A program made the translations under genes and the position numbers. 37,651 nucleotides of DNA, taken from the NCBI GenBank assembly GCA_023522315.1, contig JAHCSU010000050.1:1-37651 (forward strand). Direction: 5' to 3'. The notes under the pieces were generated by a model. That model saw only the letters and a list, made by a program, of their open reading frames with translations. It was not told where the DNA came from and ran no database searches. Positions 1-37,651 of the stretch are shown piece by piece. How positions within the stretch are numbered: position 1 is the first letter of the stretch; the number at the start of each line of letters is the position of its first letter. This stretch comes from Nostoc sp. CCCryo 231-06. GTDB taxonomy: Bacteria > Cyanobacteriota > Cyanobacteriia > Cyanobacteriales > Nostocaceae.

Positions 1-600
1 GTAGGATTTATTGAAGTATTAAGGTATGACATTTTGAAGTGCGAAATGTGGGATATACGCTACGAGTTAATTGATGGAGAACTAATCGACTTGGAACCCA
101 CTGGACTTTATGAACAGGTAGCTGGGTTAATTAATCGTAAGCTCAACGTAGCAATTGATCTGCTCAAATTGCTTTGGTTTATTCCCATGAAATGCCTGAT
201 TAAACCATTAGGTCAAAATTCAGCCTTTAGACCTGATGTTGTGATTATTGATCAGACAGCTTTGGTGAATGAGCCATTATGGAAAACTGAGCCAGTGATT
301 ACATTAGGCAAGTCTGTAAAATTGGTAGTGGAGGTCGTTAGTACTAATTGGCAGAATGAGTATGCCCGTAAAGTAGAAGATTACGAAGCTTTAGGCATTG
401 GGGAGTATTGGATCGCAGATTATCTAGGGCTAGGAGGCAAACGCTACATTGGCTTATCCAAAGAACCTGTAATTACAATTTATCAGTTAGTCAATGGAAC
501 TTATCAAGGACAACAGTTTAGCGGAACAGAATGCCTGATCTCCCAAACATTACCAGACCTGAATTTGACCGCAGAACAGATATTTGTTGCAGGTCGCTAG
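1..600 (+). CDS. Uma2-family (DUF820) nuclease-like protein, 5' end outside window
   Basis: The reading frame is open to the left edge, so the gene is partial. The first in-window start-like codon is TTG at 34, but residues encoded before it (including FIE) align with the FIEW stretch of the paralogue at 2312, so the true start lies upstream. Family marks are RYELIDGELIDLEPTG, the RPDVVI strand, VVEVVSTNW and DYEALGIGEYWIADY; the Asp, Glu and Lys in these are the usual PD-(D/E)xK-like residues of Uma2 proteins. These are abundant in cyanobacteria, and their function is poorly known. About 8 extra residues sit between FIE and RYEL relative to the paralogue, which could be drift or a small insertion. 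No partner gene is visible. Confidence 0.8.
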   Translation, partial: VGFIEVLRYDILKCEMWDIRYELIDGELIDLEPTGLYEQVAGLINRKLNVAIDLLKLLWFIPMKCLIKPLGQNSAFRPDVVIIDQTALVNEPLWKTEPVITLGKSVKLVVEVVSTNWQNEYARKVEDYEALGIGEYWIADYLGLGGKRYIGLSKEPVITIYQLVNGTYQGQQFSGTECLISQTLPDLNLTAEQIFVAGR

Positions 601-1007
601 AGTTAGAGATTGGGGAACAGGTGGCGTTCTCTGGGGAGAAGTATGTGAACTACTTAATAATTCGTTAGTGGGGGTTATGTTCAAAAAGCGCAAAAACGAT
701 ATAGCATAACTCTTGGCACTATTTTGATGTCAACATCATTAACAAATTCAGTGCTTCTCAAATCTTCAGAGTTAATAGCAAAGACCTGTTCAAATCAGGT
801 GTAGTTCTGTTATCTCTTCCCACTCGTTATTTCTCCACCTTATTTTCTCGGTGTTGCTGAATGAAAGTGTGAAACTCCATGTTTGAAACTGTTTCCTTTG
901 CGTCTTTGGGGGAAACCAAATTCATACTTTTAATCAGCAACGCCGTTTGATGATGGGGAAGTGATGAGGTAATTTTTTTACCCTCTAAGTTAAGGAGAAA
1001 CTCATTA
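601..1007. other. Intergenic region with one foldback element
   Basis: No convincing gene. The stretch holds the short inverted-repeat element at 849-945 and the leader of the RTX gene, which has an AGGAG ribosome site ten bases before its ATG. A minus-strand open frame across 827-1063 is produced by the foldback element and the start of the next gene. Confidence 0.5.
849..945. repeat. 97-bp foldback (MITE-like) element
   Basis: Imperfect 25-bp terminal inverted repeats, 21 of 25 matching. The left arm begins CGGTGTTGCTGAATGAAAG and the right arm read on the minus strand begins CGGCGTTGCTGATTAAAAG. A second inner pair (GTTTCC at 891, GGAAAC at 911) extends the fold. No coding capacity. It is likely a non-autonomous mobile element or its relic. 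Confidence 0.6.
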
Positions 1008-1700
1008 ATGGCAGAATTAATCACAGATGCAAATCCTCTTAACGGTACTAATGGCCCTGACACTCTAATTTACTCTAAGGAAAATGAGTTTGGAGGAGAT
1101 GATTTTCTTCCGAGTAGTATTTTTGATGTTGTTTCCATAAACGGATTAGACGGTGACGACCTTATCGGCGGTATTTCTCTTAGCAGCTATATCATCAATG
1201 GCGGTGCTGGCAACGATAACCTCTTAGGCGGTTATAACAATGATCTCCTCACAGGAGATGATCCCTATGATGGCGTTGCTGGTAACGATTACCTCGATGG
1301 ATCTGAGGGCAACGATGCCCTCTTTGGCCTTGGTGGCAACGATACCCTCATAGGGGGTGCTGGCACCGATACTCTCTATGGAGGCGATGGCAACGATGTT
1401 TTCCAGTTCGACTCAGTTTCAGATAGTCAACCTGGTTTGTTACGGGATATTATCAAAGATTTTGTTGGAAACGGTAACTTACCAGGAGATCGAATCGATC
1501 TATCTAGTATAGACGCTAACACCACCATAAAAGGCGACCAAGCCTTCACTTACATAGGAAGTCGCGGATTCACCGCACCCGGTCAGATCCGTTATTCAAA
1601 AGATATTCTCCAAGGTAATACTGATAATAATCTAGCGGCTAATTTCGAGATTCAGCTTGAAGGATCACCACTACTAGTGGCAAGCGATATTATCGTTTAA
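1008..1700 (+). CDS. RTX/hemolysin-type calcium-binding protein
   Basis: A 230-residue acidic protein with glycine-aspartate nonapeptides of the GGxGNDxLxGG type between about residues 60 and 135 ([40 protein letters not shown]). In known families these form a calcium-loaded parallel beta roll. The C-terminal third ([22 protein letters not shown] and a FEIQLEG segment) resembles the serralysin-type C-terminal domain. There is no N-terminal signal peptide, in keeping with type I secretion by a C-terminal signal. No HlyB/HlyD/TolC genes are nearby. There is no catalytic domain, so the product is probably an exported calcium-binding or surface protein. AGGAG precedes the ATG. Confidence 0.85.
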
Positions 1701-1726
1701 CTCAGAACTTGCACCAGTCCCTACAA

Positions 1727-1845
1727 CCGCCTCAGAATGAATTCTGAGGCTGATAGCTAAAGTCTGTCTATTGAAGACTGAGTAAGGTTTGTAGTCCACT
1801 AAGCGTGGACTTGCGCTATTAGCCTGAGAATTTATTCTCTGGCGG
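1727..1845. repeat. 119-bp foldback element, copy 1 of a two-copy family
   Basis: 31-bp terminal inverted repeats, 26 of 31 matching, start with CCGCC and end with GGCGG. Inside the left arm is a palindrome (CTCAGAATGAATTCTGAG), and inside the loop are smaller hairpins (GTCCAC...GTGGAC, AGTCT...AGACT). A related copy lies at 23577-23678. From memory, similar elements are numerous in Nostoc genomes. It sits just after the RTX gene, so it may act as its transcript end. Confidence 0.7.
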
Positions 1846-1878
1846 GATATGGGGCAGGTGCAAGATATAACTTAATAG

Positions 1879-1963
1879 ACTTCTTGCAAAAGTGCTTAAC
1901 ACCCCCATTTCTAAAAGCAAATTCTTAGGAATGGGGTTCTTATTTTTGATTTCTGCAAGAAGT
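1879..1963. repeat. 85-bp foldback element
   Basis: Perfect 10-bp terminal inverted repeats (ACTTCTTGCA at 1879, TGCAAGAAGT ending at 1963) enclose a second near-perfect pair (CCCCATTTCT and AGGAATGGGG). A single end of the same type (AGACTTCTTGCAAAA) is also found near 23474. Likely non-autonomous mobile DNA. Confidence 0.5.
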
Positions 1964-2311
1964 GAACACAAGTACACGGGAATAGAGTAAAATACGATTC
2001 CAATCCTTACGATAACCGTAAAGGTAATTGCTTTATTAATTCGTGTGCTAGACAATAATCGGAACCTTAAAGCATGGCGTGATGAATATTTAGAATTGCC
2101 AATGTTTGAATCGCCTGGGCAACGGTGATGAAAGGCCACAGCAGATATGTGGGGACGCGATGTGCGTAATCAATTAGTTGTTGATGTATTTTCTGATAAA
2201 GGTAGAGAATTTATAAAATTTATTATTTACTCCCAACACAAGTGCGAATTTTATCAACTAAAAATCAACATTTATTGCATGATAAAGTAAAACATATATG
2301 GAGGTAAGATT

Positions 2312-2926
2312 ATGACTCAAGCGTTGCCCAAATTACTAACCTTTAATGAATTTATCGAATGGTATCCCAACGATGGAAAACGCTATGAATTGCACAAAAG
2401 AGTAATTATTGAAATGCCGCCTCCAACCGGTTCGCATGAAAAAGTTGTAGGATTTATAGCCCATAAGCTAACTGTCGAGTTTGATCGCCTGAATCTTCCC
2501 TACACTATACCCAAAACTGCATTGATCCAAACTCCTTCTGCCGAATCCGCTTATTCGCCTGATGTGTTGCTGCTAAATCTTGATAATCTCGACAATGAAC
2601 CGCTTTTTCAAAAACAGTCAACAGTAAGCCAAGCAGCATCGGTTCCAATAGTTATTGAAGTTGTTTCAACCAACTGGCGAGATGATTACTACAATAAACT
2701 TAGGGATTATGAAGAAATGGGCATTCCCGAATATTGGATTGCTGATTATGCCGCATTGGGTGCAAGAAAGTTTATCGGCAATCCCAAACAACCTACTATT
2801 TTTGTATGCGAATTAGTTGATGGTGAATATCAAATGACATCGTTTCAAGGGAACACCGCGATTTCATCACCTACCTTTCCCCAATTAAATTTAACTGCAC
2901 AGCAGATTTTTAATGCGGCTAACTAA
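2312..2926 (+). CDS. Uma2-family (DUF820) nuclease-like protein
   Basis: A complete 204-residue member of the same family as the partial gene at the left edge. GGAGG sits seven bases before the ATG. It begins with the family-typical LLTFNEFIEWYPNDG and continues with RYEL, YSPDVLLLN, VIEVVSTNWRDDYYNKLRDYEEMGIPEYWIADY, giving the conserved Asp, Glu and Lys of a PD-(D/E)xK-like core. The usual RYELIDGE is RYELHKRV here, so the Asp and Glu of that motif are lost, which might affect activity. It converges with the pentapeptide gene, with 20 bp between stop codons. Confidence 0.88.
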   Translation: MTQALPKLLTFNEFIEWYPNDGKRYELHKRVIIEMPPPTGSHEKVVGFIAHKLTVEFDRLNLPYTIPKTALIQTPSAESAYSPDVLLLNLDNLDNEPLFQKQSTVSQAASVPIVIEVVSTNWRDDYYNKLRDYEEMGIPEYWIADYAALGARKFIGNPKQPTIFVCELVDGEYQMTSFQGNTAISSPTFPQLNLTAQQIFNAAN

Positions 2927-2946
2927 TTTTTTATCTAGTCTTATAA

Positions 2947-4299
2947 CTATCTTCCCAACTTATTAGGAATACCTTCACAACCACCGGGAATAGTGCCTCT
3001 AGTTTTTTCACCACCCCAAGTGCAACAGTAGTTACGTGCAGACTCAGACATCCGCTGTACATTCGTGAAATCGGCATTTTCCACCACAGCGCCAGTGTGT
3101 TCGCCGATTTGATAATCTGGTCGTTCAGTGCGACTGCGGGGTGATGCTTTATCCACTACACCGTAAAATAGGCGAATCCCGTTGATGTCAGCACCAGTGA
3201 GATTAGCACTATATAAAATAGTACGGGAGAGGTTGGCTTTTACTAAATCACAACCGCTCAGATTAGCGCGGACAAGATTAGCTTCGCTCAGGTCAGTCCA
3301 ACGTAAATCAGTACCAGAAAGGTCTGCTGCGGCTAGTGTTACGCCTAAATCGATGACACGGACACCTTCTAGGCGGTCTTCTGCATATCCGCCACTCCCG
3401 TCGAGAATGGCTCGACCTAATAGCCGATCGCGTTGTAAGGGTGATAGCAACTTGGAACGTGAGAGAAAGCGGAGAATTTTCGCTTTACCACTGCCATCTA
3501 CACTACTTAAAATTGCCGCCGTGCGTCCTTCGGCGATCGCTCTCTCTTGCGGCCAATCTTCTAATAATCCTTCTTGATCTAATACTAAGTCTGAAACGCC
3601 TTGGAAATAGGAATCAATTGTCTGCTGCTGGGTAATTATGTTTTGCTGAACCGTTAGCAGGTTTTGCTGAATTGTCAAGTCTTTGGAAATGACATATTGT
3701 CGCCACGCCACGTAAACGGCGATGACGGCGATCAGAATTTGCCCTAAAGCACCAAACCAATCTGCTAGGGTTCCAGCAATGTCCCAGTTAATCTGGCGTC
3801 CCCAAACAAGCAAGCGATCGCCCACACCTGTAAACTTGATCAAGCCGATGATGGCTACTATGATTCCCAAGAAGGCAACAAACAGCGTGCGTTCTTCGGG
3901 TGAAAACCACTCGCCTAAGGCTTTTTGGAACCAAGGTAATAGTATCGCTAGTGATAACAGCAAAGTCATCAGCGTTCCGATAATGCCGATGATCCAGTTA
4001 TTCAGGATAACTCCAATGAAGGTAATAGCGATCGCTATTAGAGTAATCAGCAATGCCCTCGGCTTAACTGTGAATTGGTTGGTAGTGGGTTGCTTAAAAT
4101 CAGAACGGGCTTGTTTAAGAGCAGTTGTATGTTGCGGAGATTGCAAAGATGCAATCGCTGCTAGGGCTTGTTGTGTCGCTAGTACTTCTGAGCTTAGGTT
4201 TTTCTCAGTTGCATTATCGTCAAAGTCATCCGGTTGCAAGTTGTTTTCGGGAACTAGCTCTGGGGTTGGTAGATTAGAGGAATCGGATTCAATCGTCAT
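2947..4299 (-). CDS. Membrane-anchored pentapeptide-repeat protein
   Basis: 450 residues. A charged, disordered N-terminus (about 1-78) precedes four hydrophobic segments near residues 82-99, 103-123, 138-155 and 183-200. A Gln-rich, probably coiled stretch follows (about 205-232). From about 305 to 375 there are A(N/D)LSG-type pentapeptides (AAADLSGTDLRWTDLSEANL and following), which form a right-handed quadrilateral beta helix in this family. The C-terminus carries a Cys pair (YCCTWGG) and GGCEG. Function is unknown; pentapeptide proteins are expanded in cyanobacteria. GAGGGGGC lies upstream of the ATG. Confidence 0.85.
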   Translation of the reverse strand: MTIESDSSNLPTPELVPENNLQPDDFDDNATEKNLSSEVLATQQALAAIASLQSPQHTTALKQARSDFKQPTTNQFTVKPRALLITLIAIAITFIGVILNNWIIGIIGTLMTLLLSLAILLPWFQKALGEWFSPEERTLFVAFLGIIVAIIGLIKFTGVGDRLLVWGRQINWDIAGTLADWFGALGQILIAVIAVYVAWRQYVISKDLTIQQNLLTVQQNIITQQQTIDSYFQGVSDLVLDQEGLLEDWPQERAIAEGRTAAILSSVDGSGKAKILRFLSRSKLLSPLQRDRLLGRAILDGSGGYAEDRLEGVRVIDLGVTLAAADLSGTDLRWTDLSEANLVRANLSGCDLVKANLSRTILYSANLTGADINGIRLFYGVVDKASPRSRTERPDYQIGEHTGAVVENADFTNVQRMSESARNYCCTWGGEKTRGTIPGGCEGIPNKLGR

Positions 4300-4329
4300 G
4301 TTTTCTATTTTGCCCCCTCAATCCAGGTT

Positions 4330-5841
4330 ATGCAGCGTTCCTACCGCAGTAAATTATTAAAAAGCAGGCTGAAGATTATCCTGCTTGTCCTTTTGGCAAC
4401 TACCACAATTGCCCTGACAGTCATCGCCAGACCAATTGCTCACCTGACTTTAACAGCCTGGAGCGATCGCGATGATCGTCAACTCCTGCCTATTGGCACG
4501 GTTGATGATGCCAGTCACCTGAACCAGACACAGGTGACAATTAAGCAGGTTAAGAGTCAGCCTGGAGTTACTGAGGTGATATTACAGTCTGTACTTAGAG
4601 ATGCCTTAAGTCAAGGTAAAAAGGTAGCGATCGCGGGTTCACGCCATACTATGGGTGGTCATACTCTGTATGCTAAAGGCATCTCTCTGGGGATGCTTAA
4701 CTTCAACCGGATGCAATTCAATCCGGCGACTAAAATCTTGAAGGTGCAATCAGGAGCCAAATGGTCTGAGATTATTCCCTACCTAAATGAACGTGGCTAT
4801 TCTGTCGCCGTGATGCAGTCTAACAACGATTTTTCTGTCGGCGGCACGATGAGTGCCAATGCTCATGGCTGGCAACATAATAGTCCCCCCTTTGCTAGCA
4901 CGGTCGAAGGTTTCCGGTTAATGCTGGCAAGTGGCAAGGTTGTGGAGTGTTCCAGACAGGAAAACTCAGAGTTATTTTCCCTAGTTTTAGGTGGTTACGG
5001 ACTATTTGGGATCATTCTTGACGTGGACTTGAGAGTAGTACCCAATGAGACGTATATAGCTGAACGGTTCGTGATTAAGAGCGAGAACTATATTGATACT
5101 TATCGGCAACGGGTAGATGGTGCAGCCAATATTGGTATGGCATACGGTAGACTTTCTGTTGCACCGGAAAGCTTTTTACAAGAAGCTATTCTTACCACCT
5201 ATCGCCAAGTCCCACAAGCAACTCAAGCGATTGTTTCTTTAGAAAAACAGGCAGACTCTACAGTCCCTCGGACGGTTTTCCGTGGCAGCATCGGCAATGA
5301 CTATGGCAAAAACTTGCGCTGGCAACTAGAAAAAATTGTTGGGGGAGAAGCCGGAAACAGGGTTTTAAGAAACCAGATTCTCAACCGTCCCTCCACCTTA
5401 TTTGAGAATCGTCACCAGGCAGAGACTGAGATCCTGCATGAGTACTTTATTCCCCCTAAATCTCTAGAAGCGTTTTTAGAGAAGTGTCGCGTCATTATTC
5501 CCCAGTCCAAACGGGATTTGCTCAATGTCACGGTGCGAAATGTTCACCAGGATAACGACAGTTTTCTCAGATATGCTGATCAGGAAGTTTTTGGATTGGT
5601 GATGCTGTTTCATCAACAACGCACCCCAGAAGCGGAGGGAAAGATGCAGGTAATGACCCAGAAACTGATTGAGGCAGCCCTAGCGGTTGGTGGCAGGTAC
5701 TATCTTCCCTATCGTCTTCATGCCACACCTGAACAATTTCGTAGAGCTTATCCACAAGCTACTAAATTTTTCGCTCTCAAGCGTCAATATGACCCTAATG
5801 GGATTTTCCAGAATTATTTTTACCTGAAATACGGCAATTAA
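4330..5841 (+). CDS. Membrane-anchored FAD-binding oxidase (PCMH/VAO type)
   Basis: 503 residues. A hydrophobic segment at about 13-35 anchors or exports the protein. An FAD-binding_4-like domain follows (about 75-215), with GSRHTMGGH, where a His in the GxxH context recalls covalent flavin attachment in sugar and alditol oxidases. It then has FSVGGTMSANAHGWQ and GGYGLFGIILDVDLRVVP. The C-terminus ends FFALKRQYDPNGIFQNYF, the common closing motif of lactone and alditol oxidases. Substrate cannot be read from sequence. The start codon is 30 bp from that of the divergent pentapeptide gene. An AGG upstream serves as a weak ribosome site. Confidence 0.85.
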   Translation: MQRSYRSKLLKSRLKIILLVLLATTTIALTVIARPIAHLTLTAWSDRDDRQLLPIGTVDDASHLNQTQVTIKQVKSQPGVTEVILQSVLRDALSQGKKVAIAGSRHTMGGHTLYAKGISLGMLNFNRMQFNPATKILKVQSGAKWSEIIPYLNERGYSVAVMQSNNDFSVGGTMSANAHGWQHNSPPFASTVEGFRLMLASGKVVECSRQENSELFSLVLGGYGLFGIILDVDLRVVPNETYIAERFVIKSENYIDTYRQRVDGAANIGMAYGRLSVAPESFLQEAILTTYRQVPQATQAIVSLEKQADSTVPRTVFRGSIGNDYGKNLRWQLEKIVGGEAGNRVLRNQILNRPSTLFENRHQAETEILHEYFIPPKSLEAFLEKCRVIIPQSKRDLLNVTVRNVHQDNDSFLRYADQEVFGLVMLFHQQRTPEAEGKMQVMTQKLIEAALAVGGRYYLPYRLHATPEQFRRAYPQATKFFALKRQYDPNGIFQNYFYLKYGN

Positions 5842-6423
5842 AGGGCAATACCCTGCGGGAAGCCGCTTCTCTACGTTCGCAAATAGCGTGTCGCAGACAG
5901 ACGCTCTCGCGTTTGCGTCTACATGAATTGCCTCTAAAACATGGGTCTATTTATTTTGAACCTCGCATTGACGTGAAGTCACGCGATGGAAAGCTTCAAC
6001 GATCTCCGCCTGGAGTAATCCAGGTCTTACAAGTTCTCCACAGGCGTTTTGATAAGTCTCCGACGCACCAGCGGCGACTTTTGAACAAGTACCAAAAAGT
6101 ATGTTCAACCTCAGTACCTTAAAGATTTTATCTACCAGAGGATACGGCACAATGTACCTATTTCCTGGTATAACCCCTTATATGACAGTTGTCGTGGTTC
6201 GGTAAAGCTTGGTTTTCGCTATGTACATAGCGTATCAGAATATGGAGCGCCTAACTCATGACTATAAGTCACGAGTGTGCGGCTTGTAGAAATCAAATGA
6301 TAAAAATAAAAATATATATTGTGGGGTGGGCATCTTGCCCGCCCTGATTCATGAGCGTGCAGGATGTCCACCCCACAAAATTGAGTAATATATTTGTTGT
6401 AATTTCCAGTCCTTTACACGCAA
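5842..6423. other. Intergenic region with dispersed repeats
   Basis: No supported gene. About 5850-5925 is a GC-richer dispersed Nostoc-type repeat (tgcgggaagccgct...). A perfect 16-bp palindrome (CGCTATGTACATAGCG) lies at 6217-6232. A foldback element is at 6319-6378. The last can serve as a transcript end for chlP, which stops at 6424. Confidence 0.5.
6319..6378. repeat. 60-bp foldback repeat, possible chlP terminator
   Basis: 20-bp inverted repeats (TTGTGGGGTGGGCATCTTGC and its complement) with two mismatches, separated by about 20 bp. It lies 46 bp beyond the chlP stop on the minus strand, so it may end or stabilise that transcript. Sequences like this are dispersed in Nostoc genomes (recollection). 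Confidence 0.55.
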
Positions 6424-7644
6424 TTAAGGTGCAAGGGCATTACCCCGAATTAGGCTACCAATGGTTTTGGCAGTAATTTTCAATTGGGTGATGGGATTAG
6501 CTGGAACAACCGTCTTATACAGATAGCTATCAAATGTTAGCCGTTGTACATCGAGGTCATCGCACATTTCCACAAACGCCTCGCGGGTAGCGTTGGAACG
6601 ATAGAACACGGTTTGCAAAATGTCCAGTACCTTGTAAGTGAGTCCGTATCTCTTATCCCAACGCTTCAGATAAACCTTAAGGTCGCCTTCTGTAGGAATA
6701 CGGCTACCACTGTTAGATGTTTCTACAATGGTTTCGGCACACATCCGCCCAGATTTAGCGGCAAAATAAATACCTTCACCAGAGGACTTGGTAACGTAAC
6801 CAGCAGCATCTCCCACCAAAGCTATGCGACCAACAACACGACGGGGACGGGGATGTTCAGGAATGGGGTGCGCTTCTACTTTGATGATTTTACCGCCTGC
6901 CAACTTCTCGGAAGCACGGGCGCGGATACCAGCTTGTAACTGTTTGATGCTGGCTTTATTGACATGCATCGTCCCAGTACCAACCGCTACGTGGTCATGT
7001 TTGGGGAAAACCCAAGCGTAGAAATCAGTAGAAACGTCATCACCGACATACATTTCGGCGAGGTCGTTGTAGTAGGCCATTTTGTCTTCGGGTAAGCGAA
7101 TTCGCTCTTGGAAGGCGATCGCATAATTGTAATCCCCAGCGTCCATTTCTTTAGCAACGCGAGAATTAGCCCCATCTGCCCCAATAATTAGATCCACCTT
7201 CAGAGTTTTGGCAATACCCTGTGATATCCCATCTGTATGGTCAACGTAATGGATGGTATAGGGATCAGTATTGTTTCCTGGTATATCAAGTTTATGAACA
7301 GTAGCATTAATTAAATTTGCGCCGACTTTTGCCGCGCGATCGCGCAAAAAGCCATCTAGCACTTCCCGGCGGCACATTCCTATATATTCTTCTTCATTTA
7401 CCAGATTGATATCTACCTCACGATTGGAAGGCGAAATCATTTTCATCTTCCGTACTCGGCGATCGATAATCTCTGGTGGTAAGTCAAATTCACTCACCAT
7501 ACATAGGGGAATTGCACCCCCACAAGGCTTCGCATTGTCTAGCTTCCGTTCAAACAGGTAGGTTTCAATCCCAGAGGCTGCCAGTGTTTCTGCGGCAGAT
7601 GAACCAGCAGGGCCTGACCCAATAACAGCAACCCGTAGTGTCAA
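6424..7644 (-). CDS. chlP: Geranylgeranyl reductase
   Basis: Reduces the geranylgeranyl chain of chlorophyll (and free geranylgeranyl diphosphate) to phytyl with NADPH, supplying chlorophyll a, tocopherol and phylloquinone. The 406-residue product opens with the dinucleotide fold VAVIGSGPAGSSAAE, has AKPCGGAIPLCMV, FYAWVFPKHDHVAVG and the second flavin motif ALVGDAAGYVTKSSGEGI, and ends with a weakly hydrophobic tail, all as in ChlP. I place the start at TTG 7644 (LTLRVAV). GGGAG lies about eight bases before it, and the resulting N-terminus matches the family. An upstream in-frame TTG at 7659 would overlap that ribosome site. Confidence 0.95.
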   Translation of the reverse strand: MTLRVAVIGSGPAGSSAAETLAASGIETYLFERKLDNAKPCGGAIPLCMVSEFDLPPEIIDRRVRKMKMISPSNREVDINLVNEEEYIGMCRREVLDGFLRDRAAKVGANLINATVHKLDIPGNNTDPYTIHYVDHTDGISQGIAKTLKVDLIIGADGANSRVAKEMDAGDYNYAIAFQERIRLPEDKMAYYNDLAEMYVGDDVSTDFYAWVFPKHDHVAVGTGTMHVNKASIKQLQAGIRARASEKLAGGKIIKVEAHPIPEHPRPRRVVGRIALVGDAAGYVTKSSGEGIYFAAKSGRMCAETIVETSNSGSRIPTEGDLKVYLKRWDKRYGLTYKVLDILQTVFYRSNATREAFVEMCDDLDVQRLTFDSYLYKTVVPANPITQLKITAKTIGSLIRGNALAP

Positions 7645-7784
7645 AGGTCTTTCTCCCAATCTTCACATTTACCGAGAGCATACTACCACGGTCTTTCTAG
7701 TGATTTGGCGCTTTTCCTCCAGGTTTCTACAGAAATGCAATATTCCTTAATGTTTCGATACGAATTGGGGGTTAAAAGTAGCGT

Positions 7785-8027
7785 TTGTCAATTCCCGTGA
7801 AAGATTTCAAGCTTGCAAGCAAGCTAACCAAATTTTGCGATGCCTTGCGGCAAGTCGCTGCGCGTCTACGCAAACCGAGAACTCAGAAGAATCTACAGAG
7901 GACGAAGCAGACACGCAGCAACGACAACAAGCATCTGGTAAAGTTGCTCAAAAATCCTCATTTATTAGCAGCAATAATACTGAGTGTTTTGATTGTGCCG
8001 ATTTGGGTTGCAATTGTGCCAGCATGA
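7785..8027 (+). CDS. Small single-pass membrane protein candidate
   Basis: An 80-residue frame from TTG 7785 (GTG 7797 is an alternative). The N-terminal part is very basic, and the last 27 residues (NPHLLAAIILSVLIVPIWVAIV) form a convincing membrane helix. Part of the N-terminal half (about 7838-7872) is made from a dispersed Nostoc-type repeat (GATGCCTTGCGGCAAGTCGC), which casts doubt on that half. Its stop overlaps the ATG of the Cys-rich peptide as ATGA. I do not recognise the protein; GGGGGT lies twelve bases upstream. Confidence 0.35.
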   Translation: MSIPVKDFKLASKLTKFCDALRQVAARLRKPRTQKNLQRTKQTRSNDNKHLVKLLKNPHLLAAIILSVLIVPIWVAIVPA

Positions 8028-8131
8028 CTCCTGATTGTGGTTCCCTAGATTCTGGTGCTGCTGATTGTGGTTCCTTAGATTGCTGTGGTGCTGATTGTAG
8101 CTTCCTCGATTGCGGCAGCTGCGGTAGCTAA
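8024..8131 (+). CDS. 35-residue Cys-rich peptide candidate
   Basis: Starts at the ATG inside the ATGA overlap with the preceding small ORF and encodes 35 residues with seven Cys. It has an internal imperfect repeat of about eleven residues (DCGSLDSGAA, DCGSLDCCGA, DCSFLDCGSC). The same frame is open further upstream to TTG 7835, giving a 98-residue acidic alternative with more Cys. I do not recognise a family. The composition would suit metal binding, a disulfide-rich peptide or a modified peptide precursor, but no modification genes are adjacent. The Cys repeat could also be low-complexity chance. Confidence 0.35.
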   Translation: MTPDCGSLDSGAADCGSLDCCGADCSFLDCGSCGS

Positions 8132-8225
8132 ATCTTGTTCATCAAAAAATAATTATCTATGGTATATGTAAGACACGGTAATCCTAGCAAGGATATGTAG
8201 ATTTAGTTGCAGAGGTATAGCAGCA

Positions 8226-9242
8226 GTGGGTATAGTAGTTGAGAATGTCTCCAAACAATTCGGGAGTTTCAAGGCAGTTGATCAAGTCAGCCTGGAAATT
8301 AAGAGTGGTTCGCTAGTTGCCTTGCTCGGCCCATCGGGATCAGGTAAATCTACGCTACTACGGTTAATTTCAGGTTTAGAAATGCCAGATAGCGGCAAAA
8401 TCCTGCTTACCGGTAAAGACGCTACATACCAAAGCGTGCAACAGCGCAATATTGGCTTTGTGTTTCAGCACTATGCCCTATTTAAGCATCTGACTGTCAG
8501 GCAGAATATTGCCTTTGGTTTAGAAATTCGGAAGGCACAGCCAAAGAAAATTAAGGGGCGAGTAGAACAGTTACTCGAATTGGTGCAATTGACTGGACTA
8601 GGCGATCGCTATCCATCACAACTTTCTGGTGGTCAAAGACAACGGGTAGCATTAGCAAGGGCACTGGCTGTAGAACCCGAAGTCTTACTGCTAGATGAAC
8701 CCTTTGGCGCACTCGATGCTAAAGTCCGCAAAGACCTACGGGCATGGTTACGCCGCCTCCATGATGAGGTTCATGTTACCACGGTTTTCGTCACCCACGA
8801 CCAAGAGGAAGCAATGGAAGTCTCCGATGAAGTTGTGGTCATGAATAAAGGGCGCGTGGAACAAGTGGGGACACCATCGGAAATTTATGATAATCCTGCC
8901 ACTGCATTTGTGATGAGCTTCATCGGCCCAGTAAACGTATTACCTAGCACCTCGAAGATTTTTAAAAGTAGCGGATTTGATGCGCCACACCCACAAGTAT
9001 TTTTGCGCCCGCAAGATGTGATTTTTGAAACTAGCGCGAACGATGCCACTACACCTGCGACAGTGAGCCGATTAATACATTTGGGTTGGGAAATTCAAGT
9101 GGAATTAACTTTCGATGATGGGCAAGTGGTGATGGCGCATTTAACACGCGATCGCTTCAACCAATTAGAGTTAGAACCAAAACAGCGAGTGTATGTGAAA
9201 CCAAAGGATGCAAAGTCCTTCCCCCTGTCTTATTCAATTTAG
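8226..9242 (+). CDS. cysA: Sulfate/thiosulfate-type ABC transporter ATP-binding protein
   Basis: 338 residues starting at GTG with AGAGG upstream. Walker A is GPSGSGKST (about 34-42), Q-loop VFQHYALF, signature [15 protein letters not shown], Walker [15 protein letters not shown]-loop [10 protein letters not shown]. The C-terminal region (about 230-338) is a TOBE-like regulatory domain with FLRPQDV, as in CysA-type importers. It would power sulfate uptake together with CysT, CysW and a periplasmic binding protein, none of which is adjacent. Related anion importers (molybdate, Fe) share this architecture, so the substrate is inferred. Confidence 0.85.
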
Positions 9243-9367
9243 TTAGCAATGTAGAATTATTTATGCTTGTTGCTTTAAGTCAAAGCAGAAAAGCGTTGCC
9301 AGAATTTTTGCCAAATCCACCAGTAGCCAGTGTAATCAGAGATAGATTGCACAAAGATATACAAAAG

Positions 9368-9401
9368 CACCAGCCTAGTATCATACTGAGGCTGGTGTGC
9401 T
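9368..9401. terminator. Hairpin between convergent cysA and the DUF4360 array
   Basis: A 9-bp perfect stem (CACCAGCCT and AGGCTGGTG), with further pairing of AGTAT and ATACT inside, then TGCTGGCTTTT. It lies between two convergent genes and could end transcripts from either side. Confidence 0.5.
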
Positions 9402-9483
9402 GGCTTTTCACTAATTTTTTGTGAGGATTAATTTAATCCTCTAAACTTCGACTTTCTACATCGCACCGCTATATCTGCCCCTA

Positions 9484-10092
9484 CTAACAAGGAGTCAAAT
9501 TAAACCTAATTCTATAAACCCCATTGAATCCAATTTGAGTTCGCTGCCCCGCAGCTACATTTGTAGCACGCGCTATCAAAGTTGTATTGATGCCGAAAAC
9601 CGAATTCACTCGGTTAGCACACGCGTCTACTGTATCTCCTGTAATAGCTACATCTTTTAGCCATCCACCTGAAGAGCCAGACGGGAAGTTTGCGTTTAGA
9701 TCATTCGTAGATGGAATTACTTTCCCTTGAAACACTGGTCTAACCCTTAGAGCAGCAGTACCCCCTTGAGGCACATTTGTAAAACCAGAATACCTCAGGT
9801 TAATGGGCTGAACTTTGTAGCCTCTAGGTATATTAAGCCCAATTCTGAGATTGCAAGATTGTGATACAACTCTAGGAGATACAGCTGTAGCCTGAAATCG
9901 AGGGAAAGTTACAGACAGAGTATTTCCTACCAAACTTACTAGGGCATTTCCCGAGGGGCAGCCATTTCCGAAAACAGTTACTGGAACACTTTCAAACTGA
10001 AATGCTGGTGTTTGAGCCTGTGCCTGAGATAAACCCACAACATTTAAACTCAGTAGCGTCAAACTGGAAATAAGAGCAGTTAAAACTTTCAT
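9484..10092 (-). CDS. Secreted DUF4360-like protein, array copy A
   Basis: The most diverged and most downstream member of a six-gene array. I start it at ATG 10092 (MKVLTALISS), which gives 202 residues and matches the sister genes; longer in-frame starts add a non-homologous tail. Signal peptide about 1-26 ending QAQAQ. The mature part has the four conserved Cys (GCP near the start, SCNLRIGLN, DAC, and Cys as the last residue), the IPRGYKVQPINLRYSGF motif and ARATNV. The pattern resembles DUF4360, a family of secreted proteins of unknown function. It lacks the IDTTIG segment and the GGAG ribosome site of its sisters. No post-stop AAATGCA hairpin is present. Confidence 0.85.
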   Translation of the reverse strand: MKVLTALISSLTLLSLNVVGLSQAQAQTPAFQFESVPVTVFGNGCPSGNALVSLVGNTLSVTFPRFQATAVSPRVVSQSCNLRIGLNIPRGYKVQPINLRYSGFTNVPQGGTAALRVRPVFQGKVIPSTNDLNANFPSGSSGGWLKDVAITGDTVDACANRVNSVFGINTTLIARATNVAAGQRTQIGFNGVYRIRFNLTPC

Positions 10093-10245
10093 ATCTTTCA
10101 TCTCAAATAAGGGAAGCTTATCAGGTTTGTTGTTAATACTATGTCTCAAGACATAGAGTCAAAAACTTCTTCAGAGCGATTGGAAGAAATCTTTTGATAA
10201 CTTGGTAAAGCAGCTTTTAATAGTTCAGCTTGTGGGGTAAATTAA

Positions 10246-10269
10246 ATGCAAAACTGACTATGCATTTAC
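10246..10269 (-). terminator. Hairpin after array copy B
   Basis: On the minus strand the AAATGCA and TGCATTT arms flank a ten-base loop and are followed by AATTTA. The same arrangement follows copies C, D, E and F, so it is conserved as a unit with the genes. It suggests that each gene is transcribed singly. Confidence 0.55.
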
Positions 10270-10274
10270 AAAAC

Positions 10275-10907
10275 CTAACAAGGATTAAAAGCGAACTTTA
10301 TTTGAAACAATACAGGCCCGATTGCTGTATCGATTTTATCAATTCGGATTTTGGTTTCTTGATTTGCAGGTATGTCTCTAGCTCTTGCCGTTAGATTTGT
10401 ATTGATACCAAAAATCGAATTTACTGGGTTTTGACATGCATTTATTGTGCCTAATACAATACCTACATCTTTACTCCAAGTAGCTGAGAAACCAGGCGCA
10501 AAAGTTGCGTTTGGATCATCGATAGTTTGAAGTTCTTGACCTTCAAAAATTATTTTCACGTTCAGGTTAGCACTGCCTCCTGTAGGCACATCTGCAAAGC
10601 CAAGATACTTGACTTGAATCGGCTGAACGTTAAATCCAGAAGGTACATTCAGACCGATCCGCAGATTACAGGATGCTGATACAACCTTAGGGGGTGAAGC
10701 TTTAGCTTCAAACTCAGAAAGTGTTATCAAAAGAGTATCTGCATCCAAAATTCCCTTTGCTGTTCCGTTTGGGCAGCCATTTCCGAAAAGAGTTACTGGA
10801 ACTTCTTGAAGCTCAAATCCTGGTGTTTGAGCCTGTACCTGAGATAAACCCACAAGATTTAAACTCAGTAGCGTCAAACTGGAAATCATACCAGTTAAAA
10901 CTTTCAT
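10275..10907 (-). CDS. Secreted DUF4360-like protein, array copy B
   Basis: 210 residues. GGAG lies eight bases before the ATG. Signal peptide MKVLTGMISSLTLLSLNLVG..QAQ. The mature domain keeps all four Cys, VPSGFNVQPIQVKYLGFADVPTGGSA and FGINTNLTARARDIPANQETKIRID. It carries IDTAIGPVLFQIKFAFNPC near the end. The upstream spacer is long (740 bp, 10908-11647) and includes an operator-like palindrome at 11091-11109 and a foldback element. The gap to copy A is short (182 bp) and holds its hairpin. Function unknown. Exported, probably disulfide-bonded. Confidence 0.9.
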   Translation of the reverse strand: MKVLTGMISSLTLLSLNLVGLSQVQAQTPGFELQEVPVTLFGNGCPNGTAKGILDADTLLITLSEFEAKASPPKVVSASCNLRIGLNVPSGFNVQPIQVKYLGFADVPTGGSANLNVKIIFEGQELQTIDDPNATFAPGFSATWSKDVGIVLGTINACQNPVNSIFGINTNLTARARDIPANQETKIRIDKIDTAIGPVLFQIKFAFNPC

Positions 10908-11090
10908 CTAAGTAACTCCGCGAAAATCTGTAATCTCCTATGAATATTACATAGAATGTCAATCTCCTAATATACTTCTAGACAGATAAACTTTACCTGG
11001 CAAACTCTTTGAGCTTTGGGCATGTTTACCAATCATTAAATGTATGGAATACGCTCTGGTTAAAAAAGACAGAAACATGATAAAACAATC

Positions 11091-11109
11091 AATTTCTGAC
11101 TTGGAAATT
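11091..11109. promoter_or_regulatory. Operator-like inverted repeat upstream of copy B
   Basis: AATTTCTGACTTGGAAATT, 184 bp before the copy B start. Cognate sites sit at a similar distance before copies D, E and F. The role is inferred. Confidence 0.4.
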
Positions 11110-11140
11110 GTTTACCAGTGTATTTCACTTATCAGAAAAT

Positions 11141-11348
11141 AATTCAGGAGTCAGGACTTAGAATTCAGAATTGAATTCTGCACCAAAAATCAGATAAAGC
11201 AGAGGTAGCGAGTCTACCAGCGAATGAATAAGTGAGTTTAAGACCCTAACTAAATCTTCTCTTTTGGAGACGCACTCGCTTTCGATTTAGCGTTAAAGAA
11301 TAAAATGGCGGTATTCAACCTCCACTAATTGATTCTGACTCCTGAATT
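11141..11348. repeat. Spacer foldback element, copy 1
   Basis: Perfect 13-bp terminal inverted repeats (AATTCAGGAGTCA, TGACTCCTGAATT). The centre (11251-11289) is a TAAATC...GATTTA-bounded segment in the same orientation as copy 2 and opposite to copy 3. Confidence 0.65.
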
Positions 11349-11617
11349 CTTACTTCTGAATTCTTCTTTAATTAAGAATTGCCCTCACAAGAAGTTTTAC
11401 AAACATTGTACCATCAAACCATCAAAGAAAAATATATTTTACCTATCCAAAGACATATTTTTTGCAAATTGTGATTTTGTTAGATATATTAGCTAGTTTG
11501 GCTTGACCTAACTATTTATCAAGACAGAGGGTCAAAGATTGATTCAGAGCAACTGGAAGAAATATTTAGATAAGTTGGTAAAGCAGCTTTACAAACAGCA
11601 GGTTTTGTAAAAAATTA

Positions 11618-11641
11618 AATGCAAAACTGACTATGCATTAA
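11618..11641 (-). terminator. Hairpin after array copy C
   Basis: ATGCA/TGCAT stem around the same ten-base loop as the hairpins after copies B and E, followed by a T-rich run on the minus strand. Confidence 0.55.
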
Positions 11642-11647
11642 AAAAAC

Positions 11648-12295
11648 CTAACAAGGATTAAAATCAAACTTGATTTGGAACAATACATCACCGATTGTTG
11701 TTGTGTCGATTGGATCAATTCGGATTTGGGCTTCTTGACGTGTAGGTATATTTGTAGCTCTTGCCGTCAGATTTGTATTGATACTAAAAACTGAACTCAC
11801 TGGCCTCCTACATGCATCTATTGTGTGTACTACAATACTACCTCCATGTTCGCTCCAAACATCTGAGAAGCCAGGCCCAAACGTTCGGTTTGGATTAACG
11901 TCAGGTGGAACTGCTTGACCTGGAAAGACTAATTTAACCCTCACGTCAGCCTTGCCTCCTGTAGGCACATCTGCAAACCCACCATACTTGATACTACCCG
12001 GCTGAACGTTAAATCCAGAAGGTACATTCAGACCGATGCGGAAATTGCAGGATTTTGATACAACATTAGGACGTGAAGCTTTAGCTTCAAGCGCAGAAGA
12101 AGATGTAATTGAAAGGGTATCTCCATTCAAAACTCCCTGTATTGTGTTCGACGATGGGCAACCAGTTCCCGAAAAACTTACCGGGACAGTTTGAAACGAA
12201 AATCCTTGTTGTGTTTGAGCCTGTACCTGAGATAAACCCACAACATTCAAACTCAGTAATGTCAAACTGGAAATCAGACCAGTTAAAATTTTCAT
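11648..12295 (-). CDS. Secreted DUF4360-like protein, array copy C
   Basis: 215 residues with GGAG before the ATG. Signal peptide MKILTGLISSLTLLSLNVVG..VQAQT. Conserved Cys in GTGCP, KSCNFRIGLN, DACR and the terminal NPC. It has VPSGFNVQPGSIKYGGFADV and FSINTNLTARATNIP. Compared with its sisters it has small insertions (for example a run before IQGVLNGDTLS and a GGSIVV in place of VGI). It is separated from copy D by only 132 bp and lacks the upstream palindrome, so it may depend on copy D transcription or a short promoter of its own. Confidence 0.9.
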   Translation of the reverse strand: MKILTGLISSLTLLSLNVVGLSQVQAQTQQGFSFQTVPVSFSGTGCPSSNTIQGVLNGDTLSITSSSALEAKASRPNVVSKSCNFRIGLNVPSGFNVQPGSIKYGGFADVPTGGKADVRVKLVFPGQAVPPDVNPNRTFGPGFSDVWSEHGGSIVVHTIDACRRPVSSVFSINTNLTARATNIPTRQEAQIRIDPIDTTTIGDVLFQIKFDFNPC

Positions 12296-12397
12296 CTAAT
12301 AACTCCGCGAAAATGTGTAATCTTCTGTGAATATTAGAGGATGTTGAAAAAGGATTTTTTGTAAGATCAAAGCCTCGAAAAGTTTTATGAAAAATTA

Positions 12398-12421
12398 AAT
12401 GCCAAACTGACTATACATTTA
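12398..12421 (-). terminator. Hairpin after array copy D
   Basis: Same position as the others, but the stem is weakened (AAATGTA against GGCATTT) by two base changes. Confidence 0.4.
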
Positions 12422-12427
12422 AAAAAC

Positions 12428-13063
12428 CTAACAAGGATTAAAAGCAAACTTGATTTGGAATAATACATCCTTGATTGTTGTGTCAATTGTATTAATTCGG
12501 ATTTGGGTTTCTTGATTTGCAGGTATACCTCTAGCTCTTGAAGTCAGAGTTGAATTAATACCAAAAACCGAACTGACTGGTCTACTACATGCATTTATTG
12601 TGTTTGCTATAATATTTATATTTTTGTTCCAAGTATCTGAAAAGCCAGACGGAAACGTTTGGTTTGGATTATTGATAGTTGCAACACCTGCACCTTGAAA
12701 TGATATTTCAACCCTCAAATCAGCACTGCCTCCTGTAGGCACATCTGCAAAGCCAAGATACCTGACGCTAATCGGCTGAACGTTAAATCCAGAAGGTATA
12801 TCAAGACCGAACCGCAGATTGCAGGATGCTGATACAACCTTAGGAGGTGAAGCTAAAGCTTCAAACTGAGAAAATGTTACTGAAGCAGTATCTCCATTCA
12901 AAACTAGCTGTGCTGTTCCTTTTGGGCAACCATTTCCGAAAAAAGTTCCAGCAACTTTTTGAAACGTAAATCCTGTTGGTGTTTGAGCCTGTACCTGAGA
13001 TAAACCCACAACATTTAAACTCAGTAGCGTCAAACTGGAAATTAGACCAGTTAAAATTTTCAT
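12428..13063 (-). CDS. Secreted DUF4360-like protein, array copy D
   Basis: 211 residues, GGAG eight bases before the ATG. Signal peptide nearly identical to copies C, E and F. Conserved GNGCP, SASCNLRFGLDIPSGFNVQP, INACSRPVSSVFGINSTLTSRARGIP and terminal NPC. The first-strand region differs (KVAGTFFGNGCPKGTAQL). The upstream spacer of 728 bp has the palindrome and the second foldback copy; the gap to copy C is only 132 bp. Confidence 0.9.
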   Translation of the reverse strand: MKILTGLISSLTLLSLNVVGLSQVQAQTPTGFTFQKVAGTFFGNGCPKGTAQLVLNGDTASVTFSQFEALASPPKVVSASCNLRFGLDIPSGFNVQPISVRYLGFADVPTGGSADLRVEISFQGAGVATINNPNQTFPSGFSDTWNKNINIIANTINACSRPVSSVFGINSTLTSRARGIPANQETQIRINTIDTTIKDVLFQIKFAFNPC

Positions 13064-13245
13064 CTAATAACTCCGCAAAAATGTTTAATTTCCTGTGGAT
13101 ATTAGCTGCAATGTCAAATTCCTAAAATACTTCTACAAAAACAAATTTTACCTAGTAGCCTTTTCCAGGTTTGAGGATTTATAGCAGTTCTTAATTGTCT
13201 GCAATACGCTCTGCTTAAGGGAGACAGAAATAGGATAAAATAATC

Positions 13246-13264
13246 AATTTCTGACTCAGAAATT
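13246..13264. promoter_or_regulatory. Operator-like inverted repeat upstream of copy D
   Basis: AATTTCTGACTCAGAAATT, a perfect 9+1+9 palindrome, 183 bp before the copy D start. It is the best-conserved of the four sites. Confidence 0.45.
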
Positions 13265-13295
13265 ATTTATCAACGTATTTCACTTATCAGAAAAT

Positions 13296-13501
13296 AATTC
13301 AGGAGTCAGGATTTAGAATTCACAATTGAATTCTAAACAACTGGGGAATAGCGCAGCCGTAGCGAGTCTACAGGGGATGAAAAAATGGATTTAAGACCCC
13401 ATTAAATCTTCTCTTTTGGAGACGCACTCGCCTTCGATTTAGTGGTCAACAATAAAATAACGGGACTCAACCCCCCAGTAATTGATTCTGACTCCTGAAT
13501 T
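13296..13501. repeat. Spacer foldback element, copy 2
   Basis: Same 13-bp termini as copy 1. The central segment at 13403-13441 has the same orientation as in copy 1. Confidence 0.65.
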
Positions 13502-13761
13502 CTTACTTCTGAATTCTGCTTCAATTCAGAATCGCCCTTATAATAACCCTTGAGAAAATTCAAAATCACAGAAAAGTATATTTTACCTATCCAAAGGCAG
13601 ATGTTTTACAAACTGTGATTTCGTTAGATTTTTCAGCTACTTTGACTTTACCTAACTATTTATCAAGACAGAGAGTCAAAGATTTATTCAGAGCGATTAG
13701 AAGAAATCTTTTGAAAATTTGGTAAACCAGCTTTATAGGGAGTAGCTTTTGGGAAAAATTA

Positions 13762-13785
13762 AATGCAAAACTAACTATGCATTTA
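13762..13785 (-). terminator. Hairpin after array copy E
   Basis: AAATGCA/TGCATTT stem with a ten-base loop, then AATTTTT on the minus strand. Confidence 0.6.
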
Positions 13786-13791
13786 AAAAAC

Positions 13792-14424
13792 CTAACAAGG
13801 ATTAAAATCAAACTTGACTTGGAACAATACCTCACCGATTGTTGTGTCGATTGTATCAATTCGGATTTGCGTTTCTTGGCCTCTAGGTATAGTTGTAGCT
13901 CTTGCTGTCAGAGTTGAATTGATACCAAAAACCGAACTCACTGGTCTACTACATGCATTTATTGTGTTTAATGTAATACCTACATCTTTGTTCCAAACAT
14001 CTGAGAAGCCAGCCGGAAACGTTTGGTTTGGATTATCGTCAGTTGGAACTTCTTTACCTTGAAAGAGTATTTTCACGTTCAGGTCAGCACTGCCTCTTGT
14101 AGGCACATCTGCAAAGCCAAGATACTTGACGCTAACCGGCTGAACGTTAAATCCAGAAGGTATATTCAGACCGATCCGCAGATTGCAGGATGCTGATACA
14201 ACCTTAAGACGTGGAGCTTTAGCTTCAAATGCAGAAAATGTTATTGAAAGGGTATCTCCATTCAAAACTCCCTCTATTTTTCCCGGTGGGCAACCAGTTC
14301 CCGAAAAACTTACTGGAACATTTTGAAACTCAAATCCTTGTGTTTGAGCCTGTACCTGAGATAAACCCACAACATTTAAACTCAGTAGGGTCAAGCTGGA
14401 AATAATGCCAGTTAAAATTTTCAT
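13792..14424 (-). CDS. Secreted DUF4360-like protein, array copy E
   Basis: 210 residues from ATG 14424, preceded by GGAG. An in-frame ATG 39 bases upstream adds a tail absent from the sister genes. It has the shared signal peptide, GTGCPPGKIEGVLNGDTLSITFS, SASCNLRIGLNIPSGFNVQPVSVKYLGFADVP, INACSRPVSSVFGINSTLTARATTIP, IDTTIGEVLFQVKFDFNPC, with all four Cys. The 'TGG' of DVPTGG is TRG here. Confidence 0.9.
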   Translation of the reverse strand: MKILTGIISSLTLLSLNVVGLSQVQAQTQGFEFQNVPVSFSGTGCPPGKIEGVLNGDTLSITFSAFEAKAPRLKVVSASCNLRIGLNIPSGFNVQPVSVKYLGFADVPTRGSADLNVKILFQGKEVPTDDNPNQTFPAGFSDVWNKDVGITLNTINACSRPVSSVFGINSTLTARATTIPRGQETQIRIDTIDTTIGEVLFQVKFDFNPC

Positions 14425-14612
14425 ATTGTTAGACTCCGCGAAAACGTTTAATTTCCTGTACAAATTAGCTGCAATTTAAAATTCCCTAAGACTCTTCCTT
14501 CTACACAAAAGAATTTTAACACCAGCCTCTTTGGTGTTTGGGGACTTATACCAGTTCTTATTTGTCTGTAATACGCTTTGGTTAAAGCAGAGAGAAATAG
14601 GATACAATAATC

Positions 14613-14631
14613 GATTTCTGGCTCTGAAATT
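14613..14631. promoter_or_regulatory. Operator-like inverted repeat upstream of copy E
   Basis: GATTTCTGGCTCTGAAATT, 189 bp before the copy E start. One of four aligned sites. Confidence 0.4.
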
Positions 14632-14762
14632 ATATTATCAGCGTATTTCATTTATTTAAGAATTGCCATTTTATTGCCAATACTATTTTTAACAACAGAT
14701 AGCCAAAGATTTCTTCAGAGCGATTGAAAGAAATCTTTGGATAAGTTTGGTAAAGCAACTTA

Positions 14763-14909
14763 AGAGGATGTTTTAAAACGGTATTTTGCTCTCATGATAA
14801 AGCACGGTGAAGCATCTCAGTATATGGCTGAAATCGTATTTTTTTCGTCGCACTTGACCTGAGCCAGAATGGTAAAACTATACCTTCTGGGACTTTTAAA
14901 ACATCCTCT
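14763..14909. mobile_element. 147-bp MITE flanked by TA, probably IS630/Tc1-type
   Basis: Perfect 16-bp terminal inverted repeats (AGAGGATGTTTTAAAA), flanked on each side by TA, extending the symmetry to 18 bp (14761-14911). The sister spacer downstream of copy E has the uninterrupted sequence, which allows the insertion point to be read. No coding capacity. Assignment to IS630/Tc1 rests only on the TA flanks. Confidence 0.7.
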
Positions 14910-14935
14910 TAGAGGCATCAGCTTTTGTGAAAAAT

Positions 14936-14954
14936 TAAATGCAGATTATGCATT
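14936..14954 (-). terminator. Hairpin after array copy F, shortened loop
   Basis: AAATGCA and TGCATTT are kept, but the loop is reduced to five bases. A loop deletion that spares both arms supports the hairpin as the functional feature. Confidence 0.6.
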
Positions 14955-14961
14955 TAAAAAC

Positions 14962-15618
14962 CTAGCAAGGATTAAAAGCAAACTTGATTTTGAATAATAC
15001 AGGCCCGATTGTTGTGTCGATTGTATCAATTCGGATTTGGGTTTCTTGATTTTGAGCTACAGTTGTAGCTCTTGCCGTCAGATTTGTATTGATACCAAAA
15101 GTCGAATTCACTGGCTTCTTACATGCATTTATTGTACCTAATGTAATACCTACATTTTTGTCCCAAACATCTGAGAAGCCAGGGTTAAACGTTGCGTTTG
15201 GATTATTGTTAGTTGGAACTATTTGACCTTGAAATAGTATTCTAACATTCAGATTAGCACTGCCTCCTTTAGGCACATCTGCAAAGCCAAGATACTGGAC
15301 GTTAACGGGCTGAACATTCAATCCAGAAGGTACATTAAGACCGATCCGGAGATTACAGGATGCTGATACAACCTTAGGAGGTGAAGCTTTAGCTTCAAAC
15401 TCAGAAAATGTTACTGAAAGAGTATCTCCAATCAAAATTCCCTCTGCTGTTCCCTTTGGGCAACCATTTCCGAAAAGAGTTACTGGAACTTTCTGAAAAG
15501 TAAATCCTTCTTGTGTTTGAGCCGGTACCTGTGGTGTTTGAGCCTGCACCTGAGATAAACCGACAACATTTAAACTCAGTAGCGTCAAGCTGGAAATCAG
15601 ACCAGTTAGAATTTTCAT
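14962..15618 (-). CDS. Secreted DUF4360-like protein, array copy F
   Basis: 218 residues from ATG 15618, GGAG upstream. An in-frame ATG 39 bases earlier is less likely. Its mature N-terminus contains a short internal duplication (VQAQTPQVPAQTQEG), making it the longest copy. All four Cys are kept (GNGCP, SASCNLRIGLNVPSG, INACKKPVNSTFGIN, terminal NPC), with IDTTIGPVLFKIKFAFNPC. First gene of the array in transcription order. Confidence 0.9.
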   Translation of the reverse strand: MKILTGLISSLTLLSLNVVGLSQVQAQTPQVPAQTQEGFTFQKVPVTLFGNGCPKGTAEGILIGDTLSVTFSEFEAKASPPKVVSASCNLRIGLNVPSGLNVQPVNVQYLGFADVPKGGSANLNVRILFQGQIVPTNNNPNATFNPGFSDVWDKNVGITLGTINACKKPVNSTFGINTNLTARATTVAQNQETQIRIDTIDTTIGPVLFKIKFAFNPC

Positions 15619-15799
15619 ATTTTTCGACTCCGCAAAGACGTGATAATTTCTGGACATGAGCTGCGACTTAAAATTCCTAGGATACTTCTACGCAAAGGAA
15701 CTTTACCCAGCAGCCTGTTTGGGGTTTTGGGATTTTTAGCAGTTATTAAATATGTTCAATACGCTCTGCTAAGGCAGACAGAAACATGATAAAACAATC

Positions 15800-15818
15800 A
15801 ATTTCTGGCTGTGAAATT
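15800..15818. promoter_or_regulatory. Operator-like inverted repeat upstream of copy F
   Basis: AATTTCTGGCTGTGAAATT, 182 bp before the copy F start. Confidence 0.4.
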
Positions 15819-15849
15819 ATTTCTCAGCGTATTTCACTTATCAGACAAG

Positions 15850-16042
15850 AATTCAGGAGTTAAAGTTGTCAATCTAGAATTTAATTCTGTACAACTGGGG
15901 TAGCTACCCTACGAGCGGATGAATAAATGGTTTAAGGCGGCGACTAAATTGCTCGCGTAGCGTCTCCAAAGGAGAAGATTTAATGGTCAACTACAAATAG
16001 GCGGGTCTTAATCCCCCACTAATTGATTTTGACTCCTGAATT
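15850..16042. repeat. Spacer foldback element, copy 3 with flipped centre
   Basis: Termini AATTCAGGAGTTA and TGACTCCTGAATT. The flanks align with copies 1 and 2, but the central segment 15945-15982 matches them only as its reverse complement. Confidence 0.65.
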
Positions 16043-16385
16043 CTGATTTCTGAATTTTTCCATTGAGAACTGCTCTTTAACAAGCCTCAATAAAATAATA
16101 AGTCCTCTGAGAAATATTTTATATCTATCTAAAGGAATAGATAAAGTAAATTTTAACAAACTATTACGGGAAAGTACGTAGGCACGTAACGGTGAAACTC
16201 CGCTCTTGGCAAGGGTTTCCTACCTTGTAGGTATTGTAGTAACTGCTGTCAAGTTGCGTCAGGCGATCGCGAGTAAGATGCTGCTGTATCAGGAACACAG
16301 CCCTTATGAGCATCAATGCTTATCGTCATACATCGCTTTTACCTAAGATCATCTCAACAGCTTATTTAGCGTCGCTAAAGATAAA

Positions 16386-17120
16386 CTAATTTTCTAAAAT
16401 CTGGATTTCATCAAGTTTATTAATCACCACATCCGCACCTCGGACATTATCCGACTTACCCACCCAAGTGATACCAATACAACCTGCGGCTTTAGCATTA
16501 CGCGCCATTTGCATATCACCAACGGAATCACCCACCATCAATGTAGCGCCTGGTTCGACTCCCAAAGCTTGGCAAGCTTGCAAAAATAGCACCGGATCTG
16601 GTTTACTCGGCCCCTCATCTACTCCCATTTCCAATTCGATATAATTATTTAATTGGTGATTTTCTACAAAGTTATGTACTTCATCACTTGTTGCTGCGGA
16701 GAGGATACCAAGTTTCAAACCCCCTTTCCGTAGGTATTTCAACAAGTCTAAGCTACCCACAAACAGGGGTGAAGGAGTTTTTTCAATGTATTTTTCCGCT
16801 TCATCCAAAGCTTGACGGGCTATTTTTAAGGATTCAAACCATCCTCTACCTGTTTCGGCAATATATGCCGCAGCCGCAACTTCTGTTTCACGGCGACTCG
16901 CTACCGATATCAAACCCGCCGGATCTAGAATATTCCCATTGATGCCAAATGCCATTAATAGGGGTTCCCCAATGCCGGGAACTTGAGCGTCTATCAACCT
17001 GGCTGCTCTTTGTGCGAGCGATCGCAAATACGTTTCTGAATCTTCTAGAGTACCGTTTTTATCAAACAAAATTGCCTGGATATTATCAAAAGTGATGTTT
17101 CTACATTTAATAGTTGCCAC
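16386..17120 (-). CDS. HAD-superfamily hydrolase, phosphoglycolate phosphatase-like
   Basis: 244 residues from a GTG start (GGA ten bases upstream). HAD motif I is FDKNGT (Asp20), motif II LSAATS, motif III Lys in GPSKPDP, motif IV VGDSVGDM. The insertion between motifs I and II is a helical type-1 cap. In place of the usual DxD the sequence is DxN (Asn22): the second Asp normally acts as acid/base in phosphatases, so activity may be altered. Substrate unknown. It lies downstream of rps1 on the same strand but beyond a terminator. Confidence 0.85.
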   Translation of the reverse strand: MATIKCRNITFDNIQAILFDKNGTLEDSETYLRSLAQRAARLIDAQVPGIGEPLLMAFGINGNILDPAGLISVASRRETEVAAAAYIAETGRGWFESLKIARQALDEAEKYIEKTPSPLFVGSLDLLKYLRKGGLKLGILSAATSDEVHNFVENHQLNNYIELEMGVDEGPSKPDPVLFLQACQALGVEPGATLMVGDSVGDMQMARNAKAAGCIGITWVGKSDNVRGADVVINKLDEIQILEN

Positions 17121-17202
17121 AATATTTCATTCCATTTATTTACTTAAAGTGAAGAGTTATGAGTTTTTATGCTTAACTCCTAACTGTTCCCAATTCTCCA
17201 CA

Positions 17203-17228
17203 TAAAAAAAGAGGGAAAAACCCTCTTT
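17203..17228 (-). terminator. Rho-independent terminator of rps1
   Basis: Eight-bp perfect stem (AAAGAGGG and CCCTCTTT), five-base loop, then a run of T on the minus strand, 50 bp after the rps1 stop. Confidence 0.85.
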
Positions 17229-17278
17229 ATATAATGATTTAATACTCTTACTTAAAAACAAGTAAAACTATAAATGTA

Positions 17279-18466
17279 TTATTCTTCAATAGCTGCTGGA
17301 ATTTCTTCTTCAGTTTCCGTGGCTGCTGGAATCTCTTCTTCAATTTCCGCAACTACTGGAATTACTCCGTCAAGTTCTGCTGCTGGTGGAATATCTTCGT
17401 CAAGTTCTGCTGCTGGTGGAATTTCTTCTTCAAGTTCCGCTGCTGGCGCAATATCTTCGTCAAGTTCCGTTGCTGGTGGAATATCTTCGTCAAGTTCCGC
17501 TGCTGGTGGAATATCATCTTCTGATACAACTTCCGCAGGTGCAGCCGCCGCAGCAGTAGCACCTTGTTGCTTGGCTAACAGCTGTTCACGATATTTAGCA
17601 GCCATTTCTTCTGCTTTATCGTAGACCAAATCCCGGTTTTTAATCATGTCGCCAGGTTCGGGTTCTAGCTGCTTGGTAGATAGAGAAATCCGACCCCTTT
17701 CTGCATCCAAGTCAATGATCATAACTTTTACTTCATCATTGACATTGAACACGCTATGAGGTGTATCAATATGTTCGTGGGAAATCTCAGAAATGTGCAG
17801 TAGACCACTGACGCCGCCAATGTCGATGAAAGCACAGTAAGGTTTGATCCCACGAACTGTACCAATTACTACTTCGCCGACTTCTAGGCGGTTCATTTTA
17901 CGTTCAACCAGCGCCCGACGGTGAGATAGAACTAGACGGTTACGTTCTTCATCCACCTCTAGGAATTTTAATGGCAAATCTTCGCCTACCAATTCTTCTT
18001 TAGGTTTGCGAGTACTAATATGGGAACCGGGGATAAAGCCGCGTAATCCCTCAATGCGTACCAATGCTCCACCGCGATTGGTTGCAAATACGCCAGAACG
18101 GACAGTAGCATCTTCTGCTTGCAGCTGTCGCACGCGCTCCCAAGCCCGCATATATTCAATACGGCGAATGGAAAGGGTTAATTGACCATCTTCGTTTTCA
18201 TCGGTAAGGATGAAAAATTCCCGCGTTTCGTTTGACTGTAAGACTTCTTCCGGGCTATCTACCCGGTTTATAGACATTTCTTGTATAGGAATATATGCTG
18301 CGGTTTTAGCACCAATGTCAATCAGAGCGCCGCGCGGCTCTATACTGAAAACTGTTCCTGGTACAACATCACCAGGGCTAAAATGATAATCGTATTTGTC
18401 AAGTAGAGCAGCGAAATCTTCGTGAGTGAATCCAATTTCTGTAGCGGTTAAATTCTGATTGACCAT
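17279..18466 (-). CDS. rps1: 30S ribosomal protein S1, cyanobacterial type with acidic repeat tail
   Basis: 395 residues. Three S1 (OB-fold) RNA-binding domains lie at about 31-100, 118-185 and 196-266: GDVVPGTVFSIEPRGALIDIGAKTAAYIP, then the degenerate second, then GEVVIGTVRGIKPYCAFIDIGGVSGLLHISEIS. This is the short form of S1 typical of cyanobacteria and plastids, which binds mRNA leaders on the 30S subunit. The tail from about 317 consists of eight acidic ten-residue units (consensus EDIPPAAELD), encoded by 30-bp tandem repeats. AGGA precedes the ATG. Confidence 0.95.
   Translation of the reverse strand: MVNQNLTATEIGFTHEDFAALLDKYDYHFSPGDVVPGTVFSIEPRGALIDIGAKTAAYIPIQEMSINRVDSPEEVLQSNETREFFILTDENEDGQLTLSIRRIEYMRAWERVRQLQAEDATVRSGVFATNRGGALVRIEGLRGFIPGSHISTRKPKEELVGEDLPLKFLEVDEERNRLVLSHRRALVERKMNRLEVGEVVIGTVRGIKPYCAFIDIGGVSGLLHISEISHEHIDTPHSVFNVNDEVKVMIIDLDAERGRISLSTKQLEPEPGDMIKNRDLVYDKAEEMAAKYREQLLAKQQGATAAAAAPAEVVSEDDIPPAAELDEDIPPATELDEDIAPAAELEEEIPPAAELDEDIPPAAELDGVIPVVAEIEEEIPAATETEEEIPAAIEE
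17282..17518. repeat. 30-bp tandem repeat coding the S1 tail
   Basis: Seven full units and one nine-codon unit, in frame. Units nearest the centre are nearly identical in DNA; the 3'-terminal three are more diverged. Confidence 0.85.
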
Positions 18467-18761
18467 GCTAATTTGTTCCTGGTTCTAGTCTCCGTAAAGG
18501 TTGTGCGACAAGCGCGATGTGTTATGCAAACAGTTTTATGGCATCTTACATTAACATCCATTTTCATCCTAGCGCAGAAAAGCTAGTATTAACACATATC
18601 TACTCCCAAGATTGGAAATTATATCACAATATTAAAAATGATTAGTTATTTACTTTGTAGTTAAAACCAACAAAGGACAGACACAATAATATCCGTTGCT
18701 ACCATACATAGTAGGAACGGATACTAACATCAAATCCGCTTAAAGGTCTGGTATATAGGAT
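18467..18761. other. rps1 upstream region and end of psbBT operon
   Basis: AT-rich. It should contain the rps1 promoter and leader, though no clear -35/-10 stands out. At its distal end it contains the psbT terminator at 18691-18722. Confidence 0.4.
18691..18722 (-). terminator. Hairpin after psbT
   Basis: Twelve-bp stem with one mismatch (ATCCGTTGCTAC and GTAGGAACGGAT) and an eight-base loop, 40 bp beyond the psbT stop. A moderately T-rich stretch follows. Confidence 0.6.
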
Positions 18762-18869
18762 CTACTTATCTTTTGGTTTCTCAAAGCGAGGGGGTTCACG
18801 AAATGCGATCGCAAAGAAAATAGTACCTATACACAGAGTAAAAATCAAGATGTACGCAACGCTTTCCAT
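18762..18869 (-). CDS. psbT: Photosystem II reaction centre protein T
   Basis: 35 residues: MESVAYILIFTLCIGTIFFA is a single membrane helix, followed by IAFREPPRFEKPKDK, matching PsbT throughout. PsbT sits at the PSII dimer interface and helps stability of the acceptor side. It lies downstream of psbB on the same strand, as in most cyanobacteria, with a 112-bp gap that contains a hairpin. Confidence 0.96.
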   Translation of the reverse strand: MESVAYILIFTLCIGTIFFAIAFREPPRFEKPKDK

Positions 18870-18925
18870 ATTACGATTTCCTGCCTATAGAGCCAGTAAT
18901 TAAAGTTTTTAGTGCTGAGTGGCTT

Positions 18926-18964
18926 GAGTGCTGAGTTAGAGCTTTAACTCGGAACTCAGCACTC
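18926..18964. repeat. Hairpin in the psbB-psbT gap
   Basis: Perfect 12-bp inverted repeat (GAGTGCTGAGTT, AACTCAGCACTC), 15-base loop, with an extra partial copy (AGTGCTGAGT) beside it. It resembles short dispersed repeats of Nostoc and could protect or attenuate the psbB message. Confidence 0.6.
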
Positions 18965-18981
18965 ATAAATCAGGACTGAAA

Positions 18982-20511
18982 TTAGAGGGCTTCCTTCCGG
19001 CGGGTTGATTTGTCACCCACTTTCTGGAACAGACCCCACTCAACTTGCTCTTCTAGATCGGCATCAACACCAGCAAATACGTCTCGGTAGATTGTCCGAG
19101 AGCCATGCCAGAGATGACCAAAGAAGAATAAGAGAGCAAATACTGCGTGTCCAAAGGTAAACCAACCTCTAGGACTGGTGCGGAATACACCATCAGAGTT
19201 CAAGGTTTCTCGGTCAAATTCAAAGATTTCACCGCCTTGAGCTTTACGGGCATACTTCTTCACATCAGCTGGTTCTGTAAAGGTTTTACCATTCAGATTG
19301 CCACCATAAAAACTAACGGTGACACCAGTTTGCTCGAAGCTATACTTAGATTCTGCTCGACGGAACGGAATGTCAGCGCGGATAATTCCATCTGCATCGC
19401 TCAAAATCACTGGGAAGGTTTCAAAGAAGTTCGGGAGACGACGCACGGTCAATTCCCGTCCTTCAGAATCTTTGAATACGGCGTGACCTTGCCAAGACTG
19501 AGCAATACCATCACCCTTAACCATCGGCCCTGTACGGAATAGACCGCCTTTAGCGGGGCTATTACCGACGTAATCATAGAAAGCCAGCTTTTCGGGAATC
19601 TGCGACCAAGCTTGGTCAAGGCTTGCACCTTGAGCAACGCTAGTTTGGACACGCTGCTGAATTTCTTGACGGAAGTAGCCTTGATCCCATTGATAACGGG
19701 TTGGCCCAAACAATTCGATGGGAGTGGCGGCGTTACCGTACCACATAGTACCTGCAACAACAAAAGCAGCAAAGAAAACTGCTGCAATACTGCTAGAAAG
19801 TACTGTTTCAATGTTCCCCATCCGTAAGGCTTTGTAGAGCCGTTCGGGGGGTCTAACTGTGAGGTGGAATAAGCCTGCAATAATACCAACAACGCCAGCA
19901 GCAATGTGGTGAGCCACAATGCCACCAGGGTTGTATGGGTTAAAACCATCTGGCCCCCATTCTGGTGCGACTGCAAGCGCTGCTCCAGTTATACCGTAGG
20001 GGTCAGTAACCCACATGCCTGGGCCAAATAGTCCGGTGAGGTGAAAAGCACCAAATCCAAAACAAAGTAGACCAGATAAAAACAGGTGAATGCCAAACAT
20101 TTTTGGCAAGTCTAGGGCAGGTTCACCAGTGCGGGGATCTCTAAAGAGTTCCAAATCCCAGTAAACCCAGTGCCAAACGGCAGCTAGGAACAAAAGACCG
20201 GAAAGAACGATGTGAGCCGCAGCAACGCCTTCAAATGACCAGAAACCAGGATCAGTTGCTGGGCCACCAGTAACGTTCCAACCACCCCAAGATTGAGTGA
20301 CGCCCAAACGTGACATGAAGGGTAGAACGAACATCCCTTGACGCCACATCGGATTGAGAACCGGATCGCTAGGGTCAAAAACAGCCAGTTCGTAGAGTGC
20401 CATCGAACCAGCCCAGCCTGCTACTAAGGCTGTATGCATTAAGTGTACAGAAATCAGCCGTCCTGGATCATTCAGAACGACTGTATGCACTCGGTACCAG
20501 GGTAGTCCCAT
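18982..20511 (-). CDS. psbB: Photosystem II chlorophyll-binding core antenna CP47
   Basis: 509 residues, the usual length. It starts [19 protein letters not shown] and has the His-containing membrane helices ([91 protein letters not shown] and others) that ligate chlorophyll a. The large lumenal loop lies between helices five and six (about 255-450), and the C-terminus is cytoplasmic. GAGGAGGAG stands about seven bases before the ATG. It is co-directional with psbT. Confidence 0.99.
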
Positions 20512-20970
20512 CGACTACGCTCCTCCTCGATGAGTTAGTTTACAAAGCAATTTTCTTACTGAGATTCTAAGAAACGAAATTCGCCACTCAGAAAACTCTC
20601 TCTTGTTTTTTGTTATTGCCAGAGCCAGAGTACTACCACAGTTAGTCTTATAAGTCAGACAGCGTGGGTACTTTGGCAATGCTTACTCGCTTCGGGAGGT
20701 TTACCTTGTAGGGTAGCCATCACTAAGCAAAAATGAGAATGTTTTAAAAAGTGTAACTATTGATGGAATTGTTTGCAAGCGTGTAAATTGATGCGATCGC
20801 GTAGCATGTCGAAGTTTTTTCGCTACCAATCGCTATCGGGGATTAAATTTTCTTATCTTTTCTTTATGAGGGGAGTGGGGAGCAGAGGGCGGAAAGAGGT
20901 AAATTACTCATTCTCCCCCTTGCACCCAGGAATAACTGCCCCTCTGCCTCTTTTACCAACGCCCTAATAT
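20512..20970. other. Region upstream of psbB
   Basis: Should contain the psbB promoter and leader; no single promoter can be fixed by eye. Distal part (about 20865-20960) is low-complexity G/C-rich dispersed sequence. No gene seen. Confidence 0.4.
20519..20527 (-). promoter_or_regulatory. psbB ribosome binding site
   Basis: GAGGAGGAG on the minus strand about seven bases before the ATG, unusually strong for this window. Confidence 0.7.
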
Positions 20971-21297
20971 CTACTGAACCACCAATTGGATGTTTTGCAG
21001 TTGACATTTCGCCTCAGCCGTACCCAGGCGTTCAATTACCTGTTCAGCGCTCATCAGACGCTTGAGTACTACTTGACCTATGGTCTGACTGGCAATTACT
21101 GGTGTTGTTGGCTTCACTTCCACGGTTAAAACGGCTTCTTCAACTCGATAAAGCCATAGCAATTCGTTTTGTTCTACTAAACAAATATTCATTCGTTGAA
21201 TATCTGGTTGGCGTCGCCATGCGGTTATTTGCCAGAGTCCATCAGATGCCCAGACTCTAGCAACTGCCCATCCCTCAGATAGAAAGAAATACTTCAC
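20971..21297 (-). CDS. Conserved cyanobacterial hypothetical protein
   Basis: 108 residues, soluble, no signal peptide. The sequence (FLSEGWAVARVWASDGLWQITAWRRQPDIQRMNICLVEQNELLWLYRVEEAVLTVEVKP) alternates like a small beta-sheet protein, and the end is helical (SAEQVIERLGTAEAKCQLQ). I believe similar proteins occur near psbB in other Nostocales, but no function is known to me. Confidence 0.75.
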   Translation of the reverse strand: MKYFFLSEGWAVARVWASDGLWQITAWRRQPDIQRMNICLVEQNELLWLYRVEEAVLTVEVKPTTPVIASQTIGQVVLKRLMSAEQVIERLGTAEAKCQLQNIQLVVQ

Positions 21298-21777
21298 GTT
21301 TTTAGTCTCACTATTAGACTTTCAATCTGCTGTTTACGATATCGCGATCGCTTTCTTCGCTGATGTATAAACACTAGATTTGTTAAGTAAAACCATGTAG
21401 CCGTTCTCTACAAAAAATAACTCCACAGTTGTGTGTACCCAAGTAGCAACAGGCAAAGTTTTAATGTAGACTACTTGACTGACCGTCAAAGCTTAACAAA
21501 TCTATTCACTAGTAATTATGAATTTACGACAAATTTAGGAAATGTTTAAAATCTTAATTAAATAAAAACCTTTCATTATTTAACGAATGCTAAAGTTTAT
21601 TTTTTTGTTAATAATTTTTTGTAACAATATAGTGCGTAGGCGTAGCCCGTCGTAGACATGTTTATCTATATTCGTATACTTAGCAACAGGTATTGCCGTA
21701 ACTAATTGTAAAAATCAAGCACAATAGCCACAAATGTAGTAAAATAGCTGACCGCTGATATTAAATATTTTATTGCT
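21298..21777. other. Intergenic region between two divergent genes
   Basis: AT-rich. It contains a short dispersed repeat at 21634-21659 (GCGTAGGCGTAGCCCGTCG...). No gene; promoters of both flanking genes are expected here. Confidence 0.4.
21634..21659. repeat. Short dispersed repeat of the GCGTAGGCGTAGCCC type
   Basis: A related copy begins at 35097. Family members are common in Nostoc genomes (recollection). Confidence 0.5.
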
Positions 21778-23430
21778 ATGACCTGGTTTTCCTTGTCCGT
21801 AAAACGGTGGGGTCGGATTACACAATTCCTATCTCTGTTCTGTCTATGTTTATTTTTAGTTGTTAGTTGCGCTCCTCGTCCACAGACTACTACGCCGCCA
21901 TCGGGTTCTGTTAATAGCCCTACAGGTGATGATCGTATTACTATAGGTACAACAGCAAAGCCGAGAACCCTTGATCCGGCTGATGCTTATGAGTTAGCAT
22001 CCTTAGGTTTGGTGTTTAATATGAGCGATCGCCTCTACACCTACGAACCAGGAAGCACAGAAATTAAGCCACAGCTAGCTACAGCATTACCTAAAGTCAG
22101 CCAAGATGCCTTAACTTATACCATCCCCTTACGTCAGGGAGTGGTTTTTCACGATGGGACTCCCTTCAATGCCCAAGCAATGGCGTTTACCATCAACCGC
22201 TTTATTCAAAATAAAGGAAAACCCTCATTCTTACTAGGTGATATAGTAGATTCTGTAAAAACTCCAAGCGATTATGAGTTAACAATCAAGCTGAAAAAGC
22301 CCTTTGCAGCGTTTCCTTCATTGCTGGCGTTTCCTGGGGTGTGTGCAGTTTCGCCAAAAGCTTACGAACTCGGTGCAGGTAAATTCAAGCCGAATATTTT
22401 TGTGGGGACTGGCCCTTACAAGTTAGGACAGTATGGTACTGATTCAATCCGATTTGATGTGTTTGATAAGTATTGGGGAGAGAAACCAGCTAACAAGGGT
22501 GTTAACCTGCAAATTCAAACTAGTCCGGTTAATTTGTTTAATGCTTTCCGTACAGGCGCAATTGATGTAGCTTATCTGTCGTTACAACCAGATCAAAATC
22601 GTAGCTTAGAAGAAGGTGGTAAAAAAGGGGATTGGCAAGCGATCGCAGCTGAGGGTAGTGTAGTAAGTTATCTGGTATTGAACCGGAATCAGCAGCCCTT
22701 AGATAAATTAGAGGTTAGACAAGCGATCGCGTCAATTATTGACCGTCCACTTTTAAATCAGCGGGCGTTACTTGGTCAAGCAGATCCGCTTTATAGCATG
22801 ATTCCCACAACGTTTAATGTTTCTGTACCATTATTTAAAGATAAATATGGCGATGCTAACTTTGATCAAGCTAAAAAATTATTAACTACTGCTGGTTTTT
22901 CCAAAGAGAATCCGGCAAAAGTACAAATTTGGTATCCTTCTAGTTCACCTACTCGTAGTTTGGCAGCACAGACGCTCAAATCTCTTGTGGATGCCAAAAT
23001 GGATGGAATACTGCAATTTGAAGTCACCCCTGCTGAAGGGCCTGCCTTCTTTAAAGACATTTCTAAAGGTTTATATCCAGGAGCTTTACTTGATTGGTAT
23101 CCAGACTTTTTAGACCCAGATAATTACGTCCAGCCGTTTTTGTCTTGTGATAAAGGTTCGGTTGCTAAAGGATGCGAAGATGGAGGCAGTCAAACTCAGG
23201 GTTCGTTCTACTATAGCGAAGCCATCAATAAACTGATTGATCAGCAACGCAAAGAACTAAATCCGGAAGCGCGTCAGAAAATTTTTGCAGAAATTCAAAC
23301 GCAAGTAGCTACTGATGTACCTTATGTTCCCTTATGGCAAAGCAAAGACTATGTATTTGCCCGAAATGGTGTGAACAGCGTACAACTTAACCCAACCCAG
23401 ATTCTGGTTTACCAGACAATTAAAAAATAA
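21778..23430 (+). CDS. ABC transporter family-5 solute-binding lipoprotein
   Basis: 550 residues. N-terminal hydrophobic stretch and lipobox LVVSC (Cys31) indicate a lipoprotein anchored on the periplasmic side. The rest is the SBP_bac_5 fold (oligopeptide/dipeptide/nickel type): ITIGTTAKPRTLDPADAYELAS, VFHDGTPFNAQAMAFTINRF, the FVGTGPYKL motif, and a C-terminal DWYPDFLDPDNYVQPFLSC region. No permease or ATPase genes adjoin, as is common for this gene in cyanobacteria. The substrate, a peptide or other organic compound, is not readable. Confidence 0.92.
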   Translation: MTWFSLSVKRWGRITQFLSLFCLCLFLVVSCAPRPQTTTPPSGSVNSPTGDDRITIGTTAKPRTLDPADAYELASLGLVFNMSDRLYTYEPGSTEIKPQLATALPKVSQDALTYTIPLRQGVVFHDGTPFNAQAMAFTINRFIQNKGKPSFLLGDIVDSVKTPSDYELTIKLKKPFAAFPSLLAFPGVCAVSPKAYELGAGKFKPNIFVGTGPYKLGQYGTDSIRFDVFDKYWGEKPANKGVNLQIQTSPVNLFNAFRTGAIDVAYLSLQPDQNRSLEEGGKKGDWQAIAAEGSVVSYLVLNRNQQPLDKLEVRQAIASIIDRPLLNQRALLGQADPLYSMIPTTFNVSVPLFKDKYGDANFDQAKKLLTTAGFSKENPAKVQIWYPSSSPTRSLAAQTLKSLVDAKMDGILQFEVTPAEGPAFFKDISKGLYPGALLDWYPDFLDPDNYVQPFLSCDKGSVAKGCEDGGSQTQGSFYYSEAINKLIDQQRKELNPEARQKIFAEIQTQVATDVPYVPLWQSKDYVFARNGVNSVQLNPTQILVYQTIKK

Positions 23431-23818
23431 GTTGAGTTGAGAGTTGAGAGTTAAAAGTTAGGAATTTTCAACTAGACTTCTTGCAAAAATCACAAAATCA
23501 TGAATGTGAGTGATTCTGATTAAAAGAGAGAGATTGCACTTCACTGTATACCAGGGCTATTTCATTCTCATCTAGCCCGCCTCAGAATGAATTCTGAGTC
23601 TAATAGCAAAAGTCGTCTCAAGACGACTAGAAAAGGTTACAGTCCGTTTGAACGGACTTTGTCCTATTACTGTGGCGGAAGTTTGCCTATCTTTAACAAT
23701 TTGCTTGAGCAAATTGTCTTGTCTGGTTAATTGAGATGGTAGCTGGATTTATGCCGTGCTTTACTGGCATTAGCTTTTGACCTTCGCTCAACGTGAATTC
23801 ATCTTACAAAACCGCGTT
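23431..23818. other. Intergenic region with foldback repeat copy 2
   Basis: No gene. It holds one AGACTTCTTGCAAAA element end near 23474 and the foldback element at 23577-23678. Located between convergent genes. Confidence 0.5.
23577..23678. repeat. 102-bp foldback element, copy 2
   Basis: Shares CCGCC...GGCGG ends and the CTCAGAATGAATTCTGAG palindrome with 1727-1845. Its right arm lost about 16 bp. Internal stems are GTCCGTT/AACGGAC and AGTCGTC/GACGACT. Confidence 0.7.
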
Positions 23819-25036
23819 TCACCCCTCTAATTTGTAAAGCGATCGATGAAGGGTTCTACGCTTGGCTAATTCTTTACCTTTGCGGCCGAGCTGCTCACGT
23901 AGTTGCTGGTCTTTGCACAACCGATTGAAAGCTTGAAACACTTCACAACCAGAATTGGGATTAACCAGTATCCCATTCTCTTCATGCTGAACTGTATCTA
24001 GAACACCGCCTAAACGAGGGGCAATTACAGGCTTACCGAAGTAACTTGCTTCTAAATAAACCATACCAAAACCTTCCATACTATTAGGCTTAGTATCCGA
24101 TAAAGTCAGCATTGCAAATATGTCGCAAGCAGCATAATAACCTGCTAATTCTCGCTCAGGCACATATCCGGCAAAGTGGACGCGCTTATCTACCCGTAAA
24201 CGATGCGCCAGAGATTTCAGTTTTGATTCACTTGACCCTTGACCGCAGATTATATAGTGGACATCCACCCCAAAAGTTAGCAATAGCGGGATGTTATCAA
24301 TTACTCTGTCGAAACCTTTATGTTTTACTAGCCTTCCGATGGAGAGAATAAGTATTGCTGTTTCGGGAATGTTGTAAGTTTGACGCACGCGAATACGTAA
24401 ATCATCAAGGCTGCTGGGACTCGCTACATTAGTACCAAATTTTTCTGGTCTGATTACTGGGTTAATGACGTGGGTAGGAGTATCTAATCGGAAAGCAGTT
24501 CGGAGATAGTCTTGTGTATAAGAACTGTTACAAACAATACCTTCGGCTCGTTTAAGTGTTAATTTAAATAGCGATCGCAGCACGGGATTGTGTAAAGTAC
24601 AAAGAAAATCATCACCGTGCAGATAGATAAAAAAGCGAATAGGTAAGAAATAGCTCAATAGCAACAGCGAAGGGAAATCATAGCCGTGGCCCCACTCTAT
24701 ATAACGGTAGTGATAACGAAAATAAAGTCTGATTGCTAGGACAAATGAGCAGACGATATTCACCCAAGGCTTCAGGATACTTTCCACAAAGCCACTACGC
24801 CAGTATCTAGGATAAAACCAGCGATACACCGGAAACTGTTGACCTTGATCAAATACTTTATCTCCTGAGCAACTAGCCGCCAGCACAATCACTCGTTCTG
24901 GATCTTGGAGACAGCGATTATAAATATATTCCCCAATTACAGCTTCTTTCGGCAGGAAGATCCGGGATATGACTAGGATATCTGGGTATGCAGCTTTGTC
25001 TCTGATTTCGGCTGTTAGTTGAGAAATATGTTCCAT
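23819..25036 (-). CDS. Glycosyltransferase, GT-B fold, group 1 (GT4-like)
   Basis: 405 residues. N-terminal Rossmann domain with DILVISRIFLPKEAVIGEYIYN, a hydrophobic stretch around 95-140, then IYLHGDDFLCTL. The C-terminal donor-binding domain has ILSIGRLVKHKGFDRVI, HFAGYVPERELAGYYAACDIFAML and the EGFGMVYLEA E-x7-E motif typical of GT4 retaining enzymes. Probably adds a sugar to a polysaccharide, lipid or glycolipid. It stands alone, without other cell-envelope genes. Confidence 0.9.
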   Translation of the reverse strand: MEHISQLTAEIRDKAAYPDILVISRIFLPKEAVIGEYIYNRCLQDPERVIVLAASCSGDKVFDQGQQFPVYRWFYPRYWRSGFVESILKPWVNIVCSFVLAIRLYFRYHYRYIEWGHGYDFPSLLLLSYFLPIRFFIYLHGDDFLCTLHNPVLRSLFKLTLKRAEGIVCNSSYTQDYLRTAFRLDTPTHVINPVIRPEKFGTNVASPSSLDDLRIRVRQTYNIPETAILILSIGRLVKHKGFDRVIDNIPLLLTFGVDVHYIICGQGSSESKLKSLAHRLRVDKRVHFAGYVPERELAGYYAACDIFAMLTLSDTKPNSMEGFGMVYLEASYFGKPVIAPRLGGVLDTVQHEENGILVNPNSGCEVFQAFNRLCKDQQLREQLGRKGKELAKRRTLHRSLYKLEG

Positions 25037-25881
25037 AATAAAGCTGATAACTTTACTTCAAATAATTTTTAATTTCTTTATAATTAGGATTATTTTCAAA
25101 GCCATAATTCTTATTTTATTTCTTTTAAAACGAATGTGGTAGACAAATTTGAAGCCGATTTTACAAGATTAGCCAGGAAGATTGTTTTTTTATTGTGTTG
25201 ATTTTATTTTTGCTCCAAATTTCTCACTACTTGAGAATTTCTGTGCATGATGAACAATAAAAGCTAGCACTTGTAGCCAAAATGGTCAGTGAACAAATGT
25301 TGCGAAAATTACAACATTTAGCTACGTTAAATAGAATATCTTGAATCCTCTAGGCTGTTGTGCCAAAATGCCAAAAAGCTCGATAAGGAGTTGATAGTTG
25401 TGTAGTGTCTGTCTGCGTTTAATTATGGGCATTACAGACACTTTATCGCCTGCCACGTATACGTAAATTTAAAGCCAATAAATGTAGTAAATGCTTGTCG
25501 TAATTTAAAAATATCCTCCTACCTGATGACAAAATAAGTAGGGTGAAGTATTAAAAAATTAGTTAAAATACTCATTAAAAATTAAAACCATTTGTATAAT
25601 TCAAGACTTTAGCCTGAAAGCGCTAGTCCAAAACGTAGCAACAATACTTTCTGTAATTGTGAACATATCTTAAGGTACGGTTCCCCAGTCGAGAAATCCC
25701 CCCTGCGATCGCTGCCTACTCAAGAGAAGACGCGGTAGATTGAATATGTAGCCTTTACTCGTGAATGCTACGTGAATGCTACAAAGCAAGCTTTTACTAG
25801 CTGGCGTTAGCGACAGATTGAAACACTCCTACCAGCATGGGGAGAAATCATAAATAATTAAGTTTTCCAAGCGATTGTATT
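25037..25881. other. 845-bp intergenic region
   Basis: AT-rich. No supported gene on either strand. I note an 11-bp direct duplication (CGTGAATGCTA twice near 25760-25785). It should contain both the GT and DUF1517 promoters; nothing else is clear. Confidence 0.4.
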
Positions 25882-26865
25882 ATGCGTAAAAAACTACAAC
25901 AAACCATCAAACCACTGTTAAAAAGCTTGTTAGCGCTAGGACTGGTGTTAACTTTGGCTCTTAGCCACGCCGATGGAGCATTAGCGGCCCGCAGTGGGGG
26001 ACGAATCGGTGGTGGTTCCTTTAGAGTACCTTCCAGCCGCACCTATACACCGCGCACCTATGCACCTCCTGGGGGGGGCGGATACTATCCTGGTGGTGGT
26101 TTTGGTGGTGGTTTTGGCTTTCCCTTCCTACTTCCTCTCTGGGGTATTGGGGGAGGATTTGGTGGTCTATTTGGCATCTTAATCTTCTTTGCGATCGCTA
26201 ATTTCTTATTGCAAACTTTCCGCCGCGTCTCTGGCGGGGAAACACCAGAAGCAGATTACACCAGTAACTCTCCGGTTTCTGTGACTCGTTTGCAAGTAGG
26301 TTTGTTAGCTCAAGCCCGTGAATTGCAAAATGAACTCAACCATATTGCTGAAACTGCTGATACTAACACCCCAGAGGGGAGAGCAGAAGTTCTACAAGAA
26401 GCCAGCCTAGCTTTACTCCGCCATCCCGAATACTTTGTATATGCAGGTGGTGGCACTCAACAAGCCAGTTTAAATTCAGCTGAAAGTCAGTTTAATCGGC
26501 TGTCACTGGCAGAACGCAGCAAGTTTAGCGAAGAAACTATTTCTAACGTCAACAACCAGCTAAGAGCAGCCCTTGCCAAAGATGCTTTACCTCCGGCTGG
26601 TGAACTCGACAACCCCACCCGCCTATTTACCGAAGGCCCTGGTGAATATATTATCGTCACCTTGCTGGCGGCGACACTAGGCAAGTTTGAAATCCCCACA
26701 GCAATTAACAGTGCTGATGATTTGCGTCAGGCTTTGCGCCAAATTGGTAGTATCCCTAGCGAGAAACTTTTGGCAATTGAAGTTCTTTGGACTCCGCAAG
26801 CTGAAAATGATACCTTGACATCTGATGATGTACTGGCAAATTATCCTGATTTGAGACTTGTTTAA
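25882..26865 (+). CDS. DUF1517-family membrane protein
   Basis: 327 residues. N-terminal signal or anchor (about 12-36, ending ALAARSGGRIGGGSF), a Gly/Pro/Tyr-rich linker (PPGGGGYYPGGGFGGG), a membrane segment (about 85-110, GILIFFAIANFLLQTF), then the conserved DUF1517 domain: VTRLQVGLLAQARELQNEL, LLRHPEYFVYAGGG, EYIIVTLLAAT and the ending with VLWTPQAENDTLTSDDVLANYPDLRLV. Homologues occur in cyanobacteria and plastids, where they have been linked to thylakoid membranes; molecular function unclear to me. Confidence 0.9.
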   Translation: MRKKLQQTIKPLLKSLLALGLVLTLALSHADGALAARSGGRIGGGSFRVPSSRTYTPRTYAPPGGGGYYPGGGFGGGFGFPFLLPLWGIGGGFGGLFGILIFFAIANFLLQTFRRVSGGETPEADYTSNSPVSVTRLQVGLLAQARELQNELNHIAETADTNTPEGRAEVLQEASLALLRHPEYFVYAGGGTQQASLNSAESQFNRLSLAERSKFSEETISNVNNQLRAALAKDALPPAGELDNPTRLFTEGPGEYIIVTLLAATLGKFEIPTAINSADDLRQALRQIGSIPSEKLLAIEVLWTPQAENDTLTSDDVLANYPDLRLV

Positions 26866-26947
26866 TATTTTGCGCTTTAGTGCTAATAAAGAACTTGGCA
26901 TCTTGGCGCTACAAATAATATCATGTCCGCCAAATTACCCATAATCA

Positions 26948-27010
26948 AAGAACCCCTCCCCGCTCTTCGGGAGGGGAGACAAAGCATCGCTTTGGCGGGG
27001 TGGGGTTCTT
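26948..27010. repeat. G/C-rich foldback repeat
   Basis: AAGAACCCCTCCCCG and CGGGGTGGGGTTCTT pair with one mismatch; inner hairpin CCCTCCC/GGGAGGG. Dispersed Nostoc-type repeat (recollection). Confidence 0.55.
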
Positions 27011-27072
27011 CGAGTTTAATAAGCAATCAAGCGAACCTGATATAAGGTACTCTTTGAGGGCAATAACTAGAA

Positions 27073-27101
27073 AACCGTTTGTCAATGACAAGCGGTTTTT
27101 T
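27073..27101 (+). terminator. Rho-independent terminator
   Basis: Eleven-bp stem with one G-T pair (AACCGTTTGTC, GACAAGCGGTT), three-base loop, six T. Positioned to end the DUF1517 transcript before ccbP. Confidence 0.8.
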
Positions 27102-27119
27102 GTATAACTTAGATATACC

Positions 27120-27224
27120 AGGACTTACGCACTGAAAACTAAAACCTAGATCCCCCTTAAAAAGGAAAGAACCCTAAAAGCCGCCTTTTTAAGGGTGTTG
27201 GGGTATCTTTTATGCGTAACTCCT
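27120..27224. repeat. 105-bp foldback element
   Basis: Terminal AGGACTTACGCA and TGCGTAACTCCT, 11 of 12 matching, with an inner perfect stem CCCTTAAAAAGG/CCTTTTTAAGGG. AT-rich TATA-like flanks. Likely a MITE. Confidence 0.6.
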
Positions 27225-27301
27225 ATATATTTTAGAAAAATTATTCTTAGCCAACACTTTGGTAATATTATCAAAATGCATTATACGTAAAGCGTTATCT
27301 T

Positions 27302-27682
27302 ATGCCTAGTGTTGAAGCCGACGAAAACCGAGAGCATCGCATTAAAACAGAGATCATTGTAGATGCTGAAGATAAAGAAGACCGGGCTATGGGTTGGTAC
27401 TATTACCTCGAAGAAGCTCTAAATTTTCCCTTTATGGCTAAATGGACTAAGAAGGGACGCAAATCAGTTTCTACCGAGGAGAAACAAGTGGAAGTGTTGG
27501 GAATGGCCCCAGATGATGAGTGCTTAAAAGATATGTTTGTAGAAGTGGCTTATATTAATGGTAAGGATGATGATGTATATTCTGCAAAGTTATCTGAAAT
27601 AGCAGCCATTGATGCTGACACGGAAACTCAAGAAGCGATCGCAGACTGGCTCTATTGGATTGCCAGAGGGTATAAATTTTAA
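27302..27682 (+). CDS. ccbP: CcbP-like calcium-binding protein
   Basis: 126 residues, highly acidic. Family signatures are EIIVDAEDKEDRAMGWYYYLEEAL, FPFMAKW, VEVLGMAPDDECLKDMFVEV and the ending DADTETQEAIADWLYWIARGYKF. CcbP of Anabaena sequesters Ca2+ through surface acidic residues and restrains heterocyst differentiation by lowering free Ca2+. That role is known for the Anabaena protein and is inferred here. The stop codon lies three bases from that of the convergent acetyltransferase. No strong ribosome site. Confidence 0.88.
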   Translation: MPSVEADENREHRIKTEIIVDAEDKEDRAMGWYYYLEEALNFPFMAKWTKKGRKSVSTEEKQVEVLGMAPDDECLKDMFVEVAYINGKDDDVYSAKLSEIAAIDADTETQEAIADWLYWIARGYKF

Positions 27683-27685
27683 ATT

Positions 27686-28246
27686 CTAGGATAAATATCG
27701 AATGACGCGGCAGGGATTGCCAGCAGCAACAACATTCTCAGGTATATCTTTGACAACTACACTGCCAGCACCAATGGTTGTGTTATCACCAATAGTTACA
27801 CCTGGACAAATAATTGCACTGCCACCAATCCAGACATTGTTACCAATGTTAATTGGGGCAGCTAATTCTCTCCCAGAAAGACGAATTTCTGGCTCTGTTG
27901 GGTGATAAGCAGTATAAATTTGCACATAAGGAGCGAATAAGACATTTTCACCAATATGAACTGTATTGCAGTCTAAAATTACACAGCCATAGTTCATAAA
28001 CAATTTGTCGCCAGCGAAAATATTACTGCCATAGTCACAGTGAAAGGGTGGCATAATTGATACTTCTTGACCCAGCTTTCCAAATAATTCTTGCAAAATT
28101 TGCTGCCGTTGGTCTTGCTGTTCTTCAGTTGTAGAATTATACTTTCGCAACAGACGACTAGCTGCTTTCTTTTCGGCAGTCAATTCTGGATCTTGCGACA
28201 GATATAATTCGCCTGCGAGCATTTTCTGTTTTTCGGTTTTTTCCAT
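27686..28246 (-). CDS. Sugar O-acetyltransferase, maltose acetyltransferase type
   Basis: 186 residues. N-terminal Mac domain (EKQKMLAGELYLSQDPELTAEK) and left-handed beta helix built from hexapeptide repeats (IGENVLFAP, INIGNNVWIGGSAIICPGVTIGDNTTIGAGSVV). Catalytic His in AYHP. Ends GNPCRVIRYLS, as in Maa/LacA/NodL. Transfers acetyl from acetyl-CoA to a sugar hydroxyl; the acceptor is unknown. Confidence 0.93.
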   Translation of the reverse strand: MEKTEKQKMLAGELYLSQDPELTAEKKAASRLLRKYNSTTEEQQDQRQQILQELFGKLGQEVSIMPPFHCDYGSNIFAGDKLFMNYGCVILDCNTVHIGENVLFAPYVQIYTAYHPTEPEIRLSGRELAAPINIGNNVWIGGSAIICPGVTIGDNTTIGAGSVVVKDIPENVVAAGNPCRVIRYLS

Positions 28247-28305
28247 GACAGACTTATGTAGCTTCTCGGTTGTGTATGATACCTTAGTAGCGGCTATAGC
28301 ATATT

Positions 28306-29595
28306 CTATTTTTCACTAAATATGGTATAAGTAGCTTTTCCCTGCCTTTTAGCTCGATACATAGCAATATCAGCATCCCGTAGGAGAGTTGCAGGCTCCT
28401 CATAATTAATAAAATTCCAAGTAATACCAATGCTAGCTGTAGTAGATAATTCATATCCATTCAGGTTAACTGGCGATCGCAAAGATTCTTGAATCCGTTT
28501 AGCAACATTGGTAGCGTCGGTAATGCCTTTAATATCGTCCAAAAGAACAGTAAACTCATCGCCACCAAATCGTGCTACAGTATCACCACCGCGTAAGCAC
28601 GACTCTAAACGTCTAGCGATCGCTACTAAAAAATCATCCCCTATTCCATGCCCAAAGCGATCGTTAATCTCCTTGAAGCCATCTAAATCCAAAAATAAAA
28701 CTGCAAAATAATAATCGTTTCTGCGTTTGCTACGTTCAATTGTTTGTCTAAGTCGATCTAAAAATAAAACCCGATTCGGTAATTCTGTAAGCCCATCATA
28801 AAACGCATTACGCATCAGTTGCGCCTCTGTCTGCTTGCGTTTGGTAATATCTTGAAAAACTAAAACCGCGCCAGTAATATTGCCATTTTGATCGCGGATG
28901 GGTGCAACATTATCCCCAATCGCTATTTCTTTGCCATCTTTGGTAATCAACGTACAGTTTTCTGGTAAATTTAAAACTTCGCCTGCTTCGATTACGTATG
29001 TAGCTAAATCTTCAATTTTTTCTCCTACATCTTTGTCAACTAAGCTAACGACTTCTACTAAATTTTTGCCGAACGCTTCACTTTGCTTCCAACCAGTGAT
29101 TAGTTCTGCTATGGGATTCATCATTTGAATACAACCATTTGCATAAGTCACAATCACTGCACAGCCCATGCTATTAATAATTGCCGCCAGCCTCTGTTTT
29201 TCTTCGTATAATATCTTTTTGCTCTGATGTTTGTACAGAGCCATTTCAATCGCAAAATGTAAATCACTTTCAAGAAATGGTTTAACTATGTAAATAAAAG
29301 GCTCACTTAGCTGATTTTTTTGTAATGTTTTATATTCCGAACTCTCTGTTAGATATACTACAGGCACATGGAAATGATTCTGGATCATATCTGCTACGTG
29401 TACACCCTCAATTTCTCCAGCTAGGCAGATATCAATTAATACTAAATGTGGATGAGTTTCTGCTACCTTTTTTATTGCCTCTTGACCAGACTTAGCTATT
29501 TCTGAAACTGAATAACCTAATTTTTGTAAACTATTTCTAATATTTGAGGCTAGGATTCTTTCATCCTCAACAACTAGGATTTTGCGGGCGAACAT
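28306..29595 (-). CDS. Response regulator with PAS and diguanylate cyclase domains
   Basis: 429 residues. Receiver domain 1-120 with phospho-acceptor Asp55 and Lys105, then a PAS domain (about 132-250) with PAC end (VLVFQDITKRK), then GGDEF (about 265-425). The active-site motif GGDEF is intact at 344-348, and the RxxD product-inhibition site RGGD is at 335-338, so it should make c-di-GMP. There is no EAL domain. The receiver loop has DICLAGEIEG, common in cyanobacterial hybrids. No cognate histidine kinase is adjacent. Confidence 0.95.
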   Translation of the reverse strand: MFARKILVVEDERILASNIRNSLQKLGYSVSEIAKSGQEAIKKVAETHPHLVLIDICLAGEIEGVHVADMIQNHFHVPVVYLTESSEYKTLQKNQLSEPFIYIVKPFLESDLHFAIEMALYKHQSKKILYEEKQRLAAIINSMGCAVIVTYANGCIQMMNPIAELITGWKQSEAFGKNLVEVVSLVDKDVGEKIEDLATYVIEAGEVLNLPENCTLITKDGKEIAIGDNVAPIRDQNGNITGAVLVFQDITKRKQTEAQLMRNAFYDGLTELPNRVLFLDRLRQTIERSKRRNDYYFAVLFLDLDGFKEINDRFGHGIGDDFLVAIARRLESCLRGGDTVARFGGDEFTVLLDDIKGITDATNVAKRIQESLRSPVNLNGYELSTTASIGITWNFINYEEPATLLRDADIAMYRAKRQGKATYTIFSEK

Positions 29596-30087
29596 GTTAA
29601 AACAACCTGTTTACTAAGGTTCAGATTTTTGTTGTGAGTATCAACTCATCTAAAATTTCATTATCTTATCATAAACAATCTCTAGCTATTCTGCCTTTTT
29701 GCTTGATATAAATACTGACTTATGATCAAATAACATCATGTTATTAAGCTCCAATAATTTCTGTACTTTTCAAAGCTAATTCTGATTAGTTAGTGCGGCT
29801 AATGTCAAGTTATTAACATCTAATACAAATTACCATGTAACTACTAGCAATCAAAAAGCGATTTTCAGAAATATCTAATAATTGTTTTGAAGTAAATAAA
29901 TACTAAGTATAGGATTTATGTAAGAATTAATCAAGATAGTGAAGTTCATTAAATCACAGCATAGTAGTTTTATGATAGTAATTTTACGTAAATAAAAATA
30001 ATATCATATGTTATAGTGAAATGGTATTATTTATAACTATTTATAGCGGTTACCATTCACATGCGGTACAATATTATATTGCGAAGT

Positions 30088-30116
30088 GTAAGGGCACGGC
30101 AGTGCCGTGCCCCTAC
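30088..30116. repeat. G/C-rich palindromic repeat
   Basis: Perfect stem GGGCACGGCA/TGCCGTGCCC with one-base spacer, extended by GTA and TAC after one mismatch. Confidence 0.6.
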
Positions 30117-30213
30117 GGGTGTACCTCACGGAAACGAGAAACGCTATATAGCAGTTTCCGCACAGATAAGGTACAGAAAAAAATAATTAACCACAGATGA
30201 ATATATATCCTCG

Positions 30214-30239
30214 TAGGGGCGCACAGATGTGCGCCCCTA
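30214..30239. repeat. G/C-rich palindromic repeat
   Basis: Perfect 12-bp stem TAGGGGCGCACA/TGTGCGCCCCTA, two-base loop. Same layout as 30088-30116 with different inner stem bases. Confidence 0.6.
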
Positions 30240-30448
30240 TCCAGTAGCTTAATTACAAATCCTGTGATCTGAAAATATGCAAGTTAAATGCTCATCAGGA
30301 GATAGCATAATTTTTTAGCTTTTTGAGAACGAGCGGATGCTGGGGGCTATGGCAGGAAAAATTATCTTTGTCAGATACTTCCACGCTCCACGTAAACCCC
30401 CTCTTTTTGCTAGCTTATAGATATTGAGAAAAGAACACCTTTTGTGCT

Positions 30449-30817
30449 TTAGAGATTGGACTTACTTTTAGTCACTTCAATGCTAATTTTGCCACCAAAG
30501 TCTGGAATAGGTGCAGCAGGTTTGCTGAGAATGACTTGAACTTTTGTTACACGATCGCACTCTTGGAGAATAGAATCTGCAATCGTTGTTACCAATTTCT
30601 CTATTAAAGCAAACTTAGACGTTTTGACGAGATGTTGTATCAAGCTAATGACGCTGCGATAATCTAAAGTGTCTTCGATCGCGTCAGTCTTGGCCGCTGT
30701 GGAGATATCTAACCATAACCTCACATCCACCTCAAACCATTGTCCTAGCACCTGTTCTTCTGGCAGATACCCAGTGTAGCCATAGCAGCGAATTCCCGTT
30801 AAATGAATGCAGTCCAT
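30449..30817 (-). CDS. folB: Dihydroneopterin aldolase
   Basis: 122 residues, usual length. It has DCIHLTGIRCYGYTGYLPEEQVLGQWFEVDV (start of the T-fold, with the conserved Glu pair), TLDYRSVISLI, LIEKLVTTIADSIL and the end VILSKPAAPIPDFGGKISIEV. Converts dihydroneopterin to 6-hydroxymethyl-dihydropterin and glycolaldehyde in folate synthesis. Divergent from menD with 129 bp between starts. Confidence 0.93.
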   Translation of the reverse strand: MDCIHLTGIRCYGYTGYLPEEQVLGQWFEVDVRLWLDISTAAKTDAIEDTLDYRSVISLIQHLVKTSKFALIEKLVTTIADSILQECDRVTKVQVILSKPAAPIPDFGGKISIEVTKSKSNL

Positions 30818-30946
30818 AAATGTTTGAGAGCAAATTGGGCATTTTGTAGAAAGTGGAGCAAGTTTGCTTGGAGATTTTCTTTCCCAGATGGATTTTAAAT
30901 TGAATTTCCCTAGACAAAATCTAAAATTTCAGATTGTTTTATAGCT

Positions 30947-32701
30947 ATGTTTGATTTAATGCCGATCGCCTTTAAAAATATTAATCAACTTTGGGCTTAT
31001 ATTTTAACAGAGACGCTGAAACGGTTAGGATTGACTTGTGCGATCATTTGTCCTGGATCACGCTCTACACCCTTAGCGATCGCCTTTGCTCAACAAGCAC
31101 CTGAAATTGAAGCGATTTCCATTCTCGATGAACGTTCCGCCGCCTTTTTTGCCTTGGGACAAGCTAAAGCAACCGGACGCCCTGCGGTACTAGTTTGCAC
31201 CTCTGGTACAGCAGGAGCAAATTTTTATTCAGCAGTAATCGAAGCCTCATATAGTCGCGTCCCACTGTTGCTATTAACCACCGATAGACCCCCAGAATTA
31301 CGAGATTGTCACTCTGGGCAAACTGTAGATCAATTGAGATTATATGGAAACTACCCAAATTGGCAAACAGAGTTAGCCTTACCCTCTGCTGATATGGGAA
31401 TGCTAGCTTATCTGCGACAAACGGTAATTCATAGCTGGAAAAGGGCGCAAACTCCTACAAAGGGGCCAGTACATTTGAATATTCCCTTTCGCGATCCCTT
31501 AGCGCCTCTTCCTGATGGAACAGACTTGAGTTATTTGCGATCGCAGTTTCAACCAGAAGACTTTTTCGCAGGAATAGCAAACTCATGCCCCATTCCCTAT
31601 GCCCCATTCCCCATGCCCAAAGAATGGAAAGAATGCGATCGCGGCATTATTATCGCAGGTGTTGCCCAACCACAGCAACCACAGGAATATTGTAGAGCGA
31701 TCGCGCAACTTTCCCAAACTCTCAAATGGCCTGTCCTAGCTGAGGGACTCTCCCCAGTGAGAAATTATGCCGAACTTAACCCTTACTTGATTTCCACTTA
31801 TGACCTGATTTTGCGAAATCAGCAACTAGCAAAGCAGTTAGCGCCCGAAATGGTGATTCAGGTGGGAGAAATGCCTACAAGTAAAGAACTGCGTAGCTGG
31901 ATAGATGCAACCCAACCGCGACGTTGGGTAATTGACAAGAGTGACCAAAACCTCGACCCTTTGCACGGGAGAACGACGCATTTACGGATATCTGTAGAAG
32001 AAATAAAAGCAGAGGAGGGAAATTTATCTTTCTCTTCAGATTATTTGCAGCAATGGTGTGATGCGGAAACTAAGGTTAGGTTAGCTGTTGATCAGACGAT
32101 GGGGAAAATAGATGAAATCATTGAGAGTAAAGCAGCTTGGTTAATTTCTCAGATTTTACCGCCTGGAACGCCTTTGTTTATTGCCAATAGTATGCCTGTG
32201 CGGGATGTGGAATATTTCTGGAAACCGAATAATTTAGGAGTGCGATCATACTTTAACCGGGGTGCAAATGGCATCGATGGCACATTATCCACAGCTTTAG
32301 GAATTGCCCATCGCCAGCAAAGTAGTGTGATGTTGACGGGAGATTTAGCGCTGTTGCATGACACCAATGGGTTTTTAATGAGAAATAAATTTGTCGGACA
32401 TCTGACGATTGTGTTAATCAATAACAATGGCGGTGGTATTTTTGAAATGTTACCCATTGCCAAATTTGATCCGCCATTTGAAGAGTTTTTTGGCACTCCC
32501 CAGGATATTGATTTTGCAAAGTTGTGCGCCACTTATAATGTGCAGCATGAATTGATTACTTCTTGGCAACAGTTGCAGCAAAGATTTAATCCACTTCCAA
32601 CTACAAATATTCGGGTTTTAGAGTTGCAGACAAATCGTAAATTAGATGCAAAGTGGCGACAGGAAAGTTTAAGGAAGTTTACCGAAGATATTGTAATTTG
32701 A
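30947..32701 (+). CDS. menD: SEPHCHC synthase (menaquinone/phylloquinone pathway)
   Basis: 584 residues. Condenses isochorismate with 2-oxoglutarate using thiamine diphosphate, giving 2-succinyl-5-enolpyruvyl-6-hydroxy-3-cyclohexene-1-carboxylate on the route to phylloquinone. Motifs: CPGSRSTPLAIAF, ILDERSAAFFALGQAKAT (conserved Glu for cofactor), VCTSGTAGANFYSAVIEA, the cofactor-binding LTGDLALLHD...NNNGGGIFEM. Residues near 212-225 (SCPIPYAPFPMPKE) are encoded by heptamer tandem repeats and look like an insertion in a loop. Confidence 0.97.
   Translation: MFDLMPIAFKNINQLWAYILTETLKRLGLTCAIICPGSRSTPLAIAFAQQAPEIEAISILDERSAAFFALGQAKATGRPAVLVCTSGTAGANFYSAVIEASYSRVPLLLLTTDRPPELRDCHSGQTVDQLRLYGNYPNWQTELALPSADMGMLAYLRQTVIHSWKRAQTPTKGPVHLNIPFRDPLAPLPDGTDLSYLRSQFQPEDFFAGIANSCPIPYAPFPMPKEWKECDRGIIIAGVAQPQQPQEYCRAIAQLSQTLKWPVLAEGLSPVRNYAELNPYLISTYDLILRNQQLAKQLAPEMVIQVGEMPTSKELRSWIDATQPRRWVIDKSDQNLDPLHGRTTHLRISVEEIKAEEGNLSFSSDYLQQWCDAETKVRLAVDQTMGKIDEIIESKAAWLISQILPPGTPLFIANSMPVRDVEYFWKPNNLGVRSYFNRGANGIDGTLSTALGIAHRQQSSVMLTGDLALLHDTNGFLMRNKFVGHLTIVLINNNGGGIFEMLPIAKFDPPFEEFFGTPQDIDFAKLCATYNVQHELITSWQQLQQRFNPLPTTNIRVLELQTNRKLDAKWRQESLRKFTEDIVI
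31584..31618. repeat. Heptanucleotide tandem repeat inside menD
   Basis: Five contiguous 7-base units alternating CATGCCC and CATTCCC (one starts with T). Total of 35 bases, read in frame. Confidence 0.85.
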
Positions 32702-32747
32702 TTATGTTGCTTAATAGAATTACCCGATATAGCAATTGGGTTAAATG

Positions 32748-32788
32748 CTTGTGGGATGAAAGTTAAAAATTATTTCCCACAAGTATTT
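32748..32788 (+). terminator. Hairpin after menD
   Basis: Nine-bp stem CTTGTGGGA/TCCCACAAG with an 18-base loop, followed by TATTTTC, 47 bp after the menD stop. Confidence 0.5.
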
Positions 32789-32921
32789 TCATTACTAATA
32801 TTGTCCACTAGTGGTAATTAGTATTAGCTTCAAAAAATTCCTTAACTTAAATTTCTCAAGTATTTTTTATTATTGTATGTAGTACATTAAAGTAGTGTGC
32901 ATTTACAGAATTATTTCAAAT

Positions 32922-33734
32922 ATGATAAATGAACTTCATCTTTATTTTGATGACTCTGGCAGCCGTAATCCAGATTTAGAAGCAACACCACGCCGTGATG
33001 GTATAGATTGCTTTGCCTTGGGTGGAATCCTAGTGCAGCAAGAGAATATAGAAAATATTATAATAACGCATCGAGAATTCTGTAACAAATGGAATGTTAC
33101 TGAACCATTGCATTCTACTAAAATTCGTTCTCAACAGAAAGCTTTCGCTTGGTTAGGTAAAGAAGAGAATAAACAGAAATCTCAAGAGTTTTTAAGCGAG
33201 TTAGAAACGCTTATGCTAGATTTACCATTTACTATCATTGCATGTGCTATCCACCGACCAGGTTACAAGGCTCGTTACAAAAACAAGTACAATAACGATA
33301 TTTGGATGATGTGTAAAACTGCCTTCACCATTTTAGCTGAACGGTCAGTAAAATATGCGATTTACAAAGAACGCAAGCTACGTATTTTTTTTGAAGAAAG
33401 TGGGAAAGATGCAGATAGAACGATTGTAAAATATGCGAAAGAACTTAAAACTCAAGGAATGTATTTTGACCCACACAGTTCAGCAGCTTATATGGGACTG
33501 ACAGCAGAGGAATTTAAAATAAATTGGTTAGGAGAACCACAGCGTCTAACCAAAAAATCACCAATGATACAGCTTGCTGATCTAGTCTTGTATCCAATAA
33601 TCAAGGGACGTTATGACCCAAGCTACCGAACTTATGAGTCCTTTAAAAGTAAGTTAAAACTTGTTGATTGCGTTCTAGATCAGGACAAAATACCTCAGAT
33701 GGGTATCAAGTATAGCTGTTTCGACGACAGATAA
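32922..33734 (+). CDS. DUF3800 domain protein
   Basis: 270 residues from ATG 32922; a GTG at 32895 would add nine residues not typical of the family. Marks are HLYFDDSGSRNPD (the Y-x-D-E/D-SG strand), a helical middle, LRIFFEESGKDAD and the closing QLADLVLYPI motif. These Asp/Glu residues form a predicted RNase H-like metal site. The molecular role is unknown; such genes often lie in mobile or defence-rich DNA, which fits its location between menD and menB. Confidence 0.85.
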   Translation: MINELHLYFDDSGSRNPDLEATPRRDGIDCFALGGILVQQENIENIIITHREFCNKWNVTEPLHSTKIRSQQKAFAWLGKEENKQKSQEFLSELETLMLDLPFTIIACAIHRPGYKARYKNKYNNDIWMMCKTAFTILAERSVKYAIYKERKLRIFFEESGKDADRTIVKYAKELKTQGMYFDPHSSAAYMGLTAEEFKINWLGEPQRLTKKSPMIQLADLVLYPIIKGRYDPSYRTYESFKSKLKLVDCVLDQDKIPQMGIKYSCFDDR

Positions 33735-33743
33735 AACTAAAGA

Positions 33744-33772
33744 CTCGGAATTTATCCGAGCCTTTAAAATTT
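33744..33772 (+). terminator. Hairpin after DUF3800 gene
   Basis: CTCGGA/TCCGAG, five-base loop, followed by CCTTTAAAATTTC; weak. Confidence 0.4.
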
Positions 33773-33877
33773 CGGCTTTCATACGAAAACCCCGGGGCGT
33801 TGCCCTATAAAACAACAATAAGGCCATTTAAAATTAAGTGCAAGCTAAAATAGCCTTGTTTATTAAAACTTTAAATT

Positions 33878-34105
33878 TTACTTCAGCGTCTCTGCGTAAA
33901 ATTTCCGCTTTTGGTTAACTTTGTAACCACTGTCCCAAGTCCGCGATCGCAATCTCAATTTCAACAACGCCAAAGCTAACGCTTCCAACTGTTCCTCAGC
34001 AATTTCCCCAAATAGTCGTTTTAACAGTCGGAGGATGAGCGATCGCACTCTTTCTGACACCGCTTCCTGATATACCCCCGTGTCTTCCAGCTTTACATTC
34101 ATCAA
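33878..34105 (-). pseudogene. Remnant of a DUF4351 tail
   Basis: The 75-residue frame contains VSERVRSLILRLLKRLFGEIAEEQLEALALALL, which aligns with the DUF4351 tail of the neighbouring full-length gene (ERTIVLRLLNRRVGNI, LSVEQLEALGDALL). It lacks the N-terminal nuclease-like domain and continues into unrelated sequence (LRSRTWDSGYKVNQKRKF). Most likely a decayed relative or a fragment left by a partial duplication. Confidence 0.65.
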
Positions 34106-34164
34106 AGCTTTGTAGCTATGAGAATTTTATCGGGGTGCGATCGCTCTCCTCCTCTGCGTGAAGC

Positions 34165-35037
34165 TTACCCGCTTAGTTCACCTTGTAACCACCCTTCCAA
34201 ATCACCAATAGTAGAGAAATCTAATAAAGCATCACCTAAAGCTTCCAACTGTTCCACCGATAACCCTTGAATCTGGGACAGAAGGGTATCAGGAATATTA
34301 CCCACGCGCCGATTTAATAGTCGTAAAACGATCGTTCTTTCTCCTTCAACCTTTCCTTCGACTTTTCCTTCCTCTCGTCCTTCAACCTTTCCTTCTTCCT
34401 TGGCTTCCAGAATAGCCCGTGGTTCTTCCAAATTCAGTCCCAACATCGCTTGAATCTCCTCTCGACTAAGGTTAGAAAATTTGTAGACGATAATCGTCGT
34501 CACTAAATCAATTATCGCTTGCTCCGATTGTTGCCGTGCTTGTTGTAGCAAAAACCGCGCCCCTTCAACTGCTTCGGTTTCAGAAGTAACATTTGTCAGC
34601 AACATCAAACCCAATCCCAAAGGTTGTTGTCGCAAATCCCCCAATTCATCCAGATAAACCCGCCTGACTTGACCACTTTCCAACAAAGCGCGGTGAATCG
34701 AAGAGGAAGAAGGTTCCAGGCTGCGAGAAGCAAAAATTATGACCCCAAACCAGTCATCGTAACGAATAGAGTTGCGGTAGAGAAACAAAAACAATTCGCT
34801 AAAGAAGCGGTGATATAAGTCTTCATCCTTCTGAAACTGCACTTCAGCAAAAAAGACGGTTTTGGAAAGTGCATCAGCAGGAGGTAAAAACACTCCATCA
34901 ATCCGAAACGCCGTTTCTTTCACTTCAACCGATTCAAACTGGTAGTTTTCCGCTTCTGGAGGTGGTTCATCTACTAATTCAAACAGCAAACCCGGAAATT
35001 GCTTAAATAATTTGTAGAAAATGGTGTCACGCCGCAT
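34165..35037 (-). CDS. Rpn/DUF2887-type putative nuclease with DUF4351 tail
   Basis: 290 residues. N-terminal half: MRRDTIFYKLFKQFPGLLFEL, FRIDGVFLPP, FFAEVQFQKDEDLYHRFFSELFLFLY, the PD-(D/E)xK-like pattern (Asp, Glu-x-Gln) of DUF2887/Rpn proteins. A repetitive Glu/Gly/Lys linker (KVEGREEGKVEGKVEGE) is followed by DUF4351 (LRLLNRRVGNIPDTLLSQIQGLSVEQLEALGDALLDF). Family members are many and variable in cyanobacteria; some have been tied to recombination. GGA eight bases before the ATG. Confidence 0.9.
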   Translation of the reverse strand: MRRDTIFYKLFKQFPGLLFELVDEPPPEAENYQFESVEVKETAFRIDGVFLPPADALSKTVFFAEVQFQKDEDLYHRFFSELFLFLYRNSIRYDDWFGVIIFASRSLEPSSSSIHRALLESGQVRRVYLDELGDLRQQPLGLGLMLLTNVTSETEAVEGARFLLQQARQQSEQAIIDLVTTIIVYKFSNLSREEIQAMLGLNLEEPRAILEAKEEGKVEGREEGKVEGKVEGERTIVLRLLNRRVGNIPDTLLSQIQGLSVEQLEALGDALLDFSTIGDLEGWLQGELSG

Positions 35038-35096
35038 TTTTATTCCTCAACACCTAGACAATTACCAGATTGTAAAAGCTTGAGACACCAATTTTA

Positions 35097-35142
35097 GCGT
35101 AGGCGTAGCCCACACTTCTCTACGAGACGCTGCGCGAACGAC
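35097..35142. repeat. Dispersed GCGTAGGCGTAGCCC-type repeat
   Basis: Shares its first fifteen bases with 21634 and continues with a CTACGAGACGC segment. Lies upstream of menB. Confidence 0.5.
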
Positions 35143-35223
35143 TTAGCTCAGTGACCACCGCAGGTATCGCTTGTCCCTACGTCCGCGATAAAATTCTCAA
35201 GCACAACAGCGCACTCCATACCA

Positions 35224-36057
35224 ATGCAAATTAACTGGCAAACTGCCAAAACCTACGAAGATATTCTGTATCAAAAAACTGATGGTATTGCGAAAATCAC
35301 CATCAACCGTCCCCATAAACGCAATGCTTTCCGTCCTGAAACAGTCTTTGAACTGTACGACGCTTTCTGTAATGCTCGTGAAGATACTACTATTGGTGTC
35401 GTCCTATTTACTGGCTACGGGCCACATACTGATGGTAAATATGCCTTCTGTTCTGGTGGCGATCAAAGTGTGCGGGGACATGGAGGTTATGTAGATGATA
35501 CTGGCATCCCTCGCTTGAATGTCCTGGACTTACAACGCCTGATTCGTTCAATGCCGAAAGTGGTGATTGCTTTAGTAGCTGGATATGCGATCGGTGGTGG
35601 ACATGTTCTACACTTAATTTGCGACCTTACCATTGCCGCCGATAACGCCATTTTCGGACAGACTGGCCCGAAAGTCGGCAGTTTCGACGGTGGTTTTGGA
35701 GCTAGCTATCTCGCCCGCGTTGTGGGACAAAAAAAAGCTAGAGAAATTTGGTTTCTCTGCCGCCAATATGATGCACAACAAGCGCTAGAAATGGGCTTAA
35801 TTAATTGCGTCGTCCCAGTCGAACAACTAGAAGCAGAAGGTATTCAATGGGCACAGGAGATTTTAGAAAAAAGTCCGATCGCAATTCGGTGTCTCAAAGC
35901 TGCCTTCAATGCTGATTGTGACGGACAAGCTGGTTTACAAGAACTCGCTGGTAATGCCACCCTACTTTACTACATGACAGAAGAAGGGTCTGAGGGCAAA
36001 CAAGCCTTTCTCGAAAAGCGTCCACCAGATTTTCGCTCTTTTCCTTGGCTACCTTAA
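35224..36057 (+). CDS. menB: 1,4-dihydroxy-2-naphthoyl-CoA synthase
   Basis: 277 residues, crotonase superfamily. It cyclises o-succinylbenzoyl-CoA in the phylloquinone pathway. Motifs: [28 protein letters not shown] (oxyanion hole), [40 protein letters not shown] (MenB hallmark), [12 protein letters not shown]. The Gly in the FGQTGPKVG segment is the form linked to bicarbonate-dependent MenB. Same strand as menD, but separated by accessory genes; strong terminator follows. Confidence 0.97.
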
Positions 36058-36062
36058 AATTG

Positions 36063-36097
36063 CAAAAATCGCACCCTTTATTGAGGTGCGATTTTTG
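36063..36097 (+). terminator. Rho-independent terminator of menB
   Basis: Perfect 13-bp stem CAAAAATCGCACC/GGTGCGATTTTTG with nine-base loop, six bases after the menB stop; the T run is within the right arm. Confidence 0.9.
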
Positions 36098-36257
36098 TAG
36101 ATGTCAACATTTATGGCACTAAATATCTTAAAAAAATTATCTTAAGCAAACTACAAAATCAGTTCATTGACACTCTCAGCACTGTTCGCGCTTGCGTCTC
36201 CCTTTGGGAAAAGTGACTGAGCTTTACGCTTACCGGATAGCTTGTAATAATGGATGA

Positions 36258-36572
36258 CTAAATAACGACTGCTTTAGTTTTTACCTCTTCAGAATATATA
36301 GAGGCAGCTATTTCCTCTACAGGGGCAACAGCATTGTCTAAATCTGAGACTAAGGAATGAGTTGATGTTAAAACTGGGGCTACATCTGGCAAACTCCAAG
36401 CATCTTCCAAGGTTTCCCAAGAAGGTGCAAAAGGTGGGAGCGCCAAAGAGCAAGCCTTCCAAGTTGCTTGAACTGGCGCTCCCAATTGCTGACACGTTCC
36501 ACCACGGCGACCTTCTGGTTGGTAATGACGGCAATATTTACAGGCAGATGCTAAAAATTTAATGGGTTTCAT
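36258..36572 (-). CDS. Small conserved cyanobacterial Cys-cluster protein
   Basis: 104 residues. N-terminal third has four Cys (11, 14, 27, 41) in a CxxC...C...C pattern: ACKYCRHYQPEGRRGGTCQQ, then WKACSLALPPFAPSWE. That part looks strongly conserved in cyanobacteria, as I recall, and could bind Zn or an Fe-S cluster. The C-terminal half is acidic and of low conservation type. Function unknown. Confidence 0.8.
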   Translation of the reverse strand: MKPIKFLASACKYCRHYQPEGRRGGTCQQLGAPVQATWKACSLALPPFAPSWETLEDAWSLPDVAPVLTSTHSLVSDLDNAVAPVEEIAASIYSEEVKTKAVVI

Positions 36573-37039
36573 TTGGATTCATCTTTAGTGCCGTTTCCGG
36601 CTGAATTTCATGCTTATATTTTGCTTCTATGTATAAAGACGGATAAAAGCCAAAAAGTCATTATTTTCTATAGGTTTCAGCGATCCCAACGAAAAAGCAA
36701 ACTTTAGGATATTTTTATAATCTTGTTATATTTTTAAATAATGCTGAGAGTGCTTACCTATAGATTTTGGCTAAAACTTATTAGGGATCAAGAGTAAAAC
36801 TAAAGCTTTTGATTTATTTAGCCTTTTAACTTCCTCCTTAAGGATGGGTTAAGGCAGATAATTCCAGATAAAAAGTCTGCTTTCACTACCACACTCAACA
36901 TATTTTAGCCGTAAAATATCTTTTTTCTCAAGAATTAGAATTTTTCTATATGGCAGTAGAAATTGCTTTAAGATAAACTCTGCTCAACGAATAATCGCTA
37001 AACTATTTTGCTTTAAATTTTAGTTAGGACTGACTCTTT
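36573..37039. other. 467-bp intergenic region
   Basis: AT-rich, no gene found. It separates the small Cys-cluster gene from the dciA-like gene on the same strand. Nothing else is clear. Confidence 0.4.
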
Positions 37040-37579
37040 TCAAAACTGTTTAGCAGCACAGATAGAACAGACTGCCCAGCGCTGGAGTTCGCCGGGTGGG
37101 GTGGGAGATTCACACTGGGGACAAAGGGGTAAGCCATGCGATCGCGATCGCATGATCTTCGTCCAATTCCCAAAAGCAGCATTTACATTCTTGGGGGGTG
37201 TAAGATCAGGGCAGCTAATCTCATCACCAAGGTAACTGGGATGCTCATGGGGCGAAACCGTTTGTTGCGGTTTTCTCTCCACAGATTGATTCTGCCAGCC
37301 AGCAGTAGAGAAGCGAATATCAACCAAAGGCGTTGGCAGCTTTTTATTCAACTTTAAAAGCAGAGACGTGCGACCAAAAGTCAGGTTTTGCGCCCAAGCA
37401 GCACTAGAAGTTGCTACCGACAAAACATCGCGCTGAATCGACAATGGTCGAGTATGTGCGGCAACCACTGGCCCAACAACTTCTGGCCAAAACTTGAGCA
37501 GGCGTTGAAATGGTTGCTCTTGCCATTTAGCCTGCTTTTCTAGAATGCCTAAAATATCATTAATTGATTTAAACGACAT
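37040..37579 (-). CDS. DciA-like (DUF721) protein with C-terminal zinc ribbon
   Basis: 179 residues. The N-terminal DUF721 domain (about 5-100) has INDILGILEKQAKW, FWPEVVGPVVAAHTRP and the VLSVATSSAAWAQNLTF strand-helix. DciA proteins of this domain load the replicative helicase DnaB in many bacteria. After a linker, residues 153-174 form a CxxC...CxxC ribbon (CPQCES...CSIC). No AGGAG is seen before the ATG; the leader reads CTTTTAACG, and a GGGAGTC tandem repeat begins 17 bp upstream. Confidence 0.88.
   Translation of the reverse strand: MSFKSINDILGILEKQAKWQEQPFQRLLKFWPEVVGPVVAAHTRPLSIQRDVLSVATSSAAWAQNLTFGRTSLLLKLNKKLPTPLVDIRFSTAGWQNQSVERKPQQTVSPHEHPSYLGDEISCPDLTPPKNVNAAFGNWTKIMRSRSHGLPLCPQCESPTPPGELQRWAVCSICAAKQF
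37135..37154. repeat. Double HIP1 palindrome
   Basis: CATGCGATCGCGATCGCATG, a perfect 20-bp palindrome made of two overlapping HIP1 octamers, within the dciA-like linker. Confidence 0.85.
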
Positions 37580-37596
37580 CGTTAAAAGTGGAAAGT

Positions 37597-37651
37597 GGGA
37601 GTCGGGAGTCGGGAGTCGGGAGTCGGGAGTCGGGAGTCGGGAGTCGGGAGT
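37597..37651. repeat. Heptamer tandem repeat (GGGAGTC), runs off window
   Basis: Seven full units and six bases of an eighth up to the window edge. Located directly upstream of the dciA-like start codon. Confidence 0.95.

What the first reader, a model, noticed from the sequence alone, without database searches (positions are those of the whole stretch)
9484..15618. Six-copy tandem array of secreted four-cysteine DUF4360-like proteins
Six genes, same strand, share signal peptide, four Cys positions (the last being the final residue), a VPSGFNVQP-type motif and FGIN..LTARA. DUF4360 is a family of unknown function. Six adjacent copies with divergence concentrated in the first strands (after GCP) look like recent expansion with diversification. 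I see no enzymes or regulators in the array, so the product may be a set of exported surface or interaction proteins.
Basis: partly seen in the sequence, partly recalled or inferred. Interest (0 to 1): 0.75.

Follow-up and report, generated by a model that had tools for sequence, protein, structure and literature searches.

The report
Fast-evolving secreted-protein gene array in Nostoc
Six neighbouring genes of a Nostoc-like cyanobacterium make secreted proteins that share one scaffold but change unusually fast in sequence, which suggests a set of proteins that touch something changeable outside the cell; what they bind is unknown.

Summary
In detail: six same-strand genes (9484-15618) encode exported four-cysteine proteins. 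All six exceed Pfam's DUF4360 cut-off, and a confident model of one matches Bd1399 of Bdellovibrio, the one clear structural hit. "Recent expansion" is mostly wrong. An array of this type is seen in 15 of 52 congeneric (Nostoc) genomes; in the 14 with an unbroken locus it lies between an HAD hydrolase gene and a cysA-like gene. Four copies (D1, D2, D4, D6) form clades that cross species and D5 mostly does; only the D3 type is a variable extra. An empty allele exists: one genome in the array clade has 122 bp there. The striking part is the rate of change: orthologue dN/dS is 0.38-0.77 against 0.03-0.15 for five neighbouring genes. Two of five orthologue groups show sites with excess replacement that no null simulation reached; three neighbours tested show none. 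All 74 full-length copies keep four cysteines. Best explanation: an extracellular recognition or binding repertoire on a beta-sandwich scaffold. The target is unknown, and I have no expression or binding data.

The parts
9484..10092 (-). D1: secreted DUF4360 protein, 202 aa; cysA-proximal copy, the most divergent lineage
   Evidence: PF14273 61.5 bits (on the longer ORF 9484-10149); orthologue clade of 11 rows plus 5 deeper rows
10275..10907 (-). D2: secreted DUF4360 protein, 210 aa
   Evidence: PF14273 75.9 bits; orthologue clade of 10 rows
11648..12295 (-). D3: secreted DUF4360 protein, 215 aa; variable, lineage-specific copy, grouped with D5-like copies
   Evidence: PF14273 56.9 bits; D3-type copies (5 rows) are often nearest to another group, mostly D5
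12428..13063 (-). D4: secreted DUF4360 protein, 211 aa
   Evidence: PF14273 77 bits; orthologue clade of 9 rows
13792..14424 (-). D5: secreted DUF4360 protein, 210 aa; highest dN/dS of the five orthologue groups
   Evidence: PF14273 74.9 bits (on the longer ORF 13792-14463); dN/dS 0.77
14962..15618 (-). D6: secreted DUF4360 protein, 218 aa; HAD-proximal copy, used for the structure model
   Evidence: PF14273 79.9 bits (on the longer ORF 14962-15657); model pLDDT 89.8, top PDB match 8okh
15535..15618 (-). signal peptide of D6 (residues 1-28); near-identical in all six genes
   Evidence: the 6 matches in G000 at E up to 10 all fall in the array; low dN
10915..11179 (-). upstream region of D2; its repeats recur upstream of D4 (13068-13346) and D6 (15651-15900), a shorter part upstream of D5 (14524-14633)
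   Evidence: repeat families D10-D12 and D14; the 160 bp before each start are alignable within each orthologue group
8226..9242 (+). flank: cysA-like ABC transporter ATPase; its 3' flank exists as an 'array' or an 'empty' version in relatives
   Evidence: ABC_tran + TOBE
16386..17120 (-). flank: HAD-family hydrolase
   Evidence: PF00702

Best explanation
The six genes encode exported proteins with the DUF4360/Bd1399 beta-sandwich fold, held by two disulfides (Cys1-Cys2, Cys3-C-terminal Cys). They act outside the cell or at its surface as a small repertoire of binding or recognition proteins. The scaffold (core strands, cysteines, signal peptide) is conserved while scattered, mostly loop or edge, positions change fast, as expected when the partner changes or differs between lineages. 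The repertoire is kept as an old paralogue set at one locus, grows and shrinks copy by copy (3-7), and is exchanged as a whole with an empty allele by recombination in the conserved flanks. Shown here: family, predicted fold of D6, conserved cysteines, signal peptide, old paralogy, site-wise excess replacement in two groups, empty alleles. Inferred: disulfide pairing, extracellular action, binding, exchange by flank recombination, and that a biotic partner drives the change. Not known: the ligand.
For: DUF4360 membership 6 of 6. D6 model pLDDT 89.8, pTM 0.83; Foldseek top hit 8okh (E 8e-8, TM 0.63/0.71), listed ranks 3-50 have TM 0.34 or less. Two conserved disulfides in Bd1399 in the same order, the last to the C-terminus. 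dN/dS of orthologues 0.38-0.77 against cysA 0.046, HAD 0.148, rps1 0.116, psbB 0.034, chlP 0.030 in the same genomes. Codon mixture test: 2dlnL 20.0 (D1) and 21.3 (D5), reached by 0 of 60 null simulations each; cysA, HAD and rps1 give 0.8, 0.5 and 0.0. 62 sites (signal peptide included) are purifying and 9 candidate diversifying at posterior 0.9. 74 of 74 full-length copies have exactly four Cys. Array versus empty version at one locus.
Against: No ligand, localisation or expression evidence. The selection test is an in-house grid method, not a published program, and the neighbour controls are strongly constrained genes, an easy control. D2 and D4 give little (2dlnL 4.1 and 2.7; 1.1 and 8.2 with constant synonymous rate); D6 passes only when the synonymous rate is held constant (11 of 60 simulations reach its value otherwise). 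With separate trees for three segments D1 falls to 17.1/5.4 and D5 to 16.3/20.4, so recombination may explain part. Fast sites could be merely tolerant surface positions. Broken or partial copies occur in relatives (5 short frames in 4 genomes; a relic in L052), so single copies are dispensable.
Confidence: 0.45

Rival explanations
1. Matrix or sheath proteins: abundant secreted beta-sandwich proteins that cross-link or coat the Nostoc polysaccharide. Several copies give dosage or slightly different properties, and the sequence drifts because only fold and disulfides matter.
For: Signal peptide, conserved cysteines, multi-copy; one named array holder is from desert soil (N. indistinguendum CM1-VF10), where matrix matters; single copies are lost without loss of the array.
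Against: Drift alone should not give sites with replacement above the synonymous rate (D1 and D5, 0 of 60 null simulations each); no such array was seen in 37 of 52 congeneric genomes, and an empty version of the locus exists, so it is no general matrix part.
Confidence: 0.25
2. Effectors for plants or fungi (symbiosis): secreted proteins that act on a eukaryotic partner, as proposed for fungal DUF4360 proteins.
For: Fungal DUF4360 protein VdSCP27 is secreted and triggers cell death and defence in Nicotiana (passages of PMC7170778); Nostoc includes many symbiotic lineages (passages of PMC12559999); replacement excess at some sites.
Against: One array holder came from desert soil (passage of PMC8354539); lifestyle of the other holders was not determined, so no link to symbiosis was tested; the likeness to fungal DUF4360 is at family level only.
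Confidence: 0.12
3. Secreted antagonists of competing microbes or of predators, with variation driven by target resistance.
For: Bd1399 was upregulated during predation and in a set required for effective predation by Bdellovibrio (section 10 of PMC10792529); diversification and whole-array exchange would fit.
Against: No immunity, export or regulatory genes recognised between the copies; besides DUF4360 only one sub-threshold Pfam hit (DUF6786 on D1) and no NCBIfam hit; in Coprinopsis a PF14273 protein is listed under mechanical damage, not under the nematode or bacterial challenges (passage of PMC4704728).
Confidence: 0.1
4. Relaxed, decaying array: a formerly useful set under weak constraint, with no diversifying selection.
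For: High dN/dS, five broken or short frames among 79, absence in a genome inside the array clade.
Against: 74 of 74 full-length copies keep four Cys; signal peptide dN stays low (0.016-0.037); 62 sites purifying; sites above one in D1 and D5 beyond null simulations.
Confidence: 0.08

Closest known systems
Bd1399 of Bdellovibrio bacteriovorus (PDB 8OKH, CASP15 T1194)
   Same: Elongated beta-sandwich; four cysteines in the same order with the last at the C-terminus; signal peptide; best structural match.
   Different: About 15% identity over the structural alignment; no tandem array and no diversification mentioned in the section read; its role is tied to prey invasion.
Pfam PF14273 DUF4360, canonical form of Nostocales-like genomes (E about 1e-37 to 1e-45)
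   Same: Same Pfam family, similar length.
   Different: Closer to the Pfam model (about 127-157 against 57-86 bits in most array copies); mostly one copy per genome; in 0 of 52 genomes of the genus on the tree together with the array, though G153 of another genus has both.
Fungal DUF4360 secreted proteins (VdSCP27; Hebeloma, Coprinopsis)
   Same: Secreted, four Cys in VdSCP27, same Pfam family (passages).
   Different: Fungal; VdSCP27 is an elicitor in plants and its cysteines are not essential for that; no tandem array mentioned in the passages seen.

Membership tests
Pfam PF14273 DUF4360 | score over the curated cut-off of 27 bits | tested here: met
   6 of 6 proteins, 56.9-79.9 bits
Pfam PF14273 DUF4360 | near full-length coverage of the 178-position model | tested here: met
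   D2, D4, D5 and D6 cover 8/9-178; D1 covers 8-165 and D3 covers 7-167
Bd1399 / DUF4360 fold | elongated all-beta sandwich matching 8OKH | tested here: met
   predicted model of D6 only: pLDDT 89.8; Foldseek E 8e-8, TM 0.63/0.71
Bd1399 / DUF4360 fold | two disulfides, Cys1-Cys2 and Cys3-C-terminal Cys | tested here: inconclusive
   four Cys conserved in 74 of 74 full-length copies; pairing inferred from 8OKH, not measured
Fungal DUF4360 effectors | acts on a eukaryotic host | not testable with these tools
   no assay data seen for cyanobacterial members; 0 papers in the held library contain both DUF4360 and 'cyanobacteri'
Diversifying gene family | codon sites with replacement above synonymous rate | tested here: inconclusive
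   D1 and D5 beyond 60 null simulations each; D2 and D4 weak and not simulated; D6 depends on the model

The most novel reading that the evidence does not exclude
A Nostoc-specific, exchangeable repertoire of surface recognition proteins: a paralogue set on one disulfide-locked scaffold whose exposed positions are under diversifying selection and which is swapped as a unit with an empty allele between lineages, serving in recognition of kin, predators or partners.
Probability: 0.25. Interest if true: 0.75.

Novelty: new variant of a known kind. Interest (0 to 1): 0.5.

Why it matters
DUF4360 proteins occur from fungi to predatory bacteria, and none of the passages I saw gives a molecular role. 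A bacterial array with natural variation, a natural empty-locus comparison and a list of fast sites gives a concrete handle on what the fold binds. It would also be a fast-evolving secreted repertoire in a cyanobacterial genus known for symbiosis.

Tried and rejected
Recent six-fold expansion: rejected by orthologue clades and conserved order. Gene conversion as the cause of paralogue likeness: the nearest neighbour stays in the same group for D1, D2 and D6 in all four mature windows; exceptions are one D4 row, two D5 rows and most D3-type rows; the signal-peptide window has 6 exceptions of 52 rows. A seventh relic upstream of D6, suspected from repeat D17 at 16213-16244: no protein match there at E 0.1, so left unproved. 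The only intergenic matches at E 0.1 were 15 residues on the opposite strand upstream of D5 (E 0.003 at best) and 11 residues in 9243-9483. DUF4360 relics in nine HAD-cysA gaps without array: only weak matches, E 0.04 or worse.

Mutual exclusion of array and canonical DUF4360: 0 of 52 genomes of the genus (own one counted, G034 left out) have both (16 array, 21 canonical, 15 neither; Fisher p 3e-5), but the tree gives only 3-4 independent pairs, so it may be ancestry alone; G153 has both. Shared neighbours of the canonical gene: none in more than 5 of 27 loci. Sequence search of PDB: best E 1.4 with one protein, 0.27 with the profile. NCBIfam: no hit. Rfam: none in the window. Promoter and terminator scans at or below chance. 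Viral structure library: top rank TM 0.45/0.39. A Nostoc co-culture exoproteome paper (PMC11890772, passages) has no mention of 'DUF' or 'unknown function' in its main text; supplements could not be read.

Limits: the species tree uses psbB, rps1 and HAD, which lie next to the array, so local recombination could shift G009 or G033; G034 was left out. The gene tree is a quick one with 33 of 73 inner forks open. The codon tests used only named orthologue rows of the main clade and dropped D3-type and deeper-clade copies. The control run scaled branch lengths with a mean ratio of 0.2 instead of 0.5.
Full report
What is there. Six - strand genes fill 9484-15618 between a cysA-like ABC ATPase gene (8226-9242, +) and an HAD hydrolase gene (16386-17120, -). 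Each starts with nearly the same signal peptide and has exactly four cysteines, the last being the final residue. All six exceed Pfam's DUF4360 cut-off. No other copy was found in the own genome (7.08 Mb, 720 contigs), and its six matches to the signal peptide all lie in this array. I number them D1 (cysA side) to D6 (HAD side).

Fold. One structure job on the mature D6 with 43 array sequences of the window and of named Nostoc loci gave pLDDT 89.8 and pTM 0.83, all beta. Foldseek's best PDB match is 8okh, Bd1399 of Bdellovibrio (E 8e-8, TM 0.63/0.71); listed ranks 3 to 50 have TM 0.34 or less. The paper's section on Bd1399 (section 10 of PMC10792529, read whole) describes an elongated beta-sandwich, two conserved disulfides (one to the C-terminus) and a link to predation, and relates it to DUF4360. 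Cysteine pairing in the Nostoc proteins is inferred from it.

Age of the array. 50 of 99 genomes (own counted) have DUF4360; 15 of 52 others of the genus carry a cluster of this type (clusters read from the table). In 14 of these, fetched, the array lies between HAD and cysA, with rps1 and psbB beyond HAD; in the fifteenth (G027) it is split over contigs. In the gene tree of 76 rows D1, D2, D4 and D6 form starred clades that cross species, D5 is looser, and D3-type copies fall near D5 (quick method, many weak forks). Orthologue dS in the mature part is 0.10-0.14, paralogue dS in the window about 0.32. So most paralogues are older than the species. Copy number runs from 3 to 7, partial copies counted.

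Exchange with an empty allele. On a tree of psbB, rps1 and HAD (62 genomes) the array occurs in three lineages of the genus; four changes are needed. G009, inside the main array clade, has HAD and cysA 122 bp apart. G050, sister of array-bearing G033, has a Uma2 gene there and no array. The last ~100 bp before cysA are 89% identical between G009 and G050. This flank was also found next to cysA in 6 of 27 further genomes examined (G039, G026, G012, G007, G022, G023), but in none of the 15 array genomes compared. Of the 14 other array genomes 11 match the window's own cysA flank over about 180 bp or more, and G010, G048 and G004 over only 26-33 bp. I read this as an older empty version and an array version exchanged by flank recombination. 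Repeated loss is an alternative; the marker genes are local, so recombination may bias the tree. In many genomes of the genus HAD and cysA are not close together. Outside the genus, G153 has three copies at a place far from its HAD and cysA genes. Of 386 genomes drawn from the phylum (own counted) 31 have a DUF4360 match.

Rate of change. In nine genomes (eight for D4 and chlP) NG86 dN/dS is D1 0.58, D2 0.45, D4 0.71, D5 0.77, D6 0.38; controls are cysA 0.046, HAD 0.148, rps1 0.116, psbB 0.034, chlP 0.030. dS is 0.09-0.15 in the array and 0.13-0.23 in the controls. The signal peptide has low dN (0.016-0.037) in all five groups, but in D2 the next region is equally low (0.025) and the peptide's dN/dS is 0.80 because dS is low too. 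Between paralogues the peptide is closer at the DNA level than mature windows (0.08-0.09 against 0.21-0.26).

Site test. An in-house codon mixture (grid of synonymous and replacement rates) gave 2dlnL for replacement above synonymous rate of 20.0 (D1), 4.1 (D2), 2.7 (D4), 21.3 (D5) and 3.5 (D6); with constant synonymous rate 10.6, 1.1, 8.2, 30.9 and 26.7. Null simulations (60 per group, D1, D5 and D6 only) reached the observed value 0, 0 and 11 times, and 0, 0 and 0 times with constant rate. Controls cysA, HAD and rps1 gave at most 0.8, and 2.2 with constant rate. With separate trees for three segments: D1 17.1/5.4, D5 16.3/20.4, D6 3.5/23.0. The D1 constant-rate value then lies within the range of its single-tree null (maximum 5.8). 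Nine sites reach posterior 0.9 when the five groups are combined (77, 79, 86, 133, 135, 142, 145, 189, 206 in D6), and 62 are purifying. On the model 7 of these 9 lie in coil or in strands or bridges of three residues or fewer (read). They are not confined to the region after GCP.

Constraint. Of 79 frames collected in the array loci, G153 included and the distant G087 left out, 74 are full-length; 74 of 74 have exactly four Cys and 73 of 74 end in Cys. Five short frames in four genomes are broken or partial copies. Upstream repeats are shared among D2, D4, D6 and partly D5 and the 160 bp before the start are alignable within each orthologue group, so the duplicated unit probably includes a leader. 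Promoter and terminator scans gave nothing above chance.

Function. A conserved scaffold and export signal with fast exposed positions point to an extracellular binding or recognition role. A fungal relative acts on plants (passages of PMC7170778) and Bd1399 is tied to predation, but these are different branches of the family. One array holder, N. indistinguendum CM1-VF10, comes from desert soil (passage of PMC8354539), which speaks against a strictly symbiotic role. A search for DUF4360 together with 'cyanobacteri' in the held library found no paper; DUF4360, PF14273 or IPR025649 gave 7, none on cyanobacteria by title.

Verdict. Real and well delimited; family known, function unknown. The array is old within the genus, has an empty counterpart and evolves fast. 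That pattern is the interesting part; the mechanism remains inferred.

Noticed in passing
window 15535-15618 and the five homologous stretches: The signal peptide is far more conserved between paralogues than the mature protein, strongly at replacement sites and less so at synonymous sites; that signal peptides normally drift is general knowledge, not tested.
   Followed up: partly
G041:C1:4788472-4788552: A lone copy of the array signal peptide in a 60-residue open frame away from the array.
   Followed up: no
L105:5266-5850; upstream of the array in L052, L054, L055, L057, L058: DNA of about 605-635 bp, 84-89% identical, lies between HAD and the array or empty site in six genomes; in L105 it holds a Uma2-family gene, the others were not scanned.
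   Followed up: partly
L086:7722-9951: Another genus (G153) carries three array-type copies at a different locus, with a sigma-70-region-2 gene two ORFs upstream and a proline-rich repeat protein downstream.
   Followed up: partly
window 13399-13425 and 15960-15986: A 27-bp element occurs twice in opposite orientations within the intergenic repeats, with one mismatch (one match is the query itself).
   Followed up: no
window 17279-18466: The S1-domain protein next to HAD has a C-terminal acidic IPPAAELDED-type repeat tail; in several relatives the match ends before it.
   Followed up: no
window 1008-1700: Protein with RTX calcium-binding repeats (PF00353).
   Followed up: no
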